A DNA stretch of 64,000 bases from Methanooceanicella nereidis. GTDB taxonomy: Archaea > Halobacteriota > Methanocellia > Methanocellales > Methanocellaceae. The stretch is from NCBI RefSeq assembly GCF_021023085.1, contig NZ_PGCK01000008.1:1-64000 (forward strand), read 5' to 3'. The position numbers and the translations under genes were made by a program. The notes beneath the pieces are model-generated. The model saw only the letters and a list, made by a program, of their open reading frames with translations, made no database searches and was not told the origin of the DNA. Below, piece by piece: positions 1 through 64,000 of this stretch; the first letter of the stretch is position 1; each line of letters starts with the position of its first letter.

Positions 1-256
1 CACAGCTTCTCAAACCATTAATCAACAAAAACAATCGATTAATCAAAACACCAACAAAATATTAAGAAAAAGAAAACAACCACAACCCCTATCCAAACAA
101 CCAACTAAACACCATCACAACTACTGGAGCCCTTAGCGCCCTTCGTGGTGAAAAATAGTGAACCTTGGTTATCTTTGTGATGGACTTGACAACTATAGAC
201 TGATATATGCTAAAAACTTAAGACACTCGCTACTTAGACTTGGTCTCCTTCGTGCC
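1..256. other. non-coding flank with GTG-phrase sequence
   Basis: No gene is supported here. The first 120 bases are strongly A/C-rich on the + strand. Bases 130-190 contain short phrases of the type CTTCGTGGTGAA and CTTTGTGATGG. The same vocabulary recurs near 26340-26500, 27185 and 39841 and in the arms of the palindromic elements at 5757 and 26556. Open frames that begin here run antisense through the DP1 gene and are shadows of it. Confidence 0.5.
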
Positions 257-1699
257 TTATTCTCCGAACTTTATGACGGACACTTCCCCGCTTTTCAGGT
301 CGACAAGCGGTATCCTTGCCGGATCGGGCTGGATGTTCATGCGTTTTTGGAACTCGGTCTGACCCTGCCAGGTGCCCGAATTCGCGAGAAGGACTCCCCT
401 GTACCTGCAAATCCCGACCGTATGAACGTGTCCGCTGTGTATGACATCGGGCAGCGGGTCTATGACAAAATGATCTTTCGACTCTGGCGCTATCATCACC
501 CTGCCCCCGTATATGGGCGACAGGTGGCGGCGTTTTAGAAGCTCTACCATGACTTTTTCAGGGTATGAATAAGATGCTCCCGGAAGGTTCGACACCATAT
601 CGTCGATGGAACGTCCGTGATATATGAGGAATCTTACCCCCTCTATTTCCACTGCAGCGGGGTTCCCCACGAAAGTAATATTGTCGTTCCGGAACATGCT
701 CCTTATCTCTTCAGGCAGTGCCGGCTGTGGCTCGGCCTGGCGTACGGCGTCGTGGTTGCCCGGAGATATCACGACGCTTATGTGCTTCGGTATCTGGTCA
801 AAGTACTCTGCTGTTTTTTTGTATTGATCATAAATATCCAGGATATGAAGCTCTTTATCCTGTCCCGGGTATATCCCTATGCCGTCGACAAGGTCTCCGG
901 CGACTACTATGTATTTTAGCCGTGATACCAGGTCGGCATCCTGATCTGAAACGGAGTCTCCGTTTATCCAGTCAAGAAAGCTTAGCCAGTTATCCTCAAG
1001 GAACGTGTCGCTGCCTACATGCACATCAGATATAAGAGCTGCCACTGCCGGTTCATCGGAATGGCGGGCAACGTTAGTATAGGGCACATCGGGATAAATG
1101 ATGGAACTGGCTATGAAAAGTCCCCCGTCGCTTGCGGGAACACCGGTCACCCCGATGACCTCGTCCAGAAGGACAGGCATATCGCAAATGTCGCTGTCTT
1201 TCATTATGAGAACGCTGATCGAGCCTGTCTGATCCTCTACCTCTATCAGCCTGTGGCCGTTAGCCGTAACGCGATGGTCGGACACGATGCCTATTATGGA
1301 TATCTCGTTCTTTTCAGAAGAAGAGGCGGACCTCATTCCTTTTTTCTTCAATATGCTCTCTATGGGGCGGGAGCTTATCCTGTTACGCATCATATCCCCG
1401 AGTATGGAGAACCTGTTCCGGAAATATCCTACGAACTCGTCATAGTCCCCTATGCATGTGGAGTTGTTCGTGATGTCCTTTAATATCCTGATGTCGGGCG
1501 GAGTGCCGGCTATCCCCGTGGCAGCGGGCTTGATCGCGATACGCGCCACATCTTTGCCCGATATTATAAAGGCTGAAGGGTCCAGTCCTGAAAGCAGCCT
1601 GCCAATGAGCTCGTCCGGGTCGCGGCTGCCCTTAAGCATATCAAGGGCATCAGGCTCAAGTATGTAACCCTTATTCGCCAGAACTTTTACGATATCCAT
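257..1699 (-). CDS. polB: DNA polymerase II (family D) small subunit DP1
   Basis: This is the small subunit of the archaeal family D replicative polymerase, which carries the Mre11-like 3'-5' exonuclease and partners the large DP2 subunit encoded elsewhere. An OB-fold region is followed by a calcineurin-like phosphoesterase domain with all metal-ligand motifs visible: SDVHVGS, VVAGDLVDG, SPGNHD, YHGRSIDD and HSGHVH. The total of about 480 residues is normal for the family. The frame is open to 1732, but the Met at 1699 (MDIVKVLANKGY) begins the conserved N-terminal helix and is preferred. The gene is divergent from the signal peptidase gene at 1815 and lies close to orc1/cdc6 and the origin, a common euryarchaeal arrangement. 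Confidence 0.95.
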   Translation of the reverse strand: MDIVKVLANKGYILEPDALDMLKGSRDPDELIGRLLSGLDPSAFIISGKDVARIAIKPAATGIAGTPPDIRILKDITNNSTCIGDYDEFVGYFRNRFSILGDMMRNRISSRPIESILKKKGMRSASSSEKNEISIIGIVSDHRVTANGHRLIEVEDQTGSISVLIMKDSDICDMPVLLDEVIGVTGVPASDGGLFIASSIIYPDVPYTNVARHSDEPAVAALISDVHVGSDTFLEDNWLSFLDWINGDSVSDQDADLVSRLKYIVVAGDLVDGIGIYPGQDKELHILDIYDQYKKTAEYFDQIPKHISVVISPGNHDAVRQAEPQPALPEEIRSMFRNDNITFVGNPAAVEIEGVRFLIYHGRSIDDMVSNLPGASYSYPEKVMVELLKRRHLSPIYGGRVMIAPESKDHFVIDPLPDVIHSGHVHTVGICRYRGVLLANSGTWQGQTEFQKRMNIQPDPARIPLVDLKSGEVSVIKFGE

Positions 1700-1814
1700 A
1701 TCATGCATGTACAGTATATGCCAATATCTCAATTACCAATATAGCTTTTTGGGAAAGGTATAAGAACATTAATAATATAAAATTATTAATATATTATAAT
1801 AGGGGCAGAGTACA

Positions 1815-2366
1815 TTGGTAAACTTGATCCATCAATTCTTAACAAGCGACAATTTTTGGATATCGCTGTTCAGGGACGTCTTATACGCATTCGCTCTTGT
1901 TTCGGTCCTTGCCATAGCGCTTTATGCTTATGCAGGAGTATGGCCGCCGCTTGTGAGCGTGGAGGGCACCAGCATGTACCCCAACATGCAAAACGGTGAC
2001 CTTATCGTCGTACAGGGCCTGAACAAGATGGATATCGTCACGAATGAAATAGGGAAACAGAACGGGTATAAAATGTTCGGTGATTATGGTGACGTCATAG
2101 TATACAGGCCGTTCGGGAGGAGCGACGTCACGCCTGTGATACATCGCGCCATGTACTGGACGAACGCTTCCGAAGTGATGTGGGACGGAGGAGTGCAGGC
2201 GCCGGCAGAAGGCTACATCACACAGGGAGACAATAATTTCCTTTACGACCAGTGCAGCGGCATATGTCCGAACACTCCGGTGAAGGACGAATGGATACTG
2301 GGCGTCGCAAAATACAGGATCCCGTACCTCGGGTATATCAGAGGGCTCCTCGGGTTCATAGGATAG
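1815..2366 (+). CDS. signal peptidase I (archaeal Sec11 type), copy 1
   Basis: This membrane-bound serine protease removes signal peptides from secreted proteins. One hydrophobic helix (residues about 20-41) precedes the catalytic Ser in VEGTSMYPNM. The second motif is GDVIVYRPF followed by VIHRAM, where His replaces the bacterial catalytic Lys. The C-terminal motif is GYITQGDNNFLYDQ with the conserved Asp. The length of 183 residues fits the archaeal family. The start is a TTG, with GGGG about 9 bases upstream (aggggcagagtacattgg). A near copy lies at 2958, separated by a peroxiredoxin-like gene on the other strand. Confidence 0.93.
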   Translation: MVNLIHQFLTSDNFWISLFRDVLYAFALVSVLAIALYAYAGVWPPLVSVEGTSMYPNMQNGDLIVVQGLNKMDIVTNEIGKQNGYKMFGDYGDVIVYRPFGRSDVTPVIHRAMYWTNASEVMWDGGVQAPAEGYITQGDNNFLYDQCSGICPNTPVKDEWILGVAKYRIPYLGYIRGLLGFIG

Positions 2367-2383
2367 CCCGATAATACCTGACC

Positions 2384-2851
2384 TTATTTTACCATTTGTT
2401 GTAATTTATCCATGATATATCTTAAATAAGGCGTATTCGGCGAGCTGGCTCCCCTGAAAGAGTACTCGATGACGCCTTCCTTATTTATGAGAAAAGCCGC
2501 CGGATAGGTCCAGTTCGATACCGGATCGTACACATCATACTGTTTTGAAACACTAAGCTCGGGATCGCTCAGTACCGTAAAAGGTAGATGCACTCTATTA
2601 ACGGTGTTTTTAACCTTATTCTCCAGCTCGGGAGTTATGGCCACGACCTCGGTGTCAAGCTTTTTGAGATCGGGGTAGGTCTCCTTTAAAGAATTTAGGA
2701 ACTTCAAAGCGTTTTCATCATACCCGCCTGTATAAAATGTTAAAAAAATATTATGCTTACCTATAAGGTCCATTAATGAGAAGTCTTTTCCGTTCTGGTC
2801 TTTTAGACTAAAGTTCTCCGCATTGTCACCTATGTCCAGACGTAAAACCAT
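2384..2851 (-). CDS. cysteine-free peroxiredoxin-like (AhpC/TSA) protein
   Basis: The fold is clearly of the thioredoxin-like AhpC/TSA (Bcp) class: it begins LRLDIGDNAENFSLKDQNGKD, has a strand FLTFYTGG, then VVAITPE, PFTVLSDPE and a C-terminal AAFLINKEGVIEYSFRG. In active peroxiredoxins the segment after FLTFY carries a Pro and the peroxidatic Cys. Here it reads FYTGGYDENA, and the whole protein contains no cysteine. A classical peroxidase cycle is therefore not possible, so it may be a degenerate or structural paralogue. The frame is open to 2905, but MVLRLDIGDNAENF at 2851 is the natural domain start. Its 3' end almost touches that of signal peptidase copy 1 (17 bases apart, convergent). 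Confidence 0.85.
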   Translation of the reverse strand: MVLRLDIGDNAENFSLKDQNGKDFSLMDLIGKHNIFLTFYTGGYDENALKFLNSLKETYPDLKKLDTEVVAITPELENKVKNTVNRVHLPFTVLSDPELSVSKQYDVYDPVSNWTYPAAFLINKEGVIEYSFRGASSPNTPYLRYIMDKLQQMVK

Positions 2852-2957
2852 CTTATACATATCTATCAAAATAAATCTGAACATATTCTTAAAATAATAA
2901 TCCAAATTTTATACTGTTGTACGAACATATATAACATTAAAATTATAAACTAAAATA

Positions 2958-3518
2958 TTGGCTATGGAGAAAAAGGGCTTATCGGGAGCTTCAAATGGCG
3001 ATGGTAAAAAGTCTTTTTGGATAGAGCTCCTTAAGGATATTGTTTTTTCGCTCGTGGTGGTCGCACTTATAGCCGGATTCTTATTCGCTTACTCCGGTAT
3101 CTGGCCGCCGATGGTGAGCATCGACGGAAAGAGCATGCTCCCCAACATGAAACAGGGAGACCTCGTCATAATCCGCAGCCTTGATAAAGTAAATGTCGTC
3201 ACGTATGAAGAAGGGCAATATAACGGCTATAAGATGTTCAATAATTACGGGGACGTCATCGTGTATAAGCCTCTTGGCGATAAGTCAAATACTCCTGTCA
3301 TTCACCGTGCCATGTACTGGGTCGACGAAGGACAGCCTATGTGGAGAGGAGGGCCGCCTGCACCTCATTCAGGCTACATTACCCAGGGGGATAATAATTT
3401 CCTTTATGACCAGAGCTCGTCAATATCGCCGGGCCAGCCGGTCAAGCCGGAATGGATCCTGGGAGTGTCGGAGTTCAGGATACCGTACCTGGGCCTGGTA
3501 CGGGCAAGACTTGGATAG
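2958..3518 (+). CDS. signal peptidase I (archaeal Sec11 type), copy 2
   Basis: This is a paralogue of the gene at 1815 with the same motif order: membrane helix ending in YSGIWPPMVS, catalytic Ser in DGKSMLPNM, VIHRAMYWV with the His, and YITQGDNNFLYDQ. It is 186 residues from a TTG at 2958, or 184 from the ATG two codons later. The two copies share long stretches, for example NGYKMFNNYGDVIVY versus NGYKMFGDYGDVIVY, which indicates duplication. The N-terminus is longer and more charged than in copy 1. A pair of signal peptidases may reflect a heavy load of secreted proteins such as the surface island at 50-64 kb; that link is inference. Confidence 0.93.
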   Translation: MAMEKKGLSGASNGDGKKSFWIELLKDIVFSLVVVALIAGFLFAYSGIWPPMVSIDGKSMLPNMKQGDLVIIRSLDKVNVVTYEEGQYNGYKMFNNYGDVIVYKPLGDKSNTPVIHRAMYWVDEGQPMWRGGPPAPHSGYITQGDNNFLYDQSSSISPGQPVKPEWILGVSEFRIPYLGLVRARLG

Positions 3519-3725
3519 GGAATGTTCTGATCGTTGTATCCCCTAAAATTCGATGTTTTATACGTTATTGTCGGATAGGGCGTTAATGATAATGATATCA
3601 CTGGCAGTGCTTGACATACACTTACAGCATATCCGGTTCACACGCAAATTTCTATGTCGCTAATTATAGGTCTTTGCTTTACATCTTAGGCCCTAAAGGA
3701 TCTGAGGCTGGATGATGCCTCTGTG

Positions 3726-5090
3726 CTATAGCCGCTGCTGGTGAAAGAAAGGCCTCGCCTCCTTCAGCGTCCTCAGGCGATAATCGTCCGTTAACACTTT
3801 TCTGGTGCTTTCGGCGGGGACACTTAAGGATATTTCTTTTGTACGCCCATACCTTCCCTTGCTCACTACGGTCGCGTTGATTATCCCCAGCATGTCAAGC
3901 TCGGATATCAGGTCTGTCACACGTCTTCCTGTAAGGATGTCTATGTCTATCATCCTGCAGAGCCTCCTGTAGACGTTGTAGACATCGCCGGTGTTGAGCT
4001 CGTGGGAGCCTTCTGAATCAAGCAGCACTATGCTGTAAAGGACCAGCTTACTCTGTGTAGGAAGGGTGCGCACGACCTCGGTGATCCTGTCCAGCTCTAT
4101 CTTTTCACGGGCCTTCCTGACATGCTCTTCCCTTACCACGGTATCGCTTAGCCTTTCGGAAAGCTCGGCCGACACTCTCAGGAGGTCGAGCGCTTTTCTT
4201 GCGTCGCCGTGTTCCTGGGCTGCGAAAGCCGCACATAACGGTATTACCGCCGGCTCCAGCATATTTTCCTTGAACGCCATCCTGCTGCGCTGCTCAAGAA
4301 TATCTCTTAGCTGATCGGCATTATATGGCGGGAAAATTATCTCTTCTTCGCCGAGAGACGATTTTACTCTCGGGTCAAGATAATCCGTGAATGTGAGGTC
4401 ATTGGATATCCCTATTATGCTTACCTTGGCTTTTTTGAGGTCCGAGTTTATTCTCGAAAGATTGTAAAGGATATCGTCACCGCTTTTCTTAACAAGGTTG
4501 TCTATCTCATCAAGGATTATGATTGCTATCTGTTCCTTTTTATCGAGCGCGTCCCTGAACTCATTGAATACCTGGTCTGTCGGCCAGCCGGTGATGGGCA
4601 CATCCCTGTTGTAATGCCTGGCCAGGTGCGCCAGGATCCTGTACTGGGTATCGATCCTCTCACAGTTTATGAATAGCACTTTGCATTCAATGTTCATCTT
4701 TTCGGCAAGGTCCTCGAGCTTTTTGCTTACGCTCTCCAGAGTCGCTGTCTTTCCTGTGCCTGTTTTACCGTATATCAATATGTTAGAAGGTGATTCACCC
4801 CTGAGAGCTGACACCAGGATCTCCGCGACACTGTTGATCTGATCAAGCCTGTGCGGCAGGTATTCCGGAGTGTAAGATGGTCTTAATACTTCTCTGTTCT
4901 TGAAAATGGGCTTAATGCTCAAAAGATTTTCAAATACTTTATCTATTGATTTTTCCTCAGCATTACCTACCAGGTCATCAAAAAGTCCCTTTTCGGACCT
5001 ATGTTCCCTGTCATTTTCGGAGGACTGGGATGAAGGTGGGGATGTTTTATCAGTGATCATAATCCGTTCTCCAAAACTAAGCGGTTCCAA
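3726..5090 (-). CDS. cdc6: ORC1/CDC6-family replication initiator
   Basis: This protein binds origin recognition boxes and loads the MCM helicase. The AAA+ module shows Walker A GKTGTGKT, Walker B IIILDEIDNL, sensor 1 VSIIGISND and sensor 2 HGDARKALDLL. A C-terminal winged-helix region (about residues 340-450) follows, with STRKVLTDDYRLRTL near the end. The length of 454 residues includes a 35-40 residue low-complexity N-terminus (PPSSQSSENDREHRSEK). The start at 5090 is possible, and a Met at 5060 (MITDKTS) is an alternative. An ORB-like site lies only about 45 bases upstream of the start at 5135, which suggests autoregulation as well as origin function. Confidence 0.95.
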   Translation of the reverse strand: MEPLSFGERIMITDKTSPPSSQSSENDREHRSEKGLFDDLVGNAEEKSIDKVFENLLSIKPIFKNREVLRPSYTPEYLPHRLDQINSVAEILVSALRGESPSNILIYGKTGTGKTATLESVSKKLEDLAEKMNIECKVLFINCERIDTQYRILAHLARHYNRDVPITGWPTDQVFNEFRDALDKKEQIAIIILDEIDNLVKKSGDDILYNLSRINSDLKKAKVSIIGISNDLTFTDYLDPRVKSSLGEEEIIFPPYNADQLRDILEQRSRMAFKENMLEPAVIPLCAAFAAQEHGDARKALDLLRVSAELSERLSDTVVREEHVRKAREKIELDRITEVVRTLPTQSKLVLYSIVLLDSEGSHELNTGDVYNVYRRLCRMIDIDILTGRRVTDLISELDMLGIINATVVSKGRYGRTKEISLSVPAESTRKVLTDDYRLRTLKEARPFFHQQRL

Positions 5091-5134
5091 TAGAAACGAT
5101 AGTTTCGTTCTATATTAATAGTTGTGGTAGGCAT

Positions 5135-5156
5135 AACCCCTTAATTTCTACTGGAG
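5135..5156 (-). promoter_or_regulatory. origin recognition box 1
   Basis: Read on the minus strand it is CTCCAGTAGAAATTAAGGGG followed by TT, matching the euryarchaeal ORB pattern (CCA, GAAAT, AAGGGG). It sits about 45 bases upstream of the orc1/cdc6 start. Confidence 0.8.
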
Positions 5157-5280
5157 TATAGCTTTATTATCAAATATTTTTATGAATAAGCTTTTTAAAT
5201 TCCATAATAAATTTAATACTACATAAATTCCTGTGTAATTTGAAAAATAAACGGTTATAAACAAAAATGACTTCGCAGTA

Positions 5281-5302
5281 AGGGCATAATTTCCACTGGA
5301 AA
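5281..5302 (-). promoter_or_regulatory. partial ORB dyad
   Basis: The minus strand has TTTCCAGTGGAAATTATGCC, a perfect TTTCCAGTGGAAA dyad like the ORB left half, but the G-rich half is missing. It may be a degenerate or mini-ORB. Confidence 0.5.
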
Positions 5303-5323
5303 AATTAATGTTCAGTAACACCC

Positions 5324-5345
5324 ACCCCTTAATTTCGAGTGGAAC
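5324..5345 (-). promoter_or_regulatory. origin recognition box 2
   Basis: On the minus strand GTTCCACTCGAAATTAAGGG continues with GT, sharing GAAATTAAGGGGT with box 1. It has the same orientation as box 1 and lies 189 bases away. Confidence 0.8.
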
Positions 5346-5349
5346 TCTG

Positions 5350-5378
5350 AAAACACAAAAACAAACTTTTTGTGTTTT
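5350..5378. repeat. 12-bp perfect inverted repeat in the origin
   Basis: The arms are AAAACACAAAAA (5350-5361) and TTTTTGTGTTTT (5367-5378) around the 5-base loop CAAAC. It is pure A/T except for the central C/G pairs. It lies inside the ORB cluster next to box 2, so it could be a duplex-unwinding or cruciform feature. A terminator role is less likely because no gene ends here. Confidence 0.7.
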
Positions 5379-5589
5379 TTATGGTGAAAACACATTGTTG
5401 TTTCGTTATGAAAATCATACTATTTATAAATAACCATATGTATAGCAAGCGTTTACTGAACAAAAATGATCCGAGTATATAAATTAAGGCCAAAATTCAA
5501 ATATATTATTATTTTTTTAAATTAAAACGTTCAATTAGCGATCATCAGGAATATCTGGCTATGAATTAAGTAAACTGTCAGAAAAATAT

Positions 5590-5610
5590 TGCATTGGAAA
5601 TATAGGGGTG
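5590..5610 (+). promoter_or_regulatory. origin recognition box 3
   Basis: The plus strand reads TGCATTGGAAATATAGGGGT, with the GGAAAT and AGGGGT core at the expected spacing. It is inverted relative to boxes 1 and 2, bracketing the AT-rich interval 5380-5585. Confidence 0.7.
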
Positions 5611-5756
5611 GGCCTGTTTTATATACTCTCATTTTCATTTTTCATTTTTTGGTAGTTCTATATTTTCAGTTATTTTAATGTTATAGATCATGAGGTTCAA
5701 ATATTCTTTATTATTCTAATGGCTCTTCTGCGATCTTTCGGAATTTTAATTATACC

Positions 5757-6390
5757 TATCGGATGGCAGGTATGCACTAATTTCACGAATACGCTAAACC
5801 ACTAAATTTTTTTAATATTTAAGAGCTCAAAGGCACAAAAAAATTTCACTCACAAAATCACTAAGGCTCTAATTTCACAATCAAGGCACTAACTGCTCAA
5901 ACGCTCGACTCAACGCTCAAAGGGCACAAAGTCTCCAACACTAAAACAAGGCTCTAACATCACAAAAAGCACAAATGTTTAAATCACTGTTTGTGTTGCA
6001 CCTTATCGATCATCATTATATCCGGTAGTATCCATATTTGTCTGTAAATCTTTTGTGACAACCTTTTAGCATGTGTATAGATTCCCAAATTACAGCAAAA
6101 TCGGGATATCACCGACATCACCATATCCGGTATGCTTCAGCCATAAAGCGGAAACCGTGCCATTAAAATTTCGTGCCTTAGTGGAGATTAGTGTCTTGTT
6201 TTAGTGTTGGAGACTTAGTGTTCTTTGTGCGTTAAGTCGAGCATTTGAGAAGTTAGTGCTTTGATTGTGAAATTAGAGCCTTTGAGTTTTGGTGAGTAAA
6301 AAAATTCTTAGAGCTTTCGTGTACTTAAAATCTAAAAAAATTTAGTGTTTTTGTGTTTTTGTGAAATTAGCGTATACCTGCCATCCGATA
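5757..6390. repeat. large imperfect palindromic element, copy 1
   Basis: The outer ends are inverted: TATCGGATGGCAGGTAT at 5757 and its complement ATACCTGCCATCCGATA ending at 6390. Similarity continues inward in the arms, for example CTAATTTCAC, CACTAAATTTTTTT, AAGGCTCTAATTTCACAATC and CCAACACTAAAACAAG against their complements at 6190-6370. The central part around 6000-6150 is unpaired. No open frame of note is present. The arms are built from short phrases rich in GTG/CAC. A homologous element lies at 26556-27097 and a decayed arm at 47238-47340, so this is a dispersed family. Confidence 0.85.
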
Positions 6391-6494
6391 AAAACAACAC
6401 AAAAACATCAATACAAAAATAGCCTAAGAATTATTATAGTTCATGAAAAAAGTTATTTACCATACACGCGCTAAAACTCAAAGGTGATTTCATC

Positions 6495-6851
6495 ATGTTT
6501 CCAGGAATGGGCGGAAGAGGTATCAATCCCAAGCAATTAGAAAAGCAAATGAAAGCTCTCGGCATCGATATTGAAGAGATCGAAGACGTAAAAGAGGTCA
6601 TAATCAGGACCGGTAGCAAAGAGATAGTATTCAAGGACGCTCAGGTCAGCATAATGAATGCCAGAGGAATGAAGACTTACCAGTTAGTAGGCACTCCCGA
6701 AGAGAGAGCTCTGGAAAAAGAGATACCGGAAGAGGATATAACCCTTGTCGCCACGCAGACAAACGTCAGCAGGGACGTTGCAAAGCAGGCATTAAAGGAG
6801 TCAAAGGGTGACCTCGCCGAAGCAATAATGAAACTATCCGAAAACAAGTAG
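6495..6851 (+). CDS. nac: nascent polypeptide-associated complex protein (aNAC)
   Basis: This is a ribosome-associated chaperone that contacts emerging chains. The N-terminal glycine-rich MFPGMGGRGINPKQLEKQMK leads into the NAC beta-barrel (residues about 30-65, EVIIRTGSKEIVFKDAQVS), then the C-terminal UBA domain (DITLVATQTNVSRDVAKQAL). The 118 residues are the typical archaeal size. The start is fixed by a GGTGAT ribosome binding site 6 bases before ATG. The stop is 6 bases from the next gene, trmI, so the two are probably co-transcribed. Confidence 0.95.
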   Translation: MFPGMGGRGINPKQLEKQMKALGIDIEEIEDVKEVIIRTGSKEIVFKDAQVSIMNARGMKTYQLVGTPEERALEKEIPEEDITLVATQTNVSRDVAKQALKESKGDLAEAIMKLSENK

Positions 6852-6857
6852 ATCTGA

Positions 6858-7601
6858 ATGATAGCTCAAGGAGAATATATCCTGCTCAAGGCTGAAGGAG
6901 GCCGCGAGTATTTTACATCGGTCAGGGATGAGAAACTACATACAGACCTTGGCATAGTCGACTTGAAAAATATTGAAGGCCTTGAATGGGGCGCCATTGT
7001 ATACTCGCATCTGGGTAAAGAATTCAAGGTCCTCAAACCCAGGACCCCGGATTTCTTCAAACATATCAAGCGTACAGGGGCGCCTATGATGCCCAAGGAC
7101 ATAGGAACTATAATATCTTATACCGGGGTATGTCCTGACGACACGATACTTGATGCCGGTACGGGATCAGGCGTCCTGGCAATATATCTGGGTACCATAG
7201 CTAAAAAAGTAATAACTTATGAAGCCAACGAACACTTCGTTAACGTGGCCCGGAAGAACGTCGATAAGGCAGGGTTAAAGAATATCGAGGTCAGGCACGG
7301 TAACATAGTGGAAGAAATAAAAAGCCTTGAAGGCCCGTTCGATGTCGTCACTCTTGACATGCAGGAAGCCGCAAAGGTCGTACATGACGCTAAAAGAGTT
7401 CTCATGAATGGCGGGTTCCTGGCGACGTATTCTCCATTTTTTGAACAGACGTCCGAGATCAGGGCTGCAGTGGAAAGAGAGGGCTTTAACGATATCATCA
7501 CTGTGCTGATCAACGAGCACGAGCTCGAGTTCGGAGAAAGAGGCACGAGGCCTTCCACAAGAGTAGGGCATACGGGTTTCCTGACTTTCGCAAGAAAGTG
7601 A
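6858..7601 (+). CDS. trmI: tRNA (adenine-N1)-methyltransferase
   Basis: This SAM-dependent Trm61-like enzyme methylates adenine 57/58 in the T-loop of tRNA. A small N-terminal beta domain (residues 1-70) is followed by the Rossmann fold with motif I LDAGTGSGVLAIYLG, then ITYEANEHFVNVARKNV and the motif IV region DVVTLDMQEA. The C-terminal part has FLATYSPFFEQTSE and ends near RVGHTGFLTFARK. The length of 247 residues is normal. It follows aNAC by 6 bases. Confidence 0.92.
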   Translation: MIAQGEYILLKAEGGREYFTSVRDEKLHTDLGIVDLKNIEGLEWGAIVYSHLGKEFKVLKPRTPDFFKHIKRTGAPMMPKDIGTIISYTGVCPDDTILDAGTGSGVLAIYLGTIAKKVITYEANEHFVNVARKNVDKAGLKNIEVRHGNIVEEIKSLEGPFDVVTLDMQEAAKVVHDAKRVLMNGGFLATYSPFFEQTSEIRAAVEREGFNDIITVLINEHELEFGERGTRPSTRVGHTGFLTFARK

Positions 7602-7741
7602 CAGGGCGACAGGAGTACACCCCGTACCCCGCATCCTTTTTTCTTGTCCGGGATATCTTAAGCATACTTTTAATGATCAATTTTCTTCCTGACAATAAAC
7701 AGCAAAATACTGGATATTTCTTTAATGGCAATATTATGCCG

Positions 7742-7763
7742 TTTCCACAGGAAATAAAGGGGT
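7742..7763 (+). promoter_or_regulatory. isolated ORB-like site
   Basis: TTTCCACAGGAAATAAAGGG continues with GTAAAAT. It matches the origin boxes in the dyad, the GAAAT and the AAGGGGT half, and lies in the 180-base gap between the convergent trmI and CHAD genes. Two other isolated copies (14339 and 23468) share the same extended GGGGTAAA end and the same strand. Confidence 0.7.
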
Positions 7764-7782
7764 AAAATCTTTTTTATAATTT

Positions 7783-8637
7783 TTAATTGATGATATTGAC
7801 AGAATATCTATTTTTAAGCCTTGAATTGACTTCTTGCAAAGTTTCATACATTTCCTGGCGCCAGGAGCTTATTATATTGTCAGGTTCTCCATGATCCGAA
7901 GAATAACTCCTCAATTGACCTGCCCATACGCTCAGGTCATGAATATGGCCCAGCCTGTCCTGGAAAAACTTGAGGTCTTCTATCTCATCATCATCGATGC
8001 CCGGAATGAAATCTTTCAGGCTGCTCAAAGCATACCTGAGCTTTTTCGCATTGATCCTCACCCTGTGCAGCTCCTCTATGAACTTCTCATTATCCATATC
8101 CTCCGGCGTCCTGTTATCCAGGCCCAAGGAGATCATAGAGCTTTCAAATCTTTCTCTGAGCCACATTATCTTCTCGTCCAGGGAAACGCTCTTAAGCAGC
8201 TTCGGGATCCTTCTATTCGCCCAGATAAGCATCTTAGTTCTCCAGCGGGGTCTTATGTTCTTCGGCAACTTTTTCTTAGCCTTTATCCTTATGCCTTCGC
8301 GTTCCGACCTTTTTTCATCAAGCCAGCGCCCGATCAATTCTTTATCTTCCACGTCCATATTTTCGGCACGTTTTTCCATTTCCTCTATGAGCACATCCAG
8401 GTCTCTAAGGTCGCCCAGAGACTTTATACCTTTTTTTAAAGAGCTGCGAAGCCTGATGAAACCGGGACGTTCCTTTTCGAATTCATCCGACAGGACATCA
8501 AGGTAAGTCAGAAGCGTGCGGCCTTTTACCCTGATCTGGTGCAGGTCTTCCGGGTCTCTGAAGGTCAGCACCGGCTGTTTATAGTCATATATTTTTTTCG
8601 TTGTTTTTTTGACCGTCTTTTTTAACGCCTTTTCCAT
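7783..8637 (-). CDS. CHAD domain protein
   Basis: CHAD domains are all-helical, rich in conserved His and basic residues, and bind inorganic polyphosphate. Here the conserved DLHQIRVKGRTLLTYL is near residue 30, DLRDLDVLIEEM in the middle and ELHRVRINAKKLRYALSSLKDF at about 190, followed by LKFFQDRLGHIHDLSVW. Many lysines and arginines line these helices. The 284 residues make a single stand-alone CHAD without the CYTH triphosphatase partner. It is monocistronic and convergent with trmI. A polyphosphate-granule role is inferred from the family. Confidence 0.9.
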   Translation of the reverse strand: MEKALKKTVKKTTKKIYDYKQPVLTFRDPEDLHQIRVKGRTLLTYLDVLSDEFEKERPGFIRLRSSLKKGIKSLGDLRDLDVLIEEMEKRAENMDVEDKELIGRWLDEKRSEREGIRIKAKKKLPKNIRPRWRTKMLIWANRRIPKLLKSVSLDEKIMWLRERFESSMISLGLDNRTPEDMDNEKFIEELHRVRINAKKLRYALSSLKDFIPGIDDDEIEDLKFFQDRLGHIHDLSVWAGQLRSYSSDHGEPDNIISSWRQEMYETLQEVNSRLKNRYSVNIIN

Positions 8638-8871
8638 ACATTCCTCGACCGGATATTACAATGATAGGTTGTATAATTAATAATTATAAAAATTACTACA
8701 AACATTTTCCGGAACGCAGTATTCATATATGGAAAATAATGCAGTTGCGACAGCAATACACTGAGAGGATGAAGCCGGAAACAGGCGGCTGATATCGGGA
8801 TACAGCTGAATTCTTACTATACAGGATAAAGCTGGCTATTTGCCTGTATAAAAATGAGAAAACAAATGATC

Positions 8872-8892
8872 GCCAGACCGATAAAGTCTGGC
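8872..8892 (-). terminator. hairpin terminator of hmgA
   Basis: The inverted repeat GCCAGAC / GTCTGGC with a 7-base loop lies 18 bases past the hmgA stop. On the minus strand it is followed by T-rich sequence (TTTGTTTTCTCATTTTTAT). Confidence 0.65.
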
Positions 8893-8910
8893 CTGTACTT
8901 ATATTATGGA

Positions 8911-10134
8911 CTATCTTCCATATTTGGCATGAGCCCTGGCAAGATCCTGAGACGCGAGCGCACCCAGCAGCGATAATTCGCCCGCGAGCGCGGTCGACGC
9001 TATTATCTCGGCAAGCTTCCTCGCGTTTGAGCCGGGTGGGTCCCCTCCTCCTTTTACGCCAAGCATCGATAAGCACTCGCTCTGCGTAGCTACTCCAGTG
9101 CCTCCTCCGACCGTCCCCAGCGGAAGCGACGGGAATGAGACAGAGAACTGAAGGTCACCGTTATCGGTCATCTCAGCGGATGTTATGGCATTGCTGCCCT
9201 CTACGACATGGGACGGGTCCTGTCCGCAGGCGATAAATGTCGCGGCTACTATATTGGCGATGTGAGCGTTAAATCCGAACGATACCGCCCTTGCCGATCC
9301 AAGGAAATTCTTACGGTAGTTGACGTCGCAGACATTCTCCGGGGTCGTCTTCAGCTTTGAAAGGACAACATCCCTCGATATGGTGATCTCTGCCACCGTC
9401 GTCCTTCCTCTGCCCTCGATGACATTAATGGCGGCGGGCTTTTTATCCGTGCACATGTTGCTTGAAAGCGCTATGAGCCTTGCGCCAAACCTTTCCTCCA
9501 CCAGGTGCATGACAGCCTCTGAAGCTATGGTTACCATGTTCATCCCCATCGCATCCTTTGTGTCGTAGGCGAACCTGAGAAAAACATTCTTACCGACCAC
9601 ATACGGGTCCACTCCTAGAAGCTCGCCGTGCCTGGTCGTAGAGCTTACGGCCTTTCTGACCTCTTCCATGAACTCGGGCGACTTAAATGCCTGGACTATT
9701 TTCTTCGCGTCCTCAAGGGTGTTGACTTTTACTACAGGCGCCCTGGTCATCTCGTCCTGGAAGATCATCGTATTGACCCCTCCGCTTTGAGTGCACACAG
9801 AGCATCCCCTGTTGACACTGGCGACAAGCGCGCCTTCAGTGGTCGCAAGGGGCACGTAGAAGCTTCCTTTCGCATACTCGCCATTGATCTTTAACGGTCC
9901 GGCGACTCCCAGGGGTATCTGCACGGCGCCTATGGCGTTCTCTATGTTCTTTTTAGTGACAGTCTCAGTGTCAAAAGTATAGTTAGAGACATGCTTAAGT
10001 TCGGTCCCGGTAAGCTTTGATATGGCTTCACGGCGGATGTCCAGGGCTTCTTTTCTGGAGCTCGTGAACTCCTCGACCTGATATAGCTTAAGTTCTCCAC
10101 TGACGATCTTTTTAATTAGCTCTTCCTTATCCAT
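8911..10134 (-). CDS. hmgA: 3-hydroxy-3-methylglutaryl-CoA reductase (class I)
   Basis: This enzyme reduces HMG-CoA to mevalonate, the committed step of archaeal isoprenoid lipid synthesis. Catalytic motifs are present: the Glu in TTEGALVASVNRG, the Lys in DKKPAAINVIEGRG, DAMGMNM with the cofactor region, GGGTGVATQSE, and the C-terminal His in LARAHAKYGR. The length of 407 residues without a membrane anchor is the soluble archaeal form. The start at 10134 (MDKEELIKKIVSG) is well placed. It follows pyrI by 26 bases on the same strand, but its function is unrelated. Confidence 0.97.
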   Translation of the reverse strand: MDKEELIKKIVSGELKLYQVEEFTSSRKEALDIRREAISKLTGTELKHVSNYTFDTETVTKKNIENAIGAVQIPLGVAGPLKINGEYAKGSFYVPLATTEGALVASVNRGCSVCTQSGGVNTMIFQDEMTRAPVVKVNTLEDAKKIVQAFKSPEFMEEVRKAVSSTTRHGELLGVDPYVVGKNVFLRFAYDTKDAMGMNMVTIASEAVMHLVEERFGARLIALSSNMCTDKKPAAINVIEGRGRTTVAEITISRDVVLSKLKTTPENVCDVNYRKNFLGSARAVSFGFNAHIANIVAATFIACGQDPSHVVEGSNAITSAEMTDNGDLQFSVSFPSLPLGTVGGGTGVATQSECLSMLGVKGGGDPPGSNARKLAEIIASTALAGELSLLGALASQDLARAHAKYGR

Positions 10135-10160
10135 ACCCTACCATCCCGAATAAGTAAAAA

Positions 10161-10628
10161 TTATAACAAGTGTTCCGCAAGTTCCGTTTCCAGCACGAAC
10201 TCGCAATACGAGCACCTTAGCCTTACAGGATCTTCGGACTCGACAAAGAACCTCGATTCTAACGGCTCGTTCGTGTTGGATATACAGTTAGGGTTTCCGC
10301 ATCTAACGAGGCCGACGACGGATCTTGGCGTTTCGACCCTGAACTTCTCCACGACTTCATAGTTTCTTATGATATTGATAGTCGTCTTAGGCGATATCAA
10401 TGCTATCGTCTCGACCTCTTCAGGGTCCAGCTCACGGTCCTCGACCTTTACCACGTCCTTTGCACCCATATGCCCGCTCGGGACGTTCATCAATACGCTT
10501 ACAACAGATTTTGTATGGCTGGTTATTCCCAGTATCTTTAAAACATTTAACGCCTGGCCTGCAGATATATGGTCAATAACAGTCCCGTTTACTATCGGCT
10601 TTACTCTTAGCTCTCTTTCTGTCGTCAT
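10161..10628 (-). CDS. pyrI: aspartate carbamoyltransferase regulatory chain
   Basis: This is the allosteric nucleotide-binding subunit of the ATCase holoenzyme in pyrimidine synthesis. The N-terminal part (LRVKPIVNGTVIDHI) forms the nucleotide site. The C-terminal zinc domain has the four cysteines as CGNPNC and CSYC, which contact the catalytic chain. The length of 155 residues is normal. Its start lies 2 bases after the pyrB stop, so the two are translationally coupled in stoichiometric order. Confidence 0.97.
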   Translation of the reverse strand: MTTERELRVKPIVNGTVIDHISAGQALNVLKILGITSHTKSVVSVLMNVPSGHMGAKDVVKVEDRELDPEEVETIALISPKTTINIIRNYEVVEKFRVETPRSVVGLVRCGNPNCISNTNEPLESRFFVESEDPVRLRCSYCEFVLETELAEHLL

Positions 10629-10630
10629 AT

Positions 10631-11560
10631 CTACATCTCCGCATTCAGTACTAGCGAAAGTACCGCCATCCTGACAGGTACGCCGTAGAACGATTGCTGG
10701 AAATATTTTGCATGTTTGGTCGAATCCACTCCGGGCTCGATCTCGTCAACCCTCGGCAGAGGGTGCATGATTATCATGTCATCCTTTACGCCGGCTAACA
10801 TATCCGTCGTGATCCTGTAGCTTCCCGCGACTTTCAGGTATTCGCTCGGGTCCGGGAACCTTTCTTTCTGGATCCTCGTCATATATATGACATCAGCATC
10901 CTCTAACACTTTATTCAGATCAGACGTTTCGAAGAACTCAATGCCGCCTCTCTTCAAATAGTTTATTATGTTCGACGGCATCTTCAACTGGTCAGGGGCT
11001 ACGAAGGATAGCTTCGTGCCGTATAATGATAATGCGTAGACCAGCGAGTGAACGGTCCTTCCGTACCTGAGGTCTCCGACGATGGCCACGTTCAGGTCGC
11101 CTATGCCCTTTGTGCACTCCTTTCTTATCGTATACATATCCAGGAGCGTCTGGGTAGGATGATGGCCCGCCCCGTCGCCTGCGTTTATTATAGGGACGCT
11201 CGATATTTCCGATGCCATCCTCGCCGCCCCTTCCCTCGGGTGGCGTAATATTATGGCATCCGCATATGACTCGATGATCTTTATAGTGTCAAATAGCGTC
11301 TCACCCTTTGCAATGGAAGTGGAGGTCGCCGTATCAAACCCTATCGTGCTGCCTCCAAGCCTTTTTACGGCCGTGTCAAAAGAAAGCCTCGTCCTTGTAG
11401 ACGGCTCGAAGAAAAGTGTGGCAATGATCTTGTTTTTAAGCAGGTCAAGGTGACCTTTACGGGCGACCGGTTCAAGCTCTTCCGCCCTGTCGAGTATGAG
11501 GTCTATCTCATCCCTCGAGAAGTCTTTTGTCGATATGATGTGTTTCCTCTCGAAAATCAT
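10631..11560 (-). CDS. pyrB: aspartate carbamoyltransferase catalytic chain
   Basis: It condenses carbamoyl phosphate and aspartate to N-carbamoyl-aspartate. The carbamoyl-phosphate signature FFEPSTRTRLSFDTA is at about residue 50, with HPTQTLLDMYTI near 133 and MHPLPRVDEIEPGVD near 265. The length of 309 residues is typical. It is first in the pyrBI pair. The 216-base leader upstream contains a long inverted repeat at 11637-11681 that may be regulatory. Confidence 0.97.
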   Translation of the reverse strand: MIFERKHIISTKDFSRDEIDLILDRAEELEPVARKGHLDLLKNKIIATLFFEPSTRTRLSFDTAVKRLGGSTIGFDTATSTSIAKGETLFDTIKIIESYADAIILRHPREGAARMASEISSVPIINAGDGAGHHPTQTLLDMYTIRKECTKGIGDLNVAIVGDLRYGRTVHSLVYALSLYGTKLSFVAPDQLKMPSNIINYLKRGGIEFFETSDLNKVLEDADVIYMTRIQKERFPDPSEYLKVAGSYRITTDMLAGVKDDMIIMHPLPRVDEIEPGVDSTKHAKYFQQSFYGVPVRMAVLSLVLNAEM

Positions 11561-11636
11561 CGTAGTTAGTAAGCCGCTTTAGGATAAAATAGTTCCTGTA
11601 TGCTACATATTCGCAAGTGTTCGGGGATCGGTTAGC

Positions 11637-11681
11637 TGTATCACATGATCATTATCGGATTCGATCGCGATCATTGATACA
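11637..11681. promoter_or_regulatory. inverted repeat upstream of pyrB
   Basis: TGTATCACATGATC (11637-11650) pairs with GATCATTGATACA further along, with one bulged base; the central spacer is GATCGC-rich. It lies about 80 bases before the pyrB start and downstream of the cupin gene. It may be an operator or the cupin terminator; no T-run follows, which favours a regulatory role. Confidence 0.4.
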
Positions 11682-11776
11682 TCATGCCTATGTGCAGGGC
11701 GCCGGATCGCTATCGTTGACAACCGTACACGATAATGACAATATTCGGGAAAAGTTATAGAACACAGCACATAGAA

Positions 11777-12286
11777 TCATACCCAGGCTATTGTGGGAGG
11801 GCTTTCTTTAGTCTCTTCTGCTTCAAACCTGCCATCTATTTTTTTCAGCTTGAGCTTGATGTTGCACCGCGGGCATACCGTCAGGCATCCGTCATAAGTA
11901 TTGATAGTGACGGGCGTGTCAAGAGAGCATACGGGACAGCCATACCTGAAGTTATCCATTAACATGGACCCTACAGGCGTGGGGCCCTGAACTGAAATGA
12001 TCACGAGGTCATTCTCACCTGCCAGGATGCTGTGCAGAGTATTTGCCGGGACGTATATGGCGGAATTCTCACTTATGGAACGTTCCTCATCATGGACTAT
12101 GAATATGCCTTCGCCGTCAACCACATAAAAAACCTCGTCATTATCCGGGTGCTTATGCATATGAAGGGCCTGCCACGGCTTAAAATTGTAGACGTTGAAA
12201 ATGATCTTATCTGTTTTAAAAGGGTTTACTTTGAGGTATTTTTCGACTGAGAACTCTTCTAATGAACTGATCTTCACCGTCTCCAT
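11777..12286 (-). CDS. cupin protein with C-terminal zinc-ribbon
   Basis: This is a small conserved-barrel protein. The cupin motif HMHKHPDNDEVFYVVDGEG (residues about 42-60) supplies the metal-binding His/His/Glu, and the second motif lies near NTLHSILAGENDLV. After residue 115 the chain adds two cysteine pairs, CPVC and CPRC, which look like a zinc ribbon. The substrate is unknown. It reads as a stand-alone gene with its own spacing on both sides. Confidence 0.8.
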   Translation of the reverse strand: METVKISSLEEFSVEKYLKVNPFKTDKIIFNVYNFKPWQALHMHKHPDNDEVFYVVDGEGIFIVHDEERSISENSAIYVPANTLHSILAGENDLVIISVQGPTPVGSMLMDNFRYGCPVCSLDTPVTINTYDGCLTVCPRCNIKLKLKKIDGRFEAEETKESPPTIAWV

Positions 12287-12421
12287 CCTCTCACCAAGAA
12301 ATGATGATAATTTTTAACACTGTCCAGTGATCCTATGATAGTCATCGAATCCTAAAAAATAATATTACAATACAATTATAATAATCTTGATACTATAAAA
12401 AATGAATAAAAATACGAAAGC

Positions 12422-12449
12422 GTCGAGAAATTTTTTAATATCTCTCGAC
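12422..12449 (-). terminator. hairpin terminator of the PQQ-propeller gene
   Basis: GTCGAGA and TCTCGAC are separated by an A/T loop. On the minus strand the hairpin is about 50 bases past the stop of the gene at 12498 and is followed by TATTTTTATTCATTTTTTATA. Confidence 0.6.
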
Positions 12450-12497
12450 ACGTTCACCAATCGATTTTGTGGATAGGGATTTACTCTCTAATATTAC

Positions 12498-13754
12498 CTA
12501 GTATCGTCTTTTACGATAGTTGAAGACTATACCTACTCCTAATATGAAAGCCGCAAATATCCCGGGAATCGGGCAAAAGCTATCCGAAGGCACTACGCTG
12601 GGCTCTGCCGGCACGGTCGCCGTGGGTGTCGGAGATAATGTAGGACCTGTCGTAGTGGATGGCTTTGCCGTGGGGACCGGTGTGACCATGACGAGCGTCG
12701 ATGGCAGCTTCAATGAATATACCTTGCCGTCAAGCGATCCGAAGTATATGTTCTTATCCGTGACCACAGGCGTCGTATCTACGGCGTCCCCCGTCATATA
12801 TTTCCAGTACATCATCCCGAACTTAGCGTCCACGGCATGCATGTAGCCGTCGCCCGATCCTGCATAGACGACCCCGTCCTTTACTACGACAGAGGCTTTT
12901 ATCGGCCCGTCGGTCTTATAGCTCCATACAAGGTCGCCTGTTGATGCATCGAGCGCGTACAGGCGGCTATCTCCCGAACCAACAAAGATGACGTCCTGAT
13001 ATCCGACAGGCTTGGCATAGACCTCCCCGTCAGTCTTATATTTCCATATTATCCTTCCGCTGTTGTGGTCTATGCAATATATGTGACCGTCCTTGGTCCC
13101 GACATATACTAATCCTTTATAGATACCCGGAGAATTCACCTTTTCCTGAAGGTCCAGGCTCCATTTTTCCTTTCCGTTATAATTTTCGACCGCGTATATC
13201 TTTCCGCCCGACGTGCCGAAATAGATCTTACCGTCATAAGCCTCGATCTTTGAGCTCATGGTGCCCGTGGCAGTATAGTTCCATATCTCCTTGCCGTTAG
13301 AGATGTCCAGTGCATGGAGCTTCCCGTCATCTGACCCGACATAAATGACGCCATTGTAGAAAATTGGCGACGAATCGATGTTGGCTTCCGCCGTGAATCT
13401 CCATTTTTCAGCGCCTCTGGAAACATCAAGGGCATATACTGTACCGTCACCCGTACCAAAATAGATCGTACGGTCGTAGTATTCAGGGGATGACGCTATG
13501 TACGAACCGGCATTGAATTTCCAGTTCGCTGCACCGTTCATCGTGAAGATGCAATACATGTGATTATCGTATGAGCCTGTGTACAACATGGCGTTCTGGT
13601 AGTTTGGGGATGAAGTGATATACGATCCCGTATCGTAAGCCCATTCGAGGGACGGCTGCTCCGCAAGACATGCAGGCGCCGCGAAGGTTATTATCGCGGT
13701 GGCGAGCGTAATCGTGAACAATGCTATTAATGATCTTTTCATTCTTTTACCCAC
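12498..13754 (-). CDS. secreted PQQ-like beta-propeller protein with C-terminal anchor
   Basis: A signal peptide (LIALFTITLATAIITFAAPACLA, cleaved after about residue 31) precedes a run of about eight 38-40 residue blade repeats of the PQQ/PQQ-like type, with recurring phrases such as VYVGSDDGKLHALDISNG and IYFGTGDGTVYALD. A Pro/Thr linker (residues 355-390) leads to SDSFCPIPGIFAAFILG and a short basic tail NYRKRRY. That end resembles archaeal PGF-CTERM type sorting signals but has PGI in place of PGF. Its role on the cell surface is likely; the ligand is unknown. No quinone-enzyme catalytic domain is seen. Confidence 0.85.
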   Translation of the reverse strand: MGKRMKRSLIALFTITLATAIITFAAPACLAEQPSLEWAYDTGSYITSSPNYQNAMLYTGSYDNHMYCIFTMNGAANWKFNAGSYIASSPEYYDRTIYFGTGDGTVYALDVSRGAEKWRFTAEANIDSSPIFYNGVIYVGSDDGKLHALDISNGKEIWNYTATGTMSSKIEAYDGKIYFGTSGGKIYAVENYNGKEKWSLDLQEKVNSPGIYKGLVYVGTKDGHIYCIDHNSGRIIWKYKTDGEVYAKPVGYQDVIFVGSGDSRLYALDASTGDLVWSYKTDGPIKASVVVKDGVVYAGSGDGYMHAVDAKFGMMYWKYMTGDAVDTTPVVTDKNIYFGSLDGKVYSLKLPSTLVMVTPVPTAKPSTTTGPTLSPTPTATVPAEPSVVPSDSFCPIPGIFAAFILGVGIVFNYRKRRY

Positions 13755-13830
13755 CTAAAAATAAATCAACGTATACGGATATTATTTTCATGTTAATCAA
13801 TCGATGGATAAAAAGCTTTGGGTGACTGCT

Positions 13831-13851
13831 CCCACGGCTAAAGCCCGTGGG
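13831..13851 (-). repeat. right-end hairpin of the IS605 remnant
   Basis: A 7-bp stem CCCACGG/CCGTGGG with loop CTAAAGC overlaps the tnpB 3' end. It corresponds to the region that forms the guide RNA scaffold in intact elements. Confidence 0.75.
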
Positions 13852-14167
13852 CTTCTACGGAGATTACTCCGACAGATTGCGATCCCAATCTGAGATCGTT
13901 CACGGCCGCATTCTCATCTCTATTTATGACGAGACCGCAGCTTGGACATTCATGTATACGGTCTGACAGTGATTTTTCGACTATCAGACCACATCGAGAG
14001 CGTATCTTGCTTGTGTTAGCAGGGTTAACCAGCACTACTCTTGAACCGGCACTTTCAGCCTTGTACTTCGTGGCGGTGATTAACATATTCCATACGGCAT
14101 CGGATATGCTCTTTGCAAGACAATGATTCTTGACCATTCCTTTGATGTTAAGGTCTTCAAATAATCA
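13838..14167 (-). pseudogene. tnpB: TnpB C-terminal fragment
   Basis: The reading frame gives EDLNIKGMVKNHCLAKSISD (starting upstream of the Met at 14137) and then the zinc-ribbon/RuvC-III end: KIRSRCG, HECPSCGLVINRDENAAVNDL. The family normally has CSRCG in the first knuckle; here the first Cys is Arg. The stretch before EDLNIKG, including the first two RuvC motifs and the recognition lobe, is missing, since an in-frame stop and the left hairpin follow at once. The last residues VEAHGL are encoded by the right-end hairpin, as is usual in this family. It cannot encode an active guide-dependent nuclease. Confidence 0.85.
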
Positions 14168-14197
14168 GGGGTTGTCGGGATAAGTGTCGCCATTCAT

Positions 14198-14217
14198 CCC
14201 ATGACTAAAGTCATGGG
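14198..14217 (-). repeat. left-end hairpin of the IS605 remnant
   Basis: A 7-bp stem CCCATGA/TCATGGG with loop CTAAAG sits at the 5' side of the tnpB fragment. Confidence 0.75.
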
Positions 14218-14338
14218 CTTTCTGGCTGTTTCATCGTAAATTGTATAATGTAATGGTGCTCAAAAACTTAAGGCTCAAAAAAATATATTTTCATAGAATA
14301 ATGATAAAGAAAGGTACTCTGCCGGAAAAATATGATTA

Positions 14339-14360
14339 TTTCCAGTTGAAATAAGGGGGT
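14339..14360 (+). promoter_or_regulatory. isolated ORB-like site
   Basis: TTTCCAGTTGAAATAAGGGG continues with GTAAAT. It has the same strand and layout as the sites at 7742 and 23468, in the non-coding AT-rich gap 14223-14497 between the IS remnant and the GH15 gene. That gap holds nothing else recognisable. Confidence 0.65.
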
Positions 14361-14497
14361 AAATTACTATTTTTATGATAATAATTTTATTATACATATT
14401 TTTGTAAAATTTTTATTTAGTTAATATAAAAATAAGATATTCAAAATATTCCCCCGAAATAAAATGACTTCCTGTGAATAATTCATGGGCGTTACGT

Positions 14498-16438
14498 TCA
14501 TACGCCCGATGTTAACGCAAGAGCCTCAAGATATTCTATGATAGCAAGAATGAATGTGGAATGTGACCAGGTAAGAGGTACCACTGATATCGGCTCGCCA
14601 TTTTCACCGACCTGTTCTGGCATAAGCCCTCCGGGCACTGAATACCTGACGGACCATTCAAGAAGCTCCCGGGCCCTTTCAAGGTCCCCTATCCGGATAT
14701 ACCACTGGGCAAGCCATAATGTGCAGATTATCCAGCTATTCATATAACCCTGATAACCGTCGTCGGTATAGCGGGCTATGCCGCCGTTAGGCCTTAGGAG
14801 CCGCTCTTCCATGGCCTTCATCGTATTCACCGCCATAGGGTCTTTCGCAGGAACAACGTCCAGATACCAGACGGCAAATAGGGACGAATCGACGACGTCA
14901 TCGTCTATGCCCCGCTTGAACCTTCCCAGGGAAGGATCGTATAGTTCTCTTATTATCGCGTCCCTGACGTTCATTGACATTTTACGCCAGACAATGCCCC
15001 TGTTATCGTCGCCGAGCGCGAAAGCCATCTCTGAGGCTCCTTTCAACCCTGCGTAGACGCAGGCGCACGAATATGTATAAATGCCTTTACGCTCTTCCCA
15101 CAGGTCAAAACTCGGCCTGGGCAGATCGTTCGAGCTGTCTATAAAGTTCATAAGGGCATTTGCGGCAGGCTTTACCAGAGGCTCATACAGGGCGGATACT
15201 GTCATTATGTTCCTGTCTTCTGTCCAGTGCTTATAGACTGCATATAACGGCAGCCCTGTTTCGTCTATCTGCAGCATCGGCAGGGGATGCCATGTGCTTC
15301 CAAGGTCCCCTTCCGGGGTATACTTATGCCTGAAATAGCCTCTGGGATCGATCACGTCCTTGAGATAATGGTATGTGCGCCTGCTCAGGTTACTATACCC
15401 GGCTTTATCCAGCGCGATCGCCACCCACGCCGCGTCCCTGGGCCAGCAATAAGAGTAATAGTCAGCGCCCTGCTGTTTTATTTGAGAGTCGCAGGATGCT
15501 ATTATGGAGCCTCCCTTATCGACATGGCATGTGACAGTAAGAAGGCTTCTGGCAAAAGCCTCCTGCAGGTCCTGGGGCAATAAATAGAAATTTAACAGGT
15601 TTTTCTCGTCATAAGCTTTCATACTGAAGGATGACCAGTAGTGGTGGTTCGAATGGAATACGGATTCAATGTCATGGTCTTTTATCCAGTTGTTTATGTC
15701 CCTGGCCATGGGATAGTTCTCTCCCACGCATACCCAAAAATAGACGGTAGAAGATTTTCCTGACTGCAGAGGCAAAAGGTTCCAGCCTACGCTGGAATCT
15801 ACCATGCCCTGGGAGACTGTGTTCCCCTCGAGAACGCCATCTTCCGCGTCCTTCCATGTCCCCAGCCTGTCACCCCATTCCCATAGTCCGGTCGTGAACT
15901 GGTCGAACACCGGAAAAGAGCTATGAAGGAAAAACCTGTTCCTTTTGTAATGGTTCATCATGGGGCCGTCCCTGACGGCAGTATTCGCATAATTGTTCTC
16001 AAGTATGCTGTAGGTCTGGGACGAGAAGAGCCTGAAGTTCTTTATCATCTCTGATGTGTTTTTTACTTCTATAGAGCGCAGAAAAAAGTTCTTTACCTGA
16101 TGCACCATTTCTCTTACAGTGACCATCGCCTCAAATCTTTCATTATCAAATACGGTCTCGCCGATAAGAGATATGTTCTTGAACGGGCCCAGCCTGTCCT
16201 TGATCAGGTTATCCTCCCTTAAAACATAGTACTCGTCCGGAAAATCTGACCGATATCTCTGGACAATTTTCCAGTTCTCCAGCCAGCCGAACGTTTTAAG
16301 ATCACAATCGTAAAGTCCGAGGCGCATGTACCCGCCATGGTTCTCCATACCCGCATACGGGTAATAAAAGTCCCGAACTACACCTTTTTCGTCCACGCAT
16401 ACCAGAAGTGAACCATTACCATATATGAGAGGCCTCAT
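14498..16438 (-). CDS. glycoside hydrolase family 15 (glucoamylase/glucodextranase-like)
   Basis: It probably releases glucose from alpha-glucans such as storage glycogen in the cytoplasm; no signal peptide is seen. The N-terminal beta-sandwich (residues 1-260, starting RPLIYGNGSLLVCVDEKGVV) precedes the (alpha/alpha)6 barrel. The barrel has SYCWPRDAAWVAIALDKAGY, the general-acid Glu in FDLWEERKGIYTYSCACV, and the second catalytic Glu in GLMPEQVGENGEP near the C-terminus, followed by PLTWSHSTFI. The length of 646 residues fits archaeal and bacterial GH15. It has its own promoter region. GH15 also includes trehalases, so the exact substrate is uncertain. Confidence 0.9.
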   Translation of the reverse strand: MRPLIYGNGSLLVCVDEKGVVRDFYYPYAGMENHGGYMRLGLYDCDLKTFGWLENWKIVQRYRSDFPDEYYVLREDNLIKDRLGPFKNISLIGETVFDNERFEAMVTVREMVHQVKNFFLRSIEVKNTSEMIKNFRLFSSQTYSILENNYANTAVRDGPMMNHYKRNRFFLHSSFPVFDQFTTGLWEWGDRLGTWKDAEDGVLEGNTVSQGMVDSSVGWNLLPLQSGKSSTVYFWVCVGENYPMARDINNWIKDHDIESVFHSNHHYWSSFSMKAYDEKNLLNFYLLPQDLQEAFARSLLTVTCHVDKGGSIIASCDSQIKQQGADYYSYCWPRDAAWVAIALDKAGYSNLSRRTYHYLKDVIDPRGYFRHKYTPEGDLGSTWHPLPMLQIDETGLPLYAVYKHWTEDRNIMTVSALYEPLVKPAANALMNFIDSSNDLPRPSFDLWEERKGIYTYSCACVYAGLKGASEMAFALGDDNRGIVWRKMSMNVRDAIIRELYDPSLGRFKRGIDDDVVDSSLFAVWYLDVVPAKDPMAVNTMKAMEERLLRPNGGIARYTDDGYQGYMNSWIICTLWLAQWYIRIGDLERARELLEWSVRYSVPGGLMPEQVGENGEPISVVPLTWSHSTFILAIIEYLEALALTSGV

Positions 16439-16794
16439 CGTTATCGTATTAAATTTATATCATATTTAATATAATTATATTGCATGATATATGGAAAAAG
16501 AATGACAATATAGTACAAAATAATGTCTTCTATGGGATTATCGATGCCTTTTCATGAATAGAAAGAAATCGGCCAGGCCTTTTAAACTAATTTAATCTAA
16601 AGTATACAGAACAGGCTCTTCTGTTATTTCAGACGATGTATTTATTTAAAATCGGCATACTTGTCTCATGTTGAATGACTGCTTGTTTGGCCGGCAGATA
16701 GTATCAGGCCTGATAGACAGCAAAATAAAAACACTCAACAGTACGCTCATTTAAAAACGGAAAAGATCAGAAAAAATATTATGCGGTTTTCGCC
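16439..16794. other. intergenic, contains a 14-nt palindrome
   Basis: This 356-base gap lies upstream of GH15 and downstream of ftsY. It is AT-rich and has no plausible gene. A perfect palindrome TATCAGGCCTGATA is at 16702-16715. The GH15 promoter probably lies in the A/T run 16445-16490. Confidence 0.5.
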
Positions 16795-17880
16795 TTAACG
16801 CTCGAACAGCCTGTCCACGAACCAGCCGGTCTCGAATTTCTTTATATCCTTATATTCCTGTCCCATTCCCAGGAATAATATCGGCTTACCGGTGATATGG
16901 GCTATGGAAATAGCCGCTCCGCCTTTTGAATCCGCGTCGGCCTTCGTAAGAATGGTGCCGTTAATGGGAACTGCGTCGTTGAAGAGCTTCGCCCTTTCGA
17001 CCGCATCATTGCCCGCTATGGCCTCATCGACGAATATGACAAGGTCCGGTTTCACGACCCTGCTGATCTTACGCAGCTGGTCCATCAGGTTGATGTTAGT
17101 ATGCAGCCTTCCTGCGGTGTCGGCAAGGACTATGTCCTTTTTATTAGACTTTGCGTATGCCACGGCATCGTAGATGACAGCGGCCGGGTCCGCGCCCTGC
17201 TGGTGCTTTATCATCTTGATCCCGAGCTTTTCCGCATGCCTTTCCAGTTGCTCGATGGCGCCCGCCCTGAACGTATCGCCTGCAGCGATGGCCACACTGT
17301 AATTATGGTCCTTCAGGTACTGGCCAAGCTTTGCGATGGTCGTGGTCTTTCCGGCGCCGTTGACGCCAATAAAAATGATGGTGACTGGCTTTTCTCTATT
17401 CCTGACGAACTCGTCAAAATCAAGAGTGTTAACGTTCAGTATGTCGGAGATCGCATGCCTGAGAGCGTCCTCGGTCATGTCCCCCGTGGATGATAACAGC
17501 TTTTTTCGCTGTCCTGTCATATCCTTTTTAACGGTCTCGATGATCGATTCTGCGACGGGCAGGGCCACATCGCTTTCAAGAAGCGCCATCTCGAGGTCCC
17601 ATAACGGCCCTTCAAGCTCTTTTTCGGACAGTATGAGCTCTCCGCGCGTAAGCGCGACAGCCTTATCAAAAATACCTGATGGCTGTTTCGCTCCCGCCGG
17701 GGCGGTCTCTTTAGCCCGGGCCGGAGCTTGAGCCGGAGCTGCAGCCTGAGGAGCTTCTTGAGCCCTGGTCTCAGGTGCCGTCTCAGGCTTTTGTTCCTTC
17801 TCGGCCTGAGTAACGCTCTTTACTTTATCATCGATCGTCTTTTTAAAGTCGTTAAGCTTCTCTTTGAGCTTATCGAACAT
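16795..17880 (-). CDS. ftsY: signal recognition particle receptor FtsY
   Basis: This SRP GTPase receptor targets nascent membrane proteins. An acidic and Ala/Pro-rich N-terminal region (residues 20-70, APQAAAPAQAPARAKETAPA) replaces a membrane anchor. It is followed by the N helical bundle and the G domain with GVNGAGKTTTIAKLG, DTFRAGAIEQL, DTAGRL and TKADADSKGG. The length of 361 residues is normal. It is the last gene of the S19e-to-ftsY operon and starts 7 bases after the prefoldin stop. Confidence 0.97.
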   Translation of the reverse strand: MFDKLKEKLNDFKKTIDDKVKSVTQAEKEQKPETAPETRAQEAPQAAAPAQAPARAKETAPAGAKQPSGIFDKAVALTRGELILSEKELEGPLWDLEMALLESDVALPVAESIIETVKKDMTGQRKKLLSSTGDMTEDALRHAISDILNVNTLDFDEFVRNREKPVTIIFIGVNGAGKTTTIAKLGQYLKDHNYSVAIAAGDTFRAGAIEQLERHAEKLGIKMIKHQQGADPAAVIYDAVAYAKSNKKDIVLADTAGRLHTNINLMDQLRKISRVVKPDLVIFVDEAIAGNDAVERAKLFNDAVPINGTILTKADADSKGGAAISIAHITGKPILFLGMGQEYKDIKKFETGWFVDRLFER

Positions 17881-17887
17881 CGACCGA

Positions 17888-18301
17888 TCACCTGTACTTT
17901 TCTGCTTCCTGCTGAAGCCTCATCAGTTCGTTAGTGACCTGATTTATGGCCCCTGAGGTCTCTACAAGGATCTTCTCCATCTCCGTCCTTCTTGAGGAAA
18001 GGATGGCCTTTGAATCATCAGCGCTCTTCTCGACGCTGATGCCCGCGCCGATACCTATCAGTACGCGGCTCGGGTTTGAGATCGTTGCATAGACATAAGA
18101 GTTAGCGCCGATCGGGACAAGCATCTCGTGTCCTTCTTCCTTTTCCTCTAAGGACCCAAGCGCCTTAAGTGCGTTATCAATGTCGTTTAACGATAACTGT
18201 ATAAAATTAGCCTGCTGTTGCAGCATTTCCAGCCTGGACTGGTATGCCTGCATCCTGGCAACTAATTCCCTTATCTGTTCCTCGGTCGCCATGTCTGCCA
18301 T
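17888..18301 (-). CDS. pfdA: prefoldin alpha subunit
   Basis: This chaperone subunit builds the jellyfish hexamer with PfdB. Two long coiled-coil helices (residues about 5-50 and 90-135) flank a short beta hairpin around [16 protein letters not shown]. The length of 137 residues is typical. The start may be the first Met or MATEEQ three codons later. The gene begins 3 bases after the LX stop, so it is tightly coupled. Confidence 0.95.
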
Positions 18302-18304
18302 TGA

Positions 18305-18481
18305 TCATGCCTCTTCAACGGATTCGATGTTTATCCTGTTCCTGGTCACACGGTGCTTGCTTCCGAATAAGGATAGGACTTTCTCCTCGGCATTATTCGC
18401 GTTCTGCGATTCTACCTCTTTGGAGAACTTCTCCTTCTGGACGCCAGCCTGAAATGTTCCTTTGACTATGAATTTTGCCAT
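18305..18481 (-). CDS. rplX: 50S ribosomal protein L18Ae/LX
   Basis: This short gene of 58 residues begins MAKFIVKGTFQAGVQKEKFS and ends NIESVEEA. The phrases FIVKGTFQ, EKVLSLFGSKHRVTRNRI and INIESVEE are characteristic of archaeal LX (L20e/L18a). It lies between aIF6 (4-base gap) and pfdA (3-base gap), its usual archaeal place. It is easily missed because of its length. Confidence 0.95.
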   Translation of the reverse strand: MAKFIVKGTFQAGVQKEKFSKEVESQNANNAEEKVLSLFGSKHRVTRNRINIESVEEA

Positions 18482-18485
18482 ATGT

Positions 18486-19151
18486 TCACTCCCCTATGAA
18501 GCCCAGGGCATCCTCGATCCTTCCTAATTCCGGACCGGATGTCCTAGTGCCTGTTATTAGCCCTTTCGTCGTAGCGAGTATCGCCGAACCGACGAGCGGT
18601 GAGCCGAAGCTTACGGTGCCTATGTCGACTGGCAGGTTAAAAAGGTCCTCAAGGAAAGATAACTCTTCCTCGGTAGCCCTTGGATGTACCAATAAACCCT
18701 TATTGGTCGCGAATCCTGCCATTCCTACCGTCTTCAGCCCTCCTATCGTTCCACGCTTTACGGTAACTTTGAGGGTATTTTCAACTATCTCGATACTCTT
18801 GTCGCTCAATCCCGGATGCACTAGCGCCGCATTGTCGTTTGCCAGTACTATGTTGCCGACCGCCGTCATTTTTCCCGGCAGCCTGGCCACTGGCACGTAC
18901 TCTTCAATGGGGCGTATCTCTCTGTCGAGCGCGAGGTCAGAGACGATGATGCCATTACTGTTGCCCGTGAGCATCGAGCCTATCAAAGTGCTTTCGTTTA
19001 TCAGCGTAGTGACGGGTTCGACCTCCAGGACTTCTGCCACTTCTGCCACAGTGTCCTTTGGAAGGTCATGCGGCAATATCACCAGGTTTTCCGTATTAGA
19101 TCCATAAATGCCTACGTACGGATAACCGTAAAAGTCTAACTGCTTGATCAT
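18486..19151 (-). CDS. eif6: translation initiation factor aIF6
   Basis: This anti-association factor binds the large subunit near L14e. The sequence starts MIKQLDFYGYPYVGIYGSNT and has the five-fold pseudo-repeat of the family, with VGRG-type turns such as VKRGTIGGLKTVGMAGFATNKGLL replaced by related forms. The frame is open further upstream to 19274, but only the Met at 19151 begins the conserved domain. The length of 221 residues is normal. It is 23 bases after the L31e stop. Confidence 0.95.
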   Translation of the reverse strand: MIKQLDFYGYPYVGIYGSNTENLVILPHDLPKDTVAEVAEVLEVEPVTTLINESTLIGSMLTGNSNGIIVSDLALDREIRPIEEYVPVARLPGKMTAVGNIVLANDNAALVHPGLSDKSIEIVENTLKVTVKRGTIGGLKTVGMAGFATNKGLLVHPRATEEELSFLEDLFNLPVDIGTVSFGSPLVGSAILATTKGLITGTRTSGPELGRIEDALGFIGE

Positions 19152-19174
19152 CCCGTCATCACTAGCCTTTATAC

Positions 19175-19465
19175 TTACTCGCTTCCGATCACATCGGCCT
19201 CTACTATTCCGTCCTCTGCCTTGATCGCTTTGACCCTGACCTTGGAGGGCGGCTTTTCGATGCCCTTGGACCATACAGCCTCATTGAGCGATTTGTTGAT
19301 CCTGATGCTGCTTTCGTCTACCTTCATGTGCCTGGAAAGGTATTCTCTGATAACTTTAACGGCCTTGTTACTCTTCTTCCATGTCGGGTAGTTCTTGACC
19401 TCCCTCAATGGGATCGTGTAGATCTGCTCGGTAACGGCCCCTGTGGTTTTTTCATTTTCTGCCAT
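19175..19465 (-). CDS. rpl31e: 50S ribosomal protein L31e
   Basis: This component of the large subunit lies near the exit tunnel. Typical phrases are [40 protein letters not shown] and the end [20 protein letters not shown]. The start at 19465 (MAENEKTT) is preferred over an in-frame Met three codons upstream. It is 25 bases from L39e. Confidence 0.95.
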
Positions 19466-19490
19466 GCTAAACACCTACGCTTCTTCTACC

Positions 19491-19643
19491 TTACTCCGGT
19501 AAGCTTGTTCTTCTCCAGCTTCTCCTCTGCGGGTGGGACATGACAGCACGGTTTGTCTTCATTATGACCCAAGCTGGAACTCTTCTGTTCTGGTTAGTGT
19601 ATTTTGCTAACCTGATCTTCTTACCTTTCGACTTTTTCGTCAT
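19491..19643 (-). CDS. rpl39e: 50S ribosomal protein L39e
   Basis: A 50-residue basic protein: [20 protein letters not shown], then [12 protein letters not shown], and the end [15 protein letters not shown]. These match the L39e signature ([12 protein letters not shown], RRxWRR). The start codon lies inside the 3' end of the upstream PP-loop gene, overlapping it by 23 bases in another frame, which indicates translational coupling. It is too short for most gene finders. Confidence 0.95.
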
Positions 19644-20241
19644 GTTTAAACCTTCTCAGTACCCTTGATTGAATATGTTTATGGGGAAATATTCGATGAT
19701 ACACGTCCTCCCCGTATTTGTCCCTCATCAACGACCTTGCTTCTGTCTCGTAATCGGCCTTTTCCAAGGTCTCGGAGTTCGCTTCTACGATCTCGAGATG
19801 CTCTCTCACGAGAGCGTCTATGGCGCTTTTTCCATATCCTGCAAGTGGCCGGACATATCTGATATTCGTTCTGTCCTCAAGGCTCCTTATCTCGGATATG
19901 TTGAGCATCGGCGCGCGGTCATCCCGTCTCGTGCCGTCGGCAATGAATGCCGCCTCACCCAGCGCAGCGACCGTTTCGAGCGCCTCTTTATGTATAAGGT
20001 TAATGCCGTACCGGGGATACCCGAACTTGAGCATTACCTCAATGCTTTCATCCAGCGTTTTCGGATCAAGCTTCACGAGCTTGAACGGGAACCCGATGTC
20101 ATGGGCAGCCTGCCTGGCATTCTCCCACGATCTTTCCAGCCCGAACGTACAGGTAACAAGCTCCACCTCGAAAAAAGGCTCGAGCAATATGGCTGACAGC
20201 GAACTGTCCTTGCCGCCACTGTACAATACCTGCACTTTCAT
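19621..20241 (-). CDS. PP-loop ATP-pyrophosphatase superfamily protein
   Basis: The N-terminal [13 protein letters not shown] is the PP-loop that binds ATP and releases pyrophosphate. A second conserved patch [15 protein letters not shown] and the C-terminal [14 protein letters not shown] follow. The length of 206 residues matches the family found in many archaeal ribosomal operons. The chemistry (RNA modification, thiolation or adenylation of an unknown substrate) is not assigned. It overlaps PDCD5 by 4 bases and L39e by 23 bases, so it is embedded in the translation operon. Confidence 0.85.
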
Positions 20242-20567
20242 TTCCGTCTTATCTTAATGTCCCGCTTCTTTGGCTGGATCTGTTCCAGTATGCTTTTCAG
20301 CTGTTCGTCGTCGATCTGTTTTGCGAGCCTTCCCGATTGCGCCAGTGCTATCAACTGGTTCTCGACGCTGGCAACGAATTCGGGCTTTGTCATCCTTATC
20401 GTATTAAGGCGCTCGCGGGCTTCGGGAGTGAGGATCTGGCGGAGAATCATTGCTTTTTGCTGCTCTACCTGCTGACGCTGCTGCTCTCTTGCCATGTCTT
20501 CGCCCTGGGCTCTCTGTAGCTCTTCAAGCTTGCGTCTGCGTATTTCGTTTATTTCATCGCCGCTCAT
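20238..20567 (-). CDS. PDCD5-family DNA-binding protein
   Basis: This small helical protein (TFAR19/PDCD5 fold) is found next to S19e in many archaea. The sequence starts [20 protein letters not shown] and has a long charged helix. The conserved core is [20 protein letters not shown], then [14 protein letters not shown], with a basic tail [10 protein letters not shown]. Its cellular role is not established; DNA and RNA binding are reported for the family. The start at 20567 is preferred to one three codons earlier. Confidence 0.93.
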
Positions 20568-20617
20568 TTGTATCACTCTATTCTATACGGGTTATACCTA
20601 TAAATCGATCCCTGGCT

Positions 20618-21052
20618 TTATGCCTCTACCTTCGACTCACCGGCTACCATTTCGGTAGCGATCTTGTCGAGGAACGACATGCCTGCCGGTGTGATAACAC
20701 GGCCGTTCTTGATCGATTTTACGTATCCTGCCTTCTCGAGCTGCTGAAGCGCTGTCCTTATGACCGCACCGCTGCCTCTCTCGTGTCTGTCCGGGCGTAC
20801 ACCGCGGTTCTTCTTTCCGCCGTACAGCGACCTGAGCCTCTGCACACCTACGGGGCCGTCCATATAGATCCTTCTTAAGATGGATGCGCATCTGGTGTAC
20901 CACCAGTCTTGCTGGGTGGGAGGAAGCTCTCTGTGTACACCTGTCTTCACATCTGCAGCCCATTCAGGGGGCTGGATCTTACCTGTCTCCTTTAATTTTT
21001 GTGCCGTCTTGTTAACAAATAAAGTGCCGGGCACGTCATAAACTACTGCCAT
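20618..21052 (-). CDS. rps19e: 30S ribosomal protein S19e
   Basis: This is the first gene of the translation operon. Signature regions are PPEWAADVKTGVHRELPP, DWWYTRCASILRRIYMDGPVGVQRLRSLYGG and GSGAVIRTALQQLEKAGYV. The length of 144 residues is normal for archaea. It is preceded by a 5-base GGAGG-type site (attacggaggaataag) and a long unexplained leader. Confidence 0.96.
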   Translation of the reverse strand: MAVVYDVPGTLFVNKTAQKLKETGKIQPPEWAADVKTGVHRELPPTQQDWWYTRCASILRRIYMDGPVGVQRLRSLYGGKKNRGVRPDRHERGSGAVIRTALQQLEKAGYVKSIKNGRVITPAGMSFLDKIATEMVAGESKVEA

Positions 21053-21300
21053 CTTATTCCTCCGTAATACTTACGTGATAGATTCATCGCCTGCCGGGTC
21101 TTTTTGGAGGCCTGGCCGTTTTACCCTGCTATGTACAAGTGCGCGGTCATCCCGCCGGTGTCATCCGCTTTTTGCTTCACGCGACACTGCCACGGTTTCG
21201 GAGCATACCTTACGGATGCGCCAAGGTCGGGCAAACTAAATACCGTCACAGAGCCTGTATGATCGATATCATCAATTACATTGGGCAGATAAATCTATGG
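21053..21300 (-). ncRNA. possible structured leader or small RNA upstream of S19e
   Basis: This stretch of about 250 bases has higher GC than its flanks but no plausible frame. On the minus strand a TATA-like box (TATATAAAAA, plus-strand 21312-21321) lies where a promoter for a transcript starting near 21287 would be expected. The stretch can fold locally: GCATCC/GGTATGC closed by GTAA, GCGG/CCGC around 21140-21165, and ATGATATCGATCAT. No RNase P or SRP consensus was recognised. It may be the 5' leader of the S19e operon with autoregulatory structure, or a separate RNA. Confidence 0.35.
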
Positions 21301-21484
21301 CTTGTGAAGTGTTTTTATATACTTATAGTTTTTCGTGAGTCGAAACACTTCGTGTACTATTGAAACGCATCAAGGATATAAAGCTTCACTTCGACTGCAG
21401 GTCCTAGCGTTCATTCTGATGAAAATTAATTATAAAATTACGTGTATAAATAAATATGTATTTAAAGAAAAAGGATGGAGCGCA

Positions 21485-22408
21485 TCAAATGATGCAATCT
21501 TCATTTAACCTGTAAGTGCCCGGCTTCACCGGCCTGCCGGAAGTGAGACGGTCTATTATCTTATCATATATATCATGATCCTTCGAGTCCTCTATGCCCG
21601 CATAGAAGCTCGGGTTATCGTTGATCTCTATGCAGTAATATTCCCCGTTGACCTCTTTTATGTCAAGGCCGTATAGCCCGTCGCCCACGCACTTTGTGAC
21701 CTTTATCGCAAGCTCCTCCAGCTTCTTAGGGATGTTCTTACGCATGATGGGCGTCGATTTCCCCCATTCCTGCTTGCCGTCAACCATGGACTTTACTTTC
21801 CACCCTCCCTTTGGCATATGATATTTACAGAGGTAAAGCACCTTGCCGTCGAGCATTCCGACTCTCCAGTCGAAAGTCGTCGGCATGAACTCCTGCAGGA
21901 CAATGGGCCTGGCGTTCTTGAGATACCTGGAGGTGATCTCCTTGAGCTCAGCCTCATCATGCGCTTTCTCCACATGTGAGGAGAACTTGGTGTAAGGGGC
22001 TTTGACCACTATAGGGAACTTAAGGTATTCTATTATTTTCCTGAGATTATCCGGGCTGTAGTCTCCCGCGAAAAGGACCGATCTCGGGGAAGGTATATTG
22101 TTCTGCTTGAACAGGCCGTCAAGCACCACTTTAGAGGAACAGGTGCGTATCGAGTGGGGGTCGTCTATGACGACCTTACCCAGTGCGTCGGCAGTCCTCG
22201 ATACGACATACGCGGTATTCATGGGGTCCGTAGTGGCCCTGATGAATATCGAGTCGAACTCGGGTATCCTGTTCAAGTCCTTTTTAAATATATACTCGAA
22301 CTGATGCCCTTTTCTTTCAGCCGACGTCTTGAAATTCTCAAGCGCCTGCGCCTCTATTTTGGTGTGGAAGGAATATGTTTCAACGAAACACCCTATTTTC
22401 AAATACAC
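21485..22408 (-). CDS. RimK-type ATP-grasp ligase (catalytic half)
   Basis: This ATP-dependent carboxylate-amine/thiol ligase has the ATP-grasp fold: a central KFPIVVKAPYTKFSSHVEKA loop, VLQEFMPTTFDWRVGMLDGK and the metal-binding end YGLDIKEVNGEYYCIEINDNPSF. The length of 307 residues matches the catalytic part of larger RLAN-RimK proteins of bacteria. The gene overlaps the upstream RLAN-domain gene by 10 bases, so the two act together. The substrate is unknown; the family adds amino acids to peptides or proteins. Confidence 0.88.
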   Translation of the reverse strand: MYLKIGCFVETYSFHTKIEAQALENFKTSAERKGHQFEYIFKKDLNRIPEFDSIFIRATTDPMNTAYVVSRTADALGKVVIDDPHSIRTCSSKVVLDGLFKQNNIPSPRSVLFAGDYSPDNLRKIIEYLKFPIVVKAPYTKFSSHVEKAHDEAELKEITSRYLKNARPIVLQEFMPTTFDWRVGMLDGKVLYLCKYHMPKGGWKVKSMVDGKQEWGKSTPIMRKNIPKKLEELAIKVTKCVGDGLYGLDIKEVNGEYYCIEINDNPSFYAGIEDSKDHDIYDKIIDRLTSGRPVKPGTYRLNEDCII

Positions 22409-23067
22409 GCACCACGTTTTTCAATGTTATGGATAGTATGCAGCTTCTGTTTGACGAGATCCCAGTTAACCTCTTTTCGCTCACAGGGCTCGAAATGCGA
22501 AAGATATGCCTTTCCGTCGTGGATCTGTATTATCAGCTTTCCTATAGGTATATGGAATGCCTCATAGAACTTGCGGGCTATCTCTTTCGCCTCTGCAACA
22601 TCGGTCTCTCCGAAGACCTGAATGGCTTCCTTTACCTCTCCGACCAGAGGCTGGACCGATACGGGATACCTGTTATTCATGCTCAGGCTTTTCATCGTCC
22701 TGTGCATCTTTGACTCAGATCTCACCTGTGTCACGGAGTTACAGGTATACGGGTTTACCGCGAAACACAATGCAGGCAGGTTAACGTTATGCTCGTACTT
22801 TGCCAGCAGCGTGTAAGGCATGCAGGGAATGCCTGCCTTTTCTGCCCTTATCATAAGCAGCGGGTTCCTGTGAGCATCGAGAATATCCGCGCAACTCGGA
22901 GTGACCTTGTTGCCGCTTAGCTCGGCATGCATAGAAACATAGTAACCCATCTTCTGGTATCTATAATCGTGCGATACGTTCAACACTTCGCCCTTTACGG
23001 ACGAGTTAAGAAAAGCGAAGGGACCGAAATCCGCTTCATCATCATCCTCGTTAATAACGATTGTCAC
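22399..23067 (-). CDS. RLAN (RimK-like ATP-grasp N-terminal) domain protein
   Basis: The segment VLNVSHDYRYQKMGYYVSMHAELSGNKV is the hallmark of RLAN domains, which in many bacteria are fused in front of a RimK-like ATP-grasp domain. Here it is a separate 222-residue protein. The C-terminal part (PIGKLIIQIHDGKAYLSHFE) continues the same domain. The gene ends inside the start of the ATP-grasp gene (10-base overlap in another frame), so the pair is the split form of the fused bacterial protein. The promoter lies in the AT-rich sequence 23070-23200. Confidence 0.82.
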   Translation of the reverse strand: MTIVINEDDDEADFGPFAFLNSSVKGEVLNVSHDYRYQKMGYYVSMHAELSGNKVTPSCADILDAHRNPLLMIRAEKAGIPCMPYTLLAKYEHNVNLPALCFAVNPYTCNSVTQVRSESKMHRTMKSLSMNNRYPVSVQPLVGEVKEAIQVFGETDVAEAKEIARKFYEAFHIPIGKLIIQIHDGKAYLSHFEPCERKEVNWDLVKQKLHTIHNIEKRGACI

Positions 23068-23320
23068 TAAGGGACATCTCCACTTGTGCTAATATCATTT
23101 CTGAATGTATATGAATTTGATGGTGTTACTCCTGTTATAACCGCTTAAATAGCGAAATTTAGCAGTATTTACATTATCGATAATGTATTATATAATTAAT
23201 ATCGAAAAAAAAGCGATAATTACCGAACGGCATGTTGGCCCCGATCTTTAAAACTCTGAATGAATTAAGGCGATATTAAGCGATATATACCATCGGGTCC
23301 AGGATGGGTATGATCATCAT

Positions 23321-23380
23321 TGGTCATGAAGGAGATGTTATTATGCTGTGCGCAGACATGATGCACTGCCTTCATGATCA
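23321..23380. repeat. nested inverted repeat, possible RNA hairpin
   Basis: TGGTCATGAAGG (23321-23332) pairs with CCTTCATGATCA (23369-23380), 12 pairs with one G-T. The 36-base loop contains the smaller hairpin CTG-TGCG-CAG. There is no T-run after it on either strand, so it is more likely an RNA or a binding site than a terminator. Confidence 0.5.
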
Positions 23381-23467
23381 TTATCGCCCTGTCTGGCATG
23401 AAAAATGAGGCCCGGAGGCTTAACATAGCCTCAGCTGGCCATTGTAGACTTTTTAAAAGTAATTTCT

Positions 23468-23489
23468 TTTCCACCGGAAATAAAGGGGT
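23468..23489 (+). promoter_or_regulatory. isolated ORB-like site
   Basis: TTTCCACCGGAAATAAAGGG continues with GTAAAAT. It is identical to the site at 7742 except for two bases in the dyad centre. It lies downstream of UPF0147 in a non-coding gap. Confidence 0.7.
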
Positions 23490-23524
23490 AAAATGCTCTG
23501 TTTAGAGCAAAAAATACCCGTTAT

Positions 23525-23791
23525 TTACCCTTCCACGGATATGGTCTCAAGCTGGCTCGCTATGTTCCAGATGAGAGTCCTGGTGTGCAGCGGTATGTTG
23601 GGATCGTTCGATATCTCATCAAGTATCGATATGCTCGACGCTGCCCTTACGGCAGGGGTCTCGCTTGTGTTGAGCAGTATATTTTTAACGTTATCCGCGC
23701 TTCTTCTGATGTTGCGCGGGACGGTGTCGTCGTCCTTGATCCTGGACAGGACGTCCACGCATTGTTTTATTACGGTGTCAGCATTTGACAT
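23525..23791 (-). CDS. UPF0147 family protein
   Basis: This 88-residue helical protein is conserved in archaea: [20 protein letters not shown], then [20 protein letters not shown] and [16 protein letters not shown]. No function is known for the family. It stands alone, with the stop 36 bases from an ORB-like site. Confidence 0.9.
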
Positions 23792-23936
23792 TATATCACC
23801 TTTTTAACCGTTTGATCGATGTAAAATCAGATGTACGATTTCTATATATAATATTATAGAAAAATTTCGGTCAATCCGGACTTACTCTTGGTATGTTTAT
23901 ACTCTTATCTATTATTAGTGTATCCTGATATAAAAC

Positions 23937-24440
23937 TTATCTCTTGAAATTTTCCAGAGACATTATCATATGTTTTTTAAGGTTCATATAATACGCTATG
24001 CCTCTGCCCAGGAACAATGCGGCCTCGGCCAGGAGAAAATAGCTGACATAAAGGTACTCCCTGCCCGCACCGTGCCACGGCATGCTGATGCCGAACTGGC
24101 CGAAACAGAACGTGTAAGCTAAAAGTGATGCGACCGCCACAAAAACGAATGAGATCGCCGTCATCAGCTTACTCCACGACCCCTGCCTTCCCGACATAGC
24201 CCTGTACTTGAATGTCTCCCTGAACCTTGAATAAAGAACGCCGAAGAAGACCAGTGCCGGTAAGAAGCTTACGACCGCTATCAGGAAAGAGTACGGGCTC
24301 AGCCTGTAGGATGTCTCAAAATACACCGAAGACGCCAGGAATATGACCGTGAATAACAGTGACATCATAGTGAACACAAGCTCAAACCTCAAAATCCGTT
24401 GAGCCCTGTCTGCCAGTATCCTATCCAGTTGATTCCTCAT
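23937..24440 (-). CDS. predicted four-helix membrane protein
   Basis: The family is not recognised. The 167-residue chain has four hydrophobic segments: FTMMSLLFTVIFLASSVYF, YSFLIAVVSFLPALVFFGVL, LMTAISFVFVAVASLLAYTF and VSYFLLAEAALFLGRGIAYY. Short charged loops separate them. The N- and C-termini are basic and probably cytoplasmic. No catalytic motif is seen. It is divergent from the zinc-ribbon gene at 24543. Confidence 0.7.
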   Translation of the reverse strand: MRNQLDRILADRAQRILRFELVFTMMSLLFTVIFLASSVYFETSYRLSPYSFLIAVVSFLPALVFFGVLYSRFRETFKYRAMSGRQGSWSKLMTAISFVFVAVASLLAYTFCFGQFGISMPWHGAGREYLYVSYFLLAEAALFLGRGIAYYMNLKKHMIMSLENFKR

Positions 24441-24542
24441 ACAAACGAACTGAGATTGGTTTTAACCCTTATGAAGCTTCCCATTATTGCGCCCGGCATT
24501 TATAGAAAAGTTTATCTGAATAGTACCTAACCTATTCATAAT

Positions 24543-24983
24543 ATGGCAGAGGAAGACCTTGAAAAGATAACGAAGATGCTGGAGCGCGGCGGGACGATGC
24601 TCGCGAAGCACTGTGATTGCGGAGCCCCGCTGTTCAAGTATAAGGGTAAGATATTATGTCCTGTGTGCGACTCTAAAAAAGAAGAGGAAACATCTACAAA
24701 GCTGGCAGTGCCGGTGGAGACAAAGCCTGCGCTGACGCCTCAGCCGTCGCTCGAGGCTGTAAAAAGCAATCGTATGATCGAGCTCCCCGAGAAGCGCGTG
24801 AGCCTGGTCATCAAGTACGATGAGCTGGAAGAGGAGAACATCGAGGCTGTAATAATCTCAAAGATCAATGACATCACGGCCAGGCTGGCAAGGGAAGAGT
24901 ACCCGGACAAGATCCAGATGTACCTCGATATACTTGAGACATCCATGCGAGTCCTGCGTGAATTAAGAGGCCTGTCCAGATAG
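24543..24983 (+). CDS. Sjogren's/scleroderma autoantigen 1 (p27) family zinc-ribbon protein
   Basis: The N-terminal part has a helical KITKMLERGGTMLAKHCDCG, continuing to a zinc ribbon with CDCG and CPVC, as in the Auto_anti-p27 family. The middle 40 residues are a Pro-rich linker. The C-terminal half (residues 80-146) is a predicted coiled helix. The molecular role in archaea is unknown. A T-rich stretch (CTTTTTCAATATTTTATTTTT) right after the stop is probably the terminator, shared with the convergent glycosyltransferase. Confidence 0.85.
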   Translation: MAEEDLEKITKMLERGGTMLAKHCDCGAPLFKYKGKILCPVCDSKKEEETSTKLAVPVETKPALTPQPSLEAVKSNRMIELPEKRVSLVIKYDELEEENIEAVIISKINDITARLAREEYPDKIQMYLDILETSMRVLRELRGLSR

Positions 24984-24998
24984 GCCTTTTTCAATATT

Positions 24999-26159
24999 TT
25001 ATTTTTTATCTTTTTTCTTCAGGGCGAACTCGTATACTTCCATAAGCCTGCCGGCGCAATTCTCAAGCGAGTGCTCGGACGCCGTTTTTATCGCTCCCTG
25101 CTTCAGTTTCATCCGGAGCCCGTCATCGGACAGTATCGTTATAATGTGGCCTGCCATGGCTTCGATGTCGTCCGGCTTGAATAGGTATCCGTTCACGCCG
25201 GGAACGACCGCGTCAGGTATAGCGCCGGCGTCCGCACCGACGACCGGGATGCCTGTGGCAAGGGCCTCGATGACTATCAGCGACTGGGTCTCCACCGGAG
25301 AGTTCAACGCGAGGACGTCTGCAGCAGCGAAGGCTTTTGGGAACTCCTCATCGCTAATGTATCCCGTAAACACTACGGAGGACTCCACACCGCGTTCCTC
25401 TGCTGTCTGCTCAAGGGACTTTCTGGCCGGGCCGCTGCCAACTATCAGAAGCTTAGCGTCAGGCACGTTTTTTAGTATTATGGGCATTGCCTTGATGACA
25501 TAGTCTATGCGCTTTTCAAAGCTCAGCCTGCCTCCGTGCAGTATGACGGGTCCGTTCCCAAGGCCGTATCTGTCCCGGAACTCCTGTCTTCCTTCAGGGC
25601 CATATCGCGACAGGTCGACGCCGTTAGACACCGGGAATATTTCCTTGCCCTTGATGTCAATGTATATCGCGGCCGATCTCGCCGGCACGACAATGACGTC
25701 GCATTTGTTGTAGAACCAGTCCTGGTAGGTTTTTGCGATCTTGCCCAGTATCTTTTGTAAAAGTTTAGAACGCTTTGCGATATACATCACATACCCGTCT
25801 ATGGGCGTATGGAAAGTGCCGACAAGAGGCGATTTTAATTTTTTAGCGGTCCTCCATGCACAGAACCCCATGATAAAAGGCGTATGCGCATGTACTATTT
25901 CCGGCTTGAACTTAAGCGCGTCACCGGTGGGGTTGATGAAATCGATCGAATACTCGAACTCCGGATATGGAATGAAAGTGAATGCTCTGTACCTGTGTAT
26001 CTCAGCGCCGTCCAGCGTAGACACGCCGGGCTTTTTTCCGGAGGTGAAGACTTGGATCTCATGCCCTTTTTTGGTCAGCGTCTTATTAAAGTTCCTTACA
26101 GCGTTTACGACCCCGTTGACCTGGGGGAAAAAAGTGTCCGTAAATACCGCTATTCTCAT
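24999..26159 (-). CDS. GT4-family glycosyltransferase
   Basis: This is a retaining GT-B glycosyltransferase that transfers a sugar from a nucleotide donor. The N-terminus MRIAVFTDTFFPQVNGVVNA is typical of the GT4 group that acts on diacylglycerol or phosphatidylinositol-like lipids. The donor site shows VILHGGRLSFEKRIDYVIKA and the EX7E-type motif SPVETQSLIVIEALATGIP. The length is about 386 residues. The frame extends 12 codons further upstream to 26195, but the Met at 26159 starts the conserved strand. A lipid or surface glycan acceptor is inferred. Confidence 0.9.
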   Translation of the reverse strand: MRIAVFTDTFFPQVNGVVNAVRNFNKTLTKKGHEIQVFTSGKKPGVSTLDGAEIHRYRAFTFIPYPEFEYSIDFINPTGDALKFKPEIVHAHTPFIMGFCAWRTAKKLKSPLVGTFHTPIDGYVMYIAKRSKLLQKILGKIAKTYQDWFYNKCDVIVVPARSAAIYIDIKGKEIFPVSNGVDLSRYGPEGRQEFRDRYGLGNGPVILHGGRLSFEKRIDYVIKAMPIILKNVPDAKLLIVGSGPARKSLEQTAEERGVESSVVFTGYISDEEFPKAFAAADVLALNSPVETQSLIVIEALATGIPVVGADAGAIPDAVVPGVNGYLFKPDDIEAMAGHIITILSDDGLRMKLKQGAIKTASEHSLENCAGRLMEVYEFALKKKDKK

Positions 26160-26195
26160 GCTATCCCTCATGACCGTACGATAGCACGCTCTCAA

Positions 26196-26555
26196 CTGCT
26201 TTAATCCTTTGCATTCAAGCTAATAAGTGATAATATCGTTGTTTTTTTATTATGCAAGCTCCAGATTTATAAAACTCCACGAATTCGAACGCGAGTACTC
26301 CGTTTCCTGAACTCTTTAATATATCAGTTCATCTTAAGATCAAGTCCACCACAAAGGCGACGAAGGTACACTAAACTGTTAACCGCGAAGCACACGAAGG
26401 CGAAAAAGGTATACAATTTTTTTTAAGTATATGATAACCTTCTAAAAAAGTCATTTGTGTCCCTTTGTCGCCGTTGTGCGCTCCCATGAAAGACTTTTTG
26501 ATGGTCTCTGTAAAGACTTGCATGTAACATCTATTATGGGATCGATGTTCTGCCA
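26196..26555. other. non-coding flank with GTG-phrase repeats
   Basis: This holds the glycosyltransferase promoter region and, from 26345, phrases such as CACCACAAAGGCGACGAAGG and CGCGAAGCACACGAAGGCG. A facing block TTTGTGTCCCTTTGTCGCCG is at about 26452. The phrases resemble those in the palindromic elements and are probably decayed members of the same repeat vocabulary. Confidence 0.45.
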
Positions 26556-27097
26556 TTGTGCCTGTCGGATGGCAGGCAGGCACGTAACCTCACAGAAACA
26601 CGGAAACACAAAAATTTTTTTATATGATTTTTTAAGGTCACGAAAACCCAAAGGTTCTCTCACCAAACCACAAATGGCTCTAGTATCACCGTCAACGCAC
26701 TAAAGTCTCTAATGCACGGCTTAATGCTCGAAGTGCTCTAAGTCACTAACGCTAAAACAAGACCCCGAACATTCTCCAAAAACACTAAATTTTAACTGCA
26801 CGGTTGACGCTTACACGACAAATATATCACTGCTATAGGTCAAGGGGAACACAAACCGGGATATTGAACTTTTGTGATTTGGGGAATGTTCGTGTCTTGT
26901 TTTAGCGTTGGTGACTTAGAGAGGTTGGTGCGTTGAGCCGGGCGTTTGGGCTGTTGGTGCGTTGACGGTGATACTTGAGCCCTTTGTGGTTTGGTGAGTA
27001 AATTCTTAGTGCTTTTCGTGACCTTAAATTCTAAAAAAATTTTGTGTTTCCGTGTTTCTGTGAGGTTACGTGCCTACCTGCCATCCGACAGGCACAA
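26556..27097. repeat. large imperfect palindromic element, copy 2
   Basis: The outer arms are inverted: TTGTGCCTGTCGGATGGCAG from 26556 and CTGCCATCCGACAGGCACAA ending at 27097. Further inward, GTAACCTCACAGAAACACGG and the AAACACTAAA and CTAAAACAAGACCCCGAACA blocks are mirrored at 26870-27060. Its right arm is clearly related to that of the element at 5757: both have GTGTCTTGTTTTAG, GGTGAGTAAA, and CCTGCCATCCGA. There is no coding capacity. It lies 240 bases upstream of the top6B start. Confidence 0.85.
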
Positions 27098-27337
27098 CCA
27101 TAAAAACTTCATCTCAAAGACCATTTAGTAAGACACGTACTTTCATTCTTAAAACCTGAGCAAGACCCCGCTCATCAAAGATTTCGTGGTGAAAAAGAAG
27201 ATAAAATCAATGAATTACCAAGACTTACCGCTTAGAACCTTAAAACCGTGCTCTGTTCTACGGATATGGCCAAATAATACTTTCAGAAAGCACTAACGTT
27301 TTATAATAATACCTGTATCTGTAAAATAATCAATAAT

Positions 27338-29017
27338 ATGGTAGTGAAAAAACGAACGGCCGCCGAAATGGCCAGAGAAATGAAAGAAATATCGTTCAGC
27401 GAATTTATCGCAGCGAACCCGCATCTTGTCGGCTTTGAAAGCTCCATTAAGATGCTTCCAATGTCCATTCATGAGCTTATCACTAATTCTTTGGACGCGT
27501 GCGAATCGGCAGGCATATTGCCCGAGGTCTGGATAGACCTGAAGAACATCGATGAAAAGGGTAAGCTAAAAAGATACCGGCTTGTGGTCAGGGATAACGG
27601 TCCGGGGATACCTCCGAAGAACATACCCTACGTTTTCGGGAAGCTCCTTTATGGCAGCAAGTTCGGCGTCAGAAAACAATCACGCGGGCAGCAAGGCATA
27701 GGGGTCTCTGCCGTTGTTTTAATATCTCAGTTAAAGACAGGGGAGCATACAATAGTAAGATCTTCGACCAGCGGAAAGACCGCGACAGTGTATGAGATCT
27801 CTGTCGACGTAGCGCATAACAGGGCTATTGTCCACAATACCTATAAAGAGAAAGCCGGCGGGTGGACCGGAGTGGAGGTCAGCGTCGTGCTCGAGGCGCA
27901 GAACTCGTCAAAGATCGTCGAATACATCGAGCTTACTGCGGCCATTAATACTCATCTTACAATTCATTTTGACGGCATCTCGCCTGAAGATCGCATAGAG
28001 ATCGAGAGGCGCACAGATGAACTGCCTTCACAGCCAGTGGAAACAAAGCCTCATCCCATGGGCGTCGACTATGATATACTGAAGAAGATCGCCTTGCAGA
28101 GCAGATATTCCCGGCTACCTGAATTCCTGAAGGGCGAGTTCGACCAGATGCGCCAGGACATCGTCAAAGATGTCATCGGAAGATGCAAGGGCTCCATCGA
28201 TGTGAAAAAACACGTGCAGGACCTGGAAAAGTCTGAGGTGGCATACCTCATGGAAGCAATGAGGGACGCTAAATTACCTCCTCCGTCAGCCGTGTGCTTA
28301 TCGCCTGTAGGGGAGGAAACGCTTGTAAAAGGTGTCGTCAGCAGGCTGCGCCCCAGATTTATAGAGGCAGTGACCAGAAAGCCCGCGGCAATGAGGGGAC
28401 AGCCGTTCCTGGTCGAGGTGATAATAGCGTACGGGTGTCAGGAGAACATTGGCAACGATACGAGCAGCCTTGATCCGGTCACTGGAGTATATGTTCACAG
28501 GTTCGTCAACCGGGTCCCCCTCCTTTTCTCAGGGTCGGGAGACGTTATCATGAAAGCGGCGAGGGATGCCGGGCTGTCGAGATATGAAATATCCCCCGAA
28601 AGCTCATCCCATCTCTTCGTTCACGTCGCAGGCGTCAACATACCGTATACCAGCGAAAGCAAGGAGGCCATCAAGCCGGTCGACGAGTACTACGAAGAGA
28701 TAAGACTGGCGATACAGGAGTGCGGGCGTAAGATATCCCGGCATATCAGGCAGGTGAAGAGAGCGGAGGAAGACCTGATCCGGGGTAAAAGAAAGGCGAT
28801 CATACATTCATTGCTGCTGGGCCAGCTAAACCGGTATGCCGGCAGAAAAATAGCGAACAGGGGCTATGCGGAAGCCTTCGGCTTCGACGAGTCGCTTGAC
28901 GAGGTGCTTCAGCGTTATCATCTTGACGTGTTCAACGGATCGACAGGAAAAAAGGATCAGGAACAGCCGGACAGAAGAGCGATGAGGTCAAGCGCTGAGG
29001 CTGCGGCAGCGGAGTGA
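27338..29017 (+). CDS. top6B: type II DNA topoisomerase VI subunit B
   Basis: This is the ATPase subunit of topoisomerase VI, which relaxes and decatenates DNA. The GHKL fold has HELITNSLDACESAGI, VRDNGPGIPP and SRGQQGIGVSA. After the H2TH segment (SRYSRLPEFLKGEFDQ region) comes the transducer domain with LSPVGEETLVKGV and the Lys-bearing switch region near FLVEVIIAYG. The length of 559 residues is somewhat shorter than the longest forms. Top6A begins 9 bases after its stop, in the usual order. Confidence 0.96.
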   Translation: MVVKKRTAAEMAREMKEISFSEFIAANPHLVGFESSIKMLPMSIHELITNSLDACESAGILPEVWIDLKNIDEKGKLKRYRLVVRDNGPGIPPKNIPYVFGKLLYGSKFGVRKQSRGQQGIGVSAVVLISQLKTGEHTIVRSSTSGKTATVYEISVDVAHNRAIVHNTYKEKAGGWTGVEVSVVLEAQNSSKIVEYIELTAAINTHLTIHFDGISPEDRIEIERRTDELPSQPVETKPHPMGVDYDILKKIALQSRYSRLPEFLKGEFDQMRQDIVKDVIGRCKGSIDVKKHVQDLEKSEVAYLMEAMRDAKLPPPSAVCLSPVGEETLVKGVVSRLRPRFIEAVTRKPAAMRGQPFLVEVIIAYGCQENIGNDTSSLDPVTGVYVHRFVNRVPLLFSGSGDVIMKAARDAGLSRYEISPESSSHLFVHVAGVNIPYTSESKEAIKPVDEYYEEIRLAIQECGRKISRHIRQVKRAEEDLIRGKRKAIIHSLLLGQLNRYAGRKIANRGYAEAFGFDESLDEVLQRYHLDVFNGSTGKKDQEQPDRRAMRSSAEAAAAE

Positions 29018-29026
29018 TCGAGAAAA

Positions 29027-30304
29027 ATGTCAGACCTGTACCAGAGAATAGAGACCGCGGCGATCACCGATGATTTCGAAGAGATATATGAAATAGTGGA
29101 CGCCACGGACCGCCCGGAGTTCGTGAAGATGCTTCAAAAGCTCTCAAAGAAAGCCGACGATCACTCTACGATGAAGATGGCGATGAACATCCTTAAAGAA
29201 AAGAGGCTTACAGTCGACCAGGAAAAGTCGATAATGATACTGTCGGCATACTGCCTCGGTGCCATGATCAGGGTTGAAAATGCCCTGCCTTACACGTTCA
29301 AGGCTTTAAGGGTAGACCGGTCCTCCGTAGAGTATGACGACATAGAAGGTTACAACACTTCCGGCGAGACGGTCTCGATGACCACTTCCAGTATCGACCA
29401 GGCTGTGTCCATAGCGAAGCTCCAGTTCCTGGTCAACCATATAATAGAGACAATTGCCGCAAACTCGGTATCCACGAAGAGGGACTGCTACTACATGCTA
29501 AAGAACCAGTTCCAGAAATACCCGTGGATGGATATCGCCGGGCAGAGCGAGAGCGACCGGCTCATAGACACGCTGGAGCGTATCATCAGAAAGCAGCGCG
29601 AGAACCTTAACGTCATCGCTGACCCGAAGGGCCTGATATACGGCGATATCACTATCATCGACGAGGAAGGCAAGAAATTCCGGTGCATACCAAGAGAACA
29701 GAGCATAACCGGCCTTGCGGGGCAGTGGGAGATAAGATCGCACAATGTAAAAGCCATAATACCGATCGAGAAGACCGGTGTCTTCATGGACCTGAAAAAG
29801 CTGAAGGTGGCCGACGAGCTCGGTATAGGGCTTATACACCTGGGAGGCCAGCCTGCCAGAGGGTGCCGCGCTCTCATAAAACTCCTATCGGAAAAAGACA
29901 TCCCGATAGGTGTGCTCACCGACTTTTCGCCGTGGTCCGGCATGATCGCTAAATCGGTGATAAGCGGCAGTATCAACGCGGCGCACCTTACCGGGCTGCA
30001 CGCGCATAAAGCGGCGTTCATAGGCATCGAGTCATCAGATGTCAACACCTGGCTGAAAGACGTATGGAAGAGCGTGCAGGAGCCTCTGAGCAAGAACGAC
30101 CAGCAGCGGGCACAGAATAATTTGTCGCTTCCGTACATGCAGGATGATTACTGGAAGAATGAGAACTCCTGGTTCGTAAAGAACGGTAAAAAGACGGAAC
30201 TCGAGGCTCTGGGAACGGCGGCAGGCTCTCCGCTGAAGAAGAAAGAGTTCTATAAGAAATACCTGAGAAGTAAATTAAAAGAAAAATTGGGTGTTATCGT
30301 ATGA
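29027..30304 (+). CDS. top6A: type II DNA topoisomerase VI subunit A (atypical Toprim)
   Basis: This is the DNA-cleaving subunit, homologous to Spo11. The winged-helix 5Y-CAP domain carries the catalytic Tyr in STKRDCYYMLKNQF (Tyr155 or 156). The Toprim domain has Glu248 in PIEKTGVF. Its second acidic motif reads LTDFSPWSG, while most family members have D-G-D-P-W-G; the second Asp is Ser301 here. The neighbouring GGQPARGCRALIKLL and FIGIESSDV are normal. At 425 residues it is longer than the usual 360-370, with extra sequence at residues 100-125 (EGYNTSGETVSM). It pairs with top6B in one transcript. Activity is probably retained but the metal site may differ. Confidence 0.9.
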   Translation: MSDLYQRIETAAITDDFEEIYEIVDATDRPEFVKMLQKLSKKADDHSTMKMAMNILKEKRLTVDQEKSIMILSAYCLGAMIRVENALPYTFKALRVDRSSVEYDDIEGYNTSGETVSMTTSSIDQAVSIAKLQFLVNHIIETIAANSVSTKRDCYYMLKNQFQKYPWMDIAGQSESDRLIDTLERIIRKQRENLNVIADPKGLIYGDITIIDEEGKKFRCIPREQSITGLAGQWEIRSHNVKAIIPIEKTGVFMDLKKLKVADELGIGLIHLGGQPARGCRALIKLLSEKDIPIGVLTDFSPWSGMIAKSVISGSINAAHLTGLHAHKAAFIGIESSDVNTWLKDVWKSVQEPLSKNDQQRAQNNLSLPYMQDDYWKNENSWFVKNGKKTELEALGTAAGSPLKKKEFYKKYLRSKLKEKLGVIV

Positions 30305-30305
30305 T

Positions 30306-30641
30306 CTACGATAACAGAGGCTTTAGCTTTCCTTCGATGTACTGTCTCGGGACCGCGCCTATGATGGTGTCGGCGAGCTTACCGTCTACGAATATGAAGA
30401 TGGTCGGTATGCTCCTGATCCTGAAATCGTTCGAGACTCTCGGGTTCTCATCCGTATTCAATTTATAGAAAGCTACCTTGTCTCCATAATCCTTGGCAAG
30501 GGCCTCGATGGTCGGGGCAAGTATCCTGCACGGCCCGCACCATGGCGCCCAGCAATCAACGAGAACTATATGATTGCCTTTTATGATCTGATCAAAATCA
30601 GAGTCAGTGGCTTCTTTAACATATTGTGACGTTTCAGCCAT
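30306..30641 (-). CDS. trxA: thioredoxin
   Basis: This small disulfide reductant has the active site WAPWCGPCRIL (residues about 30-40) and the cis-Pro loop RSIPTIFIFVDG. The length of 111 residues is standard. It converges on top6A with only a few bases between the stops. No reductase gene is nearby. Confidence 0.96.
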   Translation of the reverse strand: MAETSQYVKEATDSDFDQIIKGNHIVLVDCWAPWCGPCRILAPTIEALAKDYGDKVAFYKLNTDENPRVSNDFRIRSIPTIFIFVDGKLADTIIGAVPRQYIEGKLKPLLS

Positions 30642-30887
30642 TTTAACAACTCCTATACACTAAATATCACGTTATTATTTATAGAATTTGGCTTCTAAAC
30701 ATGTAAAACAAGGACAATTTGCGTTAAAAATTTTCGCCCTGCATTACTCGCATGAAAAATAAACCGGTCTTAAAATATGAATCTTTAAAATTTTTTTCCA
30801 GTATTATTTTTATGCGAATCCGGATTTTTTGCATCTAAATCGCATCACATTTTTATTTTCGCTCCTGTTTGATATAACCGGGGTATT

Positions 30888-31430
30888 ATGGGTAGAACCG
30901 CAGGAGCATTCACAATATTTTCGACCGTTTTAGTCACAATGATGATAATGGCGATCCCGTCGGCGGCGCTGTTTGACATGAAGTCGGATATGCCCTTGAA
31001 AGGCCTATCCCTGAACAATACAAATAATACAGGGCTTGAATGGATGGGATCTTTAAAAAAGTTAAATGCCGGAACGATCGCTTTTATGGATCCCGGCGAT
31101 AACGGATCCAGTATTTTCTCTAAAAGGCCGAAGAAGATGAGCGATCTATTCGAAAGCTTCACTTTCATGAAAGGCAACGGCAGTAATTATGCAGACCCGA
31201 AAGAGAACATTAACCGGACACTTACCGGCAGGTCGTTGACATACTATAATATCGCCGGACAGCCAATGACATACGTGATCAAGCCGGAAGACATCGTAAG
31301 CATAGAAAAGACGAAGCGGGACGGAGACGACGCATGGAAAGTGAGGGTCGGCACCGGCCTATCATGGGACATCACAATGGACGCTGCCGGCACAAAGATA
31401 CTTGAGACAAAACAGCTATTCTATACTTAA
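30888..31430 (+). CDS. secreted protein of unknown function
   Basis: The family is not recognised. A signal peptide or N-terminal membrane helix (FTIFSTVLVTMMIMAIPSAA) precedes about 150 residues with several possible N-glycosylation sites (NNTNNT, NGS, NRT). The C-terminal half (LTYYNIAGQPMTYVIKPEDI, then WKVRVGTGLSWDITMDAAGT) looks like a small beta domain, perhaps related to PepSY-like modules, but this is a guess. It converges with the kinase gene that follows. Confidence 0.7.
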   Translation: MGRTAGAFTIFSTVLVTMMIMAIPSAALFDMKSDMPLKGLSLNNTNNTGLEWMGSLKKLNAGTIAFMDPGDNGSSIFSKRPKKMSDLFESFTFMKGNGSNYADPKENINRTLTGRSLTYYNIAGQPMTYVIKPEDIVSIEKTKRDGDDAWKVRVGTGLSWDITMDAAGTKILETKQLFYT

Positions 31431-31453
31431 TTTTTTAATAAATCATTACCGCT

Positions 31454-34048
31454 TTAAGGCGGCACAGGTAAATACACGTCAAATCTCGCACCTTTGGTAT
31501 GATCGCCCTTTATTCTATCCTTTACCTCTACCCATCCTCCGCAGCTCTCCACCACCTTTCGAACGATATAAAGCCCGAGGCCTGTGCCGCGTATAGCCTG
31601 GTTGCCCCGCTGGAACCTTCGGAAAAGCTTAATCTTTAGCTCATCCGGTATCCCGTAACCGTTATCACAGATGGATACGCGATAAAAATCTTTACCATCT
31701 ATCTGGCTTATATCGACGTCTATCCTGATGTCGACCTCGATTCCCGAATATTTTATTGAGTTCCCTATGATGTTCAGGAAAACATCCACCAGTAACGGGG
31801 AAGCGATAACCGGGGCTTTGAACCTCTCCTTAAAATCGACCGAGACCTTTTTTTCGGGATGGGCAAGCGAATTAGTGATAGCCTGAAGGATCACGCTGTT
31901 AAGGTCCATCCTTTCCATCGTGCTATCTCCGGAACTGATCCGCTGGATCTTTCTTACGTTTTCTATCAGGACGGTGCTGTTCTTGATCGACGACAGCGCG
32001 CTCTCAAGCATATGTCTCGCATCTTCGGGCAATCCGGCACGCATCAGCGCGATCTCTAAGAATCCTGCCGCCGACTGGTTCATATTATTGATGTCATGGC
32101 TCATCAGGTCGACATAAAGCTCCGCGTTATTCTTTTCCTTCTCGAGCTTTTCTTCAGACCTCATTCTCTGCACCGTCATGGCAAGCTGGCCGCTGAAGCT
32201 GGTCAGGAACCTTACGTCCTCTCTCGTAAAGTCATTCAGCCTCTCTGTGGCCGCATCGAGCACTCCGACGACTTTTTCCCCTATTATTAACGGGAAGGCC
32301 GCAACGGACAGGAGACCCGAGTCGATAAGGTCTTTTGAGCGCACTCTTCTAGGATGTATCCTGATATCCCCGACGACGACAGGCCGTCTTATATATGCCG
32401 CATAGCCAGATACTTTCGAGTCAGGTCCGATCTCCTGGTATCCCATGGCTTTTGCGTGCCTTTCTTCCATGCCGGTATATGCCCTGATCCTTATCGCGTT
32501 CTCTTTTTCATCCACAAGGAACACGGCAGCCATACGAAGGTTCAACATATCTTTCAGCATGTTAAGAGACTCGTTGAGCATTTCATCCATGCTGGCGGCG
32601 CCGGCCATTATTGTAGATACCTTCAGTATCGCGTCCCTTTCCGTGACATCCCTCAGCGATAACAATTTACTGCCCGCCCCGTAAACATGTCCTAACGGCA
32701 CTATTGTCGCTTCGAATATCCGCTTACGTCCTCTAATGTCAGAGCCTTTATAATAATTCCTGAAGACCCCTTCCTCCAGCATGATGTCTTCCTGGCCGGG
32801 GTCTACTTTTTGTATAAGCTCGTCAAGTTTTAGCCCCTCGATATCTTTTTTGCTAATGTATCTCGTTCTCATCCTGTCGTTAGCCCACAAAAGAATGTCA
32901 CTGCCATCCACTATGCAGATCTTTTCTCCGGCGCTTGCGAGTATGGCGTCAAGGCGCTCCTTCTCTATTGACAGCTCTTCGCGCTCTTTCATCAGGGCTT
33001 CGGACATGCTGTTGATGGATGACGCAAGGGCTCCTATCTCATCTTTCCTGTCTGCGGGGAGTGTGATCCTGCATCCTCTCGCTTCCATTTTTTCACACGC
33101 ATCGGCCATATCCATTATAGGCTTTGTTACCGAACTTCCCACAAAATAGGCCAAAACGGCAATTATAGAAAGCATTGTCAGAAATGCCGGAATATACTTT
33201 TCCAGCTCTCCCATGATAAGCCCGTCTACATAAGAAGCATCATACTCTACGACAACACCCCAGTTCGATCCGGGCTCAAAGGCATATGCAGCGTATTTTT
33301 CTTTTCCGTAGACATATACCGGGATCTTTATGTTACCGCTCTCTCCTCCGATCACCCTTTTAACGGCCGGGTCAAACGACAGGTCACTGATGCCGTTCTT
33401 GTATGTCTTATTATCGTGATATATGGGGCGTCCTCTTTCATCGACTATGTACGTCTCGGTCTCATATCTCTGGCCTATCGATTTCACCTGTGTGGATACT
33501 TTATTTATGTCCAGAGAGCCGATAAGTAACCCGATAACGTTCTTATTTTCATCCTTTACCGGGACAGCGATGTCCAGGCCGGTCACATTATTTTTTCCCT
33601 CGATGATGGGCTTGCCCATCCATGGACCGTTCGTTTTTATTAAAGCCAGAGTCCCGGCATTAATATCCTTTATTCCGTCGGCATTCGATGCCGGATAACC
33701 TGCTATGACGGTCCCGTTCGGATCTGTTAAGTATATACGGGAAAACCTGGGCTCAGTGCTATAAAAGCTAGATATCTTTGTCCTGACCTCTTCAATGTCA
33801 TTTTGTCGTATCCCTTCGACAAGATTTGAATTGCATGCGAGCACTTCCATAGATGTGCATGCCCCGTCAGTGAACAGGCCTATGATCGACGATATGCTCT
33901 TGGCACGCCGAAGATTGTCTGTCTGTAATTCATAGTTGATAAAGCTGCCAGCCTTTTCGTATGCAAGCACTCCAAAGACCAGAATGGGGACTGACCCTAT
34001 TATTATCAACAATATTATGGCCTTTATACGGATGGAATTGACATTCAC
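31454..34048 (-). CDS. membrane sensor histidine kinase (dCache-HAMP-PAS-GAF-HDINN-HATPase)
   Basis: A first membrane helix (IIGSVPILVFGVLAYEKAG region) and an extracellular double-Cache-like domain to about residue 280 come first. A second helix (FLTMLSIIAVLAYFVGSSV) leads to a HAMP domain at 305-355, a PAS domain ending at LLSLRDVTERDAIL, and a GAF domain around 480-620. The phospho-acceptor region is YVDLMSHDINNMNQSAAGFL, and the HATPase domain has NIIGNSIKYSG, CDNGYGIPDEL and GTGLGLYIVRKVV. The length is 864 residues. The ligand of the Cache domain is unknown. The same HDINN box is in the kinases at 40067 and 44212. No response regulator gene is adjacent. Confidence 0.92.
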   Translation of the reverse strand: MNVNSIRIKAIILLIIIGSVPILVFGVLAYEKAGSFINYELQTDNLRRAKSISSIIGLFTDGACTSMEVLACNSNLVEGIRQNDIEEVRTKISSFYSTEPRFSRIYLTDPNGTVIAGYPASNADGIKDINAGTLALIKTNGPWMGKPIIEGKNNVTGLDIAVPVKDENKNVIGLLIGSLDINKVSTQVKSIGQRYETETYIVDERGRPIYHDNKTYKNGISDLSFDPAVKRVIGGESGNIKIPVYVYGKEKYAAYAFEPGSNWGVVVEYDASYVDGLIMGELEKYIPAFLTMLSIIAVLAYFVGSSVTKPIMDMADACEKMEARGCRITLPADRKDEIGALASSINSMSEALMKEREELSIEKERLDAILASAGEKICIVDGSDILLWANDRMRTRYISKKDIEGLKLDELIQKVDPGQEDIMLEEGVFRNYYKGSDIRGRKRIFEATIVPLGHVYGAGSKLLSLRDVTERDAILKVSTIMAGAASMDEMLNESLNMLKDMLNLRMAAVFLVDEKENAIRIRAYTGMEERHAKAMGYQEIGPDSKVSGYAAYIRRPVVVGDIRIHPRRVRSKDLIDSGLLSVAAFPLIIGEKVVGVLDAATERLNDFTREDVRFLTSFSGQLAMTVQRMRSEEKLEKEKNNAELYVDLMSHDINNMNQSAAGFLEIALMRAGLPEDARHMLESALSSIKNSTVLIENVRKIQRISSGDSTMERMDLNSVILQAITNSLAHPEKKVSVDFKERFKAPVIASPLLVDVFLNIIGNSIKYSGIEVDIRIDVDISQIDGKDFYRVSICDNGYGIPDELKIKLFRRFQRGNQAIRGTGLGLYIVRKVVESCGGWVEVKDRIKGDHTKGARFDVYLPVPP

Positions 34049-34290
34049 ATAAATTCAAATTGAAATATTATTGTTTATATATTGATTTATATATTATATT
34101 GGATAATTGTCCAACCTGTAACAGATGTTCATAATCTATGCGTGATTTTCCAGCATTGTCGAAAAGATGCCAAAAATTGCGGGAAATTTTTACTTCAGGT
34201 TTTCCTTAAAAGAGGGAAATCAACTTCCTGGTAGTTGATGTTCAGCGACGCGCGATATTGTGTTAAAACAAATGTAAACTGAATTATGTA

Positions 34291-35103
34291 TTACAATATG
34301 TCCAGCAACTGCTCTAACGCTCTATTATATCCATCGGCATTCTCCATGTTCGAAGTATGTCCCGCACCTTCTATCGTCATCATGGTAGAATTTTTTATCA
34401 GCTCGTTCGCTTTTTTAGAATGGGCAAGAACGCTTTCCGACTCGAACTCCCCGTTGGTAATGAGCGTCAGCGCCCTGACGGACGACAGGTCCAGAAGCCT
34501 GAAACCCAGGATGGCGCCGTAGATCTTTGCCATTTCATCGCTATCCATTTCGCTCATCTTTTGCCTTACATAGTCCCTGACTTTCTCATCGGTTCCGAAC
34601 CATCTCTCTCCTTTTGTCACCCTGGCCATCCAGAAACTGTAATCGACAAACCGCCTGGCGCCTATCAAACGGAGCGTCAGTGGCATGCTCCATCCCAGCG
34701 TATATAGCTGGATCTTATCGTTCGCAGTCAGCGCAGTGGAGATGGCCGTATCTGAGAGTATCAGCGCGCCGAGGCTGTCAGGATATTTTACCGCGAAAGC
34801 CTGCGCGACCATACCGCCGAGGGATAGCCCGCATATGACTGGTTTTTCTATTGCGAGAGCGTCGATCAGCGCTTTAAGATCGTCTGCCAGCAACTCGATT
34901 GAATATTTCTTTTTCTTTGAGCCGCCTGTTTTACCATGCCCTCTCAGGTCATAGGTGATGACTTTGTACTTCCTGGAAAAATATTCGACCTGCGGCGCCC
35001 ACATATCATGGTCGACGAAACCGCCGTGAATGAACACTATAGGCTGGCCTTTGCCGGCGATCTCATAATACGTGTCTATATCGTTCGTCTTTACCTTCGG
35101 CAT
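34291..35103 (-). CDS. alpha/beta hydrolase
   Basis: This is a typical alpha/beta fold enzyme of 270 residues: oxyanion region FIHGGFVDHDMWAPQ, YDLRGHGKTGG, nucleophile elbow CGLSLGGMVAQ with Ser, an acid in the ITNGEFE region, and the base His in EGAGHTSNMENADGYN. The sequence class resembles esterases and haloperoxidase-like hydrolases; the substrate cannot be told. It is monocistronic or weakly linked to the methyltransferase upstream. Confidence 0.9.
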   Translation of the reverse strand: MPKVKTNDIDTYYEIAGKGQPIVFIHGGFVDHDMWAPQVEYFSRKYKVITYDLRGHGKTGGSKKKKYSIELLADDLKALIDALAIEKPVICGLSLGGMVAQAFAVKYPDSLGALILSDTAISTALTANDKIQLYTLGWSMPLTLRLIGARRFVDYSFWMARVTKGERWFGTDEKVRDYVRQKMSEMDSDEMAKIYGAILGFRLLDLSSVRALTLITNGEFESESVLAHSKKANELIKNSTMMTIEGAGHTSNMENADGYNRALEQLLDIL

Positions 35104-35229
35104 AAATGGCTACCCTGACCTGATCGTATGTTCGATTTATTATTCCCATTGTGGCTCAAGCCCATTAAACATTTTGGAGATACGCTCAATTTCATCATAG
35201 CTCTTAATTTATCATGCCAGGTAAGAAAC

Positions 35230-35772
35230 TCATCGTTCGGCAGAAGGGTACCATGGTTTAATGCGAGGGATCCACCGGGGAACGTTTTGCTTATAGCGAC
35301 GGTACTCCTCTCCAAAGCGGTCTTCTAATCCGGGCTCTTCCAACAACGGAATATATACGAGGTTGATGGCGATAACGATGATAGACCAGATCATTACCGC
35401 GATCGACCCGCACAATAACGACTCTCCTATCAGGATCGAGAACACGCCGGTGATCATCGGATTACGGACATACCGGTATATACCTTCGACAACGAGCTTT
35501 TTGGGCGGCTCCCATGGTGCAAGCGTCCCTTTTCCGACCGTGGCGAATAGACGGATAGTTATGTAAAGTATTAATGACCCGCTCAGTATCAGAGTTAACC
35601 CGGCAATAAGTACGAGCAGATCGATCGGGAACGGCGTCCCCCAGAGCGGAACAGGAATGCCCGTCAGCGAAAGTAGTATCGCCGGGATAGCTACGGTCAC
35701 CGTAAATGGTAGAATGAGTATAGCGCTCATATGATGGGGTCTTTTATATCCGGGCATCTGGTCTATTCTCAC
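35230..35772 (-). CDS. membrane methyltransferase of the isoprenylcysteine/phospholipid type
   Basis: This is a four-helix membrane protein of the ICMT/PEMT group. Hydrophobic segments lie at residues 16-35, 45-70, 105-130 and around 125-140. The cofactor region is EGIYRYVRNPMITG with the family Arg-x-Pro, and the C-terminal EEPGLEDRFGEEYRRYKQNVPRW is the conserved cytosolic end. The length of 180 residues is typical. It could methylate a lipid or a terminal carboxylate; the substrate is unknown. Confidence 0.82.
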   Translation of the reverse strand: MRIDQMPGYKRPHHMSAILILPFTVTVAIPAILLSLTGIPVPLWGTPFPIDLLVLIAGLTLILSGSLILYITIRLFATVGKGTLAPWEPPKKLVVEGIYRYVRNPMITGVFSILIGESLLCGSIAVMIWSIIVIAINLVYIPLLEEPGLEDRFGEEYRRYKQNVPRWIPRIKPWYPSAER

Positions 35773-35801
35773 TCCTAAATTATGCTAGATTTTGACGCTT
35801 G

Positions 35802-36248
35802 TTAAAAATTTATGATAAAGCCTGTTTTCACTCCTCTTACAAACCCGGCATTTTCATAAAACCTCAGGGTCTCTTCATTCTTAGACCCCGACATGAGCAT
35901 GACCTTATAGCAATTTTTCTCTTTTGATATCTCGATCGCTTTTTGTAAAACTTTGGTGCCGTAACCCATTTTCCTGTGATCCGGGTGTGTGATGACGTTC
36001 TCTATTATCCCGTATGGCCGCAGGTCTCTGGTAAGGTTCTTGATGACCGCCAGGGTACATGAAGAGACAATATCCCCGTCTTTTTCGGCGACTATATAAT
36101 GTAAATTTTCATCTTCGTAAATATCCTGCCAGAGCTGTTCCAGGAGATCAGCATCGCCGGCCTCAGGGTCTTCCGGGTGTAGTTTACCGTATAGGTCCAG
36201 TAACTTATCAAGCTCGTCATAGCGGATCAGCCTTACCGTTTCGGACAT
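35802..36248 (-). CDS. GNAT-family N-acetyltransferase
   Basis: The acetyl-CoA motif V/A region IENVITHPDHRKMGYGTKVLQ (with the R/Q-x-x-G-x-G type turn) and the C-terminal NEETLRFYENAGFVRG identify the GNAT fold. The length is about 148 residues from the Met at 36248 (MSETVRLIRYDEL), which is preferred over a start nine codons upstream. The acceptor is unknown. Confidence 0.88.
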   Translation of the reverse strand: MSETVRLIRYDELDKLLDLYGKLHPEDPEAGDADLLEQLWQDIYEDENLHYIVAEKDGDIVSSCTLAVIKNLTRDLRPYGIIENVITHPDHRKMGYGTKVLQKAIEISKEKNCYKVMLMSGSKNEETLRFYENAGFVRGVKTGFIINF

Positions 36249-36392
36249 ATAGTCTCCCTTCAAGTATTGCGGCATACCTTAAAAAAGGTTTAAGGTAAGA
36301 GTTTTTCGAATTACTTAAAATATTCTTTTTCATTAATATGATAAAGGTTTCCGGCGTCTCTTCCCTCTTTGCCGGATATCTCGCATGTTTTA

Positions 36393-36471
36393 TAGGTAAT
36401 ATGTTACCTAATAGAAATGCTTATATAGTAATATGTAACATATTACCTTTTGTAAAGGTAACATATTACCT
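36393..36471. promoter_or_regulatory. palindromic operator array
   Basis: Three palindromes built from the same core lie in 79 bases. They are TAGGTAA-TATG-TTACCTA (36393-36410), GTAATATG-TAA-CATATTAC (36428-36446) and AGGTAA-CATA-TTACCT (36456-36471). A further TTACCTTT/AAAGGTAA pairing bridges the second and third. A TATA-like box TTATATAG (36421-36428) lies between the first and second. The next gene starts at 36494, so a dimeric regulator bound here would cover the promoter. The regulator is not encoded next to it. Confidence 0.75.
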
Positions 36472-36493
36472 ATAACTTAATGTAGGAACAAAA

Positions 36494-37351
36494 ATGGAGA
36501 CTCAATACTTCATCGCTATAATACTTCTCATAATAGCATCCGCTGTCTTTTCCCTGGTATACCTGTCAGGCGACCTGGAAAGGACATATAAGGCCGAGGT
36601 TTCTAAAAGGCTCGAAAGCACCGCGGGCTTAAAGCAAGAGATACTGACTGAAGACGATATGGCGCATCTGCCAGTGCCTGTACAAAAATACCTCAGGTAT
36701 ACAGGTGTTGTAGGTAAAGAAAAGGTCCATAACTTCAGGGCTGTCCTGGACGGCCAGATGAAGGGCGACCCGGAAAAAGACTGGGCGAACATCGAGGCCG
36801 TTCAGTATAATTTCTTCGATGTCCCCGCCCGGCTGTTCTATATTAAGATGAACATGTTCGGCGTCCCGGTCCTCGGCTTGCATTCATATACTGAGGAAAA
36901 CGCGTTCATGCATATAAAAATAGCCGGACTGGTCACCGTGCTTGATTCCCGCGGCCCGGAGATGAGGATAAGCGATACGGTAACTCTGCTCAATGACATG
37001 TGCCTGATGGCGCCTGCCGCACTTATCGACAAGAGGATACAGTGGGAAACGATCGACCCGCTTACTGCGAGAGCCATGTTCGAGAACATGGGATGTAAGG
37101 TGTCCGCTGTACTATACTTTAATGAAAAAGGAGAGCTCGTAAATTTTATTTCGGACGACAGGTTCATGATACCGATGAACGGCCAGTCCAGAAAGGGGAG
37201 CTGGTCGACGCCCGTGAGAGACTATAAAGACTTTGGCGGCATAAGGCTTCAATCCTACGGGGAGGCCATATGGAATTTCCCGGAAGGGGACTACTGTTAT
37301 GGCAAGTTCAACATAAAGAAAGTCAAGTATAACTGTGAAAGATTATATTGA
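36494..37351 (+). CDS. DUF6544/DUF6920-like protein
   Basis: This 285-residue protein has an N-terminal membrane helix (YFIAIILLIIASAVFSLVYL) and the conserved DDMAHLPVPVQKYLRYTGVVG that opens this uncharacterised family. Later patches include YNFFDVPARLFYIKMNMFGV, LNDMCLMAPAALIDKRIQWE and GSWSTPVRDYKDFGGIRLQSYGEA. No catalytic residue is established. The family often occurs with repressors in bacteria, and here the gene is preceded by an array of palindromic operators, so expression is probably tightly controlled. Confidence 0.75.
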   Translation: METQYFIAIILLIIASAVFSLVYLSGDLERTYKAEVSKRLESTAGLKQEILTEDDMAHLPVPVQKYLRYTGVVGKEKVHNFRAVLDGQMKGDPEKDWANIEAVQYNFFDVPARLFYIKMNMFGVPVLGLHSYTEENAFMHIKIAGLVTVLDSRGPEMRISDTVTLLNDMCLMAPAALIDKRIQWETIDPLTARAMFENMGCKVSAVLYFNEKGELVNFISDDRFMIPMNGQSRKGSWSTPVRDYKDFGGIRLQSYGEAIWNFPEGDYCYGKFNIKKVKYNCERLY

Positions 37352-37439
37352 AATAAGAAGCCGGGATGAATGCTGAAATCAATGGCGTTTATGATCTGTA
37401 TTTCGTTGCTGTACGACTGGCCTGATGCCGGGACAGGGG

Positions 37440-38555
37440 TCATCCTCCCGGCACTATCTCGAAATCCGCGCTCCGTATGCCCAGCGGTATTATCTTGCCG
37501 CCGGCATCTTCAGCTTCCACGCGCACTATCATCCTGTATTTTCCCGTGACGAGCGAATCGGGTATATCCACCTCAATATTGCCTAATATCGGGACATTCT
37601 GGGTGTGAGTTCTCGGCACTTCCTTTTCAATCACTGCCCGGTACTGCTGTCCCGGCCCTATGTTGATATCTTCAAAAGACTGTCTTATGTTCGAAGGGTC
37701 TATACCGGCCAGCTTTAACAGGTTATTTTCCCACAGGACATACTTTTGCGACTTAGAGTCATAGACGAATATCTGTCCTACCATATGGACGTTCTTTATC
37801 GGCACTTCGCCTGTATTGGTAATATCCATATAGGCGGATATCTTATCCCCCTTCTTTATGGTAGTGGAAGACATACCGTAGCTGTCTATCCTGGCGTTAG
37901 ACCCTTTTCCGGGGACAGGCGTCGGAGTAGGTGTGACAGACGGCATGGGCGTCGCCGTAGGCGTTGGGCTCTCATCGCTCGACAGCGGCGGTAATTGCGG
38001 CGGATTCGCTATGATGTCGAATATGTGCTCAGAAACAAAATTCATGACCTGGTTCTCGTTAGTGAGTTTGTACAGCGTGACGCTTCTCGCCACCGTCGCC
38101 TTCTTGTTCTTGCTCAAAGGCTCAACTTCGCTATAGAATATAGTGTCGTTATCCGCAAAGAGCGTGGTGCCAAAACCGAAAAGGTTTCGTGTCCCGTCGA
38201 GTGCATATGTGGACGCCCCATACCATATCGCATCTCCACGGTCTATGGTGTAGGTCTCTACTTGTAAAGCTTTACCGGACTGGTCAGTGATAGCACGGGC
38301 CCTTTTGACATTATCCGGGACATCGTCACTCGTCTTCATCTTACCGGTGACGAAAAACACGCTCCCGTCCGGTACAGGGTTACCATCAAGGTCCTTAACG
38401 TTCACTTCCATGACTAGCGTGACCGTTATGTTCGTGTCCTCGTCATCATCAAGGACCCATAGCCACTCCTCGCATCCGCTGACAATGACCGCCAGCAGAA
38501 TTATGATAAGTGTGCATAACAGGATTTCAGACCTTTGTATACCGGGCGATCGCAT
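37440..38555 (-). CDS. exported lipoprotein-like protein with Pro/Thr linker
   Basis: The N-terminus IIILLAVIVSGCEEW is a hydrophobic segment ending in a lipobox-like VSGC. A first domain (residues 40-190, LVMEVNVKDLDGNPVPDGSV onward) looks like an invasin or big-like beta domain. A low-complexity linker PTPTATPMPSVTPTPTPVPG at about 195-215 leads to a second domain with SAYMDITNTGEVPIKNVHMV, resembling CARDB/NEW3-type surface domains. The function is unknown. The start at 38555 is supported by the signal sequence position. Confidence 0.78.
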   Translation of the reverse strand: MRSPGIQRSEILLCTLIIILLAVIVSGCEEWLWVLDDDEDTNITVTLVMEVNVKDLDGNPVPDGSVFFVTGKMKTSDDVPDNVKRARAITDQSGKALQVETYTIDRGDAIWYGASTYALDGTRNLFGFGTTLFADNDTIFYSEVEPLSKNKKATVARSVTLYKLTNENQVMNFVSEHIFDIIANPPQLPPLSSDESPTPTATPMPSVTPTPTPVPGKGSNARIDSYGMSSTTIKKGDKISAYMDITNTGEVPIKNVHMVGQIFVYDSKSQKYVLWENNLLKLAGIDPSNIRQSFEDINIGPGQQYRAVIEKEVPRTHTQNVPILGNIEVDIPDSLVTGKYRMIVRVEAEDAGGKIIPLGIRSADFEIVPGG

Positions 38556-38732
38556 GATAAAAGATTAGGTATTAAATCAATAGTAAATAAAAATTATCGT
38601 AATAATAACTAAATTTATAATACATCTTATATGCTGTGCGAAAATTTCCAGCCGCTTTAATTTCCTAAAAAATTAAAGAATAAGTTATTTGATATATTCG
38701 GTCCCCGGTTTTTACTGTTCCATTATTATATA

Positions 38733-39590
38733 TCATTTATCAGTTGTTATGCCGGGCAAACTTATTTTACCGCCATATTTCTTCCACCCAAGCCATTTCT
38801 GCCCAAACGGGCTCGATACCGTGATAGCCGCAGCCCAGGCCAGGACGATCAGGATCGCATATGCGGGGACCACGCTGCTGACCGGCAGGAAACCCACGCT
38901 CAGCACGTTGTAACACCAGTGGAACAGGATCACCATCAGCAGGCTGTTGCCGGTATTATTCATGAACCAGGTGATATAGATCGCTCCCGCGGTGATGAAC
39001 GCCCAGCTCATCAGCCAGTAGCCCCAGCCGAAAGTCTCGAGCTCGCCCAATATCATCCAGAAAGGCAGATGCCAGACCGTCCAGACCGTTCCCAGTATCA
39101 GGCTGGAGTTGAACGCCGTCCAGCGCTGCTGCAGCAGCGGCAGGGCAAGACCTCGCCAGCCGATCTCTTCTCCCATGACGCTGATGGTCATGATCACCAT
39201 GATCACTAAAAGGCTGCCTGCGGTAACCTCGACGACGGGCAGCGGCTGTGCTCCGGGGACCAGGCTGTAGATACCGGCCGAGGCCAGCAATAGTAAGGGA
39301 AATACCAGGGCGGCCGCGGCGTACCACTTCCAGCCAACTCTCCACCTGCCGATCTGTCCCAGGAGTGCCCTTACTGCCGGCTTTCCGCCGACAAGGAGCG
39401 AGACCAGGATCGCAGAAACTGCGGGGCCGAGTGTCCCGAAAAGCCTGAAGACCATAACAAAACCGGGATCCATCCGGATAGGGAATATTCCATAGTAGTT
39501 CATAGCCATTGGGATCCAGATCGCCCAGGAGAGAGCAAAGGTCAGGAGAAAGAAAAATAGTAATGTGTGCGTACGCAAAAATTTGATCAT
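38733..39590 (-). CDS. CPBP-family intramembrane metalloprotease
   Basis: This multi-pass membrane protein of 285 residues is of the Rce1/Abi class. The family motifs are VMGEEIGWRGLALPLLQQR (EE and R) and TVWHLPFWM (His), with a third His in VILFHWCYNV in a later helix. In eukaryotes relatives cleave prenylated proteins; in prokaryotes the substrates are mostly unknown, and bacteriocin or signalling roles are known in a few cases. It is monocistronic. Confidence 0.9.
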   Translation of the reverse strand: MIKFLRTHTLLFFFLLTFALSWAIWIPMAMNYYGIFPIRMDPGFVMVFRLFGTLGPAVSAILVSLLVGGKPAVRALLGQIGRWRVGWKWYAAAALVFPLLLLASAGIYSLVPGAQPLPVVEVTAGSLLVIMVIMTISVMGEEIGWRGLALPLLQQRWTAFNSSLILGTVWTVWHLPFWMILGELETFGWGYWLMSWAFITAGAIYITWFMNNTGNSLLMVILFHWCYNVLSVGFLPVSSVVPAYAILIVLAWAAAITVSSPFGQKWLGWKKYGGKISLPGITTDK

Positions 39591-40066
39591 CAGATCATTC
39601 CCCGATATTCAGCCACCTATATTGGGGCTGGCGATTTGTCGCCATATTAATATGTAGTATTAAAGGATACTCCTGCCGCTATTTATATCTTAGTTCTTTC
39701 GATTTATCTAATCGTCTGAGGAAAATTTTCGTTTTTAAGGGCAACGATCAAAAAGTCATAGAGAAAAAGTCATCATTAGTAAAAATTCCGGGCATGCGCC
39801 TGCGATTAACACTTGCGGTCTATGTAATATTCGTGGATAATTCGTGGATATATACAAACCATTATCAGCTCCACAAAAGGCCGGTGGAGGGTAGTATATA
39901 AAACTCCGGATTTTGTCTTCTATCCCAATTTTTTTTAAAAAATCATAGTCGAGGCACGAGACTTTGCATAATACTCATACCTTATCTAATAACATTGAAA
40001 AAGATCCCATATATGTCGTTATCCTGGCGTTCAGGACTTTTTTTCTTATAACTAGATGGATAATGA
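39591..40066. other. gene-free interval
   Basis: This 476-base gap contains no supportable gene. It has a tandem ATTCGTGGATA phrase at about 39829-39851. Bases 39870-39903 (AAAGGCCGGTGG, then GTAGTATATAA) resemble 44141-44164 next to the cas1 relic, suggesting a dispersed short repeat or a shared ancestral fragment. Confidence 0.5.
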
Positions 40067-41644
40067 TCACTTTACTGCAGGTAGCATGACCACGAACCTG
40101 GCTCCCTTTGAATAATCCCCCGGCACGCGGTCTTCGACCCACACGTCACCGTGATAGTCCTCCACCAGTTTCTTAACAATGTATAATCCAATGCCTTTAC
40201 CGTGGGCCTTCGTGGCACCCCTCTGGAAACGCATGAATATCTTATCTTTAACCCAGTCCGGTATGCCAGGCCCGTTATCCTCGACCGTACACATGTAATA
40301 CTCCTTGCCACTTTCTTTGATCGGCTTTAATTTAATGTCGATGGTTACCGATTTGTCCGGATTTGAGTGTTTTATGGCGTTATCCAGGAGGTTCGAGAAC
40401 ACCTCATTTATAAGCTCGTTGGCCATGACATAACACAGTGGAGGAGCCTTCAGATGGATCTTGACGTCCTTGCCCTTCCTGCCCGAATACTGGGACTGCA
40501 GCTCGGAGAGTATACTACACAGGTCGACCGCATTCGCTGTCTTAACTTCCTTTTCCTTCTCCTCTACTGTCATCCGCTGGAGCTTTTTGACGTTCTGGAT
40601 GATCTGGGAAACGCTCCTTATTACCTCTAATGGCTTCTGGGTCAGTATCATCATCTCTTCCATGTCCGATGACTCCTGGGCTAATTCCAGGTATCCGAGG
40701 GCGATCTGGTTCAGGTTGTTAATATCATGGCCCATCAGGTCCAGATAAAATTCAGCTTGTTTCTTCGATGCTTCCAGCTCAGTTTCAATCCTCGCCCTCT
40801 CTTCGATCTCGACCCGTAGTTCTTCCTCTGCTGCTTTCCTCTCCTCGATCTCTTTTCTCAGGTTTTCGTTGGCGGTTAATAATTCCCGCGTGCGCTCCTG
40901 TACTCTAACTTCTAGCCCGTTCCGCGCTTTGCTGAGTTCTTCCTCGTATTTGACGTGTCCGGTAACGTCCCTGAAGGATATCAGGTAAGAAGGCCGGTCT
41001 TCCCACTCTACCTCCACCATGCGCATCTCCGCCGCCACGAACTCCTTGAACCCGCGCAAGACGTACATTTCGACCGGCTCTTTGAGCACGACCGGGAAGC
41101 CGAGCATCTGGCCGACCAATTCCGATCCGGACAAGTTAAAAAGAGATACGGCAGCAGGATTAACGTACCGAATGATGCCATTTTTGTCGAGGACAACCAT
41201 GGCATCGGCATTTTTATTAACGATAGCATGGAAATCCTTCTCTCGCCGACGAAGCAGATCCTCCGCCCTTTTGCGTTTCGCTATCTCCTCCACAATGTAT
41301 CTAAGCTCGGCGAACTGTGCTTCAGGATCAGCGCTCTTTTGCAGGAAGAACTCCGCACCGCTCTTCATGGCTTCTACGATAGCGTCCTCTCTACCCCTGC
41401 TAGCGTATAAAATGAAGGGCGTATTATCCCCCCTCGACCTCAAGGCCTTTAAAAACTCGATACCATCAGTTCCGGGCATATCATAGTTCGAGATTATCAC
41501 ATCATACGTTTTTTCTTTTAAATGTTCAAGGGCCATCTTGACAGAGCCGGCCGTGTTAACCTCGATATTCCCGCCATGCTCCAGAAGCCCTTTCACGATC
41601 CCAGGGAATTCGGGCTGATTATCAACGAGTAGTACCGATATCAT
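40067..41644 (-). CDS. receiver-PAS-histidine kinase linked to kaiBC
   Basis: This cytoplasmic hybrid kinase has 525 residues. A receiver domain comes first, with LLVDNQPE, the phospho-acceptor Asp55 in ISNYDMPGTDG and the Lys in FFLQKSA; one of the usual acidic pair residues is Asn9. A PAS domain follows (NKNADAMVVLDKNGIIRYVN), then a long coiled coil (residues 235-300). The phospho-acceptor box is YLDLMGHDINNLNQIALGYL, and the HATPase has NLLDNAIKHSN, VEDNGPGIPDW and GKGIGLYIVKKLV. It starts 73 bases after kaiB on the same strand and is likely the output or input kinase of the KaiBC module, similar in concept to SasA or CikA but with a different architecture. Confidence 0.92.
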   Translation of the reverse strand: MISVLLVDNQPEFPGIVKGLLEHGGNIEVNTAGSVKMALEHLKEKTYDVIISNYDMPGTDGIEFLKALRSRGDNTPFILYASRGREDAIVEAMKSGAEFFLQKSADPEAQFAELRYIVEEIAKRKRAEDLLRRREKDFHAIVNKNADAMVVLDKNGIIRYVNPAAVSLFNLSGSELVGQMLGFPVVLKEPVEMYVLRGFKEFVAAEMRMVEVEWEDRPSYLISFRDVTGHVKYEEELSKARNGLEVRVQERTRELLTANENLRKEIEERKAAEEELRVEIEERARIETELEASKKQAEFYLDLMGHDINNLNQIALGYLELAQESSDMEEMMILTQKPLEVIRSVSQIIQNVKKLQRMTVEEKEKEVKTANAVDLCSILSELQSQYSGRKGKDVKIHLKAPPLCYVMANELINEVFSNLLDNAIKHSNPDKSVTIDIKLKPIKESGKEYYMCTVEDNGPGIPDWVKDKIFMRFQRGATKAHGKGIGLYIVKKLVEDYHGDVWVEDRVPGDYSKGARFVVMLPAVK

Positions 41645-41717
41645 AATTATATCACTAATATTCTCGCAAATATATTAATGTATATTATATACTTTCCAGT
41701 TCAGGCCTTACATTATG

Positions 41718-42035
41718 CTATTTTCTGGGATGTATATCCAGTCCCACGAGCACCTTTTCGGTGGCGGAGAGGTCCCCGATGATCTTCCTGATGGGCTCGG
41801 GAAGCTTTCTGACCAGGGTCGGGATCGCAAATATCTGCTCGCCGGCAGCGAGCTGCGGATTTTTTGTGAGGTCTATGACCTCGATGTGGTAACAGCCTTT
41901 TAAATGCTCCTCGCAGATCTTGTTAAGGTTCTCGATCGTCTTTTTGGTCTTGGGGGTCTCTCCGGCCACGTATAGCCGTAATTCCCATTCCTTTTCACCC
42001 ACGGCCTCTTCCTTTTTCTTAGTAACTTTAACCAT
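41718..42035 (-). CDS. kaiB: KaiB-like clock protein
   Basis: This thioredoxin-like fold protein partners KaiC. The sequence [21 protein letters not shown], then [20 protein letters not shown] and [20 protein letters not shown], is the full KaiB signature. The length of 105 residues is normal. It lies 32 bases downstream of kaiC and 73 bases upstream of the kinase gene, in one operon. No KaiA gene is in the window. Confidence 0.95.
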
Positions 42036-42067
42036 GATAACTCCAGCTTTACATGTACAGTTTAATC

Positions 42068-43771
42068 CTATTTCCGGACTCGGGCCATTAGCTCGCTGTC
42101 TTTCAACATGATATCGAGGTCTTGCTCCGTCCGCTCGATATCCCTGACGATCTTGTCCTCTTCCACCTTATACTGGGCCTTTAGCGCCGCGATCTTCGCC
42201 TCAAGTTCCTTGCGATTCTCCTCAAGAGCATTACGCTTATGCTCATTGTCACGTTTTACACCGAGCAGCGTTGCGTTGTCCTTTGCCTCCTGTGATAGCT
42301 TCGCACTGCCCATGAGCACGCCGGAAGGGCCGATATACGGGTCTATCAGCTCTATTCCCCCGTCAGTCATGACAAACTCTCTGATCTGGTTGGAGTGAGC
42401 CATGCCCCTGGATTTCAAAACGGTTATGCCCCGGTTACGCTCGCCGTTATACTCGAAGTTACGGAGCAGTATCCAGGTGTCGATCAACGAGGTAATGTAG
42501 AATTGCTGACCCTCCGGGCGGATGTCACCCCTGATCAGATCGGTGAAGAGTGTGGTGATGCCGCGAGACTTCATCAAGTCGTTGAGACGGGTGAGCATTG
42601 ACTTGACCTCTCTTCCGCCGCCGACCGCTGAGAAGTCGGTGATCGGGTCTATGACAACGTTCACTGGATCGTACTTTTTGATATCGTTCTCCATCATGAC
42701 GAGGTGTGTCTCAAGGCCATACAAAGCCGGGCGGGCAATGTGGAATTTGAGCGATCCCTTTTTAACCCACTGACCAAGGTCAAGCCCTACCGACTCCATG
42801 TTACGGATGATCTGGTCCTGTGTCTCTTCGAAGGCAAAGTACAGGCATTTCTCCCCGCGCCTGCACGCTGCGTCGACAAAATGCGCCGCAATACTGGTCT
42901 TACCGGTGCCTGCCGTGCCCGAGACCAGTACGGTGCTCCCGCGATAATAGCCCTTATCGCCCAACATACCGTCCATGCGAGGGATGCCGGTCGATACTCG
43001 TTCCTTCGATGTCCCATAATCAGTTTTGATCGATGTGATGGGGAAGATTATAATGCCATCTTTACCGATCAGGAACGGATACTCGTCGGCGCCGTGAGCA
43101 CTGCCACGATACTTCACTATGCGTAAACGCCTTGTTGCCAGCTGCTCGGTCACGCGGAAGTCCAGCAAGATAACACAATCGGCAACGTACTCTTCCAGGC
43201 CATAGCGTGTCAGGGTAAGCTCGCCTTTCTCGCCAGTCACTATGGCCGTGATACCCCTGTCTTTCAGCCAGCTGAATAAGCGAAGCAACTCGGAACGGAC
43301 GATAGCCTGATCCTTCAAGCCGGCAAATAGCACCTCTATAGTGTCCAGGGCGACACGCTTAGCGCCGATGGAATCGATGGCATACCCCAATCGAATGAAC
43401 AGCGCCTCAAGATTATATTCGCCCGTCTCCTCGATCTGGCTCCGCTCGACGAATACGTGATCGATGACCAGCTTCTTATCATTGATAAGCATATCCAGGT
43501 CATATCCGAGCGAAGCGAAGTTCTTTTTTAGGTCGCCGATGTTCTCCTCAAAAGTGACATAAACGCCCGGCTCGTTATATTCCAGGGCGCCATGTACGAT
43601 GAACTCCATTGCGAACACCGTCTTACCAGTACCGGCACCGCCTGCAACAAGCGTAGGCCGGCCTTTTGGTAACCCGCCATACGTTATATCGTCAAACCCA
43701 CTTATCCCCGTGGGCGATTTCGACAACCCGATCTTGCCAGGGACTCTAACTCTTTTCGGCATATATACCAC
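42068..43771 (-). CDS. kaiC: KaiC circadian clock ATPase/autokinase
   Basis: Two RecA-like domains are present. CI has Walker A GGAGTGKT at residues 44-51 and catalytic Glu75/Glu76 in YVTFEEN. CII has [10 protein letters not shown] at 284-293 and Glu315/Glu316 in YFAFEET. The autophosphorylation dyad (Ser431-Thr432 in Synechococcus) aligns with Thr427-Ser428 in YITSLIDTW, that is, in swapped order. [20 protein letters not shown] follows. After about residue 490 a 75-residue Lys/Glu-rich coiled coil ([20 protein letters not shown]) replaces the cyanobacterial A-loop tail. The length is 567 residues. The alternative start is three codons in. It is the first gene of the kaiC-kaiB-kinase operon. 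Confidence 0.95.
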
Positions 43772-43930
43772 ATTGAATAAATAAGGTTAATATTTTGGTT
43801 TAATAATTTATGACTATCTAAATACATAATAACTTCGGGAAAAATATAAAGGATATTTGAAATCATAGTGATTAACCGGATGGTCGACATAGAAAAACGC
43901 CTTATGAGTTTGGAACAAGGACAGACCAGT

Positions 43931-44160
43931 CTAATCTATTTTAGCTTTTTTTAACATCATTATTTCCAGTATTGGTATTGTTGACAGATCTATGAGCTGT
44001 CTATAGAGTTTCATTATATCATAGACAAGAGGCATCTTAGCACCGGCAAGCTTGTGAAAGTATCCGACACAGGGATACAGTCCTGCTGTAATGATTTTTT
44101 TTCGACCCGGTATTCGAGGATAGCATAACAGTAGTTCAAAAAAGACTGGTGGGAGTAGTA
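43931..44160 (-). pseudogene. cas1: decayed cas1 fragment
   Basis: On the minus strand one frame reads SFLNYCYAILEYRVEKK and, after a frameshift at the T8 run 44095-44102, another frame reads IITAGLYPCVGYFHKLAGAK, then MPLVYDIMKLYRQLIDLSTI, stopping at 43931. This is the order of the Cas1 core: NYxYAxL helix, AGLxPxxGxxH with the metal-binding His, and LVYDxMxxxR with the metal-binding Asp. No other cas gene or repeat array is present. The identification rests on motif memory, so it is a moderate claim. The fragment sits in the 440-base gap between kaiC and the kinase at 44212. Confidence 0.6.
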
Positions 44161-44211
44161 TATAACATCCCAGATCATGAAATTTTTACGATCTTTTTAT
44201 AAAAATTATAG

Positions 44212-46110
44212 TTATTTTTCAACAGCGGGCAACATGACAATGAACCTGACGCCTTTTGTATGATCGCCCGGCACACGGTCTTCTGCCCACACCTTTCCCT
44301 GATAGCCTTCCACTAGCGTTCTTACCAGGAATAATCCGAGGCCTTTACCATGTGCCTTCGTGTCGCCTCTCTGGAACCTGTAGAAGATCTTGTCTTTAAC
44401 TGCATCGGGTATGCCCGGACCGTTATCCTCTACAGTGCATTTATAATAACTGCGGCCGTCCTCGATCACAGGCTCGACCCGCACATCTATAATTAATGAC
44501 TTCGCGCCATCGGAGTGCTTGATCGCGTTAGATATCAGGTTATTAAAGACGTCACTCAGGAGCTCGTTCGCTTCTACCCGATAATGCGGCACCGGTGGAA
44601 TATTAATGGTCACATCCCTCTCGCCCTTATAATAACTAAGCCTGCCGAGCTCCTCGAAAATTTGATGAAGGTCAACAGGCCTGGTCTTAATACCCTGTGT
44701 CATCAGTTTCTGAAGCTTCCTGACATTATCGATCAGCCTGGAGCTATTGATCAGTGCCTGTATCGGCTTCTCTAAAAGCAGCTTATCATCCGGCCTGAGA
44801 TTACCTTCCATCTTCAGCGTATCAAGCGCAAGCTCAAGGTATCCGGTCGCAGAATGGTTCATATTGTTGATATCATGGCCCATCAGATCCACGTACAGTT
44901 CTGCCTGATCTTTTGCCTCTTTTAACCTTTCATCGGCGAGTTTACGCTCGGTGATATTTTCTATTAGCGAGATGATCCATTGAGGAGCGCCCTCTGCGTT
45001 GCGCACGACAGAAACGCTTTTTCGGACCCACACGAATGTCCCGTCTTTACGGAAATATCTGTTCTCTATAACGAAATCGGGGATCTCGCCTGTAAGCATC
45101 CGGTCGATCAGTCTCATGTTCTCCTCGAGATCGTCGGGATGGATCAGATTCCGAATCATCTGTGTCCGTAGCTCCTCGATGCTATAGCCCGTGATCATGC
45201 AATAAGCTGGGTTCGCATCCACAAAACGGCCGTCGGGCGCTGCCATCGCAAAACCAATGGCCGCGTTGGCAAAGGCACTGCGGAATTTCTCCTCGCTCTC
45301 ACGCAGCGCCTCCTCAGCATCTTTACGCTCGGCGATCTCTCTCTCAAGGTCCGCTTTGGATGCAGTGACGTTCTTCAAGCGGGTGGTCATCTCGTTGAAC
45401 GCATCCGCCAGTTCGCTGATCTCATCGACCTTTCTGGCTTTGATGGTGTGATCGAGGTTTCCGGATCCGATGATTTTCGTTCCTGCCTTTAAGTCCCCTA
45501 TCGATTTTATCACACCCCCGAATACCAGCCAATAATCAAGGAGAATAAAAGCACCGAACGCTCCCAGCAGGGACATTATGATCATGTTGTTCGTTTGCTT
45601 CACATGATTTTCCTGCTCCTCAAGCATCTGTGACAGGCGGGACGCGTCAAATAGGATACTACGGGTCTGGACGGCCAGCCGGCTCCATGAGATCTGAATA
45701 TATGCCTTATCATCCGAACTATACAGGACCTGGTTTTCATCCTGAAGGGTAAGCACAACATCGTCAAATACGCTTTTTAATCGCTGCTGGCTTGCTTTGA
45801 TGTTATTGACCAGCACTTGCTGTTCCGGGGTATTCACAGAAAGTTTTGATATGTCATCCGAGAACTCGGCGTATTTCGAGCTCCACCTGTCGAGCTGGTG
45901 TTTTTCGTTGTACAGGATAAAGTCGTTCGATAGATAACCCAGCTCGCCAGCCCCCAGCTCGATGTTTGTCACAAGCTCCTGCTGCCTGTTCAGCTGACTC
46001 ACCTGCTGGTCTGTCATCAACATCGTCGCGGCGATAATAAGCAGGGCTGAACAGAAGATGACAATACTGATGATTAGCTGCGTCCTGATCTTCATGGTCC
46101 CTCTGCTCAC
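44212..46110 (-). CDS. membrane histidine kinase (HAMP-PAS-HDINN-HATPase) coupled to a binding protein
   Basis: Two membrane helices (LIISIVIFCSALLIIAATML and NNMIIMSLLGAFGAFILLDY) enclose a helical extracellular region of about 150 residues. HAMP (residues about 200-250), PAS (AFANAAIGFAMAAPDGRFVD to ITERKLADERL), the box YVDLMGHDINNMNHSATGYL and a HATPase with NLISNAIKHSD, VEDNGPGIPDA and GKGLGLFLVRTLV follow. The length is 632 residues. The GTG start at 46110 overlaps the stop of the substrate-binding protein gene as GTGA, implying translational coupling; an ATG at 46095 is the alternative. Its HATPase half is very similar to the kinase at 40067. Confidence 0.92.
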   Translation of the reverse strand: MSRGTMKIRTQLIISIVIFCSALLIIAATMLMTDQQVSQLNRQQELVTNIELGAGELGYLSNDFILYNEKHQLDRWSSKYAEFSDDISKLSVNTPEQQVLVNNIKASQQRLKSVFDDVVLTLQDENQVLYSSDDKAYIQISWSRLAVQTRSILFDASRLSQMLEEQENHVKQTNNMIIMSLLGAFGAFILLDYWLVFGGVIKSIGDLKAGTKIIGSGNLDHTIKARKVDEISELADAFNEMTTRLKNVTASKADLEREIAERKDAEEALRESEEKFRSAFANAAIGFAMAAPDGRFVDANPAYCMITGYSIEELRTQMIRNLIHPDDLEENMRLIDRMLTGEIPDFVIENRYFRKDGTFVWVRKSVSVVRNAEGAPQWIISLIENITERKLADERLKEAKDQAELYVDLMGHDINNMNHSATGYLELALDTLKMEGNLRPDDKLLLEKPIQALINSSRLIDNVRKLQKLMTQGIKTRPVDLHQIFEELGRLSYYKGERDVTINIPPVPHYRVEANELLSDVFNNLISNAIKHSDGAKSLIIDVRVEPVIEDGRSYYKCTVEDNGPGIPDAVKDKIFYRFQRGDTKAHGKGLGLFLVRTLVEGYQGKVWAEDRVPGDHTKGVRFIVMLPAVEK

Positions 46111-47117
46111 CGGATAAGGTTGACTGATTCAGGCTTGATCTGATCCAGACCTTCCCGATATAGGTAGTATCGGTAGTCAGGGATCGTCTTTTCATCTGTG
46201 AGGTTGTTTTTGATCATCCATCGGCCCTCATCTTCCATCGCCGTGATAAGCGACTGGTCAAGAGATAGCGAAAACTGGGTGTTGCTCCAGATGGTCTCCA
46301 GGTAAACATCGTCTGCAGGCAGTCGTTTTCGTGCGATAGCCTTCGCTTGCTCAGGATGATATACAGTGTATGTCGCTGCCTGGTCAATTGACTTCAGGAA
46401 CCGGTTGATCATGTCGGGGTGCTGTCCCGCCCAGTCCTGCCTGCACATGGCGAGCCAGTGCCCTTGCTGGCCGCTTTGGGCCGGCCATGTAACAGCAGCA
46501 GGGCCAAGCTGATCTTTTATGATACTGACCTCAAGCCCCCATACAATAATTGCATCAACAGACCCATTACCGATCGCATCGACGAACTGCGGACGTTTTA
46601 TATCTACCAGCGTTACGTCATCCAGTCTAAATCCGTGCAGTTCGAGAAACCTGCCGAGGATAAATTCCGTATTCGTCCCGAGATCAACGCCGATCTTCTT
46701 TCCCTTGAGGTCTGAAACGTTCTTTATACCGTGGTCACTACGGCCAATGATGACTTTATCCTCGTATTTGGCAATACTTGCGAAGCCGTAAATCTTTTCC
46801 TGGTCGAACACTTTTTCGACAAGGACGAACTCCGTGGCTATCGCAATATCGTTTTCATTGTTTAACATGCCGTTGACCGCTCTCAAACCTACGTCATAGT
46901 CTTTTATCGTCACGTTGAGGCCGTTATCGGCAAAATAGTGCTGGTCGTCAGCGATAATGATCAGCGCCGCAGAGTCTATATTAGGCGACATCCCGACGGT
47001 GATCGATTCCATCTCTACGGAAATCTGATTCCGCGAATTCTGGAGGTACCATACGCCAGACCCTATCAACGCGATGATGATTATTGCAGCGATTAAAGTG
47101 ATAACGGTCTTTTTCAT
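46107..47117 (-). CDS. NMT1/SsuA-type substrate-binding protein, sensor partner of the kinase
   Basis: This periplasmic-binding-protein fold of the NMT1/THI5-like class begins with a basic stretch and one hydrophobic helix (VITLIAAIIIIALIGSGVWY) that may act as a signal anchor. Core motifs are ISVEMESITVGMSPNIDSAA, VGLRAVNGMLNNENDIAIAT, LKGKKIGVDLGTNTEF and VDAIIVWGLEV. The length is about 336 residues from the Met at 47117. No permease or ATPase gene is adjacent. Instead the kinase gene follows with a 4-base overlap, so the protein probably serves ligand sensing rather than uptake. Such a pairing is inferred from the layout. Confidence 0.85.
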   Translation of the reverse strand: MKKTVITLIAAIIIIALIGSGVWYLQNSRNQISVEMESITVGMSPNIDSAALIIIADDQHYFADNGLNVTIKDYDVGLRAVNGMLNNENDIAIATEFVLVEKVFDQEKIYGFASIAKYEDKVIIGRSDHGIKNVSDLKGKKIGVDLGTNTEFILGRFLELHGFRLDDVTLVDIKRPQFVDAIGNGSVDAIIVWGLEVSIIKDQLGPAAVTWPAQSGQQGHWLAMCRQDWAGQHPDMINRFLKSIDQAATYTVYHPEQAKAIARKRLPADDVYLETIWSNTQFSLSLDQSLITAMEDEGRWMIKNNLTDEKTIPDYRYYLYREGLDQIKPESVNLIR

Positions 47118-47237
47118 AGCAGTTCTCCACATACTACAACATCAGGGATTAAAACGACAATAATATAATAGTTTAAAGCTGATAATATTATTGTTTTAAA
47201 ATAGAAGTACACTGGTATATTACATATATTTTTCAAT

Positions 47238-47340
47238 AAAAATCTAAAAAAATTTATGTCTACGTGTAATCAGTCTTTACCTGTCATCATAAATGAATAA
47301 CATAGCAAACATCATCTAAAAAAGCCTAAGAACTAAAAAA
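47238..47340 (+). repeat. decayed arm of the palindromic element family
   Basis: AATCTAAAAAAATTTA, then TTTACCTGTCATC and AAAAAAGCCTAAGAACT follow the same order as 6330-6432, where AATCTAAAAAAATTTAG, TACCTGCCATCC and AAAATAGCCTAAGAATT occur. The match includes sequence outside the palindrome of copy 1. Only the right side is recognisable. It lies in the 290-base gap upstream of the binding-protein gene. Confidence 0.6.
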
Positions 47341-47421
47341 TAGAAAGCTTGTCGCGTCATAAACTACTCATTATAAAAATAAGTGATGCTTATCAGTTTT
47401 TATCCAACTATCCGCATTCAG

Positions 47422-48732
47422 TCATATAAGGCCGGATATTTCCCGTATGAAATCATCCAGCAGGCTTTTTACAAGATTCACGTCTGCCGCGGTGTCGCAA
47501 TAGCTGATAGAGCATCGCATGGTATCTCCGAATGAATATACGGTAAAGTCGAGATACGGGGGGAATGTGACCGGGCCGAACAGCGATATATCCGTGACCT
47601 TTATATCGCCGAAATTGACGTCTTTCGGACCGATAATTCCAAGGTTCGAGAAACACGGGATAGTCATTAAAGCCCGTGCACGCTGCTTCACGAAGTGTCG
47701 CGTTACAAAGCTCATCGGCATATATCCGGCAACGAATGCGGTCTGGAGAAAAAGCATTTGAGAGAGGTCCATTTTATTTCTTTTTGCCGTGTCCATGAAC
47801 TCATGTACCCGGGACAGCGTATCTTCGAATGCCTCTCCCGGCTCCCGGTTTATGGCGGGGATGAACAGCCCGGAGAGAGAACAAATGCTGCCGGCTTTTC
47901 CGGAAGGCATATAGCGCCGGAGATTTACCGGCACCGTTACCGGTAACGGCTTTCCTGCCGGCGGATCCAGCACCTCGAACAGTGCGCGGTAAAATGCCGT
48001 CAATAGCAGGTCATTGATCTTAATACCTTTTCCATGGGCATATGCCCGGATGGCCGCAGACCTTTCCGGACCGATTTCAGCAGTGAGGAAAGAACGGCCG
48101 GAGTAGTCGGAACTTGTGACCGGAAAACACCACTCGAGCCCGGGGATCGTTATATGCAGGCTTGATTGGGCCAGAGTGGATAGCCCGACATGTTTTTCCA
48201 GCTGCCATGGGCTTCGGTTTCCGCGCGAATTCGGAACAGGCCGGTAGCCAGGGTCGAGACAGGCATGCCGGTATATCGAGGAGAGCAGCTCCAGGTATTC
48301 TTTAAAGCCGCCGCCGTCGGCGACCGCATGGGTCATCTTCACGCATAACACATCCCGGTCCGAGCGAAATAAGCGTGCCTGGATCTGGGGAGCCGTAAAA
48401 GTATCCATCGGGGCGGCCATGAACCTTAACGCTTCATTCAACGCATCCACTGTCTCGATGACCGGGCATAGGTCGATACTATCAAGGCTATCGGACCGCT
48501 GCCATCGGAGGCGAAATGGCCCTTTTGTCATTCTACATCCAAGCACCGGCTCGGCATCCAGGGATAGCCGTATCGAACGAGCCATAAGTCCCGCGTCCAC
48601 GCGGCCGCTAAAAGTGATCAGGCTGTGCATTTGCCCGTCGCTATTTGAGTTATTAATGAACATCAGCTGATCCGTAGCTGATGCACGATAGAATTCCTGT
48701 ATTTTGTCATTATTAAAAGGTCCGGCAGCCAT
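47422..48732 (-). CDS. stand-alone condensation/acyltransferase domain protein
   Basis: The active-site motif MTHAVADGGGFKEYLE (HxxxDG) at about residue 140 identifies the chloramphenicol acetyltransferase-like superfamily that includes peptide-synthetase condensation domains, alcohol acetyltransferases and wax ester synthases. A second region TVPVNLRRYMPSGKAGSICSL and a C-terminal SNLGIIGPKDVNFG complete the two-lobed fold. The length of 436 residues is a single domain. No carrier protein or adenylation gene lies nearby, so acyl transfer from CoA to an alcohol or amine is more likely than peptide synthesis. The start is at 48732. Confidence 0.85.
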   Translation of the reverse strand: MAAGPFNNDKIQEFYRASATDQLMFINNSNSDGQMHSLITFSGRVDAGLMARSIRLSLDAEPVLGCRMTKGPFRLRWQRSDSLDSIDLCPVIETVDALNEALRFMAAPMDTFTAPQIQARLFRSDRDVLCVKMTHAVADGGGFKEYLELLSSIYRHACLDPGYRPVPNSRGNRSPWQLEKHVGLSTLAQSSLHITIPGLEWCFPVTSSDYSGRSFLTAEIGPERSAAIRAYAHGKGIKINDLLLTAFYRALFEVLDPPAGKPLPVTVPVNLRRYMPSGKAGSICSLSGLFIPAINREPGEAFEDTLSRVHEFMDTAKRNKMDLSQMLFLQTAFVAGYMPMSFVTRHFVKQRARALMTIPCFSNLGIIGPKDVNFGDIKVTDISLFGPVTFPPYLDFTVYSFGDTMRCSISYCDTAADVNLVKSLLDDFIREISGLI

Positions 48733-48893
48733 TTAATCGCTGTATGACCGCTTATTAGTTAAAACCTCTCATCATCGATTAAAACGCAGGCATTAACCGC
48801 ATATATGCCATGTGTTTTTGTTTAGAGATAGCAGGATAAAATTCTAGAAATTATTAGAAACTTATTAAAATGTACATTCTACTACAAAAAGGC

Positions 48894-48971
48894 TGGTGGG
48901 ACAACCCAGATTCGAACTGGGGTCCAAGCGTCCCAAACGCTCGAGGATGGACCAGGCTACCCCATTGTCCC
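48894..48971 (-). tRNA. tRNA-Pro (anticodon UGG)
   Basis: On the minus strand the acceptor stem GGGACAA pairs with TTGTCCC, followed by the discriminator A and an encoded CCA. The anticodon stem GAGCG/CGCTT encloses the loop TTTGGGA with anticodon TGG. The T arm is CCCAG-TTCGAAT-CTGGG. No intron is seen. Confidence 0.95.
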
Positions 48972-49110
48972 ATATGTTGCGAATCATAGTTGTGCTGGTA
49001 TCATAAATACATTACGGTTACAATTTACGGTTTTGTAATGAACGTTCAATACTTTCAGGCGTCTCTAAAGATATTTATGCCTCCAGTCACCATACTGTTG
49101 GAATCGTATC

Positions 49111-49731
49111 ATGTCAGCTAATAAGATAGTCCCGAGGAGCTTTTTTGACAGGCCGACGGTGGCCGTGGCGAAAGACCTTCTCGGAAAAGCACTGGTAAGA
49201 GAACATCCGGTATATGGAAAAATGGCCGCAAGGATCGTCGAGACCGAGGCATACGTCGGTATGGACGACAAGGCATGCCATGCCAGTAAGGGCATGACCG
49301 AGCGTAATAAAGTGATGTTCGGCGAGCCGGGGCATGCTTACGTTTACATGATATATGGAATGTATTTCTGTCTCAATCTTGTCACGGAGCATAACGGCTT
49401 CCCTGCTGCGGTCCTTATTCGCGCTGGAGAGCCGCTGGAAGGAATTGAGGCTATGAAAAAGCTTAGAGGGGATAAAGTAAAAAAGCTGAGAGATCTGACG
49501 TCAGGCCCGGGAAAGCTTTGTAAAGCCATGGGCATTAATCGCGAGCAGAACGGAATAGACCTCTGTAAGAAAGGGGAATTATATGTCGTTGATCTTCCTC
49601 AAGAGAACTATGAGATCGTGGAATCTGTCAGGATAGGCGTGGATTATGCTGAAGAGGACAGGCTTAAGCCGTGGCGCTTCTACGTGAAAGGGAATCCTTA
49701 TGTTTCCAAAAAGGACTCCAGGGATGAATAA
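49111..49731 (+). CDS. DNA-3-methyladenine glycosylase (AAG/MPG type)
   Basis: This enzyme excises alkylated purines in base excision repair. The family motifs are SFFDRPTVAVAKDLLGKALV, IVETEAYVGMDDKACHA with the catalytic Glu, HAYVYMIYGMYFCLNLVTE and VLIRAGEPLEGIEAMKKLRG, then LTSGPGKLCKAMGI. The length of 206 residues is normal. It is monocistronic, with an AT-rich 3' flank. Confidence 0.95.
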   Translation: MSANKIVPRSFFDRPTVAVAKDLLGKALVREHPVYGKMAARIVETEAYVGMDDKACHASKGMTERNKVMFGEPGHAYVYMIYGMYFCLNLVTEHNGFPAAVLIRAGEPLEGIEAMKKLRGDKVKKLRDLTSGPGKLCKAMGINREQNGIDLCKKGELYVVDLPQENYEIVESVRIGVDYAEEDRLKPWRFYVKGNPYVSKKDSRDE

Positions 49732-50195
49732 TTCCTTTTAACATATTTAGTAAAAAATTATTACATTTTTTGCTCATTTTATATTCAAATATTTAATAAA
49801 TTATTCTAAATTAAATTAGTGTTACGATTTTTAACAATTTTATATTCATCTAATTTTATTTATAATAACTTTACATTATATTTATTAAACATAATATTTG
49901 CATACTGTAAATAAAATTGATTTTAACTCAAGTAATTTTTTTCATCTTTTTATTATTAAACCATAAGTTATATTACTAATTAGAAATTTCAATATAGTAA
50001 GTATTTACTAACCAAGCTAATGAAAAAGCAAAACATCGGCGGTATGATGCAATGTCATGTCAACTCATGCCATAGCATAGGAGGCAACCGCTTTCCGCAT
50101 TTAGATAATATAATTAAAAATTCTAAATGTTGAGATGTAATAAAAAATATGAAAAAAATGTGGGGGTATGAGGTAAGATAGGGCGTATATTTAAT

Positions 50196-50208
50196 TATGG
50201 TAAATATT
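50196..50208 (-). promoter_or_regulatory. TTTACCATA-type site upstream of the beta-helix gene
   Basis: TATGGTAAATATT is the exact complement of AATATTTACCATA found at 62251-62263 upstream of another surface gene. Related sites lie at 57635 and 60643. Confidence 0.5.
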
Positions 50209-50269
50209 GAATTTTAGTAATTTTATTATTTAGTAAAAATGAAAAACGGTATTTAAAGAAAATGGGAAA

Positions 50270-50282
50270 GGGGGTATATAGC
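50270..50282 (+). promoter_or_regulatory. shared start element GGGGGTATATAGC
   Basis: It lies one base before the TTG start at 50284. The G-run is at Shine-Dalgarno distance (9 bases). The same 13 bases precede the genes at 57913 and 60817, and a near copy precedes 62542. This decides the start at a non-ATG codon. Confidence 0.75.
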
Positions 50283-50283
50283 T

Positions 50284-53200
50284 TTGAATGATCGTATCAT
50301 ATCAAAGAACCTGAGAATTATTACTAACACACTTAGCGTGCTTACTATTATAGCATTTTTACTGGTAAGTACATTTTCGGGGATCGCGTGGGCGCAGACT
50401 GCGGTTCCTCTTACAGAGGTATGGGTAGACGATAGCTGGATAAGCAACAGCAGCGGGGATATAGTCGGCCCCGGGCTGTTATTTGGTTATAACGCTTTCA
50501 GTGACATCAACTGGGCTATTGAGAACGTCTCATCGGGCGGCACGATACATGTTGCAGATGGAGAATATTCGGAAAATGTCAATATCTACAAGCCGGTATC
50601 GATACTGGGAGCAAATTATCAGGGTTATGACAGTTTCGTGTCGTCAAGTATCGAAGAGACTTTGATCGACGGTATAATAAAGATCACCTCAAGTGATGTG
50701 TTTATCAATGGCGTGACCATTGATGTTCCAGCTGATTTTGCTTCTGATCACGGTATATATGTGACATCGAACGAGCTTGTCGGCGCTACGATAGCCGGCG
50801 ATCTTACGAACATCGTCATACAGAACTGTAACATATACACACTGGAAGGATACGGTATTTACTTTGATCAGGTGAGCAGTTCATCGATCCTGTACAACTT
50901 CCTCTACAACGACGATATTTCTCCTTATGGTATTTACTCCGAGGGTGACGGTGTCAACATTACCGGAAATTACCTGGAAGACTTCAATAATGGTATATTC
51001 TCGTTCGGCGACAACTGTATAATAGATTCGAACGGCATATACTGCGGGGAAGGCGATACCAGCATTTTCTCGTCGGGAGAATATGTATCCATTGAGAACA
51101 ATTACGTGGACTATTATAACACAGGCATAGTTTCGACCGGAAACGATTCTACCATAGCGAACAACGAGATATATTCTTACTATGGCGGATATGAAGAGAC
51201 CGTCGGAGACGCTGGTTATGAATATTACGGCATTGCTTCGGAAGGAGATAATGCGAACATTGCCTTTAACGATGTGTATTACTTCAGCGTCGGCATATAC
51301 AATCTGGGCAACGGCAGCTTCATTAATGATAACTATGTCGAAGGCGACGAATACGATCCATACGGCATAATATCCGAAGGCGATTCAGTCAGTATCGGCG
51401 ATAACACCGTCCTGTACTATTACATGGAAGGTATAGACTCATTCGGCACCGGGTGCAGCATTACCGGAAATAGCGTCGCGTATGACGATAATAGCTGGGG
51501 ATTTGTGGGAATATACTCCGGCGGAGATTCTGTGGAACTATCAATGAATTATGTCCAGAACTATTGGGCTTATGGAATATATTGTTACGGAGACGGCGTT
51601 GTCATTAATGATAACACTGTCGAGGACGTCTATGAGGAAGGCGACGATGACTGGGGCATAGTAGCCAGAGGAGACTTTGTCACCATCAATGATAATACCG
51701 TCCGGAACAATTTCTTTGGAATATATACATATTGTAATGAAACCGAGATAGGCGACAATAACATCCTTTATGATGAAGGATCCTTACCGTCGACAGTCTT
51801 TGCCGGACTTGCTGCGGATAGGGACCGGTTCGATATAACGGCCAATATCCCTGCCGGAATGAACCTGGCAAGCGCATCTCTCGTCGGAGATTTTGATGAA
51901 GGGGACTATGTCGAGATCGGCATATTATCGTACGGCGATCTTGTAAACATCCACGACAATCAGATCACTGATCTCTACAATGGTATAGTGACTTTTGGCG
52001 ACGATTGCGACGTATCATATAATGTTATCGAGACAGTCTTTGGCGAGAACGGAATATATTCAGAGGGCAACGCGATCGAGTTCCTCTCAAATAGCATATA
52101 TGGCTATGTTTTCGGAATAACGTCCACGGGCGATGACTGTACATTCACGGACAACGATGTGTACCGTTATAACGAATATATTGACGACCCTGTTTTTGAC
52201 CAGGGACTTGTAGGCTGCTATATCACAGAGCACGGGATCTGTTCTAACGGAGACTCGGCGGTCATAACCGGCAACGATGTTTATGACTATTTCCTCGAGG
52301 GAATATTCGCCCGCGGTGACGGCTGTGAGATAACGGACAATTATCTCATGACAGAATACGGTGAAACGGGGATCACAGCAGACGGATTTTCCATTATAGT
52401 GACTGGTAACACTATCACCGGGTTCACTAAAGGTATCTTCTCCGCCGGAGACTACAACATCATAGCGGCGAACACAATATCCTACTACGGATCCGAGCTT
52501 GATGCAATGGTAGGTCTCGGGGAATACGATAGCTGTGCCATTGACTATGACGGAGACTTTGGAATAATCGAGGAGAACACGATCGAATACATGCGCTGTG
52601 CCATCGACTACTGGGGCAAGTACGGCACCGTCAGGAATAATATGATCACGGCATACCCGGGATTCTATTACTACATATGGAACAGTGACATAGCATACTT
52701 CGGTGACTTCGGCATAATCGAGGGTAACGTCATCGATTATGGATTTGAAGAGCCGCCTCTACCGCCTGTAAGCCCTGCCGAAGGCGAATATGGCGCTGAT
52801 TACGGCCAGACCGGACTTGCGTTCGGTGATATATCCTATATCGGATATGCCGGTTACATACAGGACAACGTGCTAAACACCGAATATCCCACCTTACTCG
52901 GAGTATTCTATCTGGGCAACACCGGCAGCATCGTGAACAACACGATAGAGAACCCGATCGCAGGAGTGATATACGCAGGCAGCACCGGTACCGTGAGTGA
53001 GAACAACATACTCAATGAAAACCAGGGCGGAATCGGTATTGGCCATCTCGGATACTACGCGACCATAGAGAACAATGAGATAAACAATACCGCGATGGGT
53101 ATCCTCTACGTGAACAGCATAATATCGGTCCTGACGGACGTGCTGTCCGAAGACAACATCCTGTACGGCGGGGACATAGAGGACATATTCTTAAACAGCG

Positions 53201-55359
53201 CCGAATACCTCGGCTATGAGATCGATGACGGCCTGCTCAGTGCGGCAAACACCGTCGAATTCTCGGACCCGGGCTTCTCAGGCCATATTAACGGCAACTG
53301 CATAAACAACAGCGAGAATTATGGCGTGAACTGGGGTATAGTCTACTACGGATATACGGGTACCATCAACTGCAACGAGATCTACGGCAGCGAATGGTCC
53401 ATGAAGGGCATAACCGCAGTCTCCGATAACCTCACTATCGCAGGAAACACGATCGAGGGCATCGGATACTACGAAAAGGGACTGCCCACGGCAACCTTAG
53501 AATCCGACATGTATGGTATCGGGCCCCTATGCGAAGGCATAGCTATTAGCGTATACCCGGTCACCAGGAACTTTGAGGACGGTAACGCATACATCTATGA
53601 CAACTACCTCAGGGACAATGAGATACAGCTGATGTTCTGGTCCGACGAGATTCTCGGACAGGGCGACGGCAGCACCGGCAAGATCGACCTTGCAACCCTT
53701 GAGCAGATATTTGCTACAAACGACCTTGACGCCAGGAGAGTATACATAACTGACAGCGAGGGTAACCTCAAAGTAGAGAGCCCTCTGGACCTTCAGAAAT
53801 TCATCATAGATCCGCTGGGTATTTGCGAGTTCATCCTGGGAGGATACGACCCTGAGGACTTCGATGATGTCGGCCTGATATTCGTAAGGACGTTCATCCA
53901 GGACGCGGTAGATGCTGCGAACGAATCGTCCGATATGTACGGCCAGCCTCTGTTGAGCGATACCGTAAATCTAAAACCGGCAACATACGATGAATGCCTG
54001 TTCATCCTGAAATCGGTGAACATAGTCGGAACTGAAGAATCCGGTACGGGAGAGCCGCTGGCAATAATAAGGTCATCCGGACCCAAGGGGCTACCCGAAT
54101 CAGTCGGCTACACCTACGTCCACGGCTTCCCGATCATCGACGTCGTTTCATGGAGTATGTACCCCACGTTCGCTAACATAGCGAATGTTCAGATAGATGG
54201 TTCGGGAATGATCGACTCAGAGTTCGTACCGTTTAGCGGCATATTCTATGATAAAGGCACGAACGGCACTCTTTCGGACAACATGTTCGTGAACTTCGGC
54301 CCGTTCGGCGACGCCAGTGAAGCATACGGCAACGCAATGGTCGGCGAATATGGCCAGGTAGGATACGCGGTCGTATTGAGCAACCATGAGGGCAGCCAGT
54401 ACTACATGAACGATAACACGTTCACTGAAGTGCAGGGAGCGCTCCTAAATTACGGAGAGCTTGACTACGTGCTGACCAACACGACATTCTTCGAGAACGG
54501 CAACGTCATCACCGGCGACAAATACTTTGTATACGTCGATACCTACGGAAACTACCGCATAGACGGACAGCTCACGGGCGACCCGGATTACCTGAACTAT
54601 GTGATATGCATGGTCGGCGGCAACGATATGTGGCAGACAGCCATCCCGAACGAGAAATACGAGATAGCCATGGGTGCCGGGAAATACTACATGAGCACAC
54701 CGATGGTCAATCCGTATAACACCGTTACGCTTGTCGGTCCGGATGACTGGGTCTATATCTTTGTGCCGGACGGACAGCCTGAGAACATAATAGCAGGCTA
54801 CAACGTCAGCTTCGGCGTAGGAACATGTGAGTACGACCTTGTCTACGAATGGAACCTGATATCAGTACCCTTCGAGCTTGAAGATAATAACATAGAGAAC
54901 TTCTTCCCGCCCGAAGTTAAGGCAAATATCGAGTCAGTTTGGAGATACGACGATGATGGCTTATGGTATCTGTACAAGCCTGACGGCGACTATACGGGAT
55001 GGGATTTCCTTGGTACGGATCCCCTGTCAACGATAGAGCCTGGCATTGGATACTATGTCAATATGACCGATGGCGCATCATTCACCGTATCGGGAATCAT
55101 CCCGGCGGATTCGCCGCTGGGCAGCTGCTCGATCAACGACCAGTGGAATTGCATAGGCATTACCGGGATCGATTCCTATGATGCGGCAACGTTATTCGGC
55201 GACGCCGATTCCATAGAATCTGTCTGGACTTATGATAGCGGATACTGGTATCTGTACAAGCCTGACGGCGACTATACGGGATGGGATTTCCTTGGTACGG
55301 ATCCCCTGTCAACAATAGAGCCAGGAATAGGCTACTGGGTAGAGCTTAAGGAGCAATAG
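50284..55359 (+). CDS. giant secreted right-handed beta-helix surface protein
   Basis: A signal peptide (LSVLTIIAFLLVSTFSGIAWA, cut near residue 38) precedes about 1200 residues of parallel beta-helix repeats of the NosD/pectin-lyase-like type, with recurring coils such as GIYSEGDGVNITGNYLEDF and GIFSFGDNCIIDSNGIY. From about residue 1500 comes a C-terminal region with two copies of a module: WNLISVPFE, SVWRYDDDG, and the nearly identical YLYKPDGDYTGWDFLGTDPL repeats followed by STIEPGIGYYV/W. The chain is strongly acidic and rich in Asn, Gly and Tyr. It has no membrane anchor of its own; the next gene, 11 bases on, could supply it. The TTG start is chosen from the shared upstream element. 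Confidence 0.88.
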   Translation: MNDRIISKNLRIITNTLSVLTIIAFLLVSTFSGIAWAQTAVPLTEVWVDDSWISNSSGDIVGPGLLFGYNAFSDINWAIENVSSGGTIHVADGEYSENVNIYKPVSILGANYQGYDSFVSSSIEETLIDGIIKITSSDVFINGVTIDVPADFASDHGIYVTSNELVGATIAGDLTNIVIQNCNIYTLEGYGIYFDQVSSSSILYNFLYNDDISPYGIYSEGDGVNITGNYLEDFNNGIFSFGDNCIIDSNGIYCGEGDTSIFSSGEYVSIENNYVDYYNTGIVSTGNDSTIANNEIYSYYGGYEETVGDAGYEYYGIASEGDNANIAFNDVYYFSVGIYNLGNGSFINDNYVEGDEYDPYGIISEGDSVSIGDNTVLYYYMEGIDSFGTGCSITGNSVAYDDNSWGFVGIYSGGDSVELSMNYVQNYWAYGIYCYGDGVVINDNTVEDVYEEGDDDWGIVARGDFVTINDNTVRNNFFGIYTYCNETEIGDNNILYDEGSLPSTVFAGLAADRDRFDITANIPAGMNLASASLVGDFDEGDYVEIGILSYGDLVNIHDNQITDLYNGIVTFGDDCDVSYNVIETVFGENGIYSEGNAIEFLSNSIYGYVFGITSTGDDCTFTDNDVYRYNEYIDDPVFDQGLVGCYITEHGICSNGDSAVITGNDVYDYFLEGIFARGDGCEITDNYLMTEYGETGITADGFSIIVTGNTITGFTKGIFSAGDYNIIAANTISYYGSELDAMVGLGEYDSCAIDYDGDFGIIEENTIEYMRCAIDYWGKYGTVRNNMITAYPGFYYYIWNSDIAYFGDFGIIEGNVIDYGFEEPPLPPVSPAEGEYGADYGQTGLAFGDISYIGYAGYIQDNVLNTEYPTLLGVFYLGNTGSIVNNTIENPIAGVIYAGSTGTVSENNILNENQGGIGIGHLGYYATIENNEINNTAMGILYVNSIISVLTDVLSEDNILYGGDIEDIFLNSAEYLGYEIDDGLLSAANTVEFSDPGFSGHINGNCINNSENYGVNWGIVYYGYTGTINCNEIYGSEWSMKGITAVSDNLTIAGNTIEGIGYYEKGLPTATLESDMYGIGPLCEGIAISVYPVTRNFEDGNAYIYDNYLRDNEIQLMFWSDEILGQGDGSTGKIDLATLEQIFATNDLDARRVYITDSEGNLKVESPLDLQKFIIDPLGICEFILGGYDPEDFDDVGLIFVRTFIQDAVDAANESSDMYGQPLLSDTVNLKPATYDECLFILKSVNIVGTEESGTGEPLAIIRSSGPKGLPESVGYTYVHGFPIIDVVSWSMYPTFANIANVQIDGSGMIDSEFVPFSGIFYDKGTNGTLSDNMFVNFGPFGDASEAYGNAMVGEYGQVGYAVVLSNHEGSQYYMNDNTFTEVQGALLNYGELDYVLTNTTFFENGNVITGDKYFVYVDTYGNYRIDGQLTGDPDYLNYVICMVGGNDMWQTAIPNEKYEIAMGAGKYYMSTPMVNPYNTVTLVGPDDWVYIFVPDGQPENIIAGYNVSFGVGTCEYDLVYEWNLISVPFELEDNNIENFFPPEVKANIESVWRYDDDGLWYLYKPDGDYTGWDFLGTDPLSTIEPGIGYYVNMTDGASFTVSGIIPADSPLGSCSINDQWNCIGITGIDSYDAATLFGDADSIESVWTYDSGYWYLYKPDGDYTGWDFLGTDPLSTIEPGIGYWVELKEQ
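54964..55040 (+). repeat. 77-base near-identical repeat, copy 1
   Basis: It encodes the WYLYKPDGDYTGWDFLGTD segment followed by PLSTIEP. It matches 55246-55322 with one mismatch at the DNA level (CAACGATAGAG versus CAACAATAGAG). Confidence 0.9.
55246..55322 (+). repeat. 77-base near-identical repeat, copy 2
   Basis: This is the partner of 54964-55040, offset by 282 bases (94 codons). Flanking parts of the module have diverged, so this block has been kept alike recently. Confidence 0.9.
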
Positions 55360-55370
55360 GAGGTTCTAAG

Positions 55371-55829
55371 ATGAGTAAAAATAACTTAAAAAGATTCGTA
55401 TCGGCAGTATTCGTACTGGCATTGTTAGCAAGCGTGATGTCATTTGAGGCTGTAGCAGCCCCGCCGGTCCCGCCGACACCGACTCCGACGCCGGTCCCGA
55501 CGTCTACGCCGACTCCGACACCGAGCGCGACGGCTTCGCCAACATCTACGCCTACGTCAAACCCGCCTTCTGTCCCGTCAGGTGGCACGTTCCATTATGT
55601 CTGGGATGTATACGGCACTCCGACCCCTGAACCCACTATAGTTCCGACACCGGAGCCAACGGTAGTTCCGACTCCGACACCCGAGCCGACGCCGGAGGCA
55701 ACTCCGACACCGACCCCGGAGCCTACGACGACCGAGCAGACAGGATTTGACATAAACCTGTTACTCCTGCTGCTGGCCATACTGGTCATAGCTGTCGTTG
55801 GAGCATACTACCTGTTCTTCAGGAAATAG
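55371..55829 (+). CDS. Pro/Thr-rich surface anchor protein with EPTTTEQTG tail
   Basis: This small secreted protein has 152 residues. A signal peptide (VSAVFVLALLASVMSFEAVA) is followed by Pro/Thr repeats, a short non-repetitive patch GGTFHYVWDVYGTPTPEP, more TPEP repeats, then [12 protein letters not shown], a leucine-rich membrane helix (LLLLLLAILVIAVVGAYYLF) and the basic end FRK. It begins 11 bases after the beta-helix stop with a clear AGGAGG ribosome binding site, so the two are co-expressed. It may tether the beta-helix protein. The tail is shared with the proteins at 57913 and 60817. Confidence 0.85.
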   Translation: MSKNNLKRFVSAVFVLALLASVMSFEAVAAPPVPPTPTPTPVPTSTPTPTPSATASPTSTPTSNPPSVPSGGTFHYVWDVYGTPTPEPTIVPTPEPTVVPTPTPEPTPEATPTPTPEPTTTEQTGFDINLLLLLLAILVIAVVGAYYLFFRK

Positions 55830-55849
55830 TAAAGATAGAAAGATGAAAC

Positions 55850-55869
55850 GTGGAGTGAATTCACTCCAC
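55850..55869 (+). terminator. hairpin terminator after the small anchor gene
   Basis: The perfect 20-base palindrome GTGGAGTGAATTCACTCCAC is followed by TTTAATTATTTTTT. The GGAGT/ACTCC core recurs in the terminators at 60436 and 61942. Confidence 0.85.
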
Positions 55870-55970
55870 TTTAATTATTTTTTAAAAAATGATATCTTAA
55901 GATCTTATGGAAAAAATATTTCCTTTACGCTTTGATGCAGGAAAATTTATTTTCTAGATTTTTTTAGCTA

Positions 55971-56489
55971 TCAGTGTTTATACAGCTCTTTATTCATCCT
56001 GGGGATCAGAGCCATGAAAACGCTCTGCTCCGTCAGCCTCGTCCTGTCGAGCATGCCATTTGATAAATACCCTATCGCGCCCATCTTTTTGCCGAGATCA
56101 TCGATGCCGGTGAATTTGCTCATTACCTCCCCTACTTCCTTTCCGGAGAGGACTTCATCCAGTACTAAGGAAGGATATTCAAATCCGCTGCCGCACCCGA
56201 TGGTGGTCCATTGGCCGTCGAATATGGCACAGTACTGCACGTCTATGACATACCCCTCAATATCAAATAATCCTGCTTCTATGCCGACACCGTAATCGTA
56301 TCTTCCGGACTCGTACGCGTTTTTCGCGCGGTTCATTGCACCTTTAACCGTATCATTTCCAAACGGCTGAGAAGGGACACCGGAAGGAACGTTTATCCCG
56401 TCCACTGTCACATCGCCGAATACACTGCTAAAGACATTCTCCGCTGCATTTACCTTGACAGGATTATTCGTGCCGACGGCTATTCTCAC
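55971..56489 (-). CDS. DUF84-family inosine/xanthosine triphosphatase
   Basis: It removes non-canonical purine triphosphates such as ITP and XTP from the pool. The sequence MRIAVGTNNPVKVNAAENVF, then VPSGVPSQPFGNDTVKGAMNRA and DYGVGIEAGLFDIEGYVIDV, matches the YjjX/DUF84 signature. The length of 172 residues is normal. Its start overlaps the coaD stop by 4 bases, so it is co-translated with the two genes upstream. Confidence 0.9.
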   Translation of the reverse strand: MRIAVGTNNPVKVNAAENVFSSVFGDVTVDGINVPSGVPSQPFGNDTVKGAMNRAKNAYESGRYDYGVGIEAGLFDIEGYVIDVQYCAIFDGQWTTIGCGSGFEYPSLVLDEVLSGKEVGEVMSKFTGIDDLGKKMGAIGYLSNGMLDRTRLTEQSVFMALIPRMNKELYKH

Positions 56490-56947
56490 TCTTTAGGCCT
56501 CTTTAAAAGATTACCATGAGTGTCTATCTCGCCTTTGACTATCCTTGTCGAGGATATCGGGTCTCCGTCCTCGGCAAGCACATAATTTACCAGAATGACG
56601 TCAATCGGGTCAAAGCCTTTGCTTTTCCTGATATCGTTGATCTTCAGGGCTGTAGGATAAGTCTCAGGAGAAACGACTATCTTATCATAATCCTCAGTCA
56701 ACGTTTTACCGTACGGGTCATTGATCTTCATGATGTTCGGCTCAACGCCTATCTCTTTCTTTATCCATTCCCTGAGCTTATTTTCCCTCTCTTCATAGGT
56801 CTCGACGGGCCTGACACGGCTTCCTGTCGCCATCTCGTCCGAGGTAAGGCCTATATCGACATCATGGCTTAGCCAGTATGCTTTTCGAAGTAAGAGCTTA
56901 TGCCCGTCATGAAGGGGTTGAAAAGTGCCCCCCACAGCTACTTTCAT
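56486..56947 (-). CDS. coaD: archaeal phosphopantetheine adenylyltransferase
   Basis: It makes dephospho-CoA from 4'-phosphopantetheine and ATP. The nucleotidyltransferase motif VAVGGTFQPLHDGHKLLLRKA (HxGH type) and the downstream VVSPETYPTALKIN and ISSTRIVKGEID belong to the archaeal/eukaryotic class. The length is about 153 residues. The frame is open eight codons further upstream (56971), but the Met at 56947 begins the conserved strand. It is the middle gene of the gamma-CA-coaD-DUF84 cluster. Confidence 0.93.
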   Translation of the reverse strand: MKVAVGGTFQPLHDGHKLLLRKAYWLSHDVDIGLTSDEMATGSRVRPVETYEERENKLREWIKKEIGVEPNIMKINDPYGKTLTEDYDKIVVSPETYPTALKINDIRKSKGFDPIDVILVNYVLAEDGDPISSTRIVKGEIDTHGNLLKRPKE

Positions 56948-56963
56948 GTTCAGGAATGCCTCC

Positions 56964-57467
56964 TTATTCATTTAAGTACTTTCGGGAAAGCCCGACGTAC
57001 TCTTCACAGTTGACGACAGGGTATCTCATCTGTTCCGGCGTAAGCTGCCTGACGACCTTTCCCGGGATCCCCACTACAAGAGAGCCGGGAGGTATCTTAT
57101 CATTTTCTTTTACGACGGCTCCGGCGCCGATAATACAGTTCTCGCCTATCTCGGCCTTGCTGAGCACGACGGCGCCCATTCCGATCAGTGAGTACTTGCC
57201 TATGGTGCAGCCGTGGATGACAGCGCAATGGCCGATGGTGACGCCTTCGCCTATGACCACGTCCTCGCCCGGTGCCGAATGGATGACGACGTTGTCCTGG
57301 ATGTTAGCTTTTTTTTCGACGATGATCTTACTCATGTCGCCTCTCAACACCGCACCGTACCAGATGCTGGACTCTTCCCCGACCTCGACATCTCCTATGA
57401 TGGCCGCGGTCTCTGCAACGAACGCGCTATCGGCTATTTTTGGCTTTGCGAAGTGTTCGAATATCAT
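56964..57467 (-). CDS. gamma-class carbonic anhydrase-like hexapeptide protein
   Basis: This left-handed beta-helix protein of 167 residues has isoleucine/valine-led hexapeptide repeats. Metal-site His residues are seen in VVIHSAPGEDVVIGEGVTIG, HCAVIHG and the preceding turn. The arrangement matches the CamH/YrdA branch rather than full-length Cam with its acidic loop. Carbonic anhydrase activity is possible but not certain. It is the first gene of the cluster with coaD and DUF84. Confidence 0.88.
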   Translation of the reverse strand: MIFEHFAKPKIADSAFVAETAAIIGDVEVGEESSIWYGAVLRGDMSKIIVEKKANIQDNVVIHSAPGEDVVIGEGVTIGHCAVIHGCTIGKYSLIGMGAVVLSKAEIGENCIIGAGAVVKENDKIPPGSLVVGIPGKVVRQLTPEQMRYPVVNCEEYVGLSRKYLNE

Positions 57468-57634
57468 TATTTCTCTTACTTATAGTCGTACTTAAATCGT
57501 AAAAATCTATTTATTTTTTATAGTGAGAATTAATTAGCTATTATTTAGCTGACTTTTAATAAAATTATATAATTAATAGTAAAAAAGACGATTACTTCTC
57601 TCATTTTAAAATATATAAGTAAGTAAATTTAAAC

Positions 57635-57647
57635 TATGGTAAATTTT
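57635..57647 (-). promoter_or_regulatory. TTTACCATA-type site upstream of the Calx-beta gene
   Basis: TATGGTAAATTTT is the complement of AAAATTTACCATA. It is about 265 bases before the start and has the same orientation as the site at 50196. Confidence 0.5.
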
Positions 57648-57805
57648 TACTTAATGATTTGGGAGTAAATTTATTTTTAAACAATATTTTACGCTATAAT
57701 TCATATTTTGCAAATAAACCAAAATTTTTTATAGTAAATATGTAATTACATTTTCATAAGAAAATATTTCCGACGATTATTATCGTGAATAAAAAAGTTC
57801 ATCAT

Positions 57806-57890
57806 ACATGGTGTAATAATTACAAAAGTTTTCGCGGCCCGGTGCCCGTTCCTGGCATACGGGTAAAAAGTAATTATTACTTCACCGTGT
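57806..57890. promoter_or_regulatory. long compound hairpin before the Calx-beta gene
   Basis: The outer stem is ACATGGTG with CACCGTGT, continuing into the perfect GTAATAATTAC (57813-57823) / GTAATTATTAC (57870-57880), with a 2-base bulge. Inside it the pairs CCCG/CGGG and TGCC/GGCA form a second GC-rich stem. It ends 7 bases before the shared start element, so it may be a leader structure controlling translation. Confidence 0.7.
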
Positions 57891-57897
57891 AAAATGT

Positions 57898-57910
57898 GGG
57901 GGTATATAGC
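57898..57910 (+). promoter_or_regulatory. shared start element GGGGGTATATAGC
   Basis: Identical to 50270-50282; it precedes the ATG at 57913 by two bases. Confidence 0.75.
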
Positions 57911-57912
57911 AA

Positions 57913-60426
57913 ATGATAAAAAGGGGTATAGATGGTTCCATCTATGGTAGTTTAAAACATTTTAAAGTGTTGGTTTCCCTTATGGTCGTCTTTTTATTGA
58001 TGGCGACCTCGCTAGGGACAGCTCAAATCGTGAATATTATAAACGGGTCATCTTCTGATGGTCCGGACGGCTTATCTTTACTGGGAGCGACTTCGCTGCC
58101 CATTGTGAATTTTAAACAGATCTCATATGTCGCAGGGGAAAACCGTGCCGATGGATACATAGAGATCACGGTCAGACTGAACCAGGTGCCGACCCAAAGG
58201 ATAGCCGTGCATTATGACCTTGTAAGTGCCGGTACGACCGCAACTGAAAATACCGACTTCACTCTGGAAAGTACAAAAAGAGTGGTATTTGGTGCCAGCG
58301 GCGATACTGCTACTGAAAAGACCTTCCGGGTATATCTTATAGATGACAGCAGGTATGAGGGAGACGAGACCGTACAGCTCAAGCTCAGGATCAACAGCGC
58401 TAACGAAGATAAAGTAGTGCTCGGGAATAAGAACGTCACGACCATCACTATTACCGACGTGGCTGACCGGCCAAGGGTAATGTTCGACAGGCCTTCCTAT
58501 AATGTTAACGTGAACGAAGGCATAGGCACGCTGACTTTAAATGTCGTCAAAGACGGCGAGACCGACCTTCCGTCCAGCGTCAATTACAGGACACTTAGCG
58601 GTATGGCATTACAGGGTCAGGACTTCGCTCAAAGCTCCGGCACGCTGACTTTCGGGCCGACCGGCACGACCGCCTCGATCAATGTCACCATCAATGAGGA
58701 TTCGATATTCGAGGTCCTTGAAAACTTCACTGTGGAACTATACGACCCTGTCGACGCAAGGATCGGATGGAGAAACCCTGCCAGCGTATGGATAACGGAT
58801 AATGATACCGCGCCAGTCGTACAGTTCAGGCTGTCGTCATATACGTTCGATGAGAACGATGGCACCGTTCAGGTCACCGTGACAAAGACCGGCGAGACAT
58901 CCATGCCGGCCAGCGTTGACTACGCGACAGCGAACGGCGGAGCGGAGGCAGGACAGGACTACGCTTCCACATCAGGCACGCTTACTTTTGACGCATCTGA
59001 ATATGAAAAGGCTTTTAGCCTCGGCATAATTGATGACGGGGTTTACGAGCTTTCGGAGTTCTTCTATGTGAACCTCTCAGGTCCCGTGAACGCGACCCTT
59101 GGGTCCGCTGATTCCGCGCAGATCAATATTGCCGATGACGACGACGCGCCCGAATTCACTTTCAGCGCATCCTCTTATGACGTGAACGAAGATGCCGGAA
59201 CAGTTACCATCAACGTGACGAAGTCGGGAGAGACCAGGGTATCGGCCAGCGTTAATTATACGACTGCCGACGGCACTGCGTTAGCAGGCTCAGATTATGC
59301 CGCGGCATCCGGAACGCTGGATTACGCATGGGATGAAACCTGGAAGACTTTCACCGTTGACATCCTGAATAACGGCCTTTACGAGGGTAACGAGCTCTTC
59401 TATGTGAACCTTGCGGATGCCGTAAATGCGGAGATAGCAACGCAGACATCGCAGGTCAACATAATCGAGGACGACCCGATACCGGTGATCAGCTTTAGCG
59501 AAGCCGTCTATAATGTTAACGAGAACGGAGTAAGTATAGATATCGAGGTCATAATGGACAATGAGGCATCAGAGCCGGTAACAGTCGATTATGCGACCTA
59601 TGACATCACTGCCGTGAGCCCGGCAGACTATCAGGGATGCAGCGGCACTCTGACCTTCGAGACAGGCGAACACTCCCAGTCGTTCACAGTGCTGATACAG
59701 GATGACAGCGTGTATGAAGGCCTTGAGAGCATCGGTCTGGCATTAAGCGGCCCTTCGGCGAATTCCGTTCTCGGCAGCCAGGTCACTGCACAAATAGACA
59801 TAACGGAAAATGACGCATACCCGACGTTCGGGTTTAACCGGACAGGGTATAACGTAAAGGAGTCAGATGCCAGCGTCACATTAAAAGTGCTCATGTTCGG
59901 CGAAGCATCGATGCCCATCACCATCAACTATGGTACTATGAACGGTACTGCAGTGTACGAGGATGATTATAACAGGACATCCGGACACTATACCTTCAAT
60001 CCAGGAGAATCCGAAAAGACCTTCACGGTAGCCATACATGAAGACTCGGTCTGGGAAGGGGACGAGAGGTTTAGCGCCATACTCGTGGATACGATCGGGA
60101 ATAATTTGAACTCTACGGAGATCACTATACTGGAAAATGACCCGCATCCGCCACCTGTATACGTTGAATACCTGTGGAATGCAGCGATCGCGCTGAAGAA
60201 CAGTATAGTCCCGGATGCGACCCCGACGCCTGAACCATCTGTAACGCCGACACCTGTGCCGACTGTTTCGCCGACGCCTGACCCATCGGTAACAGCTACG
60301 CCAACCGCAGAGCCTACCACGACCGAGCAGACCGGACCTGGCGATATAATGGTATGGGCACTGCTGATCGTACTGGCTGTTGTCGGGCTGGGAGCAGGAT
60401 ACTTCCTGGTGTTCAAGAAGAAATAA
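57913..60426 (+). CDS. secreted protein with six Calx-beta domains and EPTTTEQTG tail
   Basis: After an N-terminal membrane/signal segment (VLVSLMVVFLLMATSLGTAQ) come six Calx-beta-like repeats of about 100 residues. Each starts with a strand like PVVQFRLSSYTFDENDGTV and ends in a DDDxxP-type turn. These beta-sandwich domains bind calcium in other surface and adhesion proteins. The chain then shows VEYLWNAAIALKN, a Pro/Thr linker, [12 protein letters not shown], a membrane helix (WALLIVLAVVGLGAGYFLVF) and KKK. The length is 837 residues. A role in cell-surface adhesion or matrix is inferred. Confidence 0.9.
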   Translation: MIKRGIDGSIYGSLKHFKVLVSLMVVFLLMATSLGTAQIVNIINGSSSDGPDGLSLLGATSLPIVNFKQISYVAGENRADGYIEITVRLNQVPTQRIAVHYDLVSAGTTATENTDFTLESTKRVVFGASGDTATEKTFRVYLIDDSRYEGDETVQLKLRINSANEDKVVLGNKNVTTITITDVADRPRVMFDRPSYNVNVNEGIGTLTLNVVKDGETDLPSSVNYRTLSGMALQGQDFAQSSGTLTFGPTGTTASINVTINEDSIFEVLENFTVELYDPVDARIGWRNPASVWITDNDTAPVVQFRLSSYTFDENDGTVQVTVTKTGETSMPASVDYATANGGAEAGQDYASTSGTLTFDASEYEKAFSLGIIDDGVYELSEFFYVNLSGPVNATLGSADSAQINIADDDDAPEFTFSASSYDVNEDAGTVTINVTKSGETRVSASVNYTTADGTALAGSDYAAASGTLDYAWDETWKTFTVDILNNGLYEGNELFYVNLADAVNAEIATQTSQVNIIEDDPIPVISFSEAVYNVNENGVSIDIEVIMDNEASEPVTVDYATYDITAVSPADYQGCSGTLTFETGEHSQSFTVLIQDDSVYEGLESIGLALSGPSANSVLGSQVTAQIDITENDAYPTFGFNRTGYNVKESDASVTLKVLMFGEASMPITINYGTMNGTAVYEDDYNRTSGHYTFNPGESEKTFTVAIHEDSVWEGDERFSAILVDTIGNNLNSTEITILENDPHPPPVYVEYLWNAAIALKNSIVPDATPTPEPSVTPTPVPTVSPTPDPSVTATPTAEPTTTEQTGPGDIMVWALLIVLAVVGLGAGYFLVFKKK

Positions 60427-60435
60427 ATAAAAGTC

Positions 60436-60458
60436 GATGGAGTAATTTTTACTCCATC
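60436..60458 (+). terminator. hairpin terminator after the six-Calx-beta gene
   Basis: GATGGAGTA-ATTTT-TACTCCATC is followed by CTATTTTCTTTTTCT. It is nearly the same as 61942-61964. Confidence 0.85.
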
Positions 60459-60642
60459 CTATTTTCTTTTTCTAAAATTGATTTACAGAAATATATTAAT
60501 TAATTTTTTATATATTTACAATATTTATATTAAATATGATAGTAAAGAAAAATGTTTAAAAAATATTTTCTAATAATACAAAAAAAAGTAAATTTACTTT
60601 TATAAAAAAACTTTTACGTTGAATTAAATTAGAATAAAAAAT

Positions 60643-60664
60643 TTTTACCATAAGCTTTATTTTT
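60643..60664 (+). promoter_or_regulatory. TTTACCATA-type site
   Basis: TTTACCATAAGCTTTATTTT matches 62255-62274 (TTTACCATAAACTTTATTTT) at 19 of 20 bases. It is about 160 bases upstream of the start. Confidence 0.6.
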
Positions 60665-60673
60665 TATAATAGT

Positions 60674-60691
60674 AATTACAATGTTGTAATT
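60674..60691. repeat. 8-bp perfect inverted repeat
   Basis: AATTACAA and TTGTAATT are separated by TG, just downstream of the TTTACCATA-type site. It may be part of an operator. Confidence 0.6.
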
Positions 60692-60802
60692 AAAAAATCA
60701 TAATAAAAATCGATATTAAATTATTATTAAAAATAATAAATTATAATATTAAATATAATAGTATATATTAAAATACAGTATTGAAAAATAACTGTAAAAA
60801 AA

Positions 60803-60815
60803 GGGGGTATATAGC
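60803..60815 (+). promoter_or_regulatory. shared start element GGGGGTATATAGC
   Basis: Identical to the elements at 50270 and 57898. It sets the start at the GTG at 60817 and rules out the TTG at 60781, which lies upstream of the element. Confidence 0.75.
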
Positions 60816-60816
60816 A

Positions 60817-61929
60817 GTGAAAAAAATAAATGGCCTATTTAGTAAAGATAACTTCAGGTCCGGATTGTTAAAACTACTGGTATTCGTAGTAGTTTTGTCA
60901 ATTATATGGTTTACCTATAGCGGGATATCCGGCATGTCAAAAATTGCCTATGCTGTTCCCGATAAAGCAGTTGTCGAATTTACCAGTGCGTCCGTTAATG
61001 TGAACGAGAATGACGGGACAGTTTCTATAAGTGCCAGTATGACCAGCACTCTGGACGAGAATATCAATATTAATTATGGTACAAGAAATGGTACAGCTTT
61101 CGCAGGCTCTGATTATGTTGCTGTACAGAATGGAATTTTAACATTCGTGAGCGGGGTATCATCGCAGACAGTAACCTTTACTATTACTATCCTGGATGAT
61201 ATGTCACCAGAGAACATTGAGTACTTTTATGTAGATCTCTCAATTCCCGGTAGTGCTAATAGTAAGGTTAGGTTAGGTACGAACGGCACTATCACGATAA
61301 ATATTATTGATAATGATGCAGTAACGCCGACTCCGACTCCGACTCCGACTCCGACTCCGACTCCGACTCCGACTCCGACTCCGACTCCGACTCCGACTCC
61401 GACTCCGACTCCGACTCCGACTCCGACTCCGACTCCAACGCCGACTCCGACTCCAACGCCGACTCCGACTCCAACGCCGACTCCAACACCAACGCCGACT
61501 CCAACACCAACGCCGACTCCAACACCAACGCCGACTCCAACACCAACACCAACACCTGAGCCTACGGTGACGCCGACGCCGACGCCGACTCCGGCTGCAA
61601 GCGGCCCCGTAACATCGGTCGATTCACTCCCTCCGTCCGAGGTGTCATACTTATATGATAACTGGGTGTTTATCCAGCTGGTTCAAGGAGCTCCTGGATC
61701 CCCGACAGTGACCCCGTCACCCGTCCCGACGATAGTCCCGACTCCGGTACCGACGCCTGAGCCTACGGTGACCCCGATCCCGACTCCGGCAGGAACAGTG
61801 ACCCCGTCACCCGAGCCAACTACGACAGAACAGACAGGTTTTGGAGATACCTGGATATGGGCTGTGCTGATCATAGTTGCGATAGCAGGTGTCACAGCAG
61901 CATACTTCCTGTGGTTCCGGAAAAAATAG
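60817..61929 (+). CDS. secreted Calx-beta protein with long Thr-Pro repeat and EPTTTEQTG tail
   Basis: A signal/membrane segment ([20 protein letters not shown]) is followed by one Calx-beta domain ([20 protein letters not shown] to [10 protein letters not shown], residues about 50-165). About 40 Thr-Pro dipeptides then come from a DNA microsatellite. A patch [19 protein letters not shown], a second Pro-rich linker, [12 protein letters not shown], a helix ([20 protein letters not shown]) and RKK end the chain. The length is 370 residues from the GTG. The TP stalk could project the domain from the cell and its length may vary by slippage. Confidence 0.88.
61325..61560 (+). repeat. CCGACT hexanucleotide microsatellite
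   Basis: About 18 perfect CCGACT units (61328-61436) are followed by about 20 units mixed with CCAACG and CCAACA variants. The unit is two codons, so slippage changes the Thr-Pro number without a frameshift. Perfect units are at the 5' side, decayed ones at the 3' side. Confidence 0.95.
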
Positions 61930-61941
61930 TAATTAATAAAT

Positions 61942-61964
61942 GATGGAGTAAAAATTACTCCATC
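61942..61964 (+). terminator. hairpin terminator after the Thr-Pro protein gene
   Basis: GATGGAGTAA-AAA-TTACTCCATC is followed by CCTTTTTCCTTTTTAT. Confidence 0.85.
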
Positions 61965-62250
61965 CCTTTTTCCTTTTTATATATTTGATCCTTCGGTTTT
62001 TGTGGTTCTATATTATTTGTGATATTATTATATACATGCAGACTAAAGATAAAAAATAAAAAACTCCTAAAAATCGCAGCAAAACCAAAATATTTTAATA
62101 TAACTTTTTACCGAAAATTTTTTTATAAGAGATAAATTAATAATGAATTTTATAATAACTAAAACGCTAATTAATAATTTCATTCATATTGAAATAAACA
62201 AAACTTATTTTTTTAAAAAAAATTTTATTACAAATTAAAAGAGATAACAA

Positions 62251-62274
62251 AATATTTACCATAAACTTTATTTT
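62251..62274 (+). promoter_or_regulatory. TTTACCATA-type site
   Basis: AATATTTACCATA is followed by AACTTTATTTT. The first 13 bases are the exact complement of 50196-50208, and the last 20 match 60645 onward at 19 of 20. Confidence 0.6.
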
Positions 62275-62526
62275 GAAGAAGTAAATACATAATAGTAGTT
62301 AGTAAAAAATAATTAAAAAATTGAAAAGTAAATTTAACATTAAAAATAATTACATAATAGTAAAATTTATACTATATGCTATATAAAAATAAATAAAATA
62401 ATCGAAAAGGAGATTGGTAGTAAAAATATAAATAATAAACATAATTTAATTAAGTAATACCTATGTTTACAGTATTAAAATAAAAAAATAAAATATTAAA
62501 AATAAGATAAATATATGCAATATATC

Positions 62527-62540
62527 GGGGGGTATATGGC
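62527..62540 (+). promoter_or_regulatory. variant start element GGGGGGTATATGGC
   Basis: It differs from the other three by one extra G and one A-to-G change. It precedes the GTG at 62542 by one base. Confidence 0.7.
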
Positions 62541-62541
62541 A

Positions 62542-64000
62542 GTGAAAAAGATAGATAATAGAAGATCATGGTATAATAATGTCCTTATATGCTCATTTGT
62601 ATTATTACTTACAGGAGCATTATTGTTCAGCCTTGCAGCGCCGATGGCCTGGGCTGTGAAAGATGTAAATAACAAAGAGATAGAGAATGGGTCTTCACCT
62701 ATATGGCCTATATTTGAAGGCGCAGAGGTTGGCCCTAATGGAACTCATATCGCCCACTGGGGATGGCATAATTTAAATAGCATTCCCATAGAGATACCTT
62801 TGGGCACTGATAATTATATAAAATGCCAGGTAATTGAGCCCATACCCGATCAAGTGCCGCCGACATATTTCTCGCCGGGGCGTGTCTTTAACAATTTTAC
62901 ATTGATATTCGGACAAAACATGCAGTGGCACCTTAGTTATAATAACAACCAGAATGATTCTACGATTAACTGGAATACCTGTAAGAAATTCATAACTGTA
63001 AGCTTTGAGTCTGGCAGTTACGTTATCAACGAGGGTGAAACGGCCAATATCTCAGTAATTTTGAACGCGCAAGCTGTTTCCAATGTGACCGTGAATTATT
63101 CTTCGACGATAGCCAGCGGTACATTAACTTTTACCCCGGGCGTAGTCAAACAATATATCGAAATACCTACAGTTCAGAATGACGTCTATGACGGAACCCG
63201 GAATATAGACATAGGATTGATAATCCCGGACACTGATGCGAATGCGGGACCCGGAGCTATAATGAACACAACGCTCACCATAATCGATGACGAACCGGCG
63301 CCGGTCATAAGCATAAGCCCTCTCCACTCGGTAAATGAGGGTGACGGGACCATATCGGTATCAGTTACAAAGAGCGGCAATACCAGTGTGAACGCCAGTG
63401 TGGATTATAGCACTAATGACGGCACCGCAGAGGCTGTATCAGACTACCTGGCAGCATCCGGCACATTAACGTTCCTGCCTTCGGAGACAGAAAAGACGGT
63501 ATACATCAATATCGTCGATGACGGTATTCCCGAGATCCCGGAACTCTTCTTCGTGAATCTTACAGATCCGGTAGATGCTACATTAAGTCAGTTCAACGTA
63601 GCGGACATCATAATTAATGATAATGACCTATGGCCTTCAGTGGAATTCAACCTGTCATCATATACCTTCAATGAGACGGATGGCACTGTTACGTTCACTG
63701 TGATCAGGACAGGTAATCCAATACCGGCATCAGTTAACTATTCCACCAACAATGGTACTGCACTGAGTGGATCCGATTATGCTTCAGCATCCGGAAAATT
63801 GTTCTTCGGGCTGAACGAGAATGAGAAAACATTCACGGTGAACATATCCGATGACAGCCTTGGCGAAGGCGACGAATTCTTCTTCGTGAACCTTTCCGAC
63901 CCGGTGCTTGCCTCGCTCGGAAGCAACAGCATCGCGATCGTGAACATCGTCGATAACGAACCGAAGCCTGCAGTCCAGTTCAGCTCACCGAGATGCTATG
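62542..64000 (+). CDS. secreted Calx-beta protein, cut by the window end
   Basis: The frame is open from the GTG at 62542 to the last base, 486 codons. A signal peptide (LICSFVLLLTGALLFSLAAP, then MAWA) is followed by a domain of about 120 residues not recognised (WPIFEGAEVGPNGTHIAHWG). Three Calx-beta repeats follow (from FITVSFESGSYVINEGETAN, ISISPLHSVNEGDGTISVSV, and VEFNLSSYTFNETDGTVTFT) and the start of a fourth. Many NxT/S sites suggest glycosylation. Whether it ends with the shared EPTTTEQTG tail cannot be seen. Confidence 0.88.
   Translation, partial: MKKIDNRRSWYNNVLICSFVLLLTGALLFSLAAPMAWAVKDVNNKEIENGSSPIWPIFEGAEVGPNGTHIAHWGWHNLNSIPIEIPLGTDNYIKCQVIEPIPDQVPPTYFSPGRVFNNFTLIFGQNMQWHLSYNNNQNDSTINWNTCKKFITVSFESGSYVINEGETANISVILNAQAVSNVTVNYSSTIASGTLTFTPGVVKQYIEIPTVQNDVYDGTRNIDIGLIIPDTDANAGPGAIMNTTLTIIDDEPAPVISISPLHSVNEGDGTISVSVTKSGNTSVNASVDYSTNDGTAEAVSDYLAASGTLTFLPSETEKTVYINIVDDGIPEIPELFFVNLTDPVDATLSQFNVADIIINDNDLWPSVEFNLSSYTFNETDGTVTFTVIRTGNPIPASVNYSTNNGTALSGSDYASASGKLFFGLNENEKTFTVNISDDSLGEGDEFFFVNLSDPVLASLGSNSIAIVNIVDNEPKPAVQFSSPRCY

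Follow-up and report, generated by a model that had tools for sequence, protein, structure and literature searches.

Gene-less palindromes of Methanooceanicella nereidis as probable derivatives of an inverted-repeat element carrying a GxxExxY nuclease gene

Two long palindromes in a 64,000-nt window of the archaeon Methanooceanicella nereidis (contig NZ_PGCK01000008.1, positions 1 to 64,000) belong to a genome-wide family, some members of which enclose a gene for a small nuclease of the GxxExxY family. We consider it probable, at roughly 0.7, that the palindromes derive from a small mobile GxxExxY inverted-repeat element, of which they would be MITE-like copies lacking the gene.

Inverted-repeat and folding analysis showed that both window elements are genuine palindromes. 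Element 1 (5757-6390; ends CGGATGGCAGG at 5760-5770 and CCTGCCATCCG at 6377-6387) is gene-less and consists of a CA-rich 5' arm with CAC/CTC phrases (5757-5982, plus strand) and a GT-rich 3' arm (6163-6390, plus strand), which are 79-82% complementary over 229 nt (outer arms 5757-5846/6301-6390, 79%; inner arms 5844-5982/6163-6301, 82%). Element 2 (26556-27097; ends at 26566-26576 and 27077-27087) is a plain gene-less copy with arms that pair at 97% (26556-26620/27033-27097) and 83% (26659-26763/26894-26998). As single strands the two fold with energies of -279.9 kcal/mol (z -25.6) and -329.8 kcal/mol (z -31.5), respectively, relative to dinucleotide shuffles. Since no shuffle was as stable as either element, we can exclude that the arms pair no better than shuffled sequence, a check that the first-pass annotation had named. 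Its description of a single repeat family, with common ends and mirrored arms built from spaced GTG/CAC phrases, was upheld. The degraded third arm that it placed at 47238 is also real, but represents the right-hand end only: a degenerate remnant of an element-1-type copy (47239-47335, plus strand) aligns with 6327-6433 at a score of 43, compared with a maximum of 25 among 200 shuffles.

Searches of the 3.19-Mb draft genome (41 contigs, denoted C1, C2 and so on) with either element as the DNA query returned dozens of copies. The end word CGGATGGCAGG occurs 78 times in forward and 78 times in reverse orientation (reversed control, 0), and pairing of the ends gave 68 palindromes. Of these, 64 are plain copies of 509-536 nt, three measure 1006-1018 nt and a single one 628 nt. 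As had been proposed, the elements exceed ordinary MITEs and REPs in length. All 68 are intergenic, with a CA-rich 5' arm and a GT-rich 3' arm made up of words such as CACTAANN and CTCNAANN. In type A (47 copies, including that at 26566) the palindrome lies inside a larger repeated unit, the left part of which is asymmetric while the right part measures 110 nt; type B (21 copies, including that at 5760) lacks these flanks. The type A unit in the window (~26310-27197, plus strand) comprises a small phrase hairpin (26350-26482, plus strand), the palindrome and a conserved right flank (27088-27197, plus strand; 89-100% identity in 40 scored copies). Element 1, a type B copy, owes its length of 628 nt, as opposed to ~520, to the insertion in its loop of a ~90-bp sequence with inverted ends (6025-6114); the same sequence is present in the loop of another copy (C6:128-709). 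We therefore rejected a 600-bp class of its own in favour of a ~520-nt copy with a ~90-bp guest.

Element 1 had also been singled out as lying beside the origin. An Orc1/Cdc6 gene (3726-5090, minus strand; Pfam Cdc6_C, 1.6e-32) is indeed only ~670 bp away. However, as this copy is one of 68 or more spread over the genome, nothing ties the family to the origin, and an origin-specific element was rejected. The AT-rich segment beside the Orc1/Cdc6 gene (5100-5450) contains TTCCACTGGAA-like words that are probably origin recognition boxes.

In three copies (C2:45448-46453, C5:170998-172015 and C5:178628-179635) an open reading frame replaces the loop between the same ends and arms. The family is therefore not purely non-coding: the earlier statement that there is no transposase stands, but the description of the family as non-coding does not. 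The gene is intact at C5:178628, where it provides the only open reading frame of at least 100 aa in any of the 68 palindromes; the C2:45448 copy starts late in frame and that at C5:170998 is interrupted by a stop. The three copies are 88-93% identical to one another end to end, across both arms and gene, and all 65 gene-less copies match the arms of the gene-bearing ones, the best at 88-94% identity. Five palindromes, two of them gene-bearing, are clustered within 15 kb at C5:166000-183800 (L158).

The 134-aa loop protein was assigned by profile searches to the PD-(D/E)XK nuclease superfamily, as a member of the GxxExxY family (TIGR04256; E 4.5e-36, 123.7 bits against a cut-off of 35) and of PDDEXK_3 (PF13366; E 2.5e-34, 118.6 against a cut-off of 22), both cut-offs being the curated ones; its GxxExxY and D...ExK motifs are intact. 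Residues D78, E88 and K90 were invariant among 35 homologues, as was a glutamine, giving the motif D-x9-E-x-K followed by Q-x3-Y/H. A search of PDB sequences gave no match, and searches of PADLOC and PHROGs gave weak matches only, one of them Cas4-like. In an AlphaFold model (pLDDT 93.4), the best solved folds were SSO0001, which we take to be a Cas4 protein, and lambda exonuclease, both with TM-scores near 0.45; given these scores, the resemblance of the predicted core to Cas4 and lambda exonuclease is a statement at the level of the superfamily. GxxExxY thus shares the D, ExK and Q-x3-Y motifs and a predicted core fold with Cas4, lambda exonuclease and RecB-type nucleases, but differs from them in being a minimal core of ~130 aa and the sole gene of a repeat-bounded element.

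Among 60 relatives searched, GxxExxY scored above the cut-off only in the four Methanocellaceae; a search at the level of the class yielded no more than four genomes. At 13 of 18 Methanocellaceae GxxExxY-region loci the gene is directly bordered by long inverted repeats that score 54 or more (shuffles, at most 27). This holds for six of six loci in the genome that we take to be M. paludicola, and each GxxExxY lineage has a repeat 'dialect' of its own. For a wider sample we took 80 GxxExxY loci from many phyla out of a scan of 85,000 genomes, choosing them by protein patterns alone. A general inverted-repeat score over 700 nt overlooked most short-armed loci (13 of 75 reached 30), and we therefore used a near-flank test that assumes no repeat word. 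Inverted repeats scoring at least 16 flanked 75% of 77 testable loci, which are not fully independent of one another, as against 4% of 667 shifted windows (p ~3e-33); about one-fifth of the loci had no detectable inverted repeat. The phrase word was present upstream at 58 of 78 loci and mirrored downstream at 51 of 79, compared with 2 of 63 and 0 of 74 in the far flanks, 8-9 loci with the word in the wrong orientation and none for the reversed control. Additionally, the best partner of the upstream arm was the locus's own downstream arm in 19 of 76 cases (~1 expected). Gene-less phrase repeats were found at 70, 131, 23, 15 and 2 places in five genomes with GxxExxY, whereas among 56 relatives without GxxExxY over the cut-off only two had a match, a single one each, in a comparison that is confounded by phylogeny.

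These data bear on an alternative that we regard as unlikely, namely that the palindromes form a MITE family of their own, mobilised by a conventional transposase, and that GxxExxY merely landed in some of the loops in the manner of an IS. The termini are indeed conserved and dispersed, and the loops are hot spots for IS. Four M. paludicola palindromes carry loop insertions of ~1.3 kb (L323 933-2105, L324 979-2196, L326 2496-3656 and L325 896-2071), of which all three tested encode Mutator-family (IS256-type) transposases, and several M. nereidis contigs end in IS-like sequence inside loops (e.g. C2:409498 and C5:231845). However, although these insertion sequences occupy the same loops, they have transposases and ends (GGTGCTGTCCC) of their own, unlike those of the palindromes, and are thus guests. 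No transposase was found within a CGGATGGCAGG-type end pair in the stretches examined of the 41-contig draft, in which some contigs break inside loops. The end-to-end identity of the three gene-bearing copies also argues against a chance landing, which likewise does not explain arms abutting the gene in 75% of 77 loci from many phyla. Unpaired end words were accounted for by a break in the contig, the scar of a deletion or a coding match and, with no transposase enclosed by the ends in the stretches examined, we rejected a classical IS remnant. The first-pass annotation had raised the possibility that the elements are homologous to a known IS that has lost its genes; a classical IS was not found, but gene-less versions of a gene-bearing element look similar in kind. 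The ~90-bp guest of element 1 may be a miniature version of the IS with GGTGCTGTCCC ends.

Dispersal of complete elements was evident in M. paludicola. A 644-bp inverted-repeat-bounded element is present there in two copies (L202 and L204) that are 98.6% identical and lie with sharp edges at unrelated sites 1.46 Mb apart, and another element is present in three copies (L192, L196 and L199) that are 90-96% identical, again with sharp edges. Between the latter copies synonymous differences far outnumber non-synonymous ones (pN/pS ~0.05-0.14), indicating that the GxxExxY protein has been kept functional. Comparison of relatives revealed occupied and empty sites: in Bacteroides finegoldii a phrase-bounded element with inverted repeats on both sides of GxxExxY lies directly after radA and before the next gene, whereas the corresponding site in Parabacteroides distasonis is a 13-nt gap. 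Similarly, GxxExxY, with an upstream phrase only, separates fabD from fabG in Sphingomonas parapaucimobilis; in Sphingomonas paeninsulae and Rhizobium only a short distance lies between these two genes. When the element of one Methanocellaceae genome (G003) was compared with two others (G001 and G002), the upstream gene was found but synteny was lost. The protein of G003 is identical to that of a Methanocella sp. locus (L280).

The results presented above suggest a model in which the complete element would consist of an end word, a long phrase-built arm, the GxxExxY gene, a mirrored arm and a mirrored end word. While the DNA is single-stranded at replication, the arms could fold back into a hairpin or cruciform, which the GxxExxY nuclease would recognise by its own dialect and cut at or process. 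The copy might then be joined elsewhere, or host repair might fill it in, and no obvious target duplication would result. After loss of the gene, a copy would retain the arms and could be spread in trans, yielding the palindromes of 509-536 nt, which in turn might be eroded through deletion between short direct repeats, inversion of the loop or IS insertion into it. Whereas anatomy, copy number, gene-repeat association and dispersal were observed, we infer that GxxExxY is the mobilising enzyme, that the arms are its substrate and that mobilisation occurs in trans; the direction of change, taken here as gene loss, may instead have been gene gain.

Several observations stand against this reading. 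No excised intermediate was seen. Target-site duplications, a further check that had been proposed, were not apparent on visual inspection either of the edges of type B copies or of the dispersed elements in M. paludicola, outer edges being degenerate. Only 8 of 72,556 plasmid records contain GxxExxY and none of the phage set does, a scarcity at odds with a transposon that spreads freely, and a clear phrase pair was present at only two of five plasmid loci, in addition to the fifth of loci lacking a detectable repeat. Finally, M. paludicola has at least 34 intact palindromes of ~460 nt with the same architecture, distant sequence similarity and common inner words (e.g. CACCGTCAACGCAC). However, none of the copies found in their dialect bears the gene, the six GxxExxY genes of M. 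paludicola being in other dialects; the link between palindromes and GxxExxY in this genome therefore rests on analogy. No such palindromes were found in the two other Methanocellaceae genomes searched.

Less likely still than transposition by an ordinary transposase is that the hairpins act as structured RNA or transcript ends (double-stranded RNA, terminators or RNA stability), possibly as a panhandle between the 5'UTR and 3'UTR that controls GxxExxY. Folding is very stable, compensatory pairs are more numerous than in shuffles (328 cells versus 183-202), and type A copies favour sites between convergent genes (22 convergent, 15 tandem and 6 divergent pairs). However, concerted evolution also keeps arms alike and the shuffles do not preserve relatedness, while convergent sites are also those where insertions are least harmful. 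Wobble pairs outnumber A.C mismatches 434:271 in type A, but the two are nearly equal in type B (157:134), so that pairing is not clearly kept at the RNA level on one strand. Since there was also no Rfam match above the gathering score and the strand bias is weak and inconsistent, the giant hairpin RNA suggested at first was set aside as weakly supported. Clean loss of a copy further argues against an RNA function: at C15:38164 (scar C15:38050-38277, L182) the type A flanks are joined without the palindrome, and the point where they meet is a CAGGCAC direct repeat, as would be expected from replication slippage across a hairpin.

It is very improbable that the elements serve the chromosome, as nucleoid or replication landmarks with GxxExxY as a domesticated resolvase for trimming palindromes that extrude. 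The gene is under purifying selection, is scarce on plasmids and was not found in phages, and arms and gene have a common dialect, all of which would fit. However, related genera differ in the dialect, location and number of their copies, and copies with an intact gene are scattered over sites that have nothing in common.

Among the closest known counterparts of the palindromes are the MITEs (Nezha, RUP, NEMIS and others; PMC3733652). As in MITEs, the copies are non-coding, dispersed and intergenic, with terminal inverted repeats and a gene-bearing partner that has the same ends. They differ in being ~510-630 nt long and palindromic nearly throughout, in that no target duplication was seen, and in having as partner a PD-(D/E)XK nuclease rather than a recognised transposase. 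The REP/RAYT systems (REPtrons and TIRtrons; PMC3733652) likewise comprise dispersed palindromes around a small single gene, a possible mobiliser in trans, with a repeat specific to each gene lineage. However, REPs are 20-40 bp long and end in GTAG, and RAYTs belong to the HUH tyrosine transposases, whereas the repeats here are more than ten times longer (~520 nt), have CGGATGGCAGG ends and accompany a D-ExK protein.

We regard the system as one of a known kind, a MITE with a gene-bearing partner, with a substantial chance that the partner defines a new class. More tentatively, and at somewhat less than even odds in our view, GxxExxY and its phrase-built repeats may represent a class of mobile element not recognised before, with members in archaea as well as in many bacterial phyla. 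Such elements would be moved by a lone minimal nuclease resembling Cas4 and lambda exonuclease that acts on long hairpins, with gene-less hairpins being spread in trans, and would explain the ubiquitous CACNAAG-type repeats. To our knowledge, such short intergenic repeats occur in very many bacterial genomes and have no accepted explanation. If they are arms of GxxExxY elements, one small nuclease family would account for them, and a protein family named after a motif would gain a testable role. The Methanocellaceae would be the extreme form, with arms of more than 200 nt and more than 60 gene-less palindromes to three gene-bearing ones, and transposition by a Cas4-like nuclease, if true, would bear on casposons, CRISPR adaptation and the biology of palindromes. 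In a search of open-access literature we found no account of either flanking inverted repeats or gene-less derivatives of GxxExxY (TIGR04256/PDDEXK_3), a family name that appears in two of the papers, apparently in other contexts, and likewise nothing relevant on the repeat words or on Methanocella repeats; subscription journals and database notes lay outside this search, and an earlier mention of the association elsewhere is possible.

Some minor features of the repeats are also worth recording. The orientation of type A loops relative to the flanks was one way in 22 copies and the other in five (20 of the 47 were unscored), which suggests inversion by recombination between the arms; inverted loops are found, for example, at C1:340482, C10:15473 and C12:67333. 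The M. nereidis genome contains a second GxxExxY lineage (C12:110745, L187; C2:41073, L193; and C4:19038-19343), the arms of which contain tandem repeats of ~40-45 bp and have gene-less relatives in the form of tandem arrays elsewhere. The small hairpin at 26350-26482 is in the dialect of this lineage, scoring 58 against the arms of L187 and L193 compared with 15 in shuffles, and many further copies of it are present genome-wide, some standing alone and often in 43-bp tandem arrays. Lastly, the start codons of several predicted GxxExxY reading frames (e.g. L242, L258 and L238) are placed too far upstream, so that phrase repeats are translated into peptides such as NHQDTKTPR; short database reading frames of this kind may be translated repeat.
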